Source of the DNA: Rhodovulum steppense
GTDB taxonomy: Bacteria > Pseudomonadota > Alphaproteobacteria > Rhodobacterales > Rhodobacteraceae
Reading direction: 5' to 3'
DNA: 64,000 nt
NCBI RefSeq assembly: GCF_004339675.1
Contig: NZ_SLVM01000018.1
Span: 1-64,000, forward strand
Both the position numbers and the translations under genes were made by a program. Positions within the stretch are counted from its first letter, which is position 1. Every line of letters starts with the position of its first letter. Of this stretch, positions 1-64,000 are shown in pieces. The notes under the pieces are model-generated. The model worked only from the letters and a program-made list of their open reading frames with translations. It had not been told where the DNA came from and ran no database searches.

Positions 1-179
1 GATACGATCGGTGCCCGGAAACGTTCTTCTCTGCGATCATGCTCGCCGCAACCGTCTTGTTCTGGCTATGATCAAGAACGAGTCCTGAGCCTAAGTGAAG
101 TAGGAGTCTTAGCTGCTGGGTGCTTTGCGTGCCGGGCAGTTATGGAATGCCGCGTATGGTCGTTGTTTTGATTATTGCG

Positions 180-1268
180 TCACTCAGCGGCGACGTTCCC
201 GGACGGGAAGGGCGAGCGCGCGGCGGCCAACCGATGCAATGCTTCGGGGCGAATATGCGTGTAGCGTCGCAGCATCTTCCAATCCTTGTGACCGGTGACC
301 AGCGAGACCTGTTCGATGGCGAAGCCCGCCTCGAACAGGCGACTTGTACCTTCATGGCGCAAATCGTGGAAGTAGAGGTTCTTAACACTTACCTCGACGC
401 AGGCGCGCCGGAAGGCTGTTCCCACCGATCTGGAGTTGTAGGGAAAAATCCGGCCCTTTGCATGGCCGAGTTCTTTCGCCTGTTCGGTGACCAGCGCCCA
501 GGCGTCGAACCCCGTGGCGGCGAAGAGTGGGATCCGCTGGTCGTTCCCGGTCTTGTTGCGTGGGTCTTTTCGGTCGCGGATCAGAAGCATCCGGCGGTCG
601 ACATCGAGATCGCTCCACTCGACCCGGCAGATCTCGTCGAGCCGCATGGCCGTGGCCACCGCGAATTTCACGATCCGCGTCATCGGTGTCGTCAGGCGTT
701 CGTTGTCATCGAAGCAGCGGAAGAGGCGGTTCAACTCGTCAGTGGTGGGGCGACGATCCCGCTCTGTGCCCTTGCCGATCAGGCCGAGACGCTTGAGCGC
801 GACGCGCGCCAGATCGACGGGCTCCGGAGAGATGTCGAGGCCGTGAACGGCTGCCGCGTGGGTGATGATCATCTTGATCACGCCGATATCGATCCCGAGA
901 GTCACCGGTCCCGCGCCTTGTTCGGCGCGCATCTTGCCGTAGTCGATCAGCTTTTGCCGGTCGAGGTGCCCGATCTTTTCCTTGCCCAGATCGCGCTTGA
1001 GCGTCGTGAGCGTGGCGGCCTTGCTGCGACGCGGCGGTTTCCCTACCTCGCACATATCGGTTATATGAAGGTCGATGAGGTCGCCAAAGGTCTGGAGGCG
1101 GAAGACGGACGACTTGTTCGGCGCCAGCCCCTGATCGACCCGGGTCTCCGCCTGGCGGGCCCAACGATGGGCGTCGTCGCGGCGGAGGAACGTCTCGCTC
1201 GCGTAGCGGCCCTTTCGTCTGATCTGGACCCGGTAGGCACCGGAGGGGAGCTTGGTGATGGAGACCAT
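180..1268 (-). CDS. Tyrosine recombinase (phage/island integrase)
   Basis: Site-specific recombinase that would catalyse integration and excision of a mobile element. The tyrosine-recombinase catalytic set is visible: Arg209 (ATAMRLDE), the HDLR box (His301, Arg304), His327 (TGHKDW) and the nucleophile Tyr336 (RRYTH). The N-terminus (SGAYRVQIRRKGRY) looks like an arm-binding domain. I chose the start at 1268 (MVSITKLPSG), which matches family N-termini; an in-frame ATG at 1376 would add 36 residues unlike the family. The gene sits immediately upstream of and divergent to dusA, the layout described for integrases that target the 5' end of dusA. No other element genes lie inside the window, so only one end is seen. 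About 362 aa, a complete length. Codon use is a little less GC-rich than in the neighbours. Confidence 0.9.
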   Translation of the reverse strand: MVSITKLPSGAYRVQIRRKGRYASETFLRRDDAHRWARQAETRVDQGLAPNKSSVFRLQTFGDLIDLHITDMCEVGKPPRRSKAATLTTLKRDLGKEKIGHLDRQKLIDYGKMRAEQGAGPVTLGIDIGVIKMIITHAAAVHGLDISPEPVDLARVALKRLGLIGKGTERDRRPTTDELNRLFRCFDDNERLTTPMTRIVKFAVATAMRLDEICRVEWSDLDVDRRMLLIRDRKDPRNKTGNDQRIPLFAATGFDAWALVTEQAKELGHAKGRIFPYNSRSVGTAFRRACVEVSVKNLYFHDLRHEGTSRLFEAGFAIEQVSLVTGHKDWKMLRRYTHIRPEALHRLAAARSPFPSGNVAAE

Positions 1269-1381
1269 TTTCGTGTGCGCTGTGTGTGCAATGAGTCGTC
1301 GTAGAGGGGCAAATTCGGGGATATTGGGGCGTATTCCAGCGTAGCAGCCGTCGCCGCCAACAGTTTGAAGATGCAAAAAAA

Positions 1382-2365
1382 ATGCAAATAAATCAACACG
1401 CTAGATTATCCACGGCCCCTATGATGGACTGGACCGACCGCCATTGCCGGTATTTCCACCGGCTGATGAGCGCGCGGGCGCTGCTCTATACCGAGATGGT
1501 GACCTCGGCGGCGCTGGTGCGGGGGGAGGCGCGGCATCTGCTGGCCTTTGACCCGGCCGAGCATCCGGTGGCGGTGCAGCTTGGCGGCTCGGATCCGGGC
1601 GAGCTGGCGCTGGCGACGCGGATGGCCTGTGACGAGGGCTATGACGAGGTGAACCTGAATGTCGGCTGCCCCTCCGACCGGGTGCAGTCGGGCTGTTTCG
1701 GGGCGGTTCTGATGAAGTCGCCCGGTCTGGTGGCCGAGTGCGTGGCGGCGATGCGGGCGGCGGCGCGCGTCGAGGTGACGGTGAAATGCCGCATCGGCGT
1801 CGACGATCAGGAGCCGCGCGACATCCTGCCGGAATTCCTGGAAACCCTGCGCGCGGCGGGGGTAAGCCGCTTTGTCATCCATGCGCGCAAGGCCTGGTTG
1901 CAGGGGCTGAGCCCGCGGGAGAACCGGGACATCCCGCCGCTGGATTACGATCTGGTTCTGGACATGAAGCGCGCCTTTCCCGACCTTGCGATCAGCATCA
2001 ATGGCGGGATCCAGTCGCTGGACGAGGCGAAGGGATTTCTCGATGCGGGTCTCGATGGTGTGATGATCGGCCGGGCGGCCTATCACGATCCGGCGGCGAT
2101 CCTGCTGGGTGCGGATGCGGCGATCTTCGGGCAGGAAGGCCGGAAGACGCGGGAAGAGGTTGTCGACGGGATGCGGCCCTATATCGCGCGCCACCTGGCC
2201 GAGGGCGGACGGCTGCACAATGTCACCCGGCACATGCTGGGCCTTTATGCGGGCCAGCCCGGCGCGCGGGCCTGGCGGCGGATCCTGTCCGAAGGGGCTG
2301 TGCAGCCGGGTGCGGGGCTCGACGTGCTGGACGCGGCCCTTGCGGCGCTGCCGCGCGCGGCCTGA
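1382..2365 (+). CDS. dusA: tRNA-dihydrouridine(20/20a) synthase
   Basis: FMN-dependent reductase that makes dihydrouridine in the tRNA D-loop. Seen: the N-terminal APMMDWTDRHCRYF signature, the catalytic Cys96 in NVGCPSD, VKCRIGVDD, HARKAWLQGLSP and the C-terminal phosphate-binding NGGIQSLDEA and GVMIGRAAY of the TIM barrel. Length 327 aa is normal for DusA. The start at 1382 lies in AT-rich DNA next to the integrase, so the first seven or so codons (MQINQHA) and the upstream region probably come from the inserted element rather than the ancestral host gene. The reading frame is intact, so the enzyme is expected to be functional. Confidence 0.95.
   Translation: MQINQHARLSTAPMMDWTDRHCRYFHRLMSARALLYTEMVTSAALVRGEARHLLAFDPAEHPVAVQLGGSDPGELALATRMACDEGYDEVNLNVGCPSDRVQSGCFGAVLMKSPGLVAECVAAMRAAARVEVTVKCRIGVDDQEPRDILPEFLETLRAAGVSRFVIHARKAWLQGLSPRENRDIPPLDYDLVLDMKRAFPDLAISINGGIQSLDEAKGFLDAGLDGVMIGRAAYHDPAAILLGADAAIFGQEGRKTREEVVDGMRPYIARHLAEGGRLHNVTRHMLGLYAGQPGARAWRRILSEGAVQPGAGLDVLDAALAALPRAA
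1403..1441. other. Putative attachment-site junction in the 5' end of dusA
   Basis: Composition changes abruptly here. Bases up to about 1405 are AT-rich, with A-runs around 1376-1390; after the conserved ATGATGGACTGGACCGACCG (1421-1440) the DNA is uniformly GC-rich dusA. A tyrosine integrase ends the island side about 135 bp away. This fits the att region of a dusA-targeting integrative element, where recombination falls in the codons for the conserved MMDWTD segment. The second att copy is not in the window, so the exact core is inferred. Confidence 0.45.
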
Positions 2366-2447
2366 ACCGGCGCCGAACGGGGGCTGATCCCGCTGGCGCG
2401 GCGGGTGAGGCTGGGCTAAGGGCAGGGGAGCCGGACCGGAGATTGCC

Positions 2448-3272
2448 ATGCCAGACCTTTCGCTGATCCTGCCGATGCTGGCGCTGCTGCTGGCGATCGG
2501 GGCGGTGGCGGGGGTGATCGCGGGCTTGCTGGGCGTCGGCGGCGGGCTGATCCTGGTGCCGGCCTTCTTCTATGCCTTCACCGCGCTGGGCTATGACAGC
2601 CCGCAGATCATGCAGATCTGCCTTGCCACCTCGCTGTCCACCATCATCGTGACCTCGGTCCGCTCGGTGCTGGCGCATCATGCCAAGGGGGCGGTGGACT
2701 GGACGATCCTGCGCGGCTGGGCGCCGGGGCTGATGCTGGGGGCGGTGCTGGGCGTGCTGGTGGCGGCGGGGCTGCGCTCGGTGGTGTTGCAGGGCATCTT
2801 CGGGGTGCTGGGCGTGCTGGCGGGGGGCTATCTGGCCTTTGGCCGCGCGACCTGGCGGCTGGGCGAGGCCATGCCGGGCGGTGCGCTGCGGGCGGCGCTG
2901 TCCTCGGGCGTGGGGTTCCTGGCGGTGCTGATGGGGATCGGGGGCGGGCTGTTCGGGGTGCCGCTGATGACGGTCTATGGCCAGGCGATCCACCGGGCGG
3001 TGGCGACGGCGGCGGGGTTCGGGTTGCTGATCGCGGTGCCGTCGGTGATCGCCTTTCTTCTGGTCGATATCGCCCCAGAGGGGCGGCCGCCGCTGACCAT
3101 CGGGGCGGTGAACCTGCCCGCCTTTGCGGTGATCGTGGCGATGACGCTGCTGACCACGCCGCTGGGCGTGCGGCTTGCCCATCGGCTGGACCCCAAGCCC
3201 TTGCGCCGGGTCTTTGCGCTTTTCGCGATCGTGGTGGCGGGCAACATGCTGCGCAAGGCGGCGGGGTTGTGA
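2448..3272 (+). CDS. TauE/SafE family sulfite/sulfonate exporter-like membrane protein
   Basis: Predicted inner-membrane permease of 274 aa. The duplicated TauE/SafE pattern is visible: a first half with AGVIAGLLGVGGGLILVP near residues 20-40 and a second with FLAVLMGIGGGLFGVPLMTVYG near residues 155-180, with about eight hydrophobic helices in all. Members export sulfite, sulfoacetate or related organosulfur anions, but the substrate cannot be told from sequence. It starts 82 nt after dusA on the same strand and is followed by an enoyl-CoA hydratase gene; no sulfur-metabolism genes are nearby to suggest the substrate. Confidence 0.85.
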   Translation: MPDLSLILPMLALLLAIGAVAGVIAGLLGVGGGLILVPAFFYAFTALGYDSPQIMQICLATSLSTIIVTSVRSVLAHHAKGAVDWTILRGWAPGLMLGAVLGVLVAAGLRSVVLQGIFGVLGVLAGGYLAFGRATWRLGEAMPGGALRAALSSGVGFLAVLMGIGGGLFGVPLMTVYGQAIHRAVATAAGFGLLIAVPSVIAFLLVDIAPEGRPPLTIGAVNLPAFAVIVAMTLLTTPLGVRLAHRLDPKPLRRVFALFAIVVAGNMLRKAAGL

Positions 3273-3354
3273 GCGCGCGCGCGCCGCTGCGTTCCGCTTT
3301 CCATCCCCGCCCGCCGCGCTAGTCTGGCGGAAGGGCGAAGCGGGAGGACCGGCC

Positions 3355-4131
3355 ATGGTCTACGAGGTGATCGACTACCGCGCGGCGGACGGGATCGGGG
3401 TGCTGGTGCTGAACCGGCCCGAGGTGATGAACGCGCTGAACACGCGGATGCGGGCCGAGATCCTGGATGCCGTGCGCCACGCGCCCGAGGAGGCCCGGGT
3501 GCTGGTCATCACCGGGGCGGGGCGGGCCTTCTGTTCGGGGCAGGATCTGGGCGACGGGGCCAATGTCGCCGATATCGACCTGGAACGCACGCTGCGCGAC
3601 GAATACGAGCCGATGCTGCGGGCGATCTTCGATTGCCCGATCCCGACCGTCGCGGCGGTGAACGGCCCGGCGGCAGGGGCGGGGGCGAACCTTGCGCTGG
3701 CGGCGGATGTGGTGATCGCCTCGGAGGCGGCGATGTTCCTTCAGGCATTCACCCGGATCGGGCTGATCCCCGATGCGGGCGGCACCTACTGGTTGCCGCG
3801 GCAGGTGGGGTTCGCGCGTGCGATGGGGGCGGCGCTGTTCGCCGAGCCCGTGCCCGCGCGCCAGGCCGCCGATTGGGGCATGATCTGGGAGGCGGTGCCC
3901 GAAGCGGGGTTCGAGGCCCATTGGCGGACCCGCGCGGCGCAATTGGCCAGGGGACCGACGGTGGCCTATGCCAAGCTGAAGGCGGCGATCCGCGCCTCCT
4001 ATGCCAACGACCTGGAGGCGCAGCTTTCGCTGGAGGCGCAGCTTCAGGGCGCTTGCGGGGCGACGCGGGATTTCAAGGAGGGCGTGCTGGCCTTCCTGGA
4101 GAAGCGCCCGCCCCGGTTCGAGGGGTTCTGA
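3355..4131 (+). CDS. Enoyl-CoA hydratase/isomerase family protein (PaaG-like)
   Basis: Crotonase-fold enzyme of 258 aa acting on acyl-CoA thioesters. Seen: LNRPEVMNALNTRM at the N-terminus, the oxyanion-hole segments GRAFCSGQDL and AAVNGPAAGAG, and FTRIGLIPDAGGTYWLPR. The Asp in that last motif, where hydratases usually have Glu, is typical of PaaG-type isomerases, so an isomerase acting on an aromatic or unsaturated CoA ester is possible. There is no phenylacetate cluster around it. The start at 3355 is chosen for a Shine-Dalgarno GGGAGGA just upstream and agreement with family N-termini. Confidence 0.85.
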   Translation: MVYEVIDYRAADGIGVLVLNRPEVMNALNTRMRAEILDAVRHAPEEARVLVITGAGRAFCSGQDLGDGANVADIDLERTLRDEYEPMLRAIFDCPIPTVAAVNGPAAGAGANLALAADVVIASEAAMFLQAFTRIGLIPDAGGTYWLPRQVGFARAMGAALFAEPVPARQAADWGMIWEAVPEAGFEAHWRTRAAQLARGPTVAYAKLKAAIRASYANDLEAQLSLEAQLQGACGATRDFKEGVLAFLEKRPPRFEGF

Positions 4132-4345
4132 GGCATCTGCAGCCGGGACAGGGCCGCCCCGGCAGGGCCGGGTGCTCGCCCCCCTTGCCCGGGACATCAC
4201 GCGCGCGCCCCCGATCCCGGGATTCCCGGCCAAATTCCGGTCCATGCGTCGTCGGGGGGGCACCGTGGCGCTTGCACGAAGCGCGGGCGCGCGGGCCGGG
4301 TTGCCGAAACCCTCTGCCGCGACGCGCCCGGAGCCTGTGGCCGGT

Positions 4346-5641
4346 TCAGCGGTCCTCGACGTCGACGTAATCGCGCCGGGTCGGGCCGGTATAAAGCTGG
4401 CGGGGACGGCCGATCCGCATGTTGGGATCGGCGATCATCTCCTTCCACTGCGAGATCCAGCCCACCGTGCGGCTGACCGCGAAGATCGGGGTGAACATCG
4501 AGGTCGGGAAGCCCATCGCGTCGAGGATGATGCCGGAGTAGAAATCGACATTCGGATAGAGCTTCTTCGAGACGAAATATTCGTCTTCCAGCGCGATCTT
4601 TTCCAGTTCCTTGGCGACCTTGAGCGTCTCGTTGTTCTCGATGCCCAGAAGGTCCAGCACCTCGTCGGCGGATTGCTTCATCACCTTGGCGCGCGGGTCG
4701 AAATTCTTGTAGACCCGGTGGCCGAAGCCCATCAGCCGGAACGGATCGTCCTTGTCCTTGGCGCGCTTGATGTATTCGGGGATGCGCTCGACCGTGCCGA
4801 TCTCGCGCAGCATTTCCAGACAGGCCTGGTTCGCGCCGCCATGGGCCGGACCCCACAGACAGGCGATGCCGGCGGCGATGCAGGCAAACGGGTTCGCGCC
4901 CGAGGAAGACGCCAGACGCACCGTCGAGGTGGAGGCGTTCTGCTCGTGATCGGCATGCAGCGTCAGGATGCGGTCCATGGCGCGGGTCAGGATCGGGTCG
5001 ACCTCGTATTCCTCGCAGGGCACGGCAAAGCACATGCGCAGGAAGTTCGAGGCATAGTCCAGATCGTTGCGCGGATAGACGAAGGGCTGGCCCACCGAAT
5101 ACTTGTAGGCCATCGCCGCGATGGTCGGAACCTTGGCGATCAGCCGGATCGAGGCGACCTCGCGCTGCCAGGGATCGTTCACATCGGTCGAGTCGTGGTA
5201 GAAGGCCGACATCGCGCCCACCACGCCCACCATGACCGCCATCGGGTGCGCGTCGCGCCGGAAGCCGGTGAAGAAGCGGTGCATCTGTTCATGCACCATC
5301 GTATGCCGCGTCACCCGGCTTTCGAAATCCTCAAGCTGGGCGGCGGTCGGCAACTCGCCGTAAAGCAGCAGGTAGCAGACTTCGAGATAATGCGATTTCT
5401 CGGCCAACTGGTCGATCGGATAGCCCCGGTGCAGCAACTCGCCCAGATCGCCGTCGATGAAGGTGATCGAGCTTTCGCAGGACGAGGTCGAGGTAAAGCT
5501 GGGGTCGTGGGTGAACACCCCCATCTTTCCGTAAAGCTTGCCGATATCGACAACGTCGGGGCCTGCCGTCGGGTGCAGGACCGGCAGATCTATCGACTTG
5601 TCCCCCAGGGTCAGCGTCGCGGTTCTGGTGCTCTCGGCCAT
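4346..5641 (-). CDS. gltA: Citrate synthase
   Basis: Condenses acetyl-CoA and oxaloacetate at the entry of the TCA cycle. The 431-aa length is that of the hexameric Gram-negative type. Catalytic motifs are present: [10 protein letters not shown] (first His), GFGHRVYKN (second His) and VDFYSGI (Asp). The N-terminal all-beta extension typical of type II enzymes is present. It ends convergently with the enoyl-CoA hydratase gene across a 214-bp gap in which I see no gene or clear terminator. gltX lies 86 nt downstream of its start on the same strand, so gltX could read into gltA. Confidence 0.97.
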
Positions 5642-5727
5642 GGATGTCCCTCATTTTCATCGAGAGACCGGGCCGCGTTCCCTGCGGCACGGTCGGTGGC
5701 GTGCGCGGGCATCGGGCCGTTTCGGCC

Positions 5728-7131
5728 TCAGCCCCGGGTGTCAGCCAGCCGGGCGAGCGTTTCGTCGCGGCCGATGACCAGCATCATGTCGAACACGCTG
5801 GGCGAGACCGTCCGCCCGGCCAGCGCGGCGCGCAACGGCGCGGCAAGCTTTCCGAGGGTGGTTCCGTGGCCCTCGGCCAGTTGCTTGACCGCCGCCTCAA
5901 GAGCGTCGCGTTCCCAGCTAGCATTTTGCAAGTGCGGCGTCAATTCGGCCAGTATACCACGGGATACATCATCCAGCGCCTGCGCCGCCTTTTCGTCCGG
6001 GGCGATGGGGCGTTCGGCAAGGACGAAATGCGCCTTTTCAAGAAGTTGGGGGAATGTCTTGAAGCCACCTTTCAGCAGCGGAAGGGCGGCGGAAAGGCCC
6101 GCCTCCTGCCGCGCCGACAGGGCGGGCTGGCCGGTGGCAGCCAGAAATGCCTTCAATTCGCGCAGCAGCGCAGCATCCTCCATCGCGGCAAGATGCTGGC
6201 CCGACAGGTTCTCCAGCTTCTTGAAGTCGAAGCGCGCGGGAGAGCGGCCGATTCCTTCCAGTCCGAACCAGGCCTGCGCCTGGGCGTCGGTGAAGAACTC
6301 GTCATCGCCATGGCTCCAGCCGAGCCGGGCGAGGTAGTTGCGCATCGCCGCCGCCGGGTAGCCCATCGCGCAGTATTCCTCGACCCCCAGCGCGCCGTGG
6401 CGCTTGGACAGTTTCTTGCCGTCGGGTCCGTGGATCAGCGGGATATGCGCCCAGACCGGCACCGGCCAGCCCATCGCGTGATAGATCTGCATCTGGCGGG
6501 CGGCGTTGTTCAGGTGGTCGTCGCCCCGGATCACATGGGTCACGCCCATGTCGTGATCGTCCACCACCACCGCCAGCATGTAGGTCGGCGTGCCGTCCGA
6601 GCGCAGCATCACCATGTCGTCGAGCTGGTCATTGCCGATGGTCACGCGGCCCTGCACCGCGTCCTCGATCACGGTCACGCCTTCGCGCGGGGCCTTGAGC
6701 CGGATCACGAAGGGCGCATCCGGGTGACTGGCGGGGTCGGCGTCGCGCCAGGGGCTCTGGAACAGGGTCGAGCGGTTCTCGGCCCGGGCGGCCTCGCGGA
6801 AGGTCTCGATCTCGTCCTGGGTGGCGAAGCATTTATAGGCATGGCCCGAGGCCAGCATCTGCTGCGCCACCTCGGCATGGCGGGGGGCGCGCTCGAACTG
6901 GCTGACCGGGTCGCCATCCCAGTCGAGCCCGAGCCAGCGCAGCCCGGTCAGGATCGCCGCCGTCGCCTCGGGGGTCGAGCGGGCGCGGTCGGTATCCTCG
7001 ATCCTGAGCAGGAAGCGCCCGCCGCGGCCGCGCGCGTAAAGCCAGTTGAACAGCGCCGTGCGCGCCCCGCCGATATGCAGGAAGCCCGTGGGCGACGGGG
7101 CGAAACGGGTGACGACCTGCGTCTCGGACAT
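5728..7131 (-). CDS. gltX: Glutamyl-tRNA synthetase
   Basis: Class I aminoacyl-tRNA synthetase that charges tRNA-Glu (and probably tRNA-Gln in this lineage). The HIGH-type motif [13 protein letters not shown] lies near residue 18 and KKLSKRHG near residue 245, with [13 protein letters not shown] between. Length is about 467 aa when started at [10 protein letters not shown] (7131); an upstream ATG at 7155 would add eight unlikely residues. The C-terminal helical anticodon-binding region is present. Divergent from comEC, with a gap of about 77 bp. Confidence 0.96.
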
Positions 7132-7208
7132 GCGCCTTAACCTTTTGTTCATCATGATGGAGATAGCGTTGCCGCCTGTCTAGGAGATCGTCCGGGAGAG
7201 GACAAGCG

Positions 7209-9257
7209 GTGGGGGTGCTCGGCGCGCTCGAGGCCCGCAGGGGCCATTTGTTCCCCTGGGTGCCGGTCCTGCTGGCGCTCGGCATCGGGGCCTATTTCGC
7301 GCTGCCAGTGGAGCCGCCCGTCTGGGGGCTGGCGGGGTTTGCCTGTTGCGGGCTGGTCCTGCTGCTGGCCGCGTGGAAGGGGCCGGAACGCCGGGGGCCG
7401 GTGCTGGTCGCGCTGGCGCTGGTGGCCTTTGGCGTCGTGCTGGCAGGTGCGCGGGCGCATATGGTCGCCGCGCCCAAGCTCGATTACCGCTATTACGGCG
7501 TGGTCGAGGGGCGGGTGGTGGCGCTTGACCGCTCGATGTCGGACGCGCCGCGGATCACGCTGGATCGGGTCTGGCTGGAGCGGGTGCCCGCCCATCGCAT
7601 TCCCGAACGGGTGCGCGTGTCGCTGCATGGCGCGGCGGGCCTGACCGATCCCGCACCGGGCACGCGGATCGCGATGATGGCGCATCTGTCGCCGCCCTCG
7701 GCCCCGGCGGAGCCCGGCGGCTTCGACTTTCGCCGCCATGCCTGGTTCGACCGGCTGGGCGCGGTGGGCTATGCGCGCAGCCCGGCGGTGGCGCTGGATC
7801 CGCCCGAGGGGGGGCTGACCCTGCTGGTGCAGCGGGCGCGGATGGCGCTGTCGGGGGCGCTGCGCGCGCGTATCCCGGGCGATCAGGGGGCGTTCGCCGC
7901 CGCGATCCTGACCGGCGACCGCTCGGCGATCTCGCGCGATGCGTTGCAGGCGCTGCGGGATTCGAACCTGGCGCATCTTCTGGCGATTTCCGGGCTGCAT
8001 ATGGGGCTGTTGACCGGGGTTGTCTTTGCGGCGCTGCGCTTTGGCCTTGCGCTGATCCCGCCGCTGGCCCTGCGCCTGCCGACCAAGAAACTGGCGGCAA
8101 TCGGTGCGCTGGCGGCGGGGGCGGTCTATCTGGCGCTGTCGGGCGGCAATGTCGCGACGGAACGCGCCTATGTCATGGTCGCGGTGGTGCTGGTTGCGGT
8201 CCTGGCCAACCGCCGCGCGCTGACGCTGCGGGCGGTGGCGATGGCGGCGCTGATCATCCTGGCGATGGCGCCGGAAAGCCTGACCCAGGCCGGGTTCCAG
8301 ATGTCCTTTGCCGCGACCACGGCCCTGATCGCCGTCTTCGGGGCGCTGCGCGAGATGCCGGACGGGCGCTGGCGCCCGCCGCGCTGGCTGAACGCCGTGC
8401 TGGGGGTGGTGATATCCTCGGCGGTGGCGGGGGCGGCCACGGCGCCGTTCGGGGCGGCGCATTTCAACCAGATGTCGCAATACGGGCTGCTTGCGAATGT
8501 GATTTCCGTGCCGTTGATGGGGCTTCTGGTCATTCCCGCGGCGGTCGTGGCCGCCTGCCTTGCGCCTTTCGGGCTTGCGGGGCTGGGGCTTGAGCCGATG
8601 CGCTGGGGCATCGCCTGGATCCTGGGCGTGGCGGAGTGGGTCGCGGGGCTGGATGGCGCGGTCTGGCCGGTGGTGAGCCCGGGGCCCGCGGTGCTGCCGA
8701 TGATCTCGCTGGGCGCGCTGTGGGTGATCCTGTGGTCGGGCAGGGCCCGGCTGGCGGGGCTGGTGCCGATGCTGCTGGCGCTGGCGCTGTGGGCGCAGAC
8801 GGACCGGCCCGCGCTGCTGATCGCCGAAAGCGGCGGGCTGGTGGGCGCGCTGGGGCCGGAGGGGCGGGCCTTGTCGAAACCGTCCGGCGAGGGGTTCGTC
8901 GCGGGATCATGGCTTGAAAACGATGGCGACCGGGTCACGCAGGGCATGGCGTTCGAGCGGCCGGGGCTGGACGGTGCGCGCGGGCTGCAGGTGGCCGAGG
9001 TTTCGGGCGACCGGTTCATCCTGGTCACCGGGCGCGGCTGGGCCGAGCGGATCGCGCCCGCCTGTGCCGAAGGCTGGGTGATCGTGCCGCAGATCGTTGC
9101 CGATGCACCCGAAGGCTGCCGCCTGCTCGACCGGCGGGCGCTGGCGCGCAGCGGCACGCTGGCTGTCTATCCCGGAAGCGACGGCCCGCAGCTGGTCGCG
9201 GCGAACAGGGCCGAACGGGTGTGGACGGCGCGGCGCGGGCCGCCGCTGCGTCAATAG
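7209..9257 (+). CDS. comEC: ComEC/Rec2 family DNA-uptake channel protein, no recognisable metallo-beta-lactamase domain
   Basis: Inner-membrane protein of the type that carries transforming DNA into the cytoplasm. It starts at GTG (7209). An OB-like N-terminal periplasmic region (residues about 40-180) is followed by the Competence domain, with the signature [14 protein letters not shown] near residue 255 and many membrane helices to about residue 530. The last 150 residues carry no HxHxDH motif, so the C-terminal nuclease-like domain of full-length ComEC is missing or degenerate, as I recall for many alphaproteobacterial versions. Its 3' end overlaps the convergent lexA end by 7 nt. Confidence 0.88.
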
Positions 9258-9943
9258 CTGCGGATCAGCCCGACAAGGCGGCCCTGCACCCTGACCCGGT
9301 CGGAGGGCAGGATGCGCGTTTCATGGGCCGGGTTCGCGGCCTCGAGCGCGATCATGTCGCCCTTGCGGCGGAAGCGTTTCAGCGTCGCCTCCTGGTCATC
9401 GACCAGCGCCACCACGATCTCGCCATTCTCGGCGTTGTCCTGTTCGCGGATCACCACCACGTCGCCATCGTTGATGCCCGCCTCGATCATCGAATCGCCC
9501 TTGACCTCAAGCGCGTAGTGGCGCCCGCGCCCCGAGAGCATGCTGCCCGGCACGGCGACATGGTGCGAGACATGGGAAATCGCCTCGATCGGCGTGCCCG
9601 CCGCGATCCGCCCCATCAGCGGCACCTCGAGCGCGCCCGCGGCTTCCACATCCATCGCCCCGCGGGGCGGGCCGGGCGGCGGGGCGTCGCCCGCGATCAC
9701 CATGGGGCGGAATCCCTTTGTCTCAAGCGCCTCGGGCAGCCGGACAATCTCGATGGCGCGGGCGCGATGGGCCAGGCGGCGGATGAAGCCGCGTTCCTCA
9801 AGCGCCGTGATGAGACGGTGGATGCCGGATTTCGAGCGCAAATCCAGCGCCTCCTTCATCTCGTCGAAAGAGGGGGGCACGCCGTCGCGCTGCATCCGCT
9901 TGTGGATGAATTCCAGGAGGTCGAGTTGCTTGCGGGTAAGCAT
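9251..9943 (-). CDS. lexA: SOS-response repressor and autoprotease LexA
   Basis: Represses DNA-damage genes and cleaves itself on RecA filaments. The winged-helix N-terminus ([33 protein letters not shown]) is followed by a linker, the cleavage bond Ala115-Gly116 in RIAAG, the nucleophile Ser151 in GDSMIEAGI and the general base Lys189 in ATLKRF. The 230-aa length suits the alphaproteobacterial type. It has its own promoter covered by a perfect SOS box, so it is autoregulated, although it lies just behind the trp-moa operon on the same strand. Confidence 0.97.
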
Positions 9944-9976
9944 GGGACATCCTCGCCATGGGGATCGTTCCCTCGT

Positions 9977-9991
9977 GTTCTAGGCATGTTC
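9977..9991. promoter_or_regulatory. LexA operator (alphaproteobacterial SOS box GTTC-N7-GTTC)
   Basis: GTTC (9977-9980), seven bases, GTTC (9988-9991): a perfect match to the direct-repeat SOS box known for alphaproteobacterial LexA. A third GTTC at 9967-9970 stands one base off register (six-base spacer), which could form a weak second half-site. The position over the -10 of the lexA promoter supports autoregulation. Confidence 0.85.
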
Positions 9992-10005
9992 ACGTTTTGT
10001 GTCAA
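9977..10005 (-). promoter_or_regulatory. lexA promoter (-35 TTGACA, 17-bp spacer, -10 TAGAAC)
   Basis: On the minus strand TTGACA (10005-10000) is separated by exactly 17 bp from TAGAAC (9982-9977). The -35 is a perfect consensus. The start codon of lexA lies 34 nt beyond the -10, leaving a short leader. The -10 and half the spacer coincide with the SOS box, so bound LexA would block RNA polymerase. Confidence 0.75.
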
Positions 10006-10030
10006 GTTGTCCCGGCGCAAACCGGCCCGG

Positions 10031-11203
10031 TCAGAGCGGCAGGTATTCCACCGCCTCGCCCGCGCGGCGCGGCCCGTCGCCGGGGGGGCGCACGATCAGC
10101 GCGTCGGCCTCGGAGAGGATGGTCAGAAGCGCGCTGTCCTGGCGGTCGAAGGGCGCGATGCCGTCCGCGGTGATCCGGGCGCGCATGTAATGTTCGCGCG
10201 GGCCGTTGGCGTCCAGATCGCAGGCCAGCCGGGCGGTCCGGCGCGGGGCGGGGGCTGTGGGCAGGCCCTGCATCACGCGCAGCACCGGCAGCAGGAACAG
10301 CGTCGCGCAGACCAGCGCCGAGACCGGGTTGCCGGGCAGCCCGATCATCGCCGCCTTGCCCATCCGTCCCGCCATCAGCGGCTTGCCCGGCCGCATCGCG
10401 ACCTTGTAGAACGCCTGTTCCATGCCCAGATCGGCGGCCACCTTGCCGACAAGGTCATGATCGCCCACCGACGCGCCGCCGATGGTCACGATCAGGTCGG
10501 CCCCCTCGGCCAGCCCGAAGACGGTTTTCAGCGAGGCCTCGGTATCCCGCGCGATGGGCAGAAGCCGCCCGATGCCGCCCTCGGCCTCGACCATGGCCTT
10601 GAGCCCGAAGCCGTTGGATGCGACGATCTGATCGGGACCCGGCACCTCGCCCGGCATCACCAGTTCGTCGCCGGTGGCGATGATCGCGACATCGGGGCGG
10701 CGGTGGACGGGCAGGGCGGGCAGGTTCATCGCGGCGGCCAGCGCCAGATCGGCAGGCCGCAAGCGGCGCGGGGCGCTCAGGGCGTCACCTGCGGCGAAAT
10801 CGGCGCCCGCGGGGCGGATATTGGTGCCGCGGTCCAGCCGGTCGCCCAGCGTGATCCGGTCGCCTGTGCGGGTCACGTCCTCCTGGATCACGACGCGCGC
10901 GGCGCCTTGCGGGACCGGGGCGCCGGTGAAGATGCGCACCGCCTGCCCGGGGGCCAGCGCGCCGACGAACCCTTCGCCCGCGCGAGAGGTGCCGATCACG
11001 TCCAGCGTGGCGCCGGGCCGGGCATCGGGCTCGGCGATGGCATAGCCGTCCATCGCCGAGGTGTCGAAGGGCGGCTGGGTCAGGCGGGCGGCGACCGGGC
11101 GGGCCAGCACGCGGCCCGCGGCCTGGGCCAGCGGAACCTCCTCGACCGGCAGGGGCGCGACCAGGGCGCAGACCCGGGCAAGCGCCGCCTCGACCGAAAT
11201 CAT
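10031..11203 (-). CDS. moeA: Molybdopterin molybdotransferase
   Basis: Inserts molybdate into adenylylated molybdopterin, the last step of molybdenum cofactor synthesis. The 390-aa protein carries SAMDGYAI near residue 50, the MPT-binding [11 protein letters not shown], and [10 protein letters not shown] in the C-terminal part. Its ATG overlaps the moaC stop by 4 nt, so the two are translationally coupled in the trpGD-X-C-moaC-moeA operon. Placing Moco genes behind trpC is a conserved alphaproteobacterial arrangement as I recall it. Confidence 0.95.
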
Positions 11204-11682
11204 TCCTGCGCCTCGTAGCGGCCGGATTTGCCGCCCTCCTTGAGGGTCAGGCGGATGCCGCCGATCTCCATGCCCTTTTCGGCGGCCTTGAGCATGTCGT
11301 AGACCGTGAGCGCCGCGACCGAGACGGCGGTCAGCGCCTCCATCTCGACGCCGGTCTGGCCGGTGGTCCGCACGGTTGCGGCGATGCGGATGCCGGGCAG
11401 CGTGGGATCCGGGGTCAGGTCCAGCGCGACCTTGGTCACCGGCAGCGGATGGCAGAGCGGGATCAGCGCGGCGGTCTGCTTGGCCCCCATGATGCCCGCC
11501 AGCCGGGCAACGCCCAGGACATCGCCCTTGTCCGCCCGGCCTTGCAGAGCGATATCAAGGGTTTCCGGGTTCATCCTCACCCAACCTTCGGCCACCGCAA
11601 GCCGGGCGGTCACGGGTTTGTCGGACACATCCACCATATGGGCATGGCCCTGGGCGTCGAAATGGGTGAGGCCTGCCATCAC
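11200..11682 (-). CDS. moaC: Cyclic pyranopterin monophosphate synthase accessory protein MoaC
   Basis: Together with MoaA converts GTP to cyclic pyranopterin monophosphate in Moco synthesis. The 160-aa protein has the family motifs [32 protein letters not shown] and [14 protein letters not shown]. It overlaps trpC upstream and moeA downstream by 4 nt each (ATGA junctions), so it is translated as part of a tightly coupled operon. Confidence 0.96.
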
Positions 11683-12482
11683 TGGAGGCCCATTGCCGGA
11701 TTGGCCAAGAGCGCCCGCGTGGCGGCGGTGACATCGGGCTGGCGCATCAGGCTTTCGCCGATCAGGAAGCTGCGCACGCCATAGCGGGCCATCTCGGCCA
11801 GATCGGCGGGGGTGTTCAGCCCGGATTCGCTGACGATGTGGCGGCCTTCGGGGACATGGCGCACAAGCTGGCGCGTTGTCTCAAGATCGGTGATGAACGT
11901 ATTGAGGTTACGATTGTTTATCCCGATAAGGCCGGATTTCAGCGCGCAGGCCCGCTCTAGCTCTGCGGCGTCGTGCACCTCGATCAGCGCATCCATTCCC
12001 CACTCGGTCGCGGCGGCTTCCAGCTCGGCGGCCTGCGCGTCCGAGACACTGGCCATGATGACCAGGATGCAATCCGCCCCCAGCGCGCGCGCCTCGGCGA
12101 CCTGGTAGGGGTCATACATGAAATCCTTGCGCAGGCAGGGCAGCTTGACCGCGCGATGCGCCTGGGTCAGGTAGTCCTTTGCGCCCTGGAAGGACGGCGT
12201 GTCGGTCAGGACCGACAGGCAGGTCGCCCCGCCCGCCTCATAGGCCCGGGCCAGTGCCGGCACGTCGAAATCCTCGCGGATCAGGCCCTTGGAGGGGCTG
12301 GCCTTCTTGATCTCGGCGATCAGGCCATAGCCCTTCTGGACGGCCTTGTGCAGCGCGGCGGCGAAGGGGCGGACGGGCGGCGCGGCCCGCGCGTCGGCCT
12401 CGATGTCGGACAATGGGCGGGCGGCCTTGTCGGCGGCGATCTCGTCCAGCTTGTAGGCCTTGATGCGGTCGAGGATTGTCAT
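11679..12482 (-). CDS. trpC: Indole-3-glycerol phosphate synthase
   Basis: Closes the indole ring from CdRP in tryptophan synthesis. The 267-aa TIM barrel shows the expected [35 protein letters not shown] (catalytic Lys), [12 protein letters not shown] and VSESGL motifs. Its ATG abuts the TAA stop of the small zinc-ribbon ORF without a gap, and its stop overlaps moaC by 4 nt. It is the monofunctional form, not fused to TrpF. Confidence 0.97.
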
Positions 12483-12722
12483 TTATTCCCTCGGAAGTAG
12501 GCCATTCGGAAGGCGATTTGGCAGATCAAGCCTATTGATTTTGCAGGCGGCGATCATCTTCGGCTCCAGAAGCGAGTTGAAACCATCGTGGTTACTTTCC
12601 CAACATGCTTTGCACAACATGACGCCGTAACGCGTGGCTTTTCTTCCGTTGTATACGTGGTTGCCATACTGGAACTCGCGTCCACAAACGTAACAGGTCT
12701 CCTTGAACGCGGCCTGGCTCAT
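12483..12722 (-). CDS. Small CxxC/CxxC zinc-ribbon-like protein inside the trp operon
   Basis: I do not recognise this 79-aa protein. It has two CxxC knuckles (Cys10/Cys13 in CYVCGREF and Cys37/Cys40 in CKACWES), the spacing of a treble-clef or zinc-ribbon fold, and a basic C-terminal tail with one further Cys60. No HNH catalytic motif follows. Its ATG overlaps the trpD stop by 4 nt and its TAA directly precedes the trpC ATG, so it is built into the operon's translational coupling. The 240 bp are only about half G+C, well below trpD and trpC, with AT-ending codons that suggest later acquisition. A nucleic-acid-binding role is possible but unproven. Confidence 0.75.
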
Positions 12723-13738
12723 GTGGGCTCCGAGGTGATCTGGGCAAGCGCCTGCACCTTGGCCCTGGCCTGGCCGCTGTCGATGCTTTCGGACGCCATT
12801 TCAACACCTTCGCGCAGGTTCTTTGCGTGGCTTGCGACGACCAGCGCAGCGGCGGCGTTCAGCAGGACCGCGTCGCGATAGGCGGACGGTTCGCCATCGA
12901 GCAGTGCGCCGAAGGCACGGGCGTTGTGTTCGGGCGTGCCGCCGAGGATCGCCTCGAACGGGTGTTCGGGCAGGCCGGCCTCTTCGGGGTGCAACTCGCG
13001 CTCGGTCACTTCGCCGTCCTCAAGCATCGCGACATGGGAAATGCCTGAAATCGCAAGCTCGTCGGTGCCGTCGCTGCCATGGACCAGCCAGGCCGCTTCG
13101 GAGCCCAGGGCCGCGAGCGTTTCGGCCATCGGGCGGATCAGCGTGCGGGAGAACGCCCCGGTCAACTGCCGCCTGACGCCCGCGGGGTTGGTGAGCGGCC
13201 CGAGGATGTTGAAGATCGTTCGCGTGCCGAGTTCCGCGCGGGTGGGGCCGACATGGGCCATCGCGGGGTGGTGCATCGGCGCCATCATGAATCCGATGCC
13301 GACCTCTTTCAGTGCCTTTTCAACAATTTCCGGGCCGACCATCACGTTGATGCCCATCTGCGACAGGGCATCCGCCGCGCCCGATTTCGAGCTGAGGTTG
13401 CGGTTGCCATGCTTGGCCACCGGCACGCCCGCGCCCGCCACGACAAAGGCCGCCGCAGTCGAGATGTTCAGCGTGCCCTTGCCGTCGCCGCCGGTGCCCA
13501 CGATGTCCATCGCGCCCGCGGGGGCGGTGACCTTGCGGCATTTCGACCGCATCACGGCGGCGGCGGCGGCAAATTCGTCCACCGTCTCGCCGCGCGTGCG
13601 CAGCGCCATCAGCAGGCCGCCGATCTGGCTGGGCGTGGCTTCGCCCTGGAACAGCGCCTCGAACGCGACGCGCGCCTCGTCCCTTGTCAACGGGCGGTCG
13701 GCGGCGATGCCGATCAGCGGCTTCAGCGCATCGCTCAT
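12719..13738 (-). CDS. trpD: Anthranilate phosphoribosyltransferase
   Basis: Transfers phosphoribose from PRPP to anthranilate in tryptophan synthesis. About 339 aa when started at [10 protein letters not shown] (13738), which overlaps the trpG stop by 4 nt; the open frame runs further upstream but without family resemblance. PRPP and metal sites are visible as [14 protein letters not shown] and [12 protein letters not shown], with GPLTNPAG further on. Next on the strand is the small zinc-ribbon ORF, again by a 4-nt overlap. Confidence 0.96.
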
Positions 13739-14316
13739 GCCGGTTCCTTCACGGATTGCAGGAAGTTGCCCAGCAGCGCGTGACCATGTTCGGACGCGAT
13801 GCTTTCGGGATGGAACTGCACGCCATGGACCGGCAGCGTGCGGTGGCGCAGGCCCATGATCGTGCCATCGGCCAGCCAGGCATTGGCCACGAGGCAATCG
13901 GGCAGGGTTTCGCGCTCGACGATCAGGGAATGGTAGCGCGTCGCGTTGAAGGGCGAGGGCAGGCCCGCGAAAACGCCGGTGGCGTCGTGCTCGATCCGGC
14001 CCATCTTGCCATGCACGATCTCGCCCGCGCGCACGACGCGGCCGCCGAATGCCTCGCCGATGGTCTGGTGGCCGAGGCAGACGCCCAGCAGCGGCGTTGC
14101 GGTCTCGGCCGCGGCGCGGGTCAGCGCGAGGCAGATCCCCGCCTGCGCCGGATCGCAGGGGCCGGGCGACAGGATGATCGCGGACGGGTTCAGGGCCATC
14201 GCCTGCTGCACGTCCATCGCATCGTTGCGCACGACGCGCGTCTCGGCGCCCAGCTCGCCCAGGTAATGGACGAGATTCCAGGTGAAGCTGTCGTAATTGT
14301 CGATCAGTAGCAGCAT
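13735..14316 (-). CDS. trpG: Anthranilate synthase component II (glutamine amidotransferase; TrpG/PabA)
   Basis: Supplies ammonia from glutamine to the TrpE subunit. The 193-aa class I amidotransferase has Cys80 in GVCLGHQ and His169/Glu171 in FHPES, the full triad. TrpG and PabA are often one shared subunit. It is the first gene of the visible operon; no trpE adjoins it, since the upstream neighbour is a divergent gene, so the partner subunit is encoded elsewhere. Confidence 0.95.
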
Positions 14317-14471
14317 GGTCGCGCCAGAAGCGAAAGAGGGTGAACCCGGGGGCGGGTCGGGCTATACATGCTCAGAGCGGTGCGCCCCGGTCAAGGGGCG
14401 GCAGTGCGGGCAAATCCCCGCGCGAGGCAGAAGGCAAGAGGCGCAAGGCCAAAACCCTGAAGGAGCACGGC

Positions 14472-16121
14472 ATGGGCAGGGGACTGTTCGGCGGGATTGT
14501 CTGGGGCATCGTCCTGAGTGGCTTGGTGCTGGTCGTGCTGGCGCTGGTCGGCCCGCCGCCGACCCGGCCGGGCGAGGCCCCGGTGCCGCCGCTTGCCGGT
14601 CGCCCCGAGGCGCCGCCGTCGCAGACCCGACCGCCCGAGGCCGCACCGGAAACCGCGCCGCCCGTCGCTGCGGAGCGTCCCGGCGCCCTTGCGCGCCCCG
14701 AGCCCGCCCGCGCGCCCGCCACCGATATAGAGCTTCCGCCCGGGTCGGAGTTCAACCGCAGGCCGCCCGACCGCGAGGCCAGCCTGCCCAGGGCCGATGA
14801 AGGCCGCCGCGGCGCGCCGCCCGTGCGCGGACCGGATGCGGAGGGGGCTGTGATCGAGGCGCCCCGGCTTGACACCGCGCCCGGGGCGGCGCCCGCGCCG
14901 GTGACCTCTGGTCCCGACGGGCTGGCGCCGCCGCTCTCGGCCGAAGCGCCGCCCGATTTCGCCGCGGACGAGCCCGTGCAGACAGCCCCCGGCGCGACCG
15001 CCCCGCTGGCCGTGCCGTTGCCCGCGGCGCCGGAGCGCGACGACATGGCCGTGACCGCCCCGGACGCCGTCCCGGCGCCCGGCGATGGCGACGCGCAGGC
15101 CGCTGCGGATGCCGCGGGGGGCATGCGCGACCCCGTCGACCCTGCGCAGCCGCGCGTCCGCCCGCTGCCCGTGCTGCCCGAAACGGCGCAGCGCGGCGAA
15201 GCCGGGAGGACCGGCATGCAGGCCGAGCCCCCCCCGGACAGCCCGCCGGGCGGCGCGCTGCGCGTCCCGGCCCCCAGCGGCGGGATCGAGGCCCCCGATA
15301 TCCGCACCGGCCGGTTGCCGATGGTCGGCACCGTGCCGCCCGAGACCGCAGCCGATGCCGCCCAGCCGCCGGAAGCGGCGCAGGAACCGGCAGAGGAGAG
15401 TGCCGAGGCCGCGGAGGCCAGCCCCGGGGCCACGCCGCGCGAGGGGCTGGGGGCGCTGGCCCGCAACGCGGTGCCGTTCCAGCCCGCCGCGGACCGCCCG
15501 CTTTTCTCGGTGATCCTGATCGACGCGGGCGAAGAAGGGCTCGACCGGGCGGCGCTGATGACCTTTTCCTTCCCGGTGACCTTCGCGGTCGATCCGAGCC
15601 GCCCGGACGCGGATGAGGCGATGGCCGCATATCGCGCGGCGGGCTACGAGGTGGTCGCGCTGGCCACGGGGCTGCCCCCCGGCGCGACGCCCGGCGATCT
15701 GGAGGTCGCGCTGGCCGCGCAGCACGGGCTGCTCGACCGGGCGGTGGCGGTGATGGACGTGGCCGGGGCGGGGTTCCAGGACGACCGCGCGCTGACCGCG
15801 CAGATGGTGGCCTTTGCCGGAGAGACCGGGCATGGGCTGGTGACCTATGACCGCGGGTTGAACAGCGCGGCGCGGCTGGCGGGACAGGCTGGCGTGCCGC
15901 AGGCCACGGTGTTCCGCATGCTTGACGAGAATCGGCCCAACGCCCCGACGATCCGGCGCATTCTCGACCGGGCGGTGTTCAAGGCCCGCCAGGACGGCCA
16001 TGTGGTGATGGTCGGGCACAGCTATTCGGACACGGTGACCGCGCTTTATTCCTGGGCGCTGGAGGCCGAGGCCGAGGCGGTCACGCTGGCGCCGATCTCG
16101 GCGGTGCTGCGCCGCCGCTGA
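14472..16121 (+). CDS. Divergent polysaccharide deacetylase family protein with a long Pro/Ala-rich linker
   Basis: A 549-aa membrane-anchored protein. Residues 5-25 form a single hydrophobic anchor; residues about 26-340 are low-complexity, rich in Pro, Ala, Glu and Gly; the last 205 residues match the YibQ-type divergent polysaccharide deacetylase domain (FSVILIDAGEEGLDRAAL, FPVTFAVDPSRPDA, GLVTYDRGLN, VVMVGHSY). The long linker would let the periplasmic domain reach across the envelope. The domain lacks the usual NodB metal triad, so activity is uncertain. The start at 14472 follows AAGGAG; an upstream ATG at 14340 would add 44 basic residues. Divergent from trpG. Confidence 0.82.
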   Translation: MGRGLFGGIVWGIVLSGLVLVVLALVGPPPTRPGEAPVPPLAGRPEAPPSQTRPPEAAPETAPPVAAERPGALARPEPARAPATDIELPPGSEFNRRPPDREASLPRADEGRRGAPPVRGPDAEGAVIEAPRLDTAPGAAPAPVTSGPDGLAPPLSAEAPPDFAADEPVQTAPGATAPLAVPLPAAPERDDMAVTAPDAVPAPGDGDAQAAADAAGGMRDPVDPAQPRVRPLPVLPETAQRGEAGRTGMQAEPPPDSPPGGALRVPAPSGGIEAPDIRTGRLPMVGTVPPETAADAAQPPEAAQEPAEESAEAAEASPGATPREGLGALARNAVPFQPAADRPLFSVILIDAGEEGLDRAALMTFSFPVTFAVDPSRPDADEAMAAYRAAGYEVVALATGLPPGATPGDLEVALAAQHGLLDRAVAVMDVAGAGFQDDRALTAQMVAFAGETGHGLVTYDRGLNSAARLAGQAGVPQATVFRMLDENRPNAPTIRRILDRAVFKARQDGHVVMVGHSYSDTVTALYSWALEAEAEAVTLAPISAVLRRR

Positions 16122-16147
16122 GCCCGCAGGGGCGCTTTGGCGCCGCG

Positions 16148-16891
16148 TCAGCCCCCGGCGTCCAGCTCGAAATCGGGCAGGCTGTCCAGCGCGGTCTTCA
16201 GCGCCTCGCCCCAGCCTGCCGAGATCGCGTGGTAATAGGGATCATCCGCCGCGATCCGAAGCTGCGGCTCCAGCGTCAGGCTGCCCGCGCGGTAGAGTTG
16301 CAGGTCGAAGGGCGGGCCGACCGAGAGGTTCGCCTTGACCGTGCTGTCGAAGCTGACCAGCAACAGCTTGATCGCCTGTTCGAACCCCATCGTCCGGTCA
16401 TAGGCCCGCACCAGGATCGGGCGGCCATATTTCGTCTCGCCGATCTGGAAGAACGGCGTGTCGGTCCCGGCCTCGATGAAATTGCCCTCGGGATAGATCA
16501 GGAACAGCCGCACCGGCCCGCCCTTGATCTGCCCGCCCAGGATCAGCGTGGCGTTGAAGGTGCCTTCGGCGCGCTGGCCCTGGGTGCCGGGCTGAGAGAT
16601 CACGCTGCGCAGCGTGTCCGCCACGAGGCGGGCGGCCTGGAACATCGAGGGCACCTCGTTGATCGAGGGATCGCGTTCGCCATGGGCCTTGGTGCGTTCA
16701 TCCAGCAGGCTGACCACGGCCTGGGTGGTGGCCAGGTTGCCCGCCGTCATCAGCATCAGCACCCGTTCGCCCGGCACCTGCCAGGTAAAGAGCTTGCGGA
16801 AGGTCGAGATGTTGTCCACCCCCGCATTGGTGCGGGTGTCGGCCATCATCACCAGCCCCTGGTCCAGCATCAGCCCGACGCAATAGGTCAT
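16148..16891 (-). CDS. Anbu, bacterial proteasome-type peptidase-like protein
   Basis: Ntn-fold protein of 247 aa related to proteasome beta subunits and HslV. The N-terminus MTYCVG exposes Thr2 as the likely nucleophile after removal of Met, and ADTRTNAGVDNISTFRKL carries the conserved Asp and Lys. Known Anbu proteins form large open rings and their substrates are unsettled. It is the last gene of the cluster ATP-grasp/alpha-E/transglutaminase/Anbu, a conserved set proposed to make and break a peptide or amide-linked tag. The gap to the transglutaminase gene is about 23 nt. Confidence 0.92.
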   Translation of the reverse strand: MTYCVGLMLDQGLVMMADTRTNAGVDNISTFRKLFTWQVPGERVLMLMTAGNLATTQAVVSLLDERTKAHGERDPSINEVPSMFQAARLVADTLRSVISQPGTQGQRAEGTFNATLILGGQIKGGPVRLFLIYPEGNFIEAGTDTPFFQIGETKYGRPILVRAYDRTMGFEQAIKLLLVSFDSTVKANLSVGPPFDLQLYRAGSLTLEPQLRIAADDPYYHAISAGWGEALKTALDSLPDFELDAGG

Positions 16892-16914
16892 TGCCCGTCC
16901 CGTTTCCCGCGCGG

Positions 16915-17712
16915 CTATTGCTGCGCCACCTCGATCTCGACCGACAGGGCCTCGCCCGCGCCGCCGATCCGCGTGCCCCGGACCGGGGCCGCCTCGTCAT
17001 AGTCCAGCCCCGTGGCGACCCGGACATAGCGGATGTCGGGCGAGATGCCGTTCGAGACGTCGAAACCGACCCAGCCCAGCCCCTCGACATGCGCCTCGGC
17101 CCAGGCGTGCATCGCGTTCTGTTCGACACGGTCGTCCATCCGCAGATAGCCCGAGACATAGCGCGCCGGAAAGCCCATTTCGCGCGCGCAGGCGGTGAAG
17201 ACATGGGCGTGGTCCTGGCAGACGCCGCGCCCCTCGGCCAGGGCGTCCTCGGCGGTGGTGCCTGCATCGGTGGCGCCCGGTTCGTAGGACACGGCGCCGA
17301 GGATGATCCGCGACAGTTCGTGCAGGCGTGCGAGATCGGTCTCGCCCGTGACCTCGCGGATCAGCGCCCGGCAGCCCTGGCCCGCCCGGGTGCGCGGGGT
17401 CGCACGGCGGAACAGCCAGAGCGGCGCGGGGCCGCGATGCGCGCCCACGATGCCGTGGGTCTCGACCAGATCGACCTCGCCCTCCGAGCGCACGACCAGT
17501 TCCGTGGCGTCCCGCTCGAAGCTGAGCAGTTCCACGGTATTGTGGTTGTGATCCTCGAAGGAGAGTTCCTTGCGGCCGCCCTCGACCGTGGTGGTCCAGG
17601 CGATCACGGTCTGCTGGTGGCTGGATTTCGGCGTCTTGCGCAATTGCTGCAACCCGTAGGTCACCGGGTTCTCGAAGCGATAACGGGTGGTGTGGCGGAT
17701 CCTCAGGCGCAT
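16915..17712 (-). CDS. Transglutaminase-like cysteine peptidase of the Anbu cluster
   Basis: A 265-aa cytoplasmic transglutaminase-fold protein with the N-terminal beta domain (MRLRIRHTTRYRFENPV) seen in this subfamily. The catalytic triad is visible: Cys165 (GRGVCQDHAHV), His202 (NAMHAWAEAHV) and Asp218 (GWVGFDVSNG). In such clusters it is expected to hydrolyse or transfer amide bonds. The start at 17712 was chosen because the longer frame to 17829 is shadow of the alpha-E gene. It begins 4 nt after the alpha-E stop. Confidence 0.93.
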   Translation of the reverse strand: MRLRIRHTTRYRFENPVTYGLQQLRKTPKSSHQQTVIAWTTTVEGGRKELSFEDHNHNTVELLSFERDATELVVRSEGEVDLVETHGIVGAHRGPAPLWLFRRATPRTRAGQGCRALIREVTGETDLARLHELSRIILGAVSYEPGATDAGTTAEDALAEGRGVCQDHAHVFTACAREMGFPARYVSGYLRMDDRVEQNAMHAWAEAHVEGLGWVGFDVSNGISPDIRYVRVATGLDYDEAAPVRGTRIGGAGEALSVEIEVAQQ

Positions 17713-17716
17713 GGGC

Positions 17717-18658
17717 TCACTCGTAGAACCTGTAGTCGATCTCGATCTGGTGGCCCAGCGCGGCGAGCGCGGCGAGGATGTCCTGCAGGTATTCGTGCAG
17801 GCCGTATTCGAAGATCGAGTCGATGTCATGGGACATGAAACGGCGCACCAGCGTATCCACCTGCGCGTGACAGGGATGACGCAGCCCGTAATCGGAGGCG
17901 AGATAGTCCAGGTTGTCGCGGATCTTGGAGATCGAGAATTTCAGGCTGCGCGGCATCCGCCGGTCGAGAATCAGGAAGCGCGCGATATCCACGGAACAGG
18001 CCTGGTTGCCATGGACCATGCGATAGCCCCCGCGGGCCGAGACCGAGCGCAGGATCGTCTCCCACTGGACATTGTCGATCGAACTGCCCACCGAGTTCAC
18101 CGAGGGCAGCAGCACATAGTATTTCACGTCCAGGATGCGCGCGATGTTGTCGGCGCGTTCCAGATAGGTGCCGATGCGGGCGAAGTTGAAGATGTCGTTG
18201 CGCAGCATCGTGCCCTGGGTCGTGCCACGCACGAGGGCGGTGTGCTGCTTGATCATGTCGATCGCGGCGGGCAGGTCGCGTTCGTTGACCTTGCGGGCCA
18301 GTCGCTCGCGCACCTGCATGTAGCAGCGGTTCATCGCCTCCCAGACGTCATGGGTCAGCGCGGTGCGCACCAGCCGCGCGTTCTGCCGCGCCGCCGAGAT
18401 CGCCGAGAGCACCGAGGACGGGTTGTCCCTGGAGCGCAGCATCCAGTCGATCGCGGCTTCCTTGGTGACCTCGTCATGGCGGGACAGATAGCCATCGGCC
18501 ACGCCCGCGGTCTGCATGATCGACAGCCATTCGCCATCCGAGCTTTCCAGCCGGGTCAGCGCGATGCGCTGGCCGGTCTCGACCAGGCGCGAGATGTTCT
18601 CGGCCCGTTCGAGAGAACGATACATCCAGAACAGGCCATTTGCGGTCTTGCCCAGCAT
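17717..18658 (-). CDS. Alpha-E domain protein of the Anbu cluster
   Basis: An all-alpha protein of 313 aa with the family start MLGKTANGLFWMYRSLERAENISRLVE and a repeated MYRSLERAEN/IGTYLERADNIARILDVKYY motif, implying an internal duplication. The biochemical role of alpha-E proteins is not established; they always travel with circularly permuted ATP-grasp enzymes and transglutaminases and may be scaffold or substrate. It lies 5 nt behind the ATP-grasp stop and 4 nt before the transglutaminase start. Confidence 0.93.
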   Translation of the reverse strand: MLGKTANGLFWMYRSLERAENISRLVETGQRIALTRLESSDGEWLSIMQTAGVADGYLSRHDEVTKEAAIDWMLRSRDNPSSVLSAISAARQNARLVRTALTHDVWEAMNRCYMQVRERLARKVNERDLPAAIDMIKQHTALVRGTTQGTMLRNDIFNFARIGTYLERADNIARILDVKYYVLLPSVNSVGSSIDNVQWETILRSVSARGGYRMVHGNQACSVDIARFLILDRRMPRSLKFSISKIRDNLDYLASDYGLRHPCHAQVDTLVRRFMSHDIDSIFEYGLHEYLQDILAALAALGHQIEIDYRFYE

Positions 18659-18663
18659 GCGGC

Positions 18664-20085
18664 TCAGTCCTCCAGCACCCAGGTATCCTTGGTGCCGCCC
18701 CCTTGCGAGGAATTCACCACGAGCGATCCCTTCTTCAGCGCCACCCGCGTCAGCCCGCCGGGCGTGATGTTGATGCCGTTCGGACCCACCAGCACAAAGG
18801 GCCGCAGGTCGACATGGCGCGGCGCGAGACCGTTGCGGGTGAAGATCGGCACGGTCGACAGCGAGAGCGTGGGCTGGGCGATGTAATTGCCCGGCCGCGC
18901 CATCAGCTTCTTGCGGAACTCGGCCAGATCCTTGCGCGTGGCCGCAGGCCCGATCAGCATGCCGTAGCCGCCCGAGCCATGCACCTCCTTGACCACCAGT
19001 TCGGACAGGTGGTCCAGCACATAGGCCAGCGCGTCCGGTTCCGAACAGCGCCAGGTCGGCACGTTTTCCAGCAGCGCCTTTTCGCCCGTGTAGAACTCCA
19101 CGATCTCGGGCATGTAGCTGTAGATCGCCTTGTCATCGGCGATGCCGGTGCCGGGCGCGTTGGCGATGGTGATCCGGCCCGCGCGGTAGACATCCATGAT
19201 GCCGGGGATCCCCAGCGCCGAGTCCGGGTTGAAGTTCAGCGGATCGAGGAAATCGTCGTCCACCCGGCGATAGAGCACGTCGATCGGCTGATAGCCTTGC
19301 GTCGTGCGCATCGCCACCTTGCCATCGACCACGCGCAGGTCGTTCCCCTCGACCAGTTCGACGCCCATCTGGTCGGCGAGGAAGGCATGTTCGAAATAGG
19401 CCGAGTTGTAGATCCCCGGCGTCAGCACCGCGACGGTGGGGCTGTCCGAGCCATTGGGCGCGCAGGAGGCCAGCGAGCGGCGCAGATCCGCGGGGTAGGA
19501 TTGCACCGGCTGAACCCGGTTCTGGGAAAACAGCTCGGGGAACATCTGCAACATCGTCTCGCGGTTTTCCAGCATGTAGCTGACGCCGCTGGGCGTGCGG
19601 GCATTGTCCTCGAGCACATAGAACTGGTCGTCGCCGGTGCGCACCAGGTCGATGCCGACGATATGGGTATAGATGCCGCCCGGCGGTTCCACCCCGATCA
19701 TCTGCGGCAGGAAGGCATCGTTGCGCGAGATCGCCTGTTCGGGGATGCGGCCCGCCTTCACGATTTCCTGGCGGTGATAGATATCGTAGAGGAAGGCGTT
19801 GATCGCGCGCACCCGCTGTTCGATGCCGCGGCTCAGACGCTGCCATTCGCGACCCGAGATGATGCGCGGGATGATGTCGAAGGGGATCAGCCGTTCCTCG
19901 GCCTCGGCCCGGCCATAGACGTTGAAGGTGATGCCGGTCAGCCGGAACACCTCCTCGGCCTCGCGCTGCTTGGCGCGCAGGCGGGCTATGTCCTCGCCCT
20001 CGAACCAGTTCTGAAAGCGCCGGTAAGGGGCGCGCAGATCTGCGTCCCGGCCCCACATCTCGTCGAAGATCGGTGTCTCGCTCAT
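18664..20085 (-). CDS. Circularly permuted ATP-grasp ligase of the Anbu cluster
   Basis: A 473-aa member of the circularly permuted type 2 ATP-grasp family, expected to form an amide or peptide bond at the cost of ATP. Seen: PFDIIPRIIS near residue 75, YVLEDNARTPSGVSYMLENR near residue 160, VKEVHGSGGYGMLIGPAA near residue 355 and RPFVLVGPNGINITPGGLTRVAL near the C-terminus. First gene of the four-gene leftward cluster, so its upstream region (20086-20212) should hold the promoter. The product of the cluster is unknown. Confidence 0.93.
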   Translation of the reverse strand: MSETPIFDEMWGRDADLRAPYRRFQNWFEGEDIARLRAKQREAEEVFRLTGITFNVYGRAEAEERLIPFDIIPRIISGREWQRLSRGIEQRVRAINAFLYDIYHRQEIVKAGRIPEQAISRNDAFLPQMIGVEPPGGIYTHIVGIDLVRTGDDQFYVLEDNARTPSGVSYMLENRETMLQMFPELFSQNRVQPVQSYPADLRRSLASCAPNGSDSPTVAVLTPGIYNSAYFEHAFLADQMGVELVEGNDLRVVDGKVAMRTTQGYQPIDVLYRRVDDDFLDPLNFNPDSALGIPGIMDVYRAGRITIANAPGTGIADDKAIYSYMPEIVEFYTGEKALLENVPTWRCSEPDALAYVLDHLSELVVKEVHGSGGYGMLIGPAATRKDLAEFRKKLMARPGNYIAQPTLSLSTVPIFTRNGLAPRHVDLRPFVLVGPNGINITPGGLTRVALKKGSLVVNSSQGGGTKDTWVLED

Positions 20086-20212
20086 GCTGCTACGCTAGGC
20101 AGGCGCCGGGGCCAGAGCAATATGCAAGCTTCGGGGCAGGGGCGCATTTCCGGGCAGGCGCCTGTTTTTTAGGCAGGCGTGGCGCATGCGGCGGGACGAC
20201 ATTGGTGCCGCC

Positions 20213-20389
20213 TCAGCGCATCTTCCGGGTCTCGTTGATCCAGTCGACCATGGCGGCGTCGATCTGGCGCAGGATCTCGACCGCGGCCTCGGTATCGCCG
20301 TGGTTCACGAGCGCGTCCAGCGCCATGTGCACGCCGCGATGCATCTGCTGCACCCCGTCCAGAGCCTCGCGGTTGGCGACCTTGTGCAT
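20213..20389 (-). CDS. Small hypothetical protein downstream of gyrA (58 aa)
   Basis: A short frame starting at ATG 20389, 33 nt behind the gyrA stop on the same strand and preceded by a G-run that could serve as ribosome-binding site. The sequence MHKVANREALDGVQQMHRG continues as two amphipathic helices and ends in MVDWINETRKMR. No signal peptide or cysteines. The balanced composition and helical periodicity argue for a real gene rather than a random GC-rich frame, but I do not recognise the family and no function can be given. It could be cotranscribed with gyrA. Confidence 0.5.
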   Translation of the reverse strand: MHKVANREALDGVQQMHRGVHMALDALVNHGDTEAAVEILRQIDAAMVDWINETRKMR

Positions 20390-20422
20390 CGCGCGTTCCC
20401 CCCCCCTGACCAGACGGCGCGC

Positions 20423-23182
<2,760 letters not shown>

Positions 23183-23228
23183 GTCAGTATCCGCCCTTTC
23201 GTGGCGATGCTACATATTGTTGGGCGCA

Positions 23229-23257
23229 CTCTAACAGAACCTTCATGTTGGGTGCAA
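23229..23257 (-). promoter_or_regulatory. Probable gyrA promoter (TTGCAC, 17 bp, TTAGAG)
   Basis: On the minus strand TTGCAC (23257-23252) and TTAGAG (23234-23229) are separated by 17 bp, about 47 nt upstream of the gyrA start. Both hexamers match consensus at four of six positions. It is the best candidate in the 192-bp gyrA-usg divergent region. Confidence 0.45.
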
Positions 23258-23374
23258 TGCTCGTCCGGCCCCGCCATTGGCAGCCGCGCGACAGGAGTGA
23301 CAACATACTGTTTTCATTGAAAATAAACAGCGATTCGGCATCATTGAACCGTTAACGCAACAGGAGGTTCAAAC

Positions 23375-23644
23375 GTGCGCCCGACCGAGACTGAGCTGAT
23401 GCTGAAGGGCTATGGCCTGACCACGGCCGAGTTCTTCTACCGGATGCCCGATTACCGCAATGTGCTGAACACGTTCATCTGGCAGGATTACGACCTCGCC
23501 CCCGATCACCCGCGGCTGTTCAGGTTCATCGAGTTCTGGCAGGAAAGCATCGAGGGGCCGCTGCATTCGGTGCGTTTCACCCATCGCAAGATGATCTCGC
23601 CCGGGGAATGGCAGAACGTGGTCGGCGAGTTCACGCTGCACTAG
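23375..23644 (+). CDS. usg: Usg-family protein (tryptophan-operon-associated, function unknown)
   Basis: A small 89-aa cytoplasmic protein matching the alphaproteobacterial Usg family: LKGYGLTTAEFFYRMPDYRN, FIWQDYDLAPDHPRLFRF and GPLHSVRFTH. Usg is best known as a gene next to trpF-trpB-trpA in Caulobacter; its function is not established. Here it stands alone between gyrA and dsbB. The start codon is GTG (23375), fixed by a strong AGGAGG about 8 nt upstream. Its 3' end overlaps the end of dsbB by 14 bp. Confidence 0.88.
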   Translation: MRPTETELMLKGYGLTTAEFFYRMPDYRNVLNTFIWQDYDLAPDHPRLFRFIEFWQESIEGPLHSVRFTHRKMISPGEWQNVVGEFTLH

Positions 23645-24143
23645 ATGACCGCGCCGCGCCTCGGCCGTGAAGGAACGCCCAGAGCCAGAGCCCCGCGAAG
23701 GCCAGCGAGATCATGGCATTGTAGCTGGCCATCGACAGGCCGAACATCTCCCACTGGACCTGGTCGCACAGCACGACCGGGCGGACCAGTGTCGGGTCGA
23801 GCATCTGTTCGGGCGTCAGTGCCTGGAAGCCCGCCGCATCGCCCGTGCACGAGGCGGGGCCGGGCCACCATTTCCGCTCGACCCCGGTATGGTAGATCCC
23901 AAGCCCGGCCGAAACGACCATCGTGACCGCGCCCGCCAGCGGCAGGATGCGCCCGCCCACCGCGATCGCCGCCATGCCCAGAAGCGTCGCGATCATGTGC
24001 GGCAGGCGCTGCCACAGGCACAGGATGCAGGGCGCGAGACCGACGATATACTGGAACCAGTATCCCGCCAGCAGGATGCCGAGCGATCCCGCCGCGGCAA
24101 GGAAGATCGCGCGGTTGCGTGTCATCGTCAGCATTCTGGTCAT
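23631..24143 (-). CDS. dsbB: DsbB-family disulfide bond formation protein
   Basis: Inner-membrane quinone reductase that re-oxidises DsbA. The 170-aa protein has four hydrophobic helices, the first cysteine pair Cys39-Cys42 (APCILCLWQR) and a second pair Cys99 and Cys126 in the periplasmic loop (ASCTGD, VVLCDQ). Start at 24143 overlaps the stop of the preceding membrane-protein gene by 4 nt; internal Met4 and Met7 are possible alternatives. A matching classical DsbA is not in the window; the FrnE-like gene at 53.2 kb is cytoplasmic in type. Confidence 0.9.
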   Translation of the reverse strand: MTRMLTMTRNRAIFLAAAGSLGILLAGYWFQYIVGLAPCILCLWQRLPHMIATLLGMAAIAVGGRILPLAGAVTMVVSAGLGIYHTGVERKWWPGPASCTGDAAGFQALTPEQMLDPTLVRPVVLCDQVQWEMFGLSMASYNAMISLAFAGLWLWAFLHGRGAARSSSAA

Positions 24144-24718
24144 AGATATCTCACCGCGTAGAATCCGCCGAGCAGCAGCAGCACGAACAGGGTAAAGAGC
24201 AGGCCCATATAGCGCTCGATGAAGGCGCGGATCGGACCCCCGAATTTCCACAGCAGCGCGGCCAGCACGAAGAAGCGCAGCCCCCGTGCGATCACGCTGG
24301 CCACAATGAAGACGCCGAGGTTCAGCGACGTCAACCCCGACAGGATCGTGATCACCTTGTAGGGAAAGGGCGTGATCCCCGCGATCAGCACCGCCCAGGC
24401 GCCGTATTCGTTGTAGCGCTCGGAAAACGCGTCGAAATAGGCGTCCTTGCCGTAGAATTCCAGAACCGGGCGGCCCAGCGTCTCGAAGAAGCCCCAGCCG
24501 ATCAGATAGCCCAGAAGCCCGCCCAGAACCGAGCCCAGCAGCGCGACGCCGGCGATCAGCCAGGCGCGCGAGGGGCGGGCCAGGATCATCGGGATCATCA
24601 GCACATCGGGCGGGATTGGGAAGACCGAGCTTTCCACGAAGGCGACCAGGAACAGCGCGGTCAGCGCATGCGGGTGGTCGGCCAGGGACATGGTCCAGGC
24701 ATAGAGGCGGCGAAGCAT
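24140..24718 (-). CDS. YqaA/DedA-family (VTT domain) membrane protein
   Basis: A 192-aa integral membrane protein of the SNARE-associated/VTT type. Family features are visible: the amphipathic FVESSVFPIPPDVLM, GSVLGGLLGYLIGWGFFETLG, and the re-entrant ITPFPYKVITILSG with conserved Pro and Lys. Relatives act in lipid scrambling or membrane homeostasis. The start at 24718 is chosen because upstream in-frame sequence runs into the tRNA gene. Coupled to dsbB by a 4-nt overlap, so the pair is probably one operon. Confidence 0.88.
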   Translation of the reverse strand: MLRRLYAWTMSLADHPHALTALFLVAFVESSVFPIPPDVLMIPMILARPSRAWLIAGVALLGSVLGGLLGYLIGWGFFETLGRPVLEFYGKDAYFDAFSERYNEYGAWAVLIAGITPFPYKVITILSGLTSLNLGVFIVASVIARGLRFFVLAALLWKFGGPIRAFIERYMGLLFTLFVLLLLGGFYAVRYL

Positions 24719-24849
24719 TGGCGGGCGGTCCTCGGTTCGGTCCGGGTCCAGAAGCCACGGGGGCGATGCCGCGTCAAGACGAGGGCGCGCGCCCCGAAGC
24801 GGGCCGACCCGATTGACCCGCGCGCGGCCGCGCGCTAGAGCGGGGCGTG

Positions 24850-24933
24850 GCCCGAGTGGCGGAATGGTAGACGCAGGGGATTCAAAATCCTCCGCCGCAA
24901 GGCGTGCGAGTTCGACTCTCGCCTCGGGCACCA
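24850..24933 (+). tRNA. tRNA-Leu (anticodon CAA)
   Basis: An 84-nt cloverleaf with acceptor strand GCCCGAG (24850-24856) pairing with CTCGGGC (24923-24929), discriminator A and an encoded CCA (24931-24933). The D-arm region GTGGCGGAATGGTAGACGC, the anticodon loop TTCAAAA (anticodon CAA, reading UUG) and the T-loop GTTCGACTC are typical, and the long variable arm identifies a class II leucine tRNA. No integrase or att-like duplication lies next to it. Confidence 0.95.
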
Positions 24934-25655
24934 CATCGAACGATCAGCGCAGGAATCGATTCGGCCCGGATCGGGGCGTCTTGCGGGGCTGTTTCCCCGG
25001 TGCGCCCAATCCTTGCGCCCCGCGCCGATCGGTTCCGTTTCGGCATCCGGGCAGGACGGCGGGCAGGGGAACCTGACCCAGAGTCGGCCGGGTCTTTGCG
25101 CAGCCGGGTTTGGACCGATTCTGGCGTCGATACGGTTCCGGCACGCGGCCAATGCCGGGTGCATGAGCCGTATTGTTCCGGCTTTTCGGACAATCGGCCG
25201 CGCTGCGGAAACAGTCGCGGACATCCGCCCGCCGACGCCCGCGGCGGTCCGGGGCAGGGCCGACCGTTCCCGCCCGGCTTTCGCCCTGTTTCGGCCCGAT
25301 TTCCCTTGGGCCGCGAGTTCGGCCGCCATACCCTGACCGGGCCTTGCTGGGGGGACATCGGGCCTGGGCCATGGGGTGGCCGCATGACAAGGCCGGGGCG
25401 CCGTGCCTGTCCTGTCCGTCTATTCCGGCGGACGAGGGCAGGGGAAAAGTGCGGTGTCCCGGCCGGTTTCAAGAGGGGTGGGGGATCCCTCCATGCGGTT
25501 CGGCCGGGCGCCTCGATGTCTCGGGCTGACGGGGCAGGACCGGGTCGGCGTCAACGCCGTGCCCGGTCCGACCCATGTTGTCGCACCCGCTGGACAGCGG
25601 GGGCCGCTTGCAGGCAGTTTGGCAGCAGGGCCAAACGGGCAAGGCAGGGGCGGCG
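24934..25655. other. 722-bp intergenic region between tRNA-Leu and a membrane-protein gene
   Basis: No convincing gene is seen on either strand; the frames present have shifting composition and no recognisable motifs. The left two thirds is GC-rich and dotted with short TTCCGG and CGGCCCG-like words. The last 120 bp hold three successive hairpins, listed separately, just ahead of the next gene. Confidence 0.6.
25538..25636 (+). promoter_or_regulatory. Three tandem hairpins in the presumed 5' leader of the 25656 gene
   Basis: Hairpin A pairs GACCGGG/CCCGGTC and CGGCG/CGCCG (25538-25568, loop TCAA). Hairpin B pairs CCCGCT/AGCGGG (25586-25601, loop GGAC). Hairpin C pairs GTTTGGC/GCCAAAC (25617-25636, loop AGCAGG). 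They end 19 nt before the start codon at 25656. None is followed by a T-run, so a folded leader fits better than a terminator. The DNA is very GC-rich, so chance pairing cannot be excluded. Confidence 0.35.
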
Positions 25656-26090
25656 ATGACCGACGAGACGGAGATCTGGCACCTGATGCCGGTCGCGATC
25701 CTCGCGATCCTGTGGAACCTTGCGGGCTGCGCGGATTATGTCCTGACGCAATATGGCGTCGCGCCCTATCTGCAGATCCTGACGCAAAGCAATGCCGAGT
25801 ATTTCACCTCGCTTCCCTCGGCGCTGGACGGGGCCTGGGCGATCGCGGTCTGGGGCGGGCTGTTGGGGTCGGTGATGCTGTTCCTGCGGCTGGGCGCGGC
25901 GCCCTGGGTGCTGGGCGTGGCGGCGCTGGCCATGCTGGGGTCGGCGGGCTGGCTGATCCTGTTCGCCGTGCCGCCGCTTGTCGAGGTGTCGGGCCTGTTC
26001 GGGGTTGCCATGATCGCGGGCGCGGCCGGGATGGCGACTTTCTTCTACCTCTATGCCCGGCAGATGCGGGTTGCCGGGGCGCTGGGGTAG
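25656..26090 (+). CDS. Small four-helix integral membrane protein, function unknown
   Basis: A 144-aa protein with four hydrophobic stretches, at about residues 10-28, 58-77, 83-104 and 113-133, and a short polar loop (TQSNAEYFTSLPSALDG) between the first two. I do not recognise a named family, though such proteins are common in alphaproteobacteria. Start at 25656 follows GGCAGGGG. It is preceded by the hairpin-rich leader and convergent with the nucleotidyltransferase gene 17 bp away. Confidence 0.75.
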   Translation: MTDETEIWHLMPVAILAILWNLAGCADYVLTQYGVAPYLQILTQSNAEYFTSLPSALDGAWAIAVWGGLLGSVMLFLRLGAAPWVLGVAALAMLGSAGWLILFAVPPLVEVSGLFGVAMIAGAAGMATFFYLYARQMRVAGALG

Positions 26091-26107
26091 GGGCGCCTTT
26101 CTGCGCG

Positions 26108-26704
26108 TCAGAGGCCGGTCCGGGCACGCCAGGCGGCCCAGTCCTCGGGCGTGTCGAGGTCGAGGATCGCGCGGTCTCCCTCCAGTGTGCAGGTGCGCAC
26201 GCTCTCGCCCGCAAGCACCGCGCGTCCCCCCGCATCGCCCTGCACCGTGCCAAGCGCGGGAAGCAGCCGGGCGGGAAAGATCACCGGATGGCCCGCCGTC
26301 CCGTCCGGGGCAGAGGCGCGCAGCACGCGGTCGGGGGCCTGATCGAAGGCCGCGAGCAGGTGCAGCAGATCCCCGGCGGTGATCCCGGGCATGTCGGGCA
26401 GCAGCACCATCAGCCCCCGCGCGCCTGCCTGATCGGCTGCCGCAGCCCCTGCGCGAAGCGAGGCCGCCATGCCCTCGGCGGCGTCGATCCCGGCAATGCG
26501 CACCGCCAGCCCCGCCAGGGCCGATGCCCGGCCCGCGCCCGCACCCTGCGGCAATGTCACCATCACCGGCGCCCCGGTGGCCAGCGCCGCGATGACCTGA
26601 CGGCGCAGGACCGGCACGCCATCGACGGGCTCCAGCAGCTTGTCGCGCCCCCGCATCCGGGCCGAGGCGCCCGCGGCCGGCAGCAGGATCAGCACCTCGT
26701 CCAT
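26108..26704 (-). CDS. NTP transferase family protein (MobA/MocA-like)
   Basis: A 198-aa protein of the molybdenum-cofactor nucleotidyltransferase type. The nucleotide-binding N-terminus LPAAGASARMRGRDKLLEPVDG and the later LPDMPGITAGDL and GHPVIFPARLLPAL match MocA (CTP:molybdopterin cytidylyltransferase) better than MobA, which would fit a cell using MCD-type enzymes. No xanthine-dehydrogenase-type genes adjoin. Convergent with the membrane-protein gene and divergent from the Cys-rich peptide gene. Confidence 0.82.
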   Translation of the reverse strand: MDEVLILLPAAGASARMRGRDKLLEPVDGVPVLRRQVIAALATGAPVMVTLPQGAGAGRASALAGLAVRIAGIDAAEGMAASLRAGAAAADQAGARGLMVLLPDMPGITAGDLLHLLAAFDQAPDRVLRASAPDGTAGHPVIFPARLLPALGTVQGDAGGRAVLAGESVRTCTLEGDRAILDLDTPEDWAAWRARTGL

Positions 26705-26823
26705 TCGACCTCACGCTGAGGCGCGGCGTGCGCATTGCCATTGGACCCCGGGAGGGACGACATGCAAGACTGCCCTTGCAGGATACTGATCGCAACTTGG
26801 GGATTGATGGCCAAGGGGGGCAT

Positions 26824-27060
26824 ATGATCCGCACGGCATTTCTTGTGGCGGTCTGGGTTCTGCCGATTGCTGTCTTTGCAGAGCCTGTCGCAAGTCCCGT
26901 TCCCCAAGCCGCGCGGGAACAGACCCTTTCGCCCGGCGCAGAGAAGATAAACAACGCGTCTTGCTGCAAGATCTGCCGTCAGGGGAAGGCGTGCGGCGAC
27001 ACATGCATCAGCCGCACACATAGTTGCAGAAAACCCCCGGGCTGCGCCTGCAACGGCTAG
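26824..27060 (+). CDS. Small secreted cysteine-rich protein
   Basis: A 78-aa protein with a clear signal peptide (residues 1-19, MIRTAFLVAVWVLPIAVFA) and a C-terminal module with eight cysteines (47, 48, 51, 57, 61, 68, 74, 76) in the pattern CC..C.....C...C......C.....C.C, including GKACGDTCISR and PPGCAC. I recall this module at the C-terminus of short exported proteins in many proteobacteria, without a known function; it could bind metal or form disulfides. The DNA is visibly less GC-rich than its neighbours. It stands alone between two leftward genes. Confidence 0.75.
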   Translation: MIRTAFLVAVWVLPIAVFAEPVASPVPQAAREQTLSPGAEKINNASCCKICRQGKACGDTCISRTHSCRKPPGCACNG

Positions 27061-27077
27061 CACGCCGCCCCCGTTCC

Positions 27078-28376
27078 CTAGCGTTCGGGGATCAGCCCGC
27101 GCGGGCTGAAGCGCAGCACCAGAAGCAGGATCACCCCCATGGTCAGCAGCCGCATATGCGCCACGCTGTCCAGAAGATGCGCGCGCAGCGCCGAGTCGGC
27201 GGCCATGCCGCTGGTCAGCACCTCCATCAGGAAGGCGCCGAAGGGTTCGACCTGCACCCAGAGGAACCAGATCAGGAACCCGCCCAGAACCGCCCCGAAA
27301 TTGTTGCCCGAGCCGCCGACGATCACCATCACCCAGACAAGGAAGGTGAAGCGCAGCGGCTGGTAGCTGGCGGGCGTCAACTGGCTGTCCAGCGTGATCA
27401 TCATGGCGCCGGCCAGCCCGCAGACCGCCGATCCGAGGATGAAGATCTGCAGATGGCGTGCCTTGACATCCTTGCCCATCGCCTCGGCCGCCACCTCGTT
27501 GTCGCGGATCGCGCGCATCATCCGCCCCCAGGGCGATCTGAGCGCCATCTGGCTGAGCCAGATCAGCGCGATCAGCACAATGGCGAACAGCCCGGCATAA
27601 AGCAGCTTGACGTACAGCGTCGAGGCCGTGACCGGATCGAGCCCGAAGCCCGCGGCCCGTTCGACAAAACCCGGATCGGCCTGCAGGTCGACCTCGTAGG
27701 GGACGGGGCGGGGGATGCCGATGACGTTCTTGACGCCGCGGGTCAGCCATTCCTCGTTCTTCAGGACCGCGATCACGATCTCGGCGATGCCCAGCGTCGC
27801 GATCGCCAGATAGTCCGAGCGCAGCCCCAGCGCGGTCTTGCCGATCACCCAGGCCGCGCCCGCGGCCAGCAGCGCCCCCACCGGCCAGCCGAACAGCACC
27901 GGCAGACCCAGCCCGCCCAGATAGCCCGTCGCGGCCGGGTTCACCGCCTCGATCGCCGCCACGGCAGGGTCGAAGACCGCGCGGAACACGAAGAAGCCCG
28001 CCACCAGCCAGACCACCATCGCGAGCCCGCGCAGCGCGCCCCGCGCCATCCGTCGCCAGAGCTGGATCGCGCCCACGATCACGCCGACCCCGATGCCCAG
28101 CGCGAACAGGACCCGCAGCCCGCCCGCGGACCAGGACTCTCCCACGGGCGGCATCGCGACCAGCACCGCACCCAGCCCGCCCAGCGCCACGAAACCCATG
28201 ACGCCCACGTTGAACAGGCCCGCATAGCCCCATTGCATGTTCACCCCAAGCGCCATGATGGCCGAGATCAGCCCCATGTTCAGGATGTTCAGCGCCGCGT
28301 TCCAGCTTTGCAGGTAGCCGGTGCCCAGGATCAGCAGGGCGACCAGCGCGAAAAGGGCCATGTCTCTGGGCTTCAT
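27078..28376 (-). CDS. livM: Branched-chain amino acid ABC transporter permease LivM
   Basis: Inner-membrane permease of a HAAT-type importer. The 432-aa protein has about ten hydrophobic helices and family motifs GYAGLFNVGVMGFVALG, YLAIATLGIAEI and the C-terminal GGSGNNFGAVLGGFLIWFL. It is longer than the usual 300-420 aa because of a hydrophobic insert around residues 95-160. Overlaps livH by 4 nt, last gene of the leftward operon. Confidence 0.92.
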   Translation of the reverse strand: MKPRDMALFALVALLILGTGYLQSWNAALNILNMGLISAIMALGVNMQWGYAGLFNVGVMGFVALGGLGAVLVAMPPVGESWSAGGLRVLFALGIGVGVIVGAIQLWRRMARGALRGLAMVVWLVAGFFVFRAVFDPAVAAIEAVNPAATGYLGGLGLPVLFGWPVGALLAAGAAWVIGKTALGLRSDYLAIATLGIAEIVIAVLKNEEWLTRGVKNVIGIPRPVPYEVDLQADPGFVERAAGFGLDPVTASTLYVKLLYAGLFAIVLIALIWLSQMALRSPWGRMMRAIRDNEVAAEAMGKDVKARHLQIFILGSAVCGLAGAMMITLDSQLTPASYQPLRFTFLVWVMVIVGGSGNNFGAVLGGFLIWFLWVQVEPFGAFLMEVLTSGMAADSALRAHLLDSVAHMRLLTMGVILLLVLRFSPRGLIPER

Positions 28377-29383
28377 ACCGATTTCCCCCGGAAAATCCCC
28401 GTCGGACGGAACAACAGAACGATCACCAGGATCACGAAGCTGACCGCGAACTTGTATTCGGTCGACAGCAGTTGCACGAGCCCCTCGGGCGCCATGCCGT
28501 CAGGCAGCAGGTAGGTCAGCACCTTCTTCCAGGCATAGGTGATCGTCACCTCGGAATAGGCGATCAGGAAGCCGCCCGCGATGGCGCCCAGCGGATTGCC
28601 CAGGCCGCCGACGATGGCCGCCGCGAAGATCGGCAGCAGAAGCTGGAAATAGGTGAAGGCCTTGAACGACTTGTCCAGCCCGTAAAGAACGCCCGCCGTG
28701 GTCGCCAGGGCTGCCACGATGATCCAGGTGATCGCCACCACGCGTTCGGGATTGATGCCCGACAGAAGCGCCAGATCCTCGTTGTCGGAAAAGGCGCGCA
28801 TCGACTTGCCGGTGCGGGTGCGGTTGAGGAACCAGAACAGCAGGGCGACCACGACCACCGCGGTCACGATGGTAATGGCCTGCGAGGTGCGGATCGCCAG
28901 CCCCTCGGCCAGCCCGGTCATCTCGCGGAAGGTGCGCGCGTCGATCAGGAACCGTGCCCCGTCGGCAAAGCGATGGTCGTCCGGGCCGATGATGAAGCGG
29001 ACCAGACCGTTGAGGATGAACATCACCCCCATCGAGACGATCACAAGGATCACCGGCTTGGCCTTCTGTTCGCGGTAGAAGCGATAGACCGCCCGGTCCG
29101 TGCCCAGCAGCAGCAGCGCGGTGATCGCGATGCCCGCTGGCAGCGCCAGAAGCGCGGTCGGCAGCGGTCCCAGAGAGATCCCGGCCGCCTGCAGCGCCCA
29201 GGTCACCAGGATCGTCGCCATGGTGCCGAACGCCATCGTGTCGCCATGCGCGAAATTGGAGAAGCGCAATATGCCGTAGATCAGCGTCACCCCCAGCGCC
29301 CCAAGCGCCAGTTGCGCGCCATAGGCAGTTGCGGGGATCAGAACGAAATTGGCCAGCGCCACGACGGCGTTCAGGAAATCCAT
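28373..29383 (-). CDS. livH: Branched-chain amino acid ABC transporter permease LivH
   Basis: Partner permease of LivM, about 336 aa from MDFLNAVVAL (29383). Motifs: GALGVTLIYGILRFSNFAHGD, TGKSMRAFSDNEDLALLSGINPERV (the EAA-like coupling loop) and IVGGLGNPLGAIAGG. Its ATG overlaps the TAA of the upstream small periplasmic gene by one base, so the two are translationally coupled. The frame extending to 29662 is shadow coding. Confidence 0.92.
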   Translation of the reverse strand: MDFLNAVVALANFVLIPATAYGAQLALGALGVTLIYGILRFSNFAHGDTMAFGTMATILVTWALQAAGISLGPLPTALLALPAGIAITALLLLGTDRAVYRFYREQKAKPVILVIVSMGVMFILNGLVRFIIGPDDHRFADGARFLIDARTFREMTGLAEGLAIRTSQAITIVTAVVVVALLFWFLNRTRTGKSMRAFSDNEDLALLSGINPERVVAITWIIVAALATTAGVLYGLDKSFKAFTYFQLLLPIFAAAIVGGLGNPLGAIAGGFLIAYSEVTITYAWKKVLTYLLPDGMAPEGLVQLLSTEYKFAVSFVILVIVLLFRPTGIFRGKSV

Positions 29384-29793
29384 TACTCGCAGGTTCCGTG
29401 ATAGGTGACGACGGTCGGCCCTTCGGCCATGTGCAGGGTGTAGCGTGCGGCGCCGTTGGTGACGACAAGATAGGACCGGGACGCGCCGTCGCCGCCCTGA
29501 AGGAACATCGTGCCGCCATCCAGGGTGCCGAAGGCGTCGACATCGCCCGAGACCGAGGACAGCACCACGCGGGCCAGCATGGTCCCCGCGCCCATCCCGC
29601 CGACGCGGCCGGTCACGTCCAGGGCGAAATCGGCGTCCGTGCAGGGTTCGGCCTCGTGGCATTCCCGGTCGAAGGCACAGGCCAGCGCGAAATCGTTGTC
29701 GGTGCTTGCGCCGTCCTGCGCGGCAAGGGGCAGGGGCGTGCCCAGCATCAGGGCAATGATCGCGCCCGTGGCGGCGGGATGGCGGTTCGGCAT
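29383..29793 (-). CDS. Small periplasmic protein within the liv operon (paralogue Y)
   Basis: A 136-aa protein with an N-terminal signal peptide (about residues 1-25, ending PLPLAAQ) and a mature part with cysteines in CAFDRECHEAEPC and a C-terminal TYHGTCE. The cysteine pattern and the C-terminal HGxCE resemble the adjacent gene at 29904-30326, so the two look like diverged paralogues. No known domain recognised. Its stop overlaps the livH start, and it is on the operon strand, 110 nt behind its paralogue. It could modulate the binding protein or sense substrate, but that is only inference. Confidence 0.72.
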   Translation of the reverse strand: MPNRHPAATGAIIALMLGTPLPLAAQDGASTDNDFALACAFDRECHEAEPCTDADFALDVTGRVGGMGAGTMLARVVLSSVSGDVDAFGTLDGGTMFLQGGDGASRSYLVVTNGAARYTLHMAEGPTVVTYHGTCE

Positions 29794-29903
29794 GGCTGTC
29801 CTCCTGGGCGGGCCGACGGGGTCGGCCGGCGGTGCTTGGCGCGTATCCGCCGATATCCTAACCGGATTTTCCGGTCGGGCGATCCCGAATGACGTACAGC
29901 GCA

Positions 29904-30326
29904 TCACCGGCGCGCCTCGCAGCGGCCATGGATCGTGATCGCGACCGCGCTGGACGGGGACTCGGCGCCATCCAGCGGCAAGAGGCTGTGCCGGGTCAGA
30001 ACGAAGCCGAGATCGTCGAACACCGTCATCGCGCCCGCACCCTGGCCGGGTTCGAGCGCGCCGCCCGCGGCCTGCACCAGCACGCCCGGCGCATCGTCCA
30101 GACGGCGGAACTCGAAGAACCGCTCGCCCTCGGCCGTGGTCAGGATCAGCTTGTCGCCCGTCTTGCGCGGTACTTCCATGGCATAGCCCAGATCGACCGG
30201 GTCGCAGACGCTGTCGACCCGCGTCACGCAGGCCAGGTCTGCCGTGCAGTCCAGCATGGTCGGCGCGGCCTCGGCCGGGATCGCAGGAACGGCCAGTAAA
30301 GCCATGAGAAGGAAGCGTTTTCCCAT
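29904..30326 (-). CDS. Small periplasmic protein within the liv operon (paralogue X)
   Basis: A 140-aa protein with a signal peptide (MGKRFLLMALLAVPAIPAEA) and cysteines in LDCTADLACVTRVDSVC, ending TIHGRCEARR. The arrangement parallels the next gene at 29383-29793. It begins 1 nt after the livF stop, which shows that it belongs to the transporter operon. I do not recognise the family. The start at 30326 is chosen at the signal peptide; an open frame continues upstream within livF. Confidence 0.72.
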   Translation of the reverse strand: MGKRFLLMALLAVPAIPAEAAPTMLDCTADLACVTRVDSVCDPVDLGYAMEVPRKTGDKLILTTAEGERFFEFRRLDDAPGVLVQAAGGALEPGQGAGAMTVFDDLGFVLTRHSLLPLDGAESPSSAVAITIHGRCEARR

Positions 30327-30327
30327 C

Positions 30328-31038
30328 TCAGCCCCCCAGGAAGGTGCGGCGCACCTCGGGATCGGCCAGAAGTGCCTTGCCGGTATCGGTATAGGCATTG
30401 CGCCCCTGCACCAGCACATAGCCCTTGTCGGCGATCTCCAGCGCCTGGCGGGCGTTCTGTTCCACCATCAGGATGGAAATGCCGGTGCGCGCGACCTCGA
30501 TGATCCGGTCGAACAACTCGTCCATGACGATGGGGGAAACCCCCGCCGTGGGCTCGTCCAGCATCAGGACCGAGGGTTTCGTCATCAGCGCCCGCCCCAC
30601 GGCGACCTGCTGGCGCTGGCCGCCCGACAACTCGCCCGCTGCCTGCCGACGCTTTTCCTTGAGGATCGGGAAGAGGTGATAGACCTCCTCGATCGTGCCC
30701 GAGATGTCGTCGCGGCGCAGGAAGGCGCCCATTTCCAGGTTTTCCTCGACACTCATCGAGGTGAAGATGTTGCTGGTCTGCGGCACGAAGGCCATGCCCT
30801 TGGCCACGCGGGCCTGCGGCGTCAGGGCGGTGATGTCCTCGCCGTTCAGACGCACCGCGCCCGAATGGACGTTCAGCATTCCGAACACCGCCTTCATCGC
30901 GGTCGACTTGCCCGCGCCATTGGGGCCCACGATCACCGCGATCTCGCCCTTTTCGACCGCCACCGTGCAGCCATGCAGGATGTCCGCGCCGCCATAGCCG
31001 CCGGTCATCCGGTCGCCGATCAGGAAAGGTTCACCCAT
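30328..31038 (-). CDS. livF: Branched-chain amino acid ABC transporter ATP-binding protein LivF
   Basis: ATPase subunit of about 236 aa. Walker A GPNGAGKST, Q-loop PQTSNIF, signature LSGGQRQQV, Walker B VLMLDEPTAGVSP and the switch His region are all present. The start at 31038 (MGEPFLIG) is chosen because the upstream in-frame TTG lies inside a repeated intergenic motif. It follows livG and precedes the two small periplasmic genes. Confidence 0.93.
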   Translation of the reverse strand: MGEPFLIGDRMTGGYGGADILHGCTVAVEKGEIAVIVGPNGAGKSTAMKAVFGMLNVHSGAVRLNGEDITALTPQARVAKGMAFVPQTSNIFTSMSVEENLEMGAFLRRDDISGTIEEVYHLFPILKEKRRQAAGELSGGQRQQVAVGRALMTKPSVLMLDEPTAGVSPIVMDELFDRIIEVARTGISILMVEQNARQALEIADKGYVLVQGRNAYTDTGKALLADPEVRRTFLGG

Positions 31039-31047
31039 CCGCGCGCG

Positions 31048-31081
31048 CCCCGTCCTTCTTCCTGGCAAAAATACCCAAATC
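31048..31081 (-). repeat. Intergenic motif GGGTATTTkkGCCAgGAAGAAG, copy 1
   Basis: Read on the minus strand: TTTGGGTATTTTTGCCAGGA followed by AGAAGGACGGGGCG, between livG and livF. It matches the motif at 35138-35170 on the plus strand at most positions. The purine-rich AGGAAGAAGGA could also act as a ribosome-binding site for livF. Confidence 0.45.
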
Positions 31082-31107
31082 CGCCCTTTCCGCCTGCGCG
31101 TCCCCGC

Positions 31108-31896
31108 TCAGGCCGTGCCTTCCGCCTTCAGCTTGTTCTTCAGCCCGGTGCCCAGATAGGCCTCGATCACCGCCTCGTTCTGCATGATCTCGTCGGCCTT
31201 GCCCTGGGCCAGCACCTTGCCCTCGGCCATCACGATCACCGGATCGCACAGCCGGCCGATGAAATCCATGTCATGCTCGATCACGCAGAACGTATAGCCG
31301 CGTTCGCGGTTCAGCCGCACGATGGCATCGCCGATCGTGTTCAGAAGCGTGCGGTTCACGCCGGCCCCGACCTCGTCGAGGAACACCACCTTGGCGTCCA
31401 CCATCATCGTGCGGCCAAGTTCCAGCAGCTTCTTCTGCCCGCCCGACAGGTTGCCCGCCCGTTCATCGGCCAGGTGGTCGATGGTCAGGAAGTCCAGCAC
31501 CTCGTCGGCCTTGGCGGCCAGCGCCTTTTCCTCGTCGGCCACGCGGCCACGCCCGAACCAGGCGTTCCACAACGTCTCGCCCGACTGGCCCGCGGGCACC
31601 ATCATCAGGTTCTCGCGCACCGTCATGGAACTGAATTCATGCGCGATCTGGAAGGTGCGCAACAGCCCCTTGTGGAACAGGTCATGCGGCGGCAGGCCCG
31701 TGATGTCCTCGCCCGCCATCGTGACCTTGCCCGAGGTCGGCGGCAGCACGCCCGCGATCACGTTGAACAGCGTCGACTTGCCCGCGCCGTTCGGCCCGAT
31801 CAGCCCGGTGATCGAGCCCGTGGCGATCTCGATCGAGGCGCCGTCCACCGCGTGGAAGCCGCCGAAATGCTTGTGCAGGTTCTCTACCCGGATCAC
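31108..31896 (-). CDS. livG: Branched-chain amino acid ABC transporter ATP-binding protein LivG
   Basis: Second ATPase subunit, 262 aa, with Walker A GPNGAGKST, signature LSGGQKKLLELGR, Walker B VVFLDEVGAGVN and the HDMDFI switch with the C-terminal LivG extension. In Walker B the usual Glu-Pro is replaced by Glu-Val (DEVGAG), which occurs in LivG proteins. Separated from livJ by a 100-bp spacer with a strong hairpin. Confidence 0.93.
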   Translation of the reverse strand: MIRVENLHKHFGGFHAVDGASIEIATGSITGLIGPNGAGKSTLFNVIAGVLPPTSGKVTMAGEDITGLPPHDLFHKGLLRTFQIAHEFSSMTVRENLMMVPAGQSGETLWNAWFGRGRVADEEKALAAKADEVLDFLTIDHLADERAGNLSGGQKKLLELGRTMMVDAKVVFLDEVGAGVNRTLLNTIGDAIVRLNRERGYTFCVIEHDMDFIGRLCDPVIVMAEGKVLAQGKADEIMQNEAVIEAYLGTGLKNKLKAEGTA

Positions 31897-31939
31897 GTTC
31901 CCATCCCCCGCGTTCTGGCGCGCGTGCTTAGCGCAAGGG

Positions 31940-31966
31940 GGCGGCCCGGAAAAGCCCCGGGCCGCC
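31940..31966 (-). promoter_or_regulatory. Strong hairpin between livJ and livG
   Basis: GGCGGCCCGG (31940-31949) pairs perfectly with CCGGGCCGCC (31957-31966), loop seven bases. There is no T-run behind it on the minus strand, so it would more likely protect the 3' end of livJ mRNA from exonucleases, or slow polymerase, than terminate fully. This is the usual way to make more binding protein than transporter. Confidence 0.55.
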
Positions 31967-31996
31967 TGTCCTTTTGGCCAGTCGCCGTCCCGCGCC

Positions 31997-33181
31997 TCAG
32001 CGGAAGCGGTCGGTGACGAAGGCGCCGTCGGTGATCGTGTATTCGCGGAAATTGCCCGCGCTCTCGCCCGGTCCGATCAGTTCGACCGCGGTGGCCCCGA
32101 CAAAGTCGATCTGCTCGCCCGCCGCGAGAAGCTCAAGCGCCTTGGCCAGGTCGCCGGGATAGATCTTCTCGCCCGGCTCGTTGGCGATATCCATGATCCG
32201 GTCCTTGAAATCGGCCGAGGCGGTCGAGCCCGCCGCATGCATCGCCAGCAGGATCAGCGCCGCCGCGTCATAGCTTTCGGCGACATAGGACGAGGTTCCG
32301 TCGAAGCCCGCCGCCGCCGCCATTTCCTGGATCGTCGCCGCGCCGGGGCTGTCGGTGCCGGGCACGGTGCCGAACGAGCCGTTCAGCTCGGGGCCGATCG
32401 CCGCGATCAGCGACTCGCCATACATCCCGTCGGGCAGGAAGAAGGTGTCGAAGGCGCCGGTGTCGATCGAGGCCTGGATCACGCCGCGGCCGCCCTGGTC
32501 GACATAGCCCGCGACCACCAGCATGTCGCCGCCCGCAGAGGCCAGCGCCGCGACCTCGGCCGAGTAGTCGGACTTGCCGTCCTCATGCGCGGCGACGATG
32601 GTCACGGTGCCGCCGGTCGCCTCGAAGGCGGCCTTGATCGAATCCGCCAGGCCCTTGCCGTAATCGTTGTTGGTGTAGGAGATCGCGACCGACCCCATGC
32701 CGCGTTCCTGCAGCACCTCGGCGATCACCTCGCCCTGGCGCGCATCCGACGGCGCGGTGCGGAAGAACAGCCCGTCATCCTCGGCATTCGACAGCGCGGG
32801 CGAGGTCGAGGAGGGCGAGATCATCACGATGCCGTTGGGCCGTGCCACGTTCTGAAGGATCGCGCCCGACACGCCCGAGCAATCGGCTCCGACGATGGCA
32901 TGCACCTTGTCCGAGGTCACCAGACGCTCGGCGGTGGCGGTGGCGGCGGCGGCGTCCACACAGGTCGAGTCGCCGCGCACCGAGGTCACGGTCGCGCCGT
33001 CCATGAAGGTTCCGGCGGCGTTGATCTCGGCAATCGCCAGTTCCGCACCGCCCGCCATGGCCGGGGTGATCGATTCGAGCGGCCCGGTGAAGCCGAAGAT
33101 GATGCCGATCTTGACCTCGTCGGCCGTTGCCGTCCCGGCAAGGGCCAGCGTGGCCGCGCTGGCCAGAAGCAGTTTTTTCAT
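31997..33181 (-). CDS. livJ: Branched-chain amino acid-type ABC transporter substrate-binding protein
   Basis: Periplasmic binding protein of 394 aa. The signal peptide is MKKLLLASAATLALAGTATA with cleavage before DEVKIGIIFGFTGPLES, the usual start of type I periplasmic domains. Further motifs: IVGADCSGVSGAILQNVARP, MISPSSTSPALS and YTNNDYGKGLADS. Substrate could be a branched-chain or other amino acid, or an amide; sequence alone does not decide. First gene of the leftward liv operon; GGGAG precedes the start. Confidence 0.92.
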   Translation of the reverse strand: MKKLLLASAATLALAGTATADEVKIGIIFGFTGPLESITPAMAGGAELAIAEINAAGTFMDGATVTSVRGDSTCVDAAAATATAERLVTSDKVHAIVGADCSGVSGAILQNVARPNGIVMISPSSTSPALSNAEDDGLFFRTAPSDARQGEVIAEVLQERGMGSVAISYTNNDYGKGLADSIKAAFEATGGTVTIVAAHEDGKSDYSAEVAALASAGGDMLVVAGYVDQGGRGVIQASIDTGAFDTFFLPDGMYGESLIAAIGPELNGSFGTVPGTDSPGAATIQEMAAAAGFDGTSSYVAESYDAAALILLAMHAAGSTASADFKDRIMDIANEPGEKIYPGDLAKALELLAAGEQIDFVGATAVELIGPGESAGNFREYTITDGAFVTDRFR

Positions 33182-33304
33182 TGTTGAACTCCCGTGTTGG
33201 AATGAAATCCGCGGGGCAGACTAGTGGCGCCCGTATGAAAAGGGAAGGGAAACCGCGCCGCATCCGGGCTTGGCTTGACCAGGCTGCGTCCTAGGTTTCC
33301 CCGG

Positions 33305-34441
33305 ATGCGACACCGTGGTTCCAGACCGATCCTGCGCCTTGCCGGGCTTGTGCTTGGCGCGGCTGCCCTGTTCCTGCCCTTGTCCGATCCCGCCCGCGCG
33401 CTGGACAGTTCCGCCGGGCCGCTGCGGATCGAGACCGTCGCCACCGGCCTGAGCGAGCCCTGGGCCATCGGCTTTCTGCCTGATGGCAGCGTGCTGGTGA
33501 CCGAGCGGGGCGGACGGCTGGTGCGGATCGCCGACGGTGTGGCGGCCGAGGTCGCGGGGCTGCCGGATGTGGCGGCCGTGGGGCAGGGCGGGTTGCTGGA
33601 CCTGCTGGTGCCGCGCGATTTCGCCGAAAGCCGCGAGATTTTCCTGAGCTATGCGAAGCGGCAGGGTCGGGGCGAGGGCACGGCGCTGGGCGTGGGGCGT
33701 CTGTCGGAGGACGGCACGCGGCTGGAGGGGGTTCGCGAGATCTTTGCCATGGCACCCGGGGCGCGGGGCGGGCGGCATTTCGGTTCGCGCATCGTCGAGG
33801 GGCCGGAAGGCCATCTGTTCCTGACCATCGGCGACCGCGGCGAGGATCGCAGCGCGCAGGATCTGGCGCGCCATGAGGGCTCGGTGCTGCGGCTCAACCG
33901 CGACGGCACGGTGCCGGGGGACAATCCCTTCGTGGGGCAGCCGGGCGCGCGGCCCGAGATCTGGTCTTATGGCCACCGCAACCCGCAGGGCGCGGCGCTG
34001 GACCTTGAGGGGCGGCTTTGGGTCAACGAACATGGTGCGCGCGGCGGGGACGAGGTGAACCTGATCGAGAAGGGGGCGAATTACGGCTGGCCGGTGATTT
34101 CCTACGGGCGGCATTATTCGGGCCGGAAGATCGGCGAGGGGACGGCGAAGCCGGGGATGGAACAGCCCGTGCATTACTGGGATCCGTCCATCGCGCCCTC
34201 GGGGCTGATGATCTATTCCGGGGCGCTCTGGCCGGAATGGCGGGGGCATCTGTTCTCGGGCAGCCTGAATTCCGGCTTCCTGTCGCGGCTGGACCCCGAT
34301 TCCGGGTTCGCCGAGGAACGGCTGGAAGCGCCCCAGACCGGCCGGGTGCGCGATCTGCGCGAAGGCCCCGAGGGCGCGATCTGGTTCCTGTCGGTGACGG
34401 ACGGGGCGCTTTACCGGCTTCTGCCCGAGACCGGGCAATAG
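33305..34441 (+). CDS. PQQ-dependent sugar dehydrogenase family protein (soluble aldose dehydrogenase type)
   Basis: Exported six-bladed beta-propeller enzyme of 378 aa related to soluble glucose/aldose dehydrogenases. A signal peptide spans residues 1-33 (MRHRGSRPILRLAGLVLGAA, ending ARA). Family motifs include LSEPWAIGFLPDGSVLVTER, GGRHFGSRIVEGPEGHLFLT, GDRGEDRSAQDL, SYGHRNPQGAALD, NEHGARGGDEVNLI and NYGWPVISYG. Substrate unknown. ATG at 33305 chosen; an upstream TTG at 33275 is also possible. Divergent from livJ and overlapping the next, convergent gene by 31 bp. Confidence 0.88.
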   Translation: MRHRGSRPILRLAGLVLGAAALFLPLSDPARALDSSAGPLRIETVATGLSEPWAIGFLPDGSVLVTERGGRLVRIADGVAAEVAGLPDVAAVGQGGLLDLLVPRDFAESREIFLSYAKRQGRGEGTALGVGRLSEDGTRLEGVREIFAMAPGARGGRHFGSRIVEGPEGHLFLTIGDRGEDRSAQDLARHEGSVLRLNRDGTVPGDNPFVGQPGARPEIWSYGHRNPQGAALDLEGRLWVNEHGARGGDEVNLIEKGANYGWPVISYGRHYSGRKIGEGTAKPGMEQPVHYWDPSIAPSGLMIYSGALWPEWRGHLFSGSLNSGFLSRLDPDSGFAEERLEAPQTGRVRDLREGPEGAIWFLSVTDGALYRLLPETGQ

Positions 34442-34965
34442 GCGGGCGCCTCGGCCCGGTCGGTCATCGTGTAGTCGCGCGTGATCGCGAAGATGCGGAC
34501 CTCGTCGGCGCCGCCCGACGCCATGCCCTCGGCAAGCCCCTGTGCCGCCGCGCCCTCTGTCGCCTCGGCCAGCGTCAGGAAGCGGCCCGGGCGCGTGACG
34601 CTTTCATGGCTGCGCCCGGATGCGGCCGGTGCAGGGCCATAGGCGGCGACCAGCCAGCGCGCCGCGCCCTCGGGCGGGTGGACTGCCTGGGGGCCGACGC
34701 GGATGCGGTAGCTTTCGAAATGGACCCGCTGGCCCGCCCATTGGCTGGCGCGGTGCGCGATGTCATGCCGCCAGGCGGTGATCGCGTCCTCGTCGGCCCA
34801 GATCTGGTGCGAGAGCAGGGCGTCAGGCGCGTCGAGCGGGCGGAAGCGTTCCAGACAGATCAGCCCGCGATGGCGCGCGAGGACCGGCCGCAGCCGGTCG
34901 ACATGGGCGAAATAGGCATCCATGTGGCCCGGTTTCGGGCGGACGTCGAAGAACAGGCAATGCAT
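34411..34965 (-). CDS. Antibiotic-biosynthesis-monooxygenase-fold (ABM) protein
   Basis: A 184-aa protein whose first 95 residues resemble the ferredoxin-like ABM fold (MHCLFFDVRPKPGHMDAYFAHVDRLRPVLARHRGLICLERF read in parts, SHQIWADEDAITAWRHD). Such domains act as quinol monooxygenases, haem-degrading enzymes or simply small-ligand binders. The C-terminal half (RSHESVTRPGRFLTLAEATE) carries a second, weaker region that might be a degenerate repeat. No haem-uptake genes adjoin. Its end overlaps the dehydrogenase end. Confidence 0.65.
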   Translation of the reverse strand: MHCLFFDVRPKPGHMDAYFAHVDRLRPVLARHRGLICLERFRPLDAPDALLSHQIWADEDAITAWRHDIAHRASQWAGQRVHFESYRIRVGPQAVHPPEGAARWLVAAYGPAPAASGRSHESVTRPGRFLTLAEATEGAAAQGLAEGMASGGADEVRIFAITRDYTMTDRAEAPAYCPVSGRSR

Positions 34966-35116
34966 CGGAGGCGTGGTCCCTGCTGACGGCTTCGGGTCGA
35001 GACTGGCCGGGACCGGCGGCCGGTGGCAAGAGACAAGCGGGGCATCCGCGGCGGGGGAGCGCTCCCGCCCCCGTCAGGCGCGGGGCTGACGCCCCGCTTG
35101 TCCGGGGTTGGGCGTG

Positions 35117-35170
35117 GCGCGGGCCTGCGGCCCGCGCGGGGGTATTTGGGCCAAGAAGAAGCACAGGGCG
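35117..35170 (+). repeat. Hairpin plus intergenic motif GGGTATTTgGGCCAAGAAGAAG, copy 2
   Basis: A 9-bp perfect hairpin (GCGCGGGCC at 35117-35125 and GGCCCGCGC at 35129-35137) leads directly into GGGGGTATTTGGGCCAAGAA and AGCACAGGGCG (35138-35170). The second part matches the copy at 31048-31081. The 228-bp gap (34966-35193) also holds GCGGGGC/GCCCCGC (around 35075-35095) and no gene. From memory, related GGTATTT..GCCAAGAAGAAG elements recur between genes in Rhodobacteraceae genomes. Confidence 0.45.
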
Positions 35171-35193
35171 CGGGCAGGGGCAGGGGCGGGCGG

Positions 35194-36207
35194 TCAGTCC
35201 GCAATGGCGTCGCCGCGGCTGCCGCGTTCGCGATAGGGGGTGGTGGCGTAATGGGCCCGGTAGCATTTCGAGAAATGGCTGGGCGAGGCGAAGCCGCAGG
35301 CCAGCGCCACGTTGATCACGCTCATGTCGGTCTGCATCAGCAGGTTGCGCGCCTTGGCGAGCCGGAGTTCCATGTAATAGCGCTTGGGGCTGCGGCTGAG
35401 ATAGCGGCGGAACAGCCGTTCGAGCTGGCGCGTGCTCATCCCCACATCCCGGGCAAGCGTCGCGGGCGAGATCGGATCCTCGAGGTTCTTCTCCATGACC
35501 TTGATGACCTGGGACAGCTTGGGGTGGCGCACGCCGATCCTTGTGGGGACCGAAAGCCGCTGGGTGTCCTGGTCGGTGCGGATCGAGGAATAGATCAGCT
35601 GGTCGGCCACCGCATTGGCCAGGTCCAGGCCATGGGTCCGGGCGATCATGGTGATCGCAAGGTCGATCGACGCCGTGCCGCCCGCCGTGCTCATCCGGTT
35701 GCCGTCGATCACGAAGACCGATTTCGTCAGTTCGATCTCGGGGAAATCCTCGGCAAAGCTGTCCTGGTTCTCCCAGTGGATCGTGGCGCGGCGCCCGTCC
35801 AGAAGCCCCGCGCGCGCCAGCGCATGGGCCGCGGTGCAAAGCCCCGCGATGACCCGGCCCTGGCGCGCCTCGCGCCTGAGCCAGCCCACCAGCCGCTTCG
35901 TCGTGGCCGCCTGCACGTCGATGCCGCCGCAGACCAGCACGATCTCGTCGCGGCCCAGCGCGTCGAGATCCATGTCGAGCGCGATCCGCGCACCGTTGGA
36001 ACAGGTGGCCCAGTCGCCGCCCTCGCCCGCCAGGCGCCAGCGGTAGAGCGTCTTGCCGGACATGCGGTTGGCGATGCGGAAGGGTTCGATCGCACCGGCG
36101 AAGCTGAGCATGGTGAAGCGGTCGAGCAGGACGAAGACGAGATCCTGCGGGCGGCTGCCATCCGCCATCCCCCCGATCAGGTCGCTGTCCCGGGCGCCTG
36201 CCGCCAC
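35194..36207 (-). CDS. GlxA-family transcriptional regulator (DJ-1/PfpI domain plus AraC HTH)
   Basis: A 337-aa regulator. Residues about 20-190 form a DJ-1/PfpI-like amidotransferase fold with the nucleophile-elbow-like [15 protein letters not shown]; residues 230-330 hold the two AraC helix-turn-helix motifs ([40 protein letters not shown]). Relatives include GbdR and CdhR, which regulate glycine betaine and carnitine use, but the ligand cannot be read here. The start could be 36207 or the Met 13 codons later. Its target genes are not evident among the neighbours. Confidence 0.85.
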
Positions 36208-36351
36208 GTCCGCCTCCGCGCGCTAATTCGCTTCAGCGAAAGCAGGTTTGCCGGGGCGGATCAAGAGCGCCACGGGGAATTGATGGTGGCGGGAGGGCGC
36301 GCTTGCCCCTATAAGGCGCCACGGAATGCGACAGACCTGCGGAGCGAAGCG

Positions 36352-37722
36352 ATGACGACCTGGCAGAAATCCGACTGGCGGTCCCGTCCCCGGGTGCAGA
36401 TGCCCGACTACAGGGATGCGGCGATACTGCATGCCGTGGAGGACCAGCTTGCCAAGTATCCGCCGCTGGTCTTTGCGGGCGAGGCGCGCAACCTGACGGC
36501 CAAGCTGGGCCAGGCCGCGCGGGGTGAGGCGTTCCTGTTGCAGGGCGGCGATTGCGCCGAGAGCTTTTCCGAGTTCTCGGCCGACACGATCCGCGACACC
36601 TTCAAGGTGCTGTTGCAGATGGCGGTGGTGCTGACCTGGGGCGCCAAGCTGCCGGTCATCAAGGTGGGCCGGATGGCAGGGCAATTCGCCAAGCCGCGCT
36701 CGGCGCCGACCGAGATGCAGGGCGGCATCGAACTGCCCGCCTATCGCGGCGACATCGTCAACGGGTTCGACTTCACGCCCGAGGCGCGCATCCCCGATCC
36801 GGCGCGCATGTTGCAGGCCTATACCCAGGCCGCGGCGTCATTGAACCTGTTGCGCGCATTCTCGAAGGGGGGCTTTGCCGATATCCACCGGGTCCATGCC
36901 TGGACGCTGGGCTTCACCGACCGGGACGAGGCCGAGAAATACCGCGACATGGCCAACCGCATTTCGGACACGCTGGCCTTCATGACGGCGGCGGGGGTGA
37001 ACGGCGACACGATGAACGGCCTGTCGACGGTGGATTTCTTCACCTCGCACGAGGCGCTGCTGCTGGAATACGAAGAGGCGCTTTGCCGGGTCGATTCCAC
37101 CTCGGGCAACTGGATCGCGGGGTCGGGCCACATGCTGTGGATCGGTGATCGCACGCGGCAGGTGGATGGCGCGCATGTCGAGTTCTGTCGCGGCGTGATG
37201 AACCCGATCGGGCTGAAATGCGGGCCGAGCATCAGCGACGACGATCTGAAGGTGCTGATCGACAAGCTGAACCCGAAGAACATCCCCGGTCGGCTGATGC
37301 TGATCGCGCGGTTCGGGGCGGGGACGGTTGGCGACCATCTGCCGCGGCTGATCCGCGTGGTGCGCGAGATGGGGGCGCAGGTCGTGTGGACCTGCGATCC
37401 GATGCACGGCAACACGATCAAGTCGGCCAGCGGGTTCAAGACGCGGCCCTTCGACTCGGTGCTGCGCGAGGTGCAGGAGTTCTTTGCCGTCCATGCGGCC
37501 GAGGGCACGATCCCGGGCGGCGTGCATGTCGAGATGACCGGCAAGGACGTGACCGAATGCACCGGCGGCGTGCGCGCGGTGACCGACGAGGATCTGTCCT
37601 CGCGCTATCACACCGCCTGCGATCCGCGGCTGAATGCGTCCCAGGCGCTGGAACTGGCCTTCCTCGTGGCCGAGGAACTGGCGGCGCGCACGGGCGACAG
37701 CGCGGCGGCCGCAGCAGTTTGA
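36352..37722 (+). CDS. 3-deoxy-7-phosphoheptulonate synthase, class II (DAHP synthase)
   Basis: First enzyme of the shikimate pathway, joining PEP and erythrose 4-phosphate. The 456-aa plant-type (AroA II) protein carries [15 protein letters not shown], the catalytic and phosphate-binding [48 protein letters not shown] and DPMHGNT. It ends with an Ala-rich tail. Start ATG 36352 has GGAG-like GGAGCGAAGC just ahead. It feeds the trp branch encoded around 12-14 kb. Feedback properties cannot be judged. Confidence 0.95.
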
Positions 37723-37811
37723 ACGAGTGGTTTGACCGCGCAGGAGAGGTGCCATAACCGCCTTTCCCGCAATCATTGACCGCGAAGGAGCGGTCGTTCG
37801 GCGGCGGCCTG

Positions 37812-38429
37812 TCAGGGGCGCGCCGAGAGCCCGCCGTCGATCACCTTCAGGGCGGGGCGGCCGGCAGGTGTGGCGGTGGGTCGATCGACCTCGGCCGCGC
37901 CCAGGATGCGGAACCTGCGCGGCGCGCGGCCGGGTTTGCCGACCGTGGCGAAGGCGCCCAGCATCCGGCGCGGCGCCCCGGGCTCGTCGCGCAGCGGCAG
38001 CAGCACCATGCCGCCGTAGAGCGCGGGCTGGCCGAAACGTGGCGGCGCGAACAGGCTGATCCGGACCGGCCCGGTCATCCCGACCAGAGCATCGGAAATC
38101 AACTGTTCGAGATGCGGCCGGGAATCGGGCAGGATGATCGCCGAAAGCGGCATCCCGCGCATATCCATGCCCATCACATCGCTGAGATGCTGGCCGGTCA
38201 GCCGCAGCCGCAGGTGGCGCGGCGTGATCGATTCGGCAATGAAGCAGTTCGACAGCGACCGGGAAAAGGCGCGCGGATCCAGCTCGGCCCGGCTGGGTGC
38301 GATACCGTTCGCATCCACCAATCCGCGCCAATAGGTCTCGATCTCGTCCAGCGCGGGCAAGGCGCCACCCGCGCGATACCCTGCCAGCGCAATCACTGCG
38401 GCCTTCAGGTTTTTCTCGTTCTCGGACAT
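37812..38429 (-). CDS. PAS-domain protein (PAS_5/DUF1484-like family)
   Basis: A 205-aa cytoplasmic protein whose residues about 25-150 resemble the alphaproteobacterial PAS_5 family: LDEIETYWRGLVD, SRSLSNCFIAES and LRLRLTGQHLSDVMGMDMRGMPLSA. There is no output domain. These proteins are common in this order and their role is unknown; they may sense small molecules or redox state. The start MSENEKNLK at 38429 is chosen; the frame continues 50 codons upstream with poor composition. Convergent with the DAHP synthase gene, divergent from yicC. Confidence 0.75.
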   Translation of the reverse strand: MSENEKNLKAAVIALAGYRAGGALPALDEIETYWRGLVDANGIAPSRAELDPRAFSRSLSNCFIAESITPRHLRLRLTGQHLSDVMGMDMRGMPLSAIILPDSRPHLEQLISDALVGMTGPVRISLFAPPRFGQPALYGGMVLLPLRDEPGAPRRMLGAFATVGKPGRAPRRFRILGAAEVDRPTATPAGRPALKVIDGGLSARP

Positions 38430-38591
38430 CTCGTCACCCTGATCACATCCATCCCGGCCGCCCGCCAGCCCACCGCGGCCGCCGTTGTCGGCCTGCGCGG
38501 GAAGTGCTAGTGCGATACAGCCCCCACGGGCCAAATATTGCCACAAAAAAGCCATGAGCGAGAGGAAAGTCTTCACCAATGGTTAACGAAT

Positions 38592-39485
38592 ATGCCTAAC
38601 TCGATGACCGCCTTCGCCGCGCGCGGCGGGCAGGGGTATGGCCATGGCTGGACCTGGGAACTGCGCGGTGTCAATGGCAAGGGGCTGGATCTGCGGCTGC
38701 GCCTGCCCGAGTGGCTGCCGGGGCTGGAACAGGCGGCGCGGACGGTGGTTCAGGGGCGGATCGCGCGGGGCAGCGTGACGCTGGGGCTGAAGGTCCAGCG
38801 CGAGGCGACGGGGGCGGGGTCGGCGATGATCGACGCGCGCGCGCTCGAAGCGGCGCTTGTCATGCTCAGGAAGGTCGAGGCGGCGGCGGCCGAACACAAT
38901 ATGCGCCTGGCGGTGCCCAGCGCGACCGACATCCTGACATTGCGCGGCGTGGCCGACACCACGCTGCCCGAGGCCGCGACCGAGGCGCTGACAGCCGCGC
39001 TGCTGGCCGACCTGGACAGGCTGATCGACGATTTCGCCGCGATGCGCGCCGCCGAGGGCGAGGCGCTGGAGGCGCTTTTGCGCGATCATCTTGTCCAGAT
39101 CGCCGAGCTGGTCGAGGACGCGGCCCGGGCCGCCGAGGCGCGGCGCGAGCACATGGCCGAATCGTTGCGCGCAAATCTCGCCCGGGTGCTGGACAATTCC
39201 GAGGGCGCCGACCCGGGCCGGGTGGCGCAGGAACTGGCGATGATCGCGGTCAAATCCGACGTGCGCGAGGAACTGGACCGGCTTTCGGCCCATGTCGAGG
39301 CGGCGCGCGCGCTGCTGGATGCGGATGGCCCCATCGGACGCAAGCTCGACTTCCTGATGCAGGAATTCAACCGCGAGGCCAACACGCTGTGTTCCAAGTC
39401 GCAATCCACGCCGCTGACCCGCATCGGTCTTGACCTCAAGCATGTGATCGACCAGATGCGCGAGCAGATTCAGAACGTGGAGTAG
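38592..39485 (+). CDS. yicC: YicC family protein (YicC/YloC-type endoribonuclease)
   Basis: A 297-aa cytoplasmic protein with the YicC_N start [12 protein letters not shown] and [21 protein letters not shown], and the C-terminal DUF1732 motif [21 protein letters not shown] and [11 protein letters not shown]. Members act as small-RNA-linked ribonucleases. It is 3 nt upstream of gmk, the widely conserved yicC-gmk order. Start at 38592 by family alignment. Confidence 0.92.
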
Positions 39486-39488
39486 GGC

Positions 39489-40130
39489 ATGGGGGCGCGG
39501 CGGGGTCTTCTCATCATCCTGTCCTCGCCGTCCGGCGCAGGCAAGTCCACGCTGGCGCGGCGGCTGCGCGACTGGGACCGGGATATCCTGTTCTCGGTCT
39601 CGGCCACGACGCGCCCGCCCCGGCCGGGCGAGGTGGACGGGCAGGATTATCATTTCCAGACCGAACCCGCCTTCAAGGCCGAGGTCGCCCGCGGCGCGAT
39701 GCTGGAACATGCCTATGTCTTCGGCAATTTCTACGGCTCGCCCGAGGCACCGGTGCGCGCCGCCATCGAGGCCGGGCGCGATGTGCTGTTCGATATCGAC
39801 TGGCAGGGCGCCCAGCAGATCCGCAACTCGGCCCTGGGCCAGCACACGCTGTCGATCTTCCTGCTGCCGCCCTCGATCGCGGAACTGCGCCGCCGGCTTG
39901 TGGCGCGTGGCCAAGATACGGCCGAGACCATCGCGAAACGGATGCAGAAAAGCTGGGACGAGATCAGCCACTGGGACGGCTACGATTTCGTGCTGGTCAA
40001 CGACGATCTGGACGCGACAGAGGAAAAGCTGAAGACGATCCTGACCGCAACCCGCCTGCGCCGCAGCCAGCAGCCGGACCTGACGGCCCATGTCCGCGCG
40101 CTTCAGGCCGAATTCGAGGCCCTGCCATGA
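39489..40130 (+). CDS. gmk: Guanylate kinase
   Basis: Phosphorylates GMP to GDP. The 213-aa P-loop kinase has the Walker [11 protein letters not shown] at residues 12-21, the GMP-binding [18 protein letters not shown] and the conserved [11 protein letters not shown]. It overlaps the carbonic anhydrase gene by 4 nt and follows yicC closely, so the three form one operon. Confidence 0.96.
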
Positions 40131-40654
40131 CGCTTTACGCCCTTGACGGCATCGCGCCCACGCTTCCCGAGGATGGCGATTTCTGGGTCGCGCCCGATGC
40201 CAACGTGATCGGCAAGGTGATCCTGGGGCAGGGCGCCTCGGTCTGGTTCGGCGCCACGCTGAGGGGCGACAACGAACCGATCACGGTGGGGGCAGGGACC
40301 AACATCCAGGAAAACACGGTCTGCCACACCGACATGGGCTTTCCCCTGGTGATCGGCGAAGGCTGCACCATCGGGCACAAGGCGATGCTGCATGGCTGCA
40401 CCATCGGCAACAATACCCTGATCGGCATGGGCGCCACGGTGCTGAACGGGGCGGTGATCGGCGACAATTGCCTGATCGGGGCCTGCGCGCTGGTCACCGA
40501 GGGCAAGGAAATCCCAGATGGCAGCCTGGTGATGGGCAGCCCGGCCAAGGTGGTGCGCCAGCTCGACGCGGCCGCGATCGAAGGGCTGCGCAAGTCTGCG
40601 CGGAACTACCAGCTGGCGATGCGCCGCTTCCGGGCCGGGCTGGCGGTCGCGTGA
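40127..40654 (+). CDS. Gamma-class carbonic anhydrase family protein
   Basis: A 175-aa left-handed beta-helix trimer-type protein built of hexapeptide repeats. The three metal-binding histidines are visible in VCHTDMGFP and [10 protein letters not shown]. Family members either hydrate CO2 or bind metal without clear activity (YrdA/PaaY type). The last gene of the yicC-gmk group, overlapping gmk by 4 nt. Confidence 0.9.
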
Positions 40655-40733
40655 GGCCCCGGATTTCCCGATGCCCTGTCCGCTAGGCGTCCCAGAACGC
40701 CACCGGGGCAGGTTTGCCGCCCCCGATACCCGT

Positions 40734-41111
40734 CTAGATCCGGGCGCGCGGGATCAGTTCGACCGTCAGGCTGGGGCAAAGCTGTTCGATCTCGCGGCGG
40801 ATCACGCCGGGGGCAGGCAGGGACGGGGTCACCACCATGTAGCGCCCGCGATAGCCCGCAAGCTCCAGCTGCGCGGCAAGATCCAGCGCATCGAACTGGT
40901 CGCCGACCAGTGGCGAGACCACATAATCGGCCCAGGGCACGCAGGCGAGCGCGGCATGCAGCAATGCGTAGGGCAGGCTTTCGCAGCGACCTGCGGAGAA
41001 GGGCATGCAATGGTTGGGGTGATCGTCTTGCTCAAAACCGACGAGCAGGGCCAGAGACGGCGCGACAGGCCGAACGACCCGCGCGTCGATTTTGAGGTGG
41101 CGTTGCTCCAT
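40734..41111 (-). CDS. Hypothetical protein beside the PhoR-like kinase
   Basis: About 125 aa. I do not recognise a family with certainty. The first part (MEQRHLKIDARVVRPVAPSL, then GFEQDDHPNHCMPFS) is polar; the second half (VSPLVGDQFDALDLAAQLEL, AGYRGRYMVVTPSLPAPGVI, REIEQLCPSLTVELIPR) alternates strands and helices like a receiver-type Rossmann fold without the phosphorylatable Asp context. A start at 41111 or 41156 is possible. Leftward, divergent from the kinase gene with a gap of about 200 bp. Confidence 0.6.
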   Translation of the reverse strand: MEQRHLKIDARVVRPVAPSLALLVGFEQDDHPNHCMPFSAGRCESLPYALLHAALACVPWADYVVSPLVGDQFDALDLAAQLELAGYRGRYMVVTPSLPAPGVIRREIEQLCPSLTVELIPRARI

Positions 41112-41308
41112 GCAGGCCGCTCCACTGTGCGGCGCCATGGAGGCGCCTCGACTCAATTAAAGCTTGTCAACCTGACCTTTCAGACAGGCCGCAAAAGTCG
41201 TTATAGGGTCAATTCGACCCCCGCGCAAACCCCGATCACCATCGCGCCTGATTTCCGTTACGTCCGTTTTCGCCCTGTGGACGCAGAAACGCCTTGCGGA
41301 GCCCGCCC

Positions 41309-42349
41309 ATGACTGCCGATCTCGCGCCATGGATCATTGCGGGCATGCCGTTTCCGGTCCTGCTGATCGACCGCACGGAACGTGTGCTGGCGATGAACTC
41401 CTCCGCGACGCAGTTATTCGGTGTGGCGGGCGCCGGGCGGCACTACATCACCGTATTGCGCCAGCCGGCGCTTCTGGATTGCGTCGAAGAGGCCCTGCGG
41501 CTGCGTCAGGCGCGCAAGGTGCGTTTCCTGACGACCGAGGTCACGCGGGAAGCCACTTACGAGGTCGTTGCAAGCCCGCTTGGCCCCGATGGCGGCGCGG
41601 GGGTTGTCGTGGTCTTCACCGACGTCACCGAGCGCGAGCAGATGGGCCAGATCCGGCGTGATTTCGTGGCCAATGTCAGCCATGAGTTGAAGACGCCGCT
41701 GACGGCCCTTCTGGGATTCATCGAGACCTTGCAGGGTCCTGCGCGGGACGATGCCGCGGCGCGCGCGCGATTTCTAGAGATCATGGGGCGCGAGGCGAAG
41801 CGGATGAACAGGCTGGTCAGCGATCTTCTGTCGCTCAGCCGGGTCGAGGCAGACGAGCGCGTGCGGCCGGATGCGCGGCTGGACGTCGCCGCCCTGGTGC
41901 GCAGTTCGGTTCAGACCCTGCGACCGATCGCCATCGATTCGGGGGTCGAACTCACCCACGAGGGGGCCGATGCGCCGGTCCATGTCCTGGGGGATTCGGA
42001 CCAGTTGACCCAAGTATTCCAGAACCTGATCGAGAACGGCATCAAGTATGGCGCATCGGGCGGAAGCGTTCTGGTGCGCATGACGCAAAGCGAGCGCGAA
42101 CTGGCGTTCCGCGGCCCGGGCGTGCGGATCGACGTGATCGACCGCGGCGAGGGTTTCGATCCGGTGCATATCCCGCGGCTGACCGAACGGTTCTACCGGG
42201 TCGACAGCCATCGCTCGCGCGAGATGGGCGGCACGGGGCTGGGGCTGGCCATCGTCAAGCATATCGTGAACCGCCACCGCGGCCGGTTCCGGATCGAGAG
42301 CATCGAGGGCAAGGGCAGCACCTTCACGGTCTTCCTGCCGGTGAACTGA
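41309..42349 (+). CDS. phoR: PhoR-like sensor histidine kinase
   Basis: A 346-aa sensor kinase: residues 5-110 form a PAS domain (PFPVLLIDRTERVLAMNSSA), the HisKA dimerisation helix has His125 (FVANVSHELKTPLTALLGF), and the ATPase domain has the N box (QVFQNLIENGIKYG), G1 (DRGEGF) and G2 (GGTGLGLAIVKH). It lacks an obvious N-terminal membrane anchor. Order and motifs suit the phosphate-limitation sensor PhoR, but no pstSCAB-phoU-phoB follows; the identification therefore rests on sequence only. Confidence 0.8.
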   Translation: MTADLAPWIIAGMPFPVLLIDRTERVLAMNSSATQLFGVAGAGRHYITVLRQPALLDCVEEALRLRQARKVRFLTTEVTREATYEVVASPLGPDGGAGVVVVFTDVTEREQMGQIRRDFVANVSHELKTPLTALLGFIETLQGPARDDAAARARFLEIMGREAKRMNRLVSDLLSLSRVEADERVRPDARLDVAALVRSSVQTLRPIAIDSGVELTHEGADAPVHVLGDSDQLTQVFQNLIENGIKYGASGGSVLVRMTQSERELAFRGPGVRIDVIDRGEGFDPVHIPRLTERFYRVDSHRSREMGGTGLGLAIVKHIVNRHRGRFRIESIEGKGSTFTVFLPVN

Positions 42350-42370
42350 GACCCGTCAGGCGGCGCCGGA

Positions 42371-42559
42371 TCAGCCGCGCGTGTGCAGGCCCTCGATCAA
42401 CGCATCGGTGGCTGCCAAGATCTCGGCGCGCATGAGTGCCACCGGCGTCGACCGCAGCAGGTCGATATCTTCGGGCGCGGCGTTCCGTCTGGCCGGGCAT
42501 CCGCAACACGCGCCGCAGCAGGTTCGGTTCGGGGCGGGGGATCGGGACATGGACGCCAT
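42371..42559 (-). CDS. Small Cys-rich hypothetical protein (62 aa)
   Basis: A short leftward frame with a plausible AAGGA ribosome-binding site 8 nt before ATG 42559. The N-terminus holds a dense cysteine cluster (NRTCCGACCGCPARR, five Cys) followed by an acidic-to-amphipathic helix (EDIDLLRSTPVALMRAEILA). It could bind metal, an iron-sulfur cluster or haem. An AT-rich palindrome, unusual in this genome, lies about 65 bp upstream as a possible promoter/operator. Not recognised and short, so the call is tentative. Confidence 0.4.
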   Translation of the reverse strand: MASMSRSPAPNRTCCGACCGCPARRNAAPEDIDLLRSTPVALMRAEILAATDALIEGLHTRG

Positions 42560-42625
42560 GACAGGTTTCCTTGATCGGCGCATCGGGAACAGCATGTCCG
42601 AGCCCCGCTGCGACCCTTAAATCCG

Positions 42626-42639
42626 ATAATCAGTATTAT
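42626..42639. promoter_or_regulatory. AT-rich palindrome ATAAT-CAGT-ATTAT, possible operator
   Basis: ATAAT (42626-42630) and ATTAT (42635-42639) form perfect 5-bp arms inside a 30-bp AT-rich patch (42617-42648), which stands out in GC-rich surroundings. It resembles a metal-responsive Fur-family site but with a wider centre than the canonical box. It lies upstream of the small leftward Cys-rich frame and about 285 bp upstream of the rightward luxR-type gene. Confidence 0.35.
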
Positions 42640-42924
42640 GTAATATAAAGGACGCGGCGGAACTCTTTCAATCCATTGAGGTTCCAGGACGACAACGCCC
42701 TTGGCAAGACATCCGGCATATCCGAGACCGCGCCGCCCACCTGCCCGGGCTGTTGCCGGTCGGCCTCTCTAACGCGCAGGTTGCGGGTCGCGGTGCGTGG
42801 CCTCTCGACATGCTGCGCGCGTCCGGCCTAGAAATCCGGACCGGATTGAAGAAAGGGCGAGCGTCTTCGCACCGTCACTCGCGGTTCCGGGCGTCGTGCC
42901 GTTCCCTGCAACCATGGAGGTGCC

Positions 42925-43677
42925 ATGCCACTCGAGCATCTCAAACTCATCGTCGCTGCCAAGACCGTTGAAGAGTTATGGGCCTGTCACACAAGACGGA
43001 TGGCCGCCTACGGCTTCGACCGGCTGATATATGGGTTCACCCGGTTCCGCACCGCCAATTCCCTGGGCGACAAGGACGACCTGCTGGTGCTGTCCAATCT
43101 CAGCCCGGACTACATGCGGATCTTCGTCGACCGGGAAATGTATCGCGATGCGCCCATGGTGCGCTGGGCGGCCGAGAACGAAGGATACTGCAGTTGGCGC
43201 GAGCTGCGCGACCGCCGCGCGCTGGGCGCGTTGACCCCGGCCGAAGAGCGGACATTGGAATTCAATCACTCGATGGGAATCAATGTCGGATATTCCATAT
43301 CCTTTCGGGACATATCGGCCCGCGCCAAGGGGGCGATCGGGCTGGTGGCGCGCGACGGGATGACGCAGGACGACGCGGATGCGGTCTGGGACGAGCACGG
43401 GGCGGATATCCTGCTGCAGAACGAGGTGATGCATCTCAAGGTCCAGAACCTTCCCTATCTTTCCACCCGCCCGCCGCTGACACCGCGCCAGCGCGAGGTG
43501 CTGGAATGGGTGGGCGACGGCAAGACCGCCCAGGATATCGCGACGATCCTGGGCGTGACGCCCGCAACGGTCGAGAAGCATCTGCGCCTTGCGCGCGAGA
43601 CGCTGGATGTCGAGACGACCGCGCAGGCGGTGCTCAAGGCGTGGTTCCAGAACCAGATTTTCAGCACGCGGAACTGA
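42925..43677 (+). CDS. LuxR-type regulator with autoinducer-binding domain (LuxR solo)
   Basis: A 250-aa transcription factor. Residues about 15-165 match the autoinducer-binding domain (MYRDAPMVRWAAENEGYCSW, with the conserved Trp/Tyr/Asp of acyl-homoserine-lactone pockets partly retained) and residues 180-245 the LuxR helix-turn-helix (LTPRQREVLEWVGDGKTAQDIATILGV split across, ATVEKHLRLARETL). No luxI synthase is within the window, so it would be a solo responding to self, foreign or non-AHL signals. Start ATG follows GGAGGT. Confidence 0.88.
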   Translation: MPLEHLKLIVAAKTVEELWACHTRRMAAYGFDRLIYGFTRFRTANSLGDKDDLLVLSNLSPDYMRIFVDREMYRDAPMVRWAAENEGYCSWRELRDRRALGALTPAEERTLEFNHSMGINVGYSISFRDISARAKGAIGLVARDGMTQDDADAVWDEHGADILLQNEVMHLKVQNLPYLSTRPPLTPRQREVLEWVGDGKTAQDIATILGVTPATVEKHLRLARETLDVETTAQAVLKAWFQNQIFSTRN

Positions 43678-43860
43678 CTTGCGCGCGATTCGATCATCCC
43701 GCAACCGCGGCGAGTATGGATTCCCTCACTTCCTCGGCCGTGGGTTAAATGGCAATCATCTGCGTGTTCCGTGAGTGGTGGCCTTGGGCCAAGGAACTGA
43801 AGGGCTGGCATGACCCCTTGATTTAGGCGGTGTGTCTGCTCCCCGGGAGACCGGGACCAG

Positions 43861-43891
43861 CACGATGCGGCCTATACTCGGTCGCATCGTG
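43861..43891. repeat. Inverted repeat, 12-bp arms (CACGATGCGGCC / GGTCGCATCGTG)
   Basis: Arms 43861-43872 and 43880-43891 pair over 12 bp with one G-T wobble, loop TATACTC. There is no T-run, so it does not look like a terminator. It has the size and shape of a REP-type extragenic palindrome or an operator for a dimeric regulator; copy number cannot be judged from this window. Confidence 0.55.
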
Positions 43892-44040
43892 TTATCCGCT
43901 TCGCGCGGTTCGACCTTTTGGGGGACGGTGGGAAGTGTGGGGGCGGTGTGGCCAAGGGGTGGCTGCACCGCCTCCGGCTTTGCCGTGCATGTGCCGAAGG
44001 CCGCCCCTTGCGGCATGTGACGTGTGCGTCCGAAACGACC

Positions 44041-44074
44041 GGGGGCGGCCAGGACCCCTGCCCCGACCGCCCCC
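44041..44074 (-). terminator. Possible terminator of rpsB-tsf
   Basis: GGGGGCGG (44041-44048) pairs with CCGCCCCC (44067-44074), with an inner AGG/CCT extension, 31 bp beyond the tsf stop. On the minus strand it is followed by GGTCGTTTCGG, only a weak T stretch, so termination may need Rho or be partial. Confidence 0.35.
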
Positions 44075-44104
44075 AATTCGTTTGCCCCCGGGTCCGGGTG
44101 GCGA

Positions 44105-44980
44105 TCAGCCCTGGACCGCCTTGGCGACCTCGGCTGCAAAGTCTTCCTCGACCTTCTCGATGCCTTCGCCGACCTCAAGCCGAGCGAAACCGGTGATCGT
44201 GGCGCCAGCCTCGGCAGCGGCCGCTTCGACGGTCAGGTCGGGATTCATCACGAAGGCCTGGCCCAGCAGCGTGACCTCGGACAGGTACTTTTTCATCCGG
44301 CCCTCGATCATCTTCTCGATGACCGAATCGGGCTTGCCGCTTTCGCGGGCGATGTCGATCTGGACCTGGCGTTCCTTCTCGATCAGCGCGGGATCGAGAT
44401 CGGCCGCGCCCAGCGAGGCGGGGTTCGCCGCGGCAACGTGCATCGCGACCTGCTTGCCGAACGCCTCGTCGCCGCCGGTCATCGCCACCAGAACGCCGAT
44501 CTTGCCCATGCCGGGCATGGCGGCGTTGTGGACATAGCTGACCACGGTCTCGCCCTCGATGCAGGCCATGCGGCGCAGCGTCATGTTCTCGCCGATGGTG
44601 GCGATCTTGTCGGTCAGCGTGTCGGCGACCGACTTGCCGCCCAGATCCGCGGCCAGCAGCGCGTCCAGATCGGCCGCGCCCATCGCCGCCTTGGCGATGC
44701 CCGCCACCATGGCCTGGAACTCGGCGTTCTTGGCCACGAAATCGGTTTCCGAGTTCACCTCGACGGCGACGCCCTTGCCGCCCGTGACCTCGACGGCCAC
44801 CAGCCCCTCGGCGGCGGTGCGGCCGGATTTCTTGGCGGCCTTGGCCAGCCCCTTGGTCCGCAGCCAGTCGATGGCCGCCTCCATGTCGCCGTCGGTTTCG
44901 GTCAGCGCCTTCTTGGCGTCCATCATGCCCGCGCCGGTCCTGTCGCGCAGGTCTTTCACCATGCTAGCCGTGATTGCCAT
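44105..44980 (-). CDS. tsf: Elongation factor Ts
   Basis: Guanine-nucleotide exchange factor for EF-Tu. The 291-aa protein has the N-terminal UBA-like [24 protein letters not shown], the core motif [10 protein letters not shown] that inserts into EF-Tu, and the duplicated core domains. It follows rpsB on the same strand with an 82-bp gap, the usual rpsB-tsf operon; pyrH does not follow here. Confidence 0.97.
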
Positions 44981-45062
44981 GGCTCGGCTCTCCTCGATTG
45001 TCGAATGCAGTTCCGGGCGCGGCGATATCCGCGCCCGGTATCAATCCCGTGACAGGCCGGGC

Positions 45063-45854
<792 letters not shown>

Positions 45855-45972
45855 ATGCCTTTTCCTTTCCGGTTTGCGCCTTGGCGGGGCTTTAAGGGCG
45901 ATTGCCCAACCGGCGGACCGCAAGCGGGATGTCTCCCCGCAAGGACCCAACCCCGCCTGTGAAGTGCGCCAG

Positions 45973-46001
45973 CCGTTAGAACATTGCCGACAGGATGGCA
46001 A
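45973..46001 (-). promoter_or_regulatory. Probable rpsB-tsf promoter (TTGCCA, 17 bp, TAACGG)
   Basis: On the minus strand TTGCCA (46001-45996) and TAACGG (45978-45973) are separated by exactly 17 bp in the 302-bp region between rpsB and the divergent DUF502 gene. It implies a leader of about 110 nt for rpsB, long enough for S2-type autoregulation, which I cannot confirm by eye. Confidence 0.45.
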
Positions 46002-46156
46002 GCCCCTGCCGTCAGCGCCGCCAACCCATCGGTCTGACCATGTGGACCTGCCCCGCGTCGATCCCGGGCCGCCTCCGGCAAGGGATGATGCGCCCGACAT
46101 CCGAGCCCGCTATTGCGCCGAGACCTGCCCGAACCTAGCTTTGGTCATCAGCCGGG

Positions 46157-46906
46157 ATGACAGCCATGTTCGAGAAAGACGACCAGCACCAGACGGATCC
46201 GCAGGACGGACATGGCCGCCATATCGGGCGGTCGCTCTTCGCGCGGCTCAGGAACAACTTTCTCGCCGGTCTGGTGGTGATCGCCCCTGTCGGCCTGACC
46301 GTCTGGCTGATCTGGACGGTCACCGGCTGGATCGACGGCTTCGTGCTGCCGCTGGTGCCGAACCAGTTCAAGCCCGAGCAATATATCGGCATCGACATCC
46401 GCGGCCTTGGGGTCATCTTCTTTCTTCTGTTCACCCTGCTTGTCGGCTGGACCGCCAAGGGTCTGATCGGGCGGTCCTTCATCGGCTGGGGCGAGCGGCT
46501 GGTGGGCCGGATGCCCATCGTCCGCTCGATCTATAACGGGCTCAAGCAGATCGCCGAGACGGTCTTTGCCCAGTCCGAGGCCAGTTTCGACCGGGCGGTT
46601 CTGATCGAGTATCCGCGCAAGGGCCTGTGGGCGGTGGCCTTCGTGTCGACCCGCGCACGCGGCGAGATCAACCGCCGCATCCCGCAGGACGAGCAGATGC
46701 TGGCCGTGTTCCTGCCCACTACGCCGAACCCGACCTCGGGTTTCCTGCTGTTCGTGCCGCAGAACGACGTGATCGAGCTGGACATGTCCGTGGAAGAGGC
46801 CGCCAAGCTCATCATCTCGGCCGGGCTGGTGTCGCCAGAGGAACGCCCCCTGCCCGTTCCCGAACCGCTGCAGGAAATCGCGCGGCGCCAGAAGATCGGC
46901 GCGTGA
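46157..46906 (+). CDS. DUF502 family membrane protein
   Basis: A 249-aa protein with two hydrophobic helices (about residues 35-57 and 82-104) and the DUF502 motifs NFLAGLVVIAPVGLTVWL, RMPIVRSIYNGLKQI and FVPQNDVIELDMSVEEAAKLIISAG. Function unknown; found across bacteria and plants. Start at 46157 or three codons later. The lysE-type gene follows 6 nt after. Confidence 0.88.
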   Translation: MTAMFEKDDQHQTDPQDGHGRHIGRSLFARLRNNFLAGLVVIAPVGLTVWLIWTVTGWIDGFVLPLVPNQFKPEQYIGIDIRGLGVIFFLLFTLLVGWTAKGLIGRSFIGWGERLVGRMPIVRSIYNGLKQIAETVFAQSEASFDRAVLIEYPRKGLWAVAFVSTRARGEINRRIPQDEQMLAVFLPTTPNPTSGFLLFVPQNDVIELDMSVEEAAKLIISAGLVSPEERPLPVPEPLQEIARRQKIGA

Positions 46907-46912
46907 TCCCGC

Positions 46913-47521
46913 GTGAGCGGCGCCGCGCTGACCGGTTTCGCCACCTCGCTGTCGCTGATCCTCGCGATCGGGGCGCAGAATGCCTTCGTGCTGCGCCAGG
47001 GGCTGATGCGGAGCCATGTCTTCGCGCTATGCCTGTTCTGCGCGGCCTCGGACGCCGTGCTGATCGCGGCGGGGGTGGCGGGGTTCGGCAGGATGTCGGC
47101 CGCCGCGCCCTGGCTGCCGGTGGCGATGACGCTGGGCGGGGCGGCCTTCCTTGTGGTCTATGGCGCGCTTCGGCTGCGTGCGGCGATCCGCGGCGGGCAT
47201 GCGCTGGCGGCCGCGGGCCGTGGCGGATCGGTCTGGGCGGTGCTGGGCACGGCCGCGGCGCTGACCTGGCTGAACCCGCATGTCTATCTCGACACGCTGG
47301 CGCTGATCGGGGCGGTCTCGACCCGGTTCGCGCCCGGCGATGACCGGCTGGCCTTCGGGCTCGGGGCGGTCGCGGCGTCTTTCGTGTTCTTCTTCACGCT
47401 GGGCTACGGGGCACGGCTGCTGGCGCCGGTGATGGCCAGCCCGCGCGCCTGGCGGCTGCTCGATCTGGGGATCGCGCTGGTGATGTGGGCGATTGCCGCG
47501 GGGCTGCTCGCGGGGCTGTAG
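46913..47521 (+). CDS. LysE/ArgO family amino acid exporter
   Basis: A 202-aa inner-membrane exporter with six predicted helices. Family motifs: GFATSLSLILAIGAQNAFVLRQGL at the N-terminus and TWLNPHVYLDTLALIG in the middle, matching the ArgO/LysE branch that exports arginine or lysine. The start is GTG, 6 nt behind the DUF502 stop. No adjacent LysG-type regulator. Confidence 0.9.
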   Translation: MSGAALTGFATSLSLILAIGAQNAFVLRQGLMRSHVFALCLFCAASDAVLIAAGVAGFGRMSAAAPWLPVAMTLGGAAFLVVYGALRLRAAIRGGHALAAAGRGGSVWAVLGTAAALTWLNPHVYLDTLALIGAVSTRFAPGDDRLAFGLGAVAASFVFFFTLGYGARLLAPVMASPRAWRLLDLGIALVMWAIAAGLLAGL

Positions 47522-47536
47522 ACCGCGCGACCCGCC

Positions 47537-48574
47537 TCAGTCGCAAAGCCGGTGCAGATCGACGCTGCTTTCCTGCCCGATCCGGGGCCCGGCCTCGGCC
47601 AGGAAGCGATCCGCCGCCGCCCGACCCGCGCGCTTCAACTCGTCCAGCACAAGCGGGCTTGGCACCAGCTTGGTCGCCACGTTCAACTGCCGCATCAGCG
47701 CGTCGTCGGACACCATGTGGACGCGGATCTCCTTCATCGTGCCGCGGTCCAGCCGCCCCTGGTCGATCAGGTCACGCACCTGCTGGATCGCGCGCAACTC
47801 GCCCAGAAGCGAGGCGTTGAAGCTGATCTCGTTGATCCGGTTCTGGATCTCCTGCCCCGTGACCGGCACCCGGACGCGTTCCAGCGGGTTGATCGAGACC
47901 ACGACGACATCGCCGGGCAGATCGGGCGCGAGAAAGGGAAACAGCGCCGGATTGCCGGTATAGCCGCCATCCCAATAGGCATCCGTCTCGCCCGTCTCGG
48001 GGTCGGTCACCTCGACCGCCTGGAACAGCGTGGGCAGGCAGGCCGAGGCGAGGATCGCGTCGGTGGTGATCGCGCGGCCCTCGAAGACCCGGATCTTGCC
48101 GGTGCGCACATTGGTCGCCCCGACGAAGAAGGCGGGCGGCCGGGCGGCGCAGACGCGATCGAAGTCGAACCGCTCGACGATCCGGCGCAGCGGGTTGCGG
48201 TAGAACGGGCCATAGGCATAGGGGCCGACCATGCGGCTGGCCATGTCGCCCAGCGACCAGGGAATTGCTGCGTCCAGCATCCGCGCCACGGTGCCCGCGC
48301 CGGGGGTAAAGGCCGCCATCCAATGCGTCAGCCGCAGATCGCCCACCGCGCCGACCTGCGTCCAGAGCCAGTCGAGATTCTCGCGCGCCGCCTGCGGCCC
48401 GCCCGCCACCAGGCCGGCCTTCAGCGCGGCCCCGTTCAGCGCGCCCGCCGAACTGCCCGAGATCGCCGCGATCTCGATCCCGGGTTCGTCCAGCAGCCGG
48501 TCCAGAACGCCCCAGGTAAAGGCGCCATGCGCGCCCCCGCCCTGCAAGGCCAGATTGATGCGCAGGGGCGTCAT
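47537..48574 (-). CDS. Patatin-like phospholipase family protein
   Basis: A 345-aa esterase-type protein. Seen: oxyanion-hole GGGAHGAF near residue 15, the nucleophile elbow GSSAGA (Ser42) and the Asp of DGGYTGN near residue 203, together the Ser-Asp dyad of the patatin fold (RssA-like). No signal peptide. It follows bdhA by 22 nt, a pairing also known in other Rhodobacteraceae to my recollection, so it might act on lipids or on polyhydroxybutyrate-linked substrates. Confidence 0.88.
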   Translation of the reverse strand: MTPLRINLALQGGGAHGAFTWGVLDRLLDEPGIEIAAISGSSAGALNGAALKAGLVAGGPQAARENLDWLWTQVGAVGDLRLTHWMAAFTPGAGTVARMLDAAIPWSLGDMASRMVGPYAYGPFYRNPLRRIVERFDFDRVCAARPPAFFVGATNVRTGKIRVFEGRAITTDAILASACLPTLFQAVEVTDPETGETDAYWDGGYTGNPALFPFLAPDLPGDVVVVSINPLERVRVPVTGQEIQNRINEISFNASLLGELRAIQQVRDLIDQGRLDRGTMKEIRVHMVSDDALMRQLNVATKLVPSPLVLDELKRAGRAAADRFLAEAGPRIGQESSVDLHRLCD

Positions 48575-48596
48575 GGCCGCTGGCCCGGGCATCCGT

Positions 48597-49370
48597 TCAC
48601 AGCGCGGTCCAGCCGCCATCGACGCTGATCGTCGTGCCCGTGATCTGGGCCGCCGCGTCCGAACACAGGAAGACGGTGGTTCCCCCGATCTGCTCGACCG
48701 TGGCGAACTGTTTGGACGGCTGGCGGGCCAGCATCACCTCGCGGATCACGCGGTCACGGTCCATGCCATGCGCCTTCATCTGGTCGGGGATCTGCGCCTC
48801 GACCAGCGGGGTCAGCACATAGCCCGGGCAGATCGCGTTGCAGGTGATCGCTTCCTCGGCGGTTTCCAGCGCCACGGTCTTGGTCAGCCCGACCACCCCA
48901 TGCTTGGCCGCGACATAGGCGGATTTGTAGGGGCTGGCCGTCAGCCCATGCGCCGAGGCGATGTTGACGATCCGCCCCCAGCCCGCCGCCCGCATCATCG
49001 GCAGCGCGGCCGCCGTGGTGTGAAACGCGGAGGACAGGTTGATCGCGATGATCGCGTCCCATTTCTCGACCGGGAACTGATCCACCGGCGCGACATGCTG
49101 GATCCCGGCATTGTTCACCAGGATATCGCAGGCCCCTGCCTCGGCGATCAGCGCGCGGCAGGCGTCGGCGCTGGACAGATCGGCCTTGATGTAGCGCACG
49201 CTGACCCCGTGTTCCTGCGTCATGTCGGCGGCCAGCGCGTGATCCTCGTCGCGGTCGGTGAACGAGTTCAGCACCACATCCGCCCCGGCCCGGGCCAGTT
49301 CCTGCGCGATGCCAAGCCCGATCCCCGAATTGGAGCCGGTCACGATGGCGGTCTTTCCGGAAAGCGTCAT
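48597..49370 (-). CDS. bdhA: 3-hydroxybutyrate dehydrogenase
   Basis: NAD-dependent short-chain dehydrogenase interconverting 3-hydroxybutyrate and acetoacetate, linked to PHB turnover. The 257-aa protein has TGSNSGIGLG (residues 11-20), NNAG, and the Ser139-Tyr152-Lys156 triad (IASAHG, AYVAAK). DRDRVIREVMLARQPSKQFATVEQIG in the C-terminal part is typical of bacterial BdhA (given in parts). It lies downstream of the RNA element at 49460-49535, which may control it. Confidence 0.9.
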   Translation of the reverse strand: MTLSGKTAIVTGSNSGIGLGIAQELARAGADVVLNSFTDRDEDHALAADMTQEHGVSVRYIKADLSSADACRALIAEAGACDILVNNAGIQHVAPVDQFPVEKWDAIIAINLSSAFHTTAAALPMMRAAGWGRIVNIASAHGLTASPYKSAYVAAKHGVVGLTKTVALETAEEAITCNAICPGYVLTPLVEAQIPDQMKAHGMDRDRVIREVMLARQPSKQFATVEQIGGTTVFLCSDAAAQITGTTISVDGGWTAL

Positions 49371-49459
49371 TTCGTCCCTCGCAATGTCCCGAAACGGTTG
49401 CGAAGGAGCCTACATCCCGCCGCGGCGCGGCGAAAGCGCCACAGACGGGCGCGGGCACG

Positions 49460-49488
49460 AAAAAAGACGCCCGCACAGGGCGGGCGTC
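49460..49488 (-). terminator. Intrinsic terminator with six-base U-run
   Basis: GACGCCCGC (49466-49474) and GCGGGCGTC (49480-49488) form a perfect 9-bp stem with a 5-base loop; on the minus strand it is followed by TTTTTT (49465-49460). This is a textbook Rho-independent terminator, pointing leftward, although no protein gene ends here on that strand. Confidence 0.85.
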
Positions 49489-49535
49489 AAGTTATTGAGG
49501 CAGGTTTCATACAGGCAAGAAACCTATCGAGCAGT
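49460..49535 (-). ncRNA. Candidate small RNA (about 76 nt) or attenuated leader of bdhA
   Basis: Between a promoter at 49542-49570 and the terminator at 49460-49488 lies a 76-nt transcript with no reading frame. Its 5' half holds a second perfect hairpin, AGGTTTC/GAAACCT (49519-49525 with 49502-49508) with the 10-nt loop TTGCCTGTAT. Promoter, stem-loop, single-stranded linker (CCTCAATAACTT) and terminator are the layout of a trans-acting sRNA. The loop carries pyrimidine-rich CCTG, which could pair with ribosome-binding sites. Because bdhA starts 90 nt beyond the terminator on the same strand, premature termination controlling bdhA is the alternative. No known family recognised. Confidence 0.55.
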
Positions 49536-49541
49536 AACCTC

Positions 49542-49570
49542 TGTATACGCAATCCGCCGCCGGTGGCCAA
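49542..49570 (-). promoter_or_regulatory. Promoter of the candidate RNA (TTGGCC, 17 bp, TATACA)
   Basis: On the minus strand TTGGCC (49570-49565) and TATACA (49547-49542) stand exactly 17 bp apart. The -10 matches consensus at five of six bases, including the key first two and, unusually for this GC-rich genome, a run of TA steps. It places the transcription start near 49535. Confidence 0.6.
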
Positions 49571-49579
49571 GCTAAAAGT

Positions 49580-49608
49580 TTGAAAAATCGGGCGCTCATG
49601 CCTAAGCT
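49580..49608 (+). promoter_or_regulatory. Possible promoter of the YejA-like gene (TTGAAA, 17 bp, TAAGCT)
   Basis: TTGAAA (49580-49585) and TAAGCT (49603-49608) with a 17-bp spacer, about 43 nt upstream of the start at 49651. It lies back-to-back with the leftward promoter at 49542-49570. Confidence 0.4.
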
Positions 49609-49650
49609 GGCCCCCAAGAATACAAGGCACCGGGCAGGAATGTTGCCGAG

Positions 49651-51468
49651 ATGAGACAGAAGAATCCCCTCCGCGCGCGCATCGCGGTGGCTGCGGCGTT
49701 GCTGTTCGGCATGGCCGGATTCGGGCAGGCCGAGCCCGCCCATGGCATCGCTATGTATGGCGCGCCCGCGCTTCCACCGGATTTTGTGTCGCTGCCCTAT
49801 GTGAACCCCGACGCGCCCCGGGGCGGACGCATCGTTCTGGGCGAAACCGGGGGCTTTGACAGCCTCAATCCGTTCATCCTGAAGGGCAACGCCCCCTGGG
49901 CGCTGCGCAGCCTTGGCTACGAGACCCTGATGGGCCGGTCCTGGGACGAACCCTTCACGCTTTACGGGCTTCTGGCCGAATCGGTCGAGACCGGCCCGGA
50001 TCGCGACTGGGTCGAATTCACCCTGCGCGAAGGCGCGCGCTTCTCGGATGGCAGCCCGGTCACGGTCGAGGATGTGCTATGGTCGTTCAGCGTGCTGGGC
50101 GAACAGGGCCACCCGCGCTATCGCAGCGCCTGGGAAAAGGTCGCGACGGCCGAGGCGACGGGGCCGCGCAGTGTGCGCTTCACCTTCACCACCGCCGACC
50201 GCGAATTGCCACTGATCCTGGGCCTGCGCCCGGTGCTGAAAAAGGCGCAGTGGGAGGGGCGCGATTTCGCGCAAAGCGGGCTGGAGGCGCCGATCGGGTC
50301 AGGCCCCTATGTCATCGCCGGGTTCGAGCCGGGCCGGTTCGTCCTGGTGCGCCGCAACCCCGACTGGTGGGGGCGCGATCTGGCGCTGAACCGGGGCCAG
50401 CACAATTTCGACGAGATCCGCATCGAGTTCTATGCCGATGCGGGCGTGCTGTTCGAGGCGTTCCGGGGCGGCGCAATCGACATCTACCGCGAATCGAGCG
50501 CGGCGCGCTGGCAAAGCGCCTATGACTTCCCCGCCATCGCCACGGGGCGGATCGTGAAAGCCGAGATCCCGCATGCGCGGCCCACCGGCATCAGCGGGCT
50601 GGTGATGAATGGCCGCCGCCCGGTCTTTGCCGACTGGCGGGTGCGCGACGCGATGCTGCATGCCTTCGATTTCGAGTTCATCAATGGCGTGCTGACCGGC
50701 GGCACCCAGCCGCGCATCGCGTCCTATTTCTCGAATTCCGAGCTGGGCATGGGACCGGGCCCCGCCGAGGGCCGCGTGCGCGCGTTGCTGGCGCCCTTTG
50801 CCGACGAGCTGCTGCCCGGCGCGCTGGAGGGCTATGCGCTGCCCGTCTCGGACGGGCGGCCCTCGAACCGGCAGAACCTGCGCATGGCCTTTGCCCGGCT
50901 GGAAGACGCCGGCTGGCGCGTGGGCGATGACGGGGTGCTGCGCGATGCCGACGGCCGGCCCTTCACCTTCGAGATCCTCTTGCGCCAGGGCGCGGCCGAG
51001 AGCCAGAAGATCGTCGACATCTTTGCCGAGGGGCTGAAACGGCTGGGCATCGCGGTGCGCATCAGCACGGTCGACAACGCGCAATATACCGAACGCACCG
51101 ACGCCTATGATTTCGACATGGCGTTCTACACGGTCGGGCTGTCGCTGTCGCCCGGCAACGAACAGCGGCTGTACTGGGGGGCGGAGGGGGTCACGCGACC
51201 CGGCACGCGCAACTGGATGGGGCTGGCCAGCCCCGCCGCCGAGGCGATGATCGAGGCGCTGCTGACCTCGGAAACGCATGAGGAATTCGTCGCGGCCACC
51301 CGCGCGCTGGACCGGGTGCTGACGACCGGGCGGCATGTGATCCCGGTCTGGTATGCGCCCAGTTCGCTGATTGCCCACCGCGCCACGCTGCGCTATCCGG
51401 AAACGATACCGATATACGGGGATTGGATCGGTTTTCTCCCCGATATCTGGTGGTCCGAGAGGGAGTGA
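49651..51468 (+). CDS. Extracellular solute-binding protein, family 5 (YejA-like)
   Basis: Periplasmic peptide-binding protein of 605 aa for an ABC importer. Signal peptide about residues 1-27 (ending GFGQA), then HGIAMYGAPALPPDF and PRGGRIVLGETGGFDSLNPF as in YejA, the binding protein for microcin C-type peptides. The C-terminal domain with YWGAEGVTRPGTRNW and HVIPVWYAPSS is typical. Its permease and ATPase genes do not follow within the window. A tiny lipoprotein gene comes 3 nt later. Confidence 0.88.
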   Translation: MRQKNPLRARIAVAAALLFGMAGFGQAEPAHGIAMYGAPALPPDFVSLPYVNPDAPRGGRIVLGETGGFDSLNPFILKGNAPWALRSLGYETLMGRSWDEPFTLYGLLAESVETGPDRDWVEFTLREGARFSDGSPVTVEDVLWSFSVLGEQGHPRYRSAWEKVATAEATGPRSVRFTFTTADRELPLILGLRPVLKKAQWEGRDFAQSGLEAPIGSGPYVIAGFEPGRFVLVRRNPDWWGRDLALNRGQHNFDEIRIEFYADAGVLFEAFRGGAIDIYRESSAARWQSAYDFPAIATGRIVKAEIPHARPTGISGLVMNGRRPVFADWRVRDAMLHAFDFEFINGVLTGGTQPRIASYFSNSELGMGPGPAEGRVRALLAPFADELLPGALEGYALPVSDGRPSNRQNLRMAFARLEDAGWRVGDDGVLRDADGRPFTFEILLRQGAAESQKIVDIFAEGLKRLGIAVRISTVDNAQYTERTDAYDFDMAFYTVGLSLSPGNEQRLYWGAEGVTRPGTRNWMGLASPAAEAMIEALLTSETHEEFVAATRALDRVLTTGRHVIPVWYAPSSLIAHRATLRYPETIPIYGDWIGFLPDIWWSERE

Positions 51469-51471
51469 TCC

Positions 51472-51585
51472 ATGACCCGAACGCTTCTGATGCTGGGCCT
51501 GCTGGCCCTTGCGGGCTGCGGCACCGTCGAGGGGATCGGCGAGGATATCTCGGCCGGGGCCCGCGCGGTGCGCAACGCGTTCTGA
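51472..51585 (+). CDS. Entericidin-like small lipoprotein (37 aa)
   Basis: MTRTLLMLGLLALAGCGTVE continues EGIGEDISAGARAVRNAF. A hydrophobic signal with lipobox LAGC (Cys16) is followed by the entericidin-family pattern T-VEGIGEDIS..A.A. It starts 3 nt after the YejA-like stop with GGGAG overlapping that stop, so the two are cotranscribed. Entericidin A/B are antidote/toxin-like lipoproteins in enterics; here the role is unknown. Too short for routine gene callers. Confidence 0.75.
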   Translation: MTRTLLMLGLLALAGCGTVEGIGEDISAGARAVRNAF

Positions 51586-51650
51586 GACCGCCCGCCTGCC
51601 CCGTTCCCGGCCCCTTGCAACCGCAAGGCAGCGGGGCTAGCACGCAGCCC

Positions 51651-53180
51651 ATGCGAGCGATATTTGACGAGGGCGCCCCGCCGCCCTGCCCCGCCCCGTT
51701 CAACCTGGCCGCCCATGTGCTGGCCCCGGCCGCCTGCACGCCCGAAAAGGTCGCGCTGGCCGTGATCGGCCCCCATGGCGCCGAACGCTGGAGCTATGCC
51801 CGGCTGGAGGCCGCCGTGCGCGGACTTGCGGCGGGGCTGGCGCAGATGGGGCTGGCGCCCGGCGCGCGGGTGCTCTTGCGGCTGGGCAACGGGGTGGAGT
51901 TTCCCATCGGGTTTCTGGGCGCGATCGCTGCGGGGCTGGTGCCGGTGCCGACCTCGGCGCTGCTGACAACGCCCGAGATCACGAAACTTGCCGCCGAGAT
52001 CGAGCCCGCGGTGATCCTGGCCGGCCCGGGCGTCGCCCTTCCCGCCGATTGCGCCGCGCCGGTGCTGGACCTCGACGCGCAGCGCGCCCTGCACGAGCAC
52101 GCCCCGGCGGGCTATGCGCTGGGCGATCCCGACCGGCCGGCCTATGTGGTCTATACCTCGGGCACCTCGGGCAATCCGCGCGGCGTGATCCATGCCCATC
52201 GCGCGGTCTGGGCGCGGCGGATGATGTGGGAAGGCTGGTATGGCCTGACGCCCGAGGACCGGCTGCTGCATGCGGGCGCCTTCAACTGGACCTATACGCT
52301 GGGCACCGGGTTGCTCGATCCCTGGTCCATCGGGGCGACCGCCCTGATCCCCGCGCCGGGCGTGCGGCCCGCGCAATTGCCGCTGCTTCTGAAGCGCTTC
52401 GACGCGACGATCTTTGCCGCCGCGCCCGGTGTCTATCGCCAGATGCTGCGCGATTATCCCCATCTGGTGCTGCCCAAACTGCGCCACGGCCTGTCCGCGG
52501 GCGAGAAGATGCCCGAGGCCACCCGCGCCGCCTGGGCCGAGACCACCGGCACCTTCGTCTACGAGGCGCTGGGGATGTCGGAATGTTCCACCTTCGTCTC
52601 GGGCAGCCCCGCCCGGCCCGCGCCGCTGCCCTCCTCGGGCTATCCGCAGCCGGGCCGAAGGGTCGCGGTGCTGGGGCCGGACCTGGAACCCGTGCAACGC
52701 GGCGAGCCCGGGCAACTGGCCGTCTCGCGCCGCGATCCGGGGCTGATGCTGGGCTATCTCAAGGCCGAGGCCGAAACCGCGGCGCGGTTCCATGGCGAAT
52801 GGTTCCTGACCGGCGACATGGTGGAAATGGCCGCGGATGGCGCGATCACCTATCTGGGCCGCGATGACGACATGCTGAACGCGGGCGGCGTGCGGGTCTC
52901 GCCGCTGGAGGTGGAACGCGCGCTGATGGAACATCCCGCGATCCACGAGGTCGCCGCCACCGAGATCGCGATCAAGGCCGATACCTCCGTGATCGCCGCC
53001 TTCTATACCGGCGAGGCGCTGGCCGAGGACCAGCTTGCCGCCTTTGCCGCCGAACGGCTGGCCCGCTACAAGCAGCCGCGGCTTTACGTCCATATGGACG
53101 ACTTGCCGAAGAACCCGAACGGCAAGCTGAACCGCCGCCAGATCCGTGCATCCTACGAGGCTGGCCATGGTCCGGCTTGA
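51651..53180 (+). CDS. Class I adenylate-forming acyl-CoA synthetase (AMP-dependent synthetase/ligase)
   Basis: A 509-aa enzyme that would activate a carboxylic acid as the CoA thioester via an acyl-AMP. Motifs: the P-loop YTSGTSGNPRGVIHAH (near residue 165), YEALGMSE (A5), GEWFLTGDMVEMAADG (A7), GRDDDMLNAGGVRVSPLEVE (A8) and PKNPNGKLNRRQI with the catalytic Lys (A10). The family (benzoate-CoA or medium-chain ligase-like) does not fix the substrate. It overlaps the DsbA-like gene by 14 nt. Start at 51651 by family alignment. Confidence 0.88.
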   Translation: MRAIFDEGAPPPCPAPFNLAAHVLAPAACTPEKVALAVIGPHGAERWSYARLEAAVRGLAAGLAQMGLAPGARVLLRLGNGVEFPIGFLGAIAAGLVPVPTSALLTTPEITKLAAEIEPAVILAGPGVALPADCAAPVLDLDAQRALHEHAPAGYALGDPDRPAYVVYTSGTSGNPRGVIHAHRAVWARRMMWEGWYGLTPEDRLLHAGAFNWTYTLGTGLLDPWSIGATALIPAPGVRPAQLPLLLKRFDATIFAAAPGVYRQMLRDYPHLVLPKLRHGLSAGEKMPEATRAAWAETTGTFVYEALGMSECSTFVSGSPARPAPLPSSGYPQPGRRVAVLGPDLEPVQRGEPGQLAVSRRDPGLMLGYLKAEAETAARFHGEWFLTGDMVEMAADGAITYLGRDDDMLNAGGVRVSPLEVERALMEHPAIHEVAATEIAIKADTSVIAAFYTGEALAEDQLAAFAAERLARYKQPRLYVHMDDLPKNPNGKLNRRQIRASYEAGHGPA

Positions 53181-53817
53181 CATCTTCGCCGACCCGATCT
53201 GCCCCTGGTGCCTGATCGGCAAGCGGCTGCTGGATGCCGCGCTGGACGCCCGGCCCGACCACCCGTTCGAGATCGTCTGGCAGCCCTTCCAGTTGAACCC
53301 CGGCATGCCGCGCGCGGGCATGGACCGGCGCGCCTATCTCGAAGCCAAGTTCGGCGGCCAGATGGAGGCCGTTCGCGCCTATGCCGAAATCGACGAAAAG
53401 GCCCGCGCGGCCGGGATCGAACTGAACCTCGCCGCGATCACCCGCACGCCCAACACGCTGGATGCGCAGCGGCTGATCCACTGGGCCGGGCTGGAGGGGT
53501 GCCAGCACGCGGCTGTGCAGGCGCTGTTCGACGCCTGTTTCCTGGAAGGCCGCGATATCGGCGCAACCGGCGTTCTGGCCGCGATTGCCGGGGCCGTCGG
53601 GATGGACAGCGGCATGGTCGCGCGGCTTCTGGCCTCGGATGCCGATGCGGACGCGATCCGCGCGCGCGATGCCCATGCCCGCAGCCGCGGCGTGACCGGC
53701 GTGCCGACCTTCATCGTGGCCGACCACCACGTTCTGGTGGGCGCCCAGCCCACCGCGCTATGGGTGCAGGTCATCGCGGAACTGGCGGGCGATCCCGGCG
53801 CGCAGCCGCTGCACTAG
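53167..53817 (+). CDS. DsbA-family oxidoreductase (FrnE-like)
   Basis: A 216-aa thioredoxin-fold protein with the CPWC active site (Cys12-Cys15) in DIFADPICPWCLIGKR, a helical insert and the cis-Pro motif GVTGVPTF. It has no signal peptide, so it is cytoplasmic, like FrnE and related 2-hydroxychromene-2-carboxylate isomerase/DsbA proteins. A thiol-redox role is likely. Its start overlaps the end of the ligase gene, so both are cotranscribed. Confidence 0.9.
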   Translation: MVRLDIFADPICPWCLIGKRLLDAALDARPDHPFEIVWQPFQLNPGMPRAGMDRRAYLEAKFGGQMEAVRAYAEIDEKARAAGIELNLAAITRTPNTLDAQRLIHWAGLEGCQHAAVQALFDACFLEGRDIGATGVLAAIAGAVGMDSGMVARLLASDADADAIRARDAHARSRGVTGVPTFIVADHHVLVGAQPTALWVQVIAELAGDPGAQPLH

Positions 53818-53882
53818 CGGAGATTTATCCGCTGGCGGTCGCGCCCGATCTGTCGCATCAGAACCCCGAGGTCGGAGGCAGC

Positions 53883-55106
53883 ATGGCACAGGCGGATATC
53901 ACCGGGCAAAGGCGCGTCTCGCGGTCCGAATTCATCGCGATCATGGCGCTGCTGTTCGCGACGGTGGCGTTCTCCATCGACGCGATGCTGCCCGCCCTGC
54001 CCGAGATCGGTCGGGAACTGGCGCCCGCAAATCTCAATCATGCGCAATTCGTCGTCCTCGTCTTCGTCGCGGCAATGGGGATCGGCACGCTGGTTGTCGG
54101 GCCGTTGTCGGATTCGCTGGGCCGCAAGCCGGTGATCCTGGGCGGCGCGGGGCTGTTCGTCGTCGGCGCCATGATCGCGGGCACGGGCCAGTCGCTGGAA
54201 CTGGTGCTGTTCGGGCGCGCGCTGCAAGGGCTGGGCGCTGCGGCGCCGCGGGTGGTGGCGCTGGCGGTGATCCGCGATCTTTATGCCGGGCGCGACATGG
54301 CGCGGATCGTGTCCTTCGTGATGATGATCTTCACGCTCCTGCCCGCCATCGCGCCGCTGCTGGGCGCAGGCATCATCGCGCTGGCAGGCTGGCGCGCGAT
54401 CTTTCTGGCCTTCCTGCTGTTCTCGGTGATCTCGGTCGGCTGGTACGCGCTGCGCCTGCCCGAGACGCTGCCCCCTGCCCGACGCCGTCCGCTGAAACCC
54501 GCATCGCTGCGCGCCGCCGCGCGCGAGGTCTTTGCCGATCCGGTCGCGCGGCGCGCGGTTCTGGTTCAGACGCTGATCTTTTCGGTGCTGTTCATGCTGC
54601 TGACCTCGATCCAGCAGATCTTCGACATCCATTTCGGCCGCGGGGACAGCTTTCCGCTGTGGTTCGCCCTGATCGCGGTGATCGCGGGGAGCGCGAGTTT
54701 CACCAACGCGATGCTGGTGGGCCGTCTGGGCATGCGCTTCCTGGTGCGGGTCACGCTGAGTGCGCAGCTTGCGCTGTCGGTCGCGATGGCGGCGCTGTTC
54801 TGGAGCGGGCTTCTGCCGCCGGGTGCCGAGTTCGCGGCCTTCATGCTGTGGGCGATCACGCTGTTCGGGATGCTGGGCCTGACCATCGGCAACCTGAACG
54901 CGCTGGCGATGGAGCCTTTGGGCCATGTTGCGGGCATGGCCGCCTCGATCATCGGGGCGCTGGCCACGGTGATGTCGGCGCTGCTGGCGGTGCCGGTCGG
55001 CCAGGCTTTCGACGGGACGCCGCGGCCGCTGGCGACCGGCGTCCTTCTGGCGGTTGCCGCGGCTTTCCTGCTGATCCGGAAATTTCCGGAACGCCCCGAG
55101 ACGTAA
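53883..55106 (+). CDS. Bcr/CflA family multidrug efflux MFS transporter
   Basis: A 407-aa major facilitator with twelve predicted helices. The MFS motif GPLSDSLGRKPVILGGAGLF (between helices 2 and 3), SIDAMLPALPEIGREL at the N-terminus and RALQGLGAAAPRVVALAVIRDLY match the Bcr/CflA drug-resistance branch. It is 65 nt downstream of the DsbA-like gene and convergent with mfd. Confidence 0.9.
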   Translation: MAQADITGQRRVSRSEFIAIMALLFATVAFSIDAMLPALPEIGRELAPANLNHAQFVVLVFVAAMGIGTLVVGPLSDSLGRKPVILGGAGLFVVGAMIAGTGQSLELVLFGRALQGLGAAAPRVVALAVIRDLYAGRDMARIVSFVMMIFTLLPAIAPLLGAGIIALAGWRAIFLAFLLFSVISVGWYALRLPETLPPARRRPLKPASLRAAAREVFADPVARRAVLVQTLIFSVLFMLLTSIQQIFDIHFGRGDSFPLWFALIAVIAGSASFTNAMLVGRLGMRFLVRVTLSAQLALSVAMAALFWSGLLPPGAEFAAFMLWAITLFGMLGLTIGNLNALAMEPLGHVAGMAASIIGALATVMSALLAVPVGQAFDGTPRPLATGVLLAVAAAFLLIRKFPERPET

Positions 55107-55111
55107 GTCAC

Positions 55112-58555
<3,444 letters not shown>

Positions 58556-58587
58556 GGCCGCCGGGAATAAGCGCCGGGCGCGCGCTG

Positions 58588-59115
58588 TCAACCGCCCAGA
58601 ACGCCGATCGTGAAGTTCTGCCACATTCCCCACATGGCGGTCACAAGGATCGAGAGGATCCCCATGATCTGCACCCCCAGCCGGTGCCAGCGCAACAGCC
58701 AGTAAAGCCGCTCGCCGCTGGGGTTGCGCTGTTCATAGGATCGTGCGGTGCGCAGGGTCCACAACCCGACCAGCGTCAGCGGGGCAAGAAGCAGGAACAC
58801 CGCCTGCGAAAACTCGTTGCCATAGACGAAACCCAGCATCCCCAGCGTGGTCAGCGCAAAGCCCGCAAAGGCGCTGATCCACAGCCCCGAGACGCGCATG
58901 ACATAAAGGTAGCGCCGGGCATTGATCCGCACCAGATCGGCCACGTCCTCGGCCGCCTCGCCGCCCTGACGGCGCGCGCGCTGCACCAGATCATAGGGCA
59001 CGCCCAGAACCCAGTGGCTTGAGGTCGACCACAGAACGGCAAGCGCGATCCAGTACCAGAGATTCGAGAAGGACCGCATGTCGATCAGTTCGAAGACTTG
59101 CTGGGTGAAACTCAC
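58588..59115 (-). CDS. Three- to four-helix membrane protein (sometimes annotated as SufBCD-associated)
   Basis: A 175-aa integral membrane protein. Helices at about residues 18-38, 68-88, 92-112 and 150-172, with the conserved start FELIDMRSFSNLWYWIALAVLW and a basic loop. From memory, close relatives in Rhodobacteraceae carry the label component of SufBCD complex, which I cannot confirm; no suf genes are here. The start is GTG at 59115 (VSFTQQVFELID, with GGAGA upstream) or the ATG at 59079. Divergent from hemB, 32 nt upstream of mfd. Confidence 0.68.
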   Translation of the reverse strand: MSFTQQVFELIDMRSFSNLWYWIALAVLWSTSSHWVLGVPYDLVQRARRQGGEAAEDVADLVRINARRYLYVMRVSGLWISAFAGFALTTLGMLGFVYGNEFSQAVFLLLAPLTLVGLWTLRTARSYEQRNPSGERLYWLLRWHRLGVQIMGILSILVTAMWGMWQNFTIGVLGG

Positions 59116-59236
59116 GAGGGCGGTGTCTCCGTTCCGGGGGCCTCGCGCGCCGGAGGTCGAGTCGTGACGATTCCCGCTCTTGAGGTGCGATCCGATCCGT
59201 GTAACCCAGTCGCAGCCAATGTTGAAGGAGCCGTAG

Positions 59237-60241
<1,005 letters not shown>

Positions 60242-60290
60242 CGGCAGGCAGGGCGGCGCGCAAGGATTCGCCGCCGCGCGCTCTGCGGGC

Positions 60291-60319
60291 GTGACAGGAC
60301 GCGGCTGCCCCTCTATAGT
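60291..60319 (+). promoter_or_regulatory. Promoter of the SYLF lipoprotein gene (GTGACA, 17 bp, TATAGT)
   Basis: GTGACA (60291-60296) and TATAGT (60314-60319) are separated by exactly 17 bp; the -35 differs from TTGACA in one base and the -10 from TATAAT in one base. The gene starts 43 nt further on. Confidence 0.65.
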
Positions 60320-60362
60320 TTGTGTCAAATGGCGGCAAGGCCACAACAAGAGGCACAGAGCG

Positions 60363-60941
60363 ATGCAAGACAGCAAGAGCATGACCGGGCGCCTTTCGCG
60401 CCGCGGATTCATCGGCGTAATGGGTGCGACGACGGCGCTGGCGGCCTGCGGCAATGGCGTGGGCAGCCAGGGGGGCGTATCGCTCGACAACCGGGTGGAT
60501 GGCACGCGGAACTTCCTGTTCAGCCGCTATCCCGGCACGCAGGAGCTTGAGGCCAAGTCGCATGGCGTGCTGTGGATGCCGCTGATCACCAAGGCGGGGC
60601 TGTGGGTGGGCGGGGCCTATGGCCGCGGCGCGCTGCGGATCAACAACGTCACGGTGGATTACTATTCGGCCACCAAGGCCAGTTTCGGCTTGCAGGTCGG
60701 CGCGCAGCAATATGCCCATGCGCTGTTCTTCATGACGCCCGATGCGTTGCAGGCCTTCCGCTCGGGGGCGGGCTGGTCGGCGGGGGCGGATCTGGAATAT
60801 GCCTTCCTGGACGACGCGGGTGCGGTCTCGGCCTCGACCAGAACCTCGCTCGATCCGGTGGTCGCGCTGGTCTACGGGCAGCAGGGCCTGATCGTCGGTG
60901 CCTCGCTCGAAGGCACGAAATACACCCGCATCATCCCCTGA
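60363..60941 (+). CDS. SYLF-domain (YSC84-related) lipoprotein with Tat-like signal
   Basis: A 192-aa exported protein. The N-terminus combines a twin-arginine-type motif (SRRGFIG) with a lipobox (ALAAC, Cys29), so it is probably a Tat-exported lipoprotein. The rest fits the SYLF/YSC84 lipid-binding family (GVLWMPLITKAGLWVGGAYG, TVDYYSATKASFGLQVGAQQYAHALFF and VALVYGQQGLIVGASLEGTK, given in parts). Function unsettled; related proteins bind phosphoinositides in eukaryotes. Strong own promoter and a terminator behind it suggest a single-gene unit. Confidence 0.82.
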   Translation: MQDSKSMTGRLSRRGFIGVMGATTALAACGNGVGSQGGVSLDNRVDGTRNFLFSRYPGTQELEAKSHGVLWMPLITKAGLWVGGAYGRGALRINNVTVDYYSATKASFGLQVGAQQYAHALFFMTPDALQAFRSGAGWSAGADLEYAFLDDAGAVSASTRTSLDPVVALVYGQQGLIVGASLEGTKYTRIIP

Positions 60942-60982
60942 GATCGTCCCGCGCGCCTTCGAGCCGCAGACGTCAGGATTTT

Positions 60983-61018
60983 GTGCCCCGCCGGATTGGC
61001 GCTCCGGCGGGGCACTTT
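60983..61018 (+). terminator. Rho-independent terminator after the SYLF gene
   Basis: A perfect 13-bp stem (60983-60995 with 61003-61015, GTGCCCCGCCGGA/TCCGGCGGGGCAC) with a 7-base loop, followed by TTTC. It ends 9 bp before the end of the convergent dehydrogenase gene and may slow transcription from both sides. Confidence 0.7.
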
Positions 61019-61026
61019 CAGGCTTG

Positions 61027-61899
61027 TCAGCCCATCGCCCTGAGCCGCGCGATCAGGCTCGACGTGTCCCAGCGCCCGCCGCCAAGTTTCTGCACGTCCT
61101 TGTAAAACTGATCGACCAGGGCTGTTACCGGCAGGCTGGCGCCGGTCTCGTTGGCGGTCGCAAGGCAGATGCCCAGATCCTTGCGCATCCAGTCGACCGC
61201 GAAGCCGAAATCGAAGCGGTCCTCGATCATCGACTCGTAGCGGTTCATCATCTGCCAGCTTCCGGCGGCGCCGCCGCCGATCACTTCGACCACCGCGCGC
61301 CCGTCAAGCCCCGCCTTCTCGGCGAAATGCAGCGCCTCGGCCAGACCCTGCACCAGCCCGGCGATGCAGATCTGGTTGACCATCTTGGTCAATTGCCCTG
61401 CCCCGCTGTCGCCCAGCCTGCGGCAGGCCTTGGCATAGGACGCGATCACCGGCTCGGCGCGGTCATAGGAGGCCTGCGCGCCGCCGCACATCACGACAAG
61501 CTGGCCGTTCTCGGCCCCGGCCTGCCCGCCAGAAACAGGCGCATCGACAAAGCCGATGCCCGCGGTGGCGGCGGCCTCGTGCATCTCGCGCGTCACGGCC
61601 GCCGAAACGGTGGTGTGATCGACAAAGACCGCGCCTTCGGCCATGCCGGCAAAGGCACCCTCCGCCCCGGTGCAGACCGCGCGCAGGTCGTCATCGTTGC
61701 CGACACAGGCCATCACGAATTCCGCCCCTGCCGCCGCTTGCGCAGGCGTCGCGGCGGCGCGGCCGCCATGCTGGGCGACCCAGACCTCGGCCTTGGCGGC
61801 GGTGCGATTGTAGACAGTGACCTCATGGCCCCTGGCGGCCAGATGGCCCGCCATCGGGTAGCCCATCACCCCAAGCCCCAGAAACGCGACTTTTGCCAT
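61027..61899 (-). CDS. Beta-hydroxyacid dehydrogenase (3-hydroxyisobutyrate dehydrogenase family)
   Basis: NAD(P)-dependent dehydrogenase of 290 aa. The nucleotide-binding FLGLGVMGYPMAGHLAARGH is at the N-terminus, followed by the substrate motif DAPVSGGQAGAENG and the catalytic Lys172 in GQLTKMVNQ. Substrate could be 3-hydroxyisobutyrate, tartronate semialdehyde or a related acid; glyoxylate-type reductases belong to the same family. No operon partner adjoins. Confidence 0.88.
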   Translation of the reverse strand: MAKVAFLGLGVMGYPMAGHLAARGHEVTVYNRTAAKAEVWVAQHGGRAAATPAQAAAGAEFVMACVGNDDDLRAVCTGAEGAFAGMAEGAVFVDHTTVSAAVTREMHEAAATAGIGFVDAPVSGGQAGAENGQLVVMCGGAQASYDRAEPVIASYAKACRRLGDSGAGQLTKMVNQICIAGLVQGLAEALHFAEKAGLDGRAVVEVIGGGAAGSWQMMNRYESMIEDRFDFGFAVDWMRKDLGICLATANETGASLPVTALVDQFYKDVQKLGGGRWDTSSLIARLRAMG

Positions 61900-61980
61900 G
61901 GCGTCATCCCCCCTCGTTGCAGTCGGTAGCGTTTGCCCCTAACTAACGGCCGCATCGGGGGCGTCAACAACGGGGCGGAC

Positions 61981-64000
61981 ATGGCCGGGCTTTTCCGCTG
62001 GCTTCTGCGGCTTTTCACGGCCGCGGTGATCCTGGCCTTCCTGGCCGGGGCCGCGGTCTATCACCTGGCCGCGCGCTCGCTGCCCGATTACGAGGCCGTG
62101 CACAACGTCGCCCGGATCACCGCGCCGGTCGAGATCGTGCGCGACAACGCCAATGTGCCGCATGTCTTCGGGGAGTCGGACAGCGACGTGTTCTTCGGGC
62201 TGGGCTTTGTCCATGCCCAGGATCGGCTGTGGCAGATGACGATCCTGCGGCGGACCGCGCAGGGGCGCTTGTCCGAGATATTCGGCGCCCGTACCCTGGC
62301 GATCGACGAACTGGCGCGCAGGCTGGATCTCTACGGATTGGCGCAAGCTTCGGTGAAGGCGCAGGATCCCTATGCCGCGGCCGCGCTGCAGGCCTATGCG
62401 AATGGGGTCAACGCCTGGATCGCCGCGGTGAATGCCAATGCCCGCGGCCGGGGTGCGCCCGAGTTCTTCCTGTTCACGCCCGAGGTCGCGCTCTGGCAGC
62501 CTGCCGATTCGCTGGCCATCGGCAAGCTGATGGGGCTCCGGCTCTCGACCCATCTGGAAACCGAGGTGCTGCGCGCGCGGCTGTCGCTGATGATCGGATC
62601 CGAAAGGGTGCGCGACCTGATGCCCGACGCGCCCGGACAGGGGCTGGCAGCCTTGCCCGACTATGCCGCGCTTGCCCCCGGGATCCTGCCATCGGCCGCG
62701 CCTCTGGAACGGATGGCCGAGGGGCCGCTGTCGCCCTTTGCCCCGCGCGCCTTTGCCTCGGCCTCGAATGTCTTTGCGGCGGCACCCAACCGCTCGGCCG
62801 CAGGCGGCACGCTTCTGGCCAGCGATCCGCATCTGGGCTTTACCGCGCCGTCGATCTGGTATCTCGCCCGTCTGGAACTGGCCTCGGGCGGTGTGATCGG
62901 TGGCACGATCCCGGGCATGCCGGTGATCCTGGGGGGGCGTTCGGCCAATCTGGGCTGGGGGATGACCACGGCCTATCTGGACGATCAGGACGTGTTCCTG
63001 GAACAGCTCAACCCCGACAACCCCGAGGAATACCGCACCCCGGACGGGTTCAGGCCGTTCGAGACGCGCCGCTCGATCATCCGTGTCGCGGGCGCCGAGC
63101 CGGTGACGATCACCATGCGCTGGACCGAGAACGGTCCGGTGCTGCCCGGCGGGCATTTCGGACTGGGCTCGATCACGCCGCCGGGCCATGTCGCGGCGCT
63201 GGGCTGGACGCTGCTGAGCGGCGCCGACACCTCGCTGAGCGCGGGCTTGAAGCTGATGCGGGCACAAGACGTGGACGAGGCGCTCGAGGCGGGCCGGTTC
63301 CACATCGCGCCCGCGCAGAACCTCGCGGTGGTGGATCAGGACACGATCGCCCTTCAGACCATCGGCGCGATGCCCCGGCGGCTGGCCGAGCACCAGAGCA
63401 AGGGGCGTCTGCCGGTGCCGGGCTGGCGCGAGGAGAACCGATGGCACGGCTGGTTGAACTATGCCGCGAACCCGCGCTTCCTTGCGCCTGAAAGCGGAAT
63501 CCTGGGCAATACCAACAACAAGATTCTGGACCGGCCCTTCCCGCTGCATGTCAGCTATGATTGGGGCGATACCCAGCGGATCGAGCGATGGAAGACGCTG
63601 ATGACGCGCCGCTCGGTGCATACCCGCGAAAGCTTCATCGAGGCGCAGCTCGATACCGTGTCCTTCACCGCGCAGTCGCTTCTGCCGCTGATCGCACGCG
63701 ACCTGTGGTTCACCGGAGAGCCTGCGCCCGCGGGCAGCCCCGAGCGGCGGCGCCAGCGCGCGCTGGAACTTCTGGCGGCCTGGAACGGCGAGATGAACGA
63801 GCATATGCCCGAGCCGCTGATCTATGCCGCCTGGTTGAGGCATCTGCAGGACCGGCTGATCCGCGACGAACTGGGCCCGCTGGCCGACGAGTTCACCCAT
63901 GTCGAACCGCTGTTCATCGAGCGGGTATTCCGCGATATCGACGGCGCCAGCATCTGGTGCGACATCCGCCAGTCGGGCACCGTCGAGACCTGCACCGAGA
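61981..64000 (+). CDS. Penicillin acylase family protein, 5' part (runs off the window)
   Basis: The first 673 codons of an Ntn-hydrolase precursor. An uncleaved or signal-anchor helix spans residues 5-25 (LFRWLLRLFTAAVILAFLAG). The alpha-chain begins PVEIVRDNANVPHVFGES and GLGFVHAQDRLWQM; the beta-chain nucleophile is Ser262 (SASNVF), where autocatalytic cleavage would occur, followed by DPHLGF and IPGMPVILGG. Members hydrolyse amides such as beta-lactam side chains or N-acyl-homoserine lactones, so quorum quenching is conceivable. The C-terminus lies beyond 64000; the frame is open to the end. Confidence 0.88.
   Translation, partial: MAGLFRWLLRLFTAAVILAFLAGAAVYHLAARSLPDYEAVHNVARITAPVEIVRDNANVPHVFGESDSDVFFGLGFVHAQDRLWQMTILRRTAQGRLSEIFGARTLAIDELARRLDLYGLAQASVKAQDPYAAAALQAYANGVNAWIAAVNANARGRGAPEFFLFTPEVALWQPADSLAIGKLMGLRLSTHLETEVLRARLSLMIGSERVRDLMPDAPGQGLAALPDYAALAPGILPSAAPLERMAEGPLSPFAPRAFASASNVFAAAPNRSAAGGTLLASDPHLGFTAPSIWYLARLELASGGVIGGTIPGMPVILGGRSANLGWGMTTAYLDDQDVFLEQLNPDNPEEYRTPDGFRPFETRRSIIRVAGAEPVTITMRWTENGPVLPGGHFGLGSITPPGHVAALGWTLLSGADTSLSAGLKLMRAQDVDEALEAGRFHIAPAQNLAVVDQDTIALQTIGAMPRRLAEHQSKGRLPVPGWREENRWHGWLNYAANPRFLAPESGILGNTNNKILDRPFPLHVSYDWGDTQRIERWKTLMTRRSVHTRESFIEAQLDTVSFTAQSLLPLIARDLWFTGEPAPAGSPERRRQRALELLAAWNGEMNEHMPEPLIYAAWLRHLQDRLIRDELGPLADEFTHVEPLFIERVFRDIDGASIWCDIRQSGTVETCTE

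Follow-up and report, generated by a model that had tools for sequence, protein, structure and literature searches.

The intergenic region between bdhA and a divergently transcribed solute-binding protein gene in Rhodovulum steppense raises the question of whether it encodes a regulatory RNA and, if so, whether this RNA acts on the adjacent genes or on a target elsewhere in the genome. We followed up a preliminary description of this region within a 64,000-nucleotide stretch of contig NZ_SLVM01000018.1 (hereafter the window). The small RNA (sRNA) is real and very strongly conserved, and it is most likely of a kind that has already been described in one relative.

A 76-nt RNA gene on the minus strand

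Read on the minus strand from 49535 down to 49460, the region holds an RNA gene composed of a promoter, a hairpin, a linker and a terminator (Table 1), and this part of the preliminary description is confirmed. A re-reading of the letters also gave the same numbers as before: 17-bp promoter spacing, a 7-bp stem, a 10-nt loop, six U and a length of 76 nt. The stem of the hairpin, AGGUUUC/GAAACCU, extends to 8 bp when a U-G pair is included, and it encloses the loop UUGCCUGUAU. The linker GCCUCAAUAACUU then leads to the terminator, GACGCCCGC-CCUGU-GCGGGCGUC, which was detected by a terminator scan and has a 9-bp stem. The RNA folds with -27.7 kcal/mol compared with a mean of -14.2 kcal/mol for its shuffles, none of the 200 being as good (z -4.8, computed on an input stretch shifted by one base).

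Table 1. Features of the sRNA locus and its neighbours (positions in the window).
Feature	Position	Strand	Basis and remarks
bdhA, 3-hydroxybutyrate dehydrogenase	48597..49370	-	TIGR01963, 378 bits vs cut-off 307; neighbour, not part of the element
sRNA gene, StsR-like, 76 nt	49460..49535	-	predicted start A 49535, end 49460; sequence, fold, conservation
Intrinsic terminator stem-loop	49466..49488	-	terminator scan; two-sided changes at 6/9 pairs; followed by six U, 49465-49460
Putative pairing segment UGCCUGUAUGAAACCUG, RNA nt 19-35	49501..49517	-	perfect 17-nt complement of the mraZ/dcw leader
Hairpin 1	49502..49525	-	stems 49525-49519 and 49508-49502; 10-nt loop 49518-49509
5' tail ACUGCUCGAU, 10 nt	49526..49535	-	invariant in 37/37 loci; possible second dcw-leader contact
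Predicted RpoHI/RpoHII-type promoter	49542..49570	-	TTG 49570-49568, N20, TAT 49547-49545
Family-5 solute-binding protein gene, divergent	49651..51468	+	PF00496, 217 bits

Upstream of the predicted start (A 49535) we found a -35-like TTGGCC (49570-49565), a 17-nt spacer and TATACA (49547-49542). A scan for sigma-70 promoters between 48500 and 50500 returned none, and the sigma-70 reading was dropped. In the numbering that Dufour et al. use (PMC3441632), the arrangement TTG-N20-TAT has its TTG at -36 to -34 and an A at -12, and these are the positions that their passages on the subject give as the RpoHI/RpoHII signature. The corresponding pattern TTG-N19..21-TA[TC] is present upstream of 41 of the 43 loci compared below, as against 2.6% of shuffled 40-nt upstream stretches, and both promoter elements occupy their exact positions in 38 of the 43. 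Judged by its letters, the sRNA promoter is RpoHI/RpoHII-like. The shape of a promoter is weak evidence by itself. The same rule recovers the RpoHI/RpoHII-dependent sRNA SorY no more than 2 nt from its mapped start, and it also yields unrelated matches, the combined promoter-plus-terminator scan being so unspecific that it gave four other hits besides the RNA at 1,404-1,484 kb of the R. sphaeroides genome. We further observed an upstream element, CAAACTTTTAGCTTGG (49556-49608), which is exact in 30 of the 43 loci and overlaps both the -35 of the sRNA and, by eye, a plus-strand TTGAAA-N17-TAAGCT promoter-like site of the divergent transporter gene, so the promoters of the sRNA and of the transporter may be coupled.

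Conservation across the family

A BLAST search with the promoter-plus-RNA stretch gave one match in each of 37 genomes of the family (Rhodobacteraceae; the window's genome is one of them). The 24 genomes from other families of Alphaproteobacteria gave no match. When the draw was widened to 394 family genomes, 384 had a match (345 of 347 among those of good quality), and 11 had two, these being second copies or leader sites, unsorted. All 37 aligned loci fit the core pattern, and from the predicted start onwards 37 of the first 39 alignment columns are invariant. Such invariance exceeds the needs of a single 17-bp contact and thus points to further targets or to proteins. Covariation, proposed earlier as a check, supports one of the two stems: the terminator retains its pairing through compensating changes (two-sided changes at six of the nine pairs, with 22 such cells vs 4.7 in shuffles, over 31 distinct rows), whereas the hairpin does not vary in the alignment, so that covariation says nothing about it either way.

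Six genomes chosen for PufX hits were added to the 37 aligned loci, giving the 43 loci used for the promoter and for the neighbouring genes. A hidden peptide (MKPASIT-like) was rejected as an explanation, since its frame is closed within nine codons in 29 of these 43 loci and is therefore not conserved. Among named genomes, our scan listed four stretches, two from Gemmobacter, one from an uncultured Rhodobacterales and one from Cereibacter johrii, R. sphaeroides not being in this list. In a named replicon of Paracoccus ferrooxidans the 39-nt core lies between bdhA and the transporter gene; since the Paracoccus plasmid table contains no RNA genes whatsoever, its silence on the RNA says nothing about annotation there.

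Complementarity to the leader of the cell-division genes

The candidate segment of the sRNA that faces the mraZ leader is UGCCUGUAUGAA. In the window's genome the 17-mer of the pairing segment (with Y at one place) occurs at exactly two sites, the RNA gene itself (C18:49501-49517) and the mraZ leader (C28:36962-36978). It is likewise found twice in the R. sphaeroides genome, again in the RNA gene and in the mraZ leader, and the reversed pattern was found in neither of these two genomes. Across the 394 family genomes, 381 contain the 17-mer at least once and 137 contain it twice. We read 34 of its loci: 24 were the RNA gene, and the 10 other sites all precede mraZ by 180-249 nt on its own strand (distances taken by hand).

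The leaders themselves gave a consistent picture. We located mraZ in 55 of the 61 genomes (36 of 37 from the family and 19 of 24 others) and counted as a site any stretch with at most 3 mismatches in 18. Such a site is present in 29 of the 36 family leaders and in none of the 19 outgroup leaders, and the reversed core is present in none of the 55. Several family leaders without a scored site retain much of it: 14 identical letters in two genomes (G005 and G014), 13 in a third (G019) and a version with four mismatches in a fourth (G029), while one leader starts inside the site at a contig end and keeps 16 identical letters (G034) and another is too short for the site to be scored (G032). In the mraZ leader of one further genome (G023) the site was not found.

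In R. sphaeroides, where the leader has been studied, the complementarity covers 17 of 18 positions with one mismatch, and its longest uninterrupted run is 12 nt. Perfect complements of 12-14 nt to UpsM, an sRNA made from this leader, abound: 360 kb of R. sphaeroides DNA contain 33, namely the sRNA and 32 others. The 12-nt run therefore proves nothing alone, and the weight lies on the other genomes and on the conservation. Unconstrained duplex energies with UpsM were uninformative, being no better for the sRNA (-58.3) than for its shuffles (mean -52, lowest -70.5) and reaching -83.2 for a terminator-bearing stretch near 858 kb that is discussed below, and a fold model of UpsM with the site blocked did not clearly expose the RNase E cut. 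In its sequence, the sRNA seems made for pairing with the cell-division leader.

The invariant 5' tail could add a second contact. It can pair with the terminator stem of the leader (ATCGGGCAGT) or with a conserved CGAGCAG motif (in mraZ leaders such as L074, L082 and L083), and with the leader terminator the full 10-nt pairing, G-U pairs included, is seen in many leaders and is broken in others. Upstream of the dcw cluster we also noted tandem hairpins formed by CCAGGGAGGAGGAGG-type repeats (L082, minus strand, ~3410-3210; contig C28, window's genome), an arrangement similar to that of the CcsR array, which in R. sphaeroides adjoins a DUF1127 gene.

Relation to StsR

The passages on UpsM in PMC5089854 describe a 206-nt sRNA derived from the dcw leader. 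Its cleavage by RNase E, which leaves a 130-nt 3' fragment, takes place during heat or singlet-oxygen stress and in stationary phase, and besides the enzyme itself it requires Hfq and either RpoHI or RpoHII; the cut has been mapped to 694,720, according to the mapping given in PMC6238624. StsR is described, in the parts of PMC8307010, PMC8625941 and PMC11354728 that deal with it, as a 72-nt RNA driven by RpoHI/RpoHII; its reported binding partners are Hfq, UpsM and the dcw leader, and it promotes the cleavage. We searched for the sRNA in R. sphaeroides genome G090, which we took as strain 2.4.1 given that the published ends of SorX and SorY agree with it within a few bases, even though the scan of named genomes did not list R. 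sphaeroides. This genome carries the sRNA core at 1,444 kb, in a copy of 68 nt followed by up to eight U, and its complementary leader site, 694,690-694,706, ends 14 nt upstream of the RNase E cut (6 nt when reckoned by fragment length).

The sRNA is most likely an orthologue of StsR and thus a trans-acting stress sRNA. It has its own promoter and its own terminator and a predicted length of 76 nt, compared with the 72 nt that the StsR passages of PMC8307010 give; its promoter matches the RpoHI/RpoHII type, and its complement in UpsM and the dcw leader lies close to where RNase E cuts. The comparison was made with the published description of StsR rather than with its letters, and on those terms every feature that a sequence can display appears to be present. 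A full-text literature search with the letters of the RNA gave no match. For rpoE, a known StsR target with pairing from 10 nt after the start codon, the window's genome offers a weak 11-nt match with three G-U pairs, in a gene whose start codon is uncertain.

The former name of StsR, RSs0827, fits the map less well. RSs names rise with position at four published points (RSs0682, RSs1543, RSs1624 and RSs2461), and by hand interpolation RSs0827 would lie at ~853 kb, whereas the sRNA at 1,444 kb would have an index of ~1370, not 827. Since RSs is a naming index and no biological trait, with a scheme that we had to infer, we call the identity most likely and do not state it as a fact. The mismatch could mean that the sRNA is a second RpoH-driven sRNA with the same action on the dcw leader, StsR being encoded elsewhere, and a strong terminator at ~858 kb, in a stretch that matches UpsM nt 13-23 perfectly over 11 nt, could be taken in the same sense. 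We consider this unlikely, because only one candidate, of 49 nt with a weak hairpin, emerged from 830-910 kb in a promoter-plus-terminator scan, because the sRNA already agrees with StsR in all that its sequence can tell, and because two such RNAs for one target would be less parsimonious. If they were nevertheless distinct, the mechanism would be the same.

Other candidates were examined and rejected. Taken as StsR, the 858-kb stretch itself (G090 C4 ~858,050-858,140, plus strand, with eight T after the terminator and, by eye, downstream of a TrmH-like gene) has no RpoH-type promoter, despite its match to the 5' region of UpsM. Reading RSs0827 as RSP_0827 would place it at an estimated ~2,577 kb, where looser scans of 2,548-2,608 kb recovered only SorX and a stricter one nothing. 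For UdsE/RSs2778, the 3' end is listed as unknown, not as a terminator.

Neighbouring genes

The gene downstream of the RNA is a genuine 3-hydroxybutyrate dehydrogenase gene (TIGR01963), and it had been suggested that the RNA could be a conditional terminator or leader attenuator of a bdhA-patatin operon. In the window the RNA precedes bdhA by 89 nt on the same strand and ends in a strong terminator, both of which would suit such a role. Within the ~1.5 kb examined on each side (a few loci being shorter), however, bdhA lies downstream on the same strand in only 33 of the 43 loci, with 37-959 nt in between, whereas none of the 43 lacks the RNA; moreover, the consensus contains no alternative antiterminator fold, the part that does not vary is the region of the hairpin rather than an alternative to the terminator, and a partner in trans exists. 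An attenuator is thus very improbable. Adjacency is all that connects the RNA with 3-hydroxybutyrate metabolism, and this adjacency is incidental. The constant neighbour is the divergent family-5 solute-binding gene, which adjoins the RNA in 42 of the 43 loci, mostly ~114 nt from the start (range 54-174). Of the two functions first put forward, the trans-acting sRNA is supported, by its own promoter and terminator, the family-wide conservation and a conserved partner for pairing at another locus, and the attenuator is not.

Proposed function

For the StsR orthologue that we favour, the following chain of events can be proposed. The RpoHI/RpoHII-type promoter, judging from its letters and from the orthology, would fire under heat, singlet oxygen or in stationary phase. 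The 76-nt RNA, probably together with Hfq, would open its hairpin and use nt 19-35 to pair with the mraZ/dcw operon's 5' leader and with the UpsM made from it, as the conserved complementarity suggests. Since the RNase E cut mapped in R. sphaeroides follows closely after the site, the pairing would promote cleavage by RNase E, and, as published for StsR, it would lower dcw mRNA and slow division. One could go further and consider that the RNA and the dcw leader form a near-frozen, family-wide switch tying heat and stationary-phase stress to cell division, in which the 5' tail would touch the leader terminator or an inner hairpin as a second contact and directly alter readthrough into dcw, perhaps through an RNA distinct from StsR in R. 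sphaeroides; this extended version seems to us rather unlikely.

What the comparison adds is the reach of the RNA and its target across the family. It suggests that most of the family uses a circuit that was described in a single species. In place of a guess about PHB metabolism, there is now a connection between stress sigma factors and cell division that can be tested. We found no description of this family-wide reach in the literature searched, outside of which the original StsR paper (gkab491) lies, and we claim no priority.

Comparison with known RNAs

At the gathering thresholds Rfam contains no match to the sRNA, either in the window, where the sole match is a tRNA gene at 24850-24930 (plus strand), or in 17 of its loci. 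No Rfam model catches the sRNA, and it is thus easily missed in annotation. The earlier statement that it was previously unannotated stands with respect to Rfam, but R. sphaeroides has the same RNA, which is most likely the published StsR. The scores obtained for MmgR/suhB, the Leu leader, BjrC1505 and others all fall below their thresholds. Membership in the MmgR/suhB (alpha-r8) family, which controls PHB granules, is scarcely credible: the match to RF00519 in length, layout and covariance, next to a PHB gene, reaches 20.8 bits against a gathering score of 41, unrelated families do no worse (Leu leader 28.4, BjrC1505 25.2), and the match stems largely from the terminator.

The sRNA and MmgR/suhB share a length of ~77 nt and the order hairpin, linker, terminator, and their loops differ. 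SorY has the same promoter spacing and a different RNA body. An RNA of P. denitrificans, 'intergenic 134', is reported in the relevant part of PMC5107571 to be 84 nt long, confirmed by RT-PCR and conserved in Rhodobacteraceae, and to share its genetic context with a putative sRNA of R. sphaeroides; going by this description, and not by its sequence, it may be the same RNA. The UpsM/dcw 5' leader, as presented in the UpsM passages of PMC5089854, is a proposed partner and not a relative, its site being conserved in the family. StsR, finally, differs from the sRNA in an old index number that does not fit the map position, and it resembles it as an orphan sRNA of 72-76 nt with an RpoHI/RpoHII-type promoter and complementarity next to the RNase E cut.
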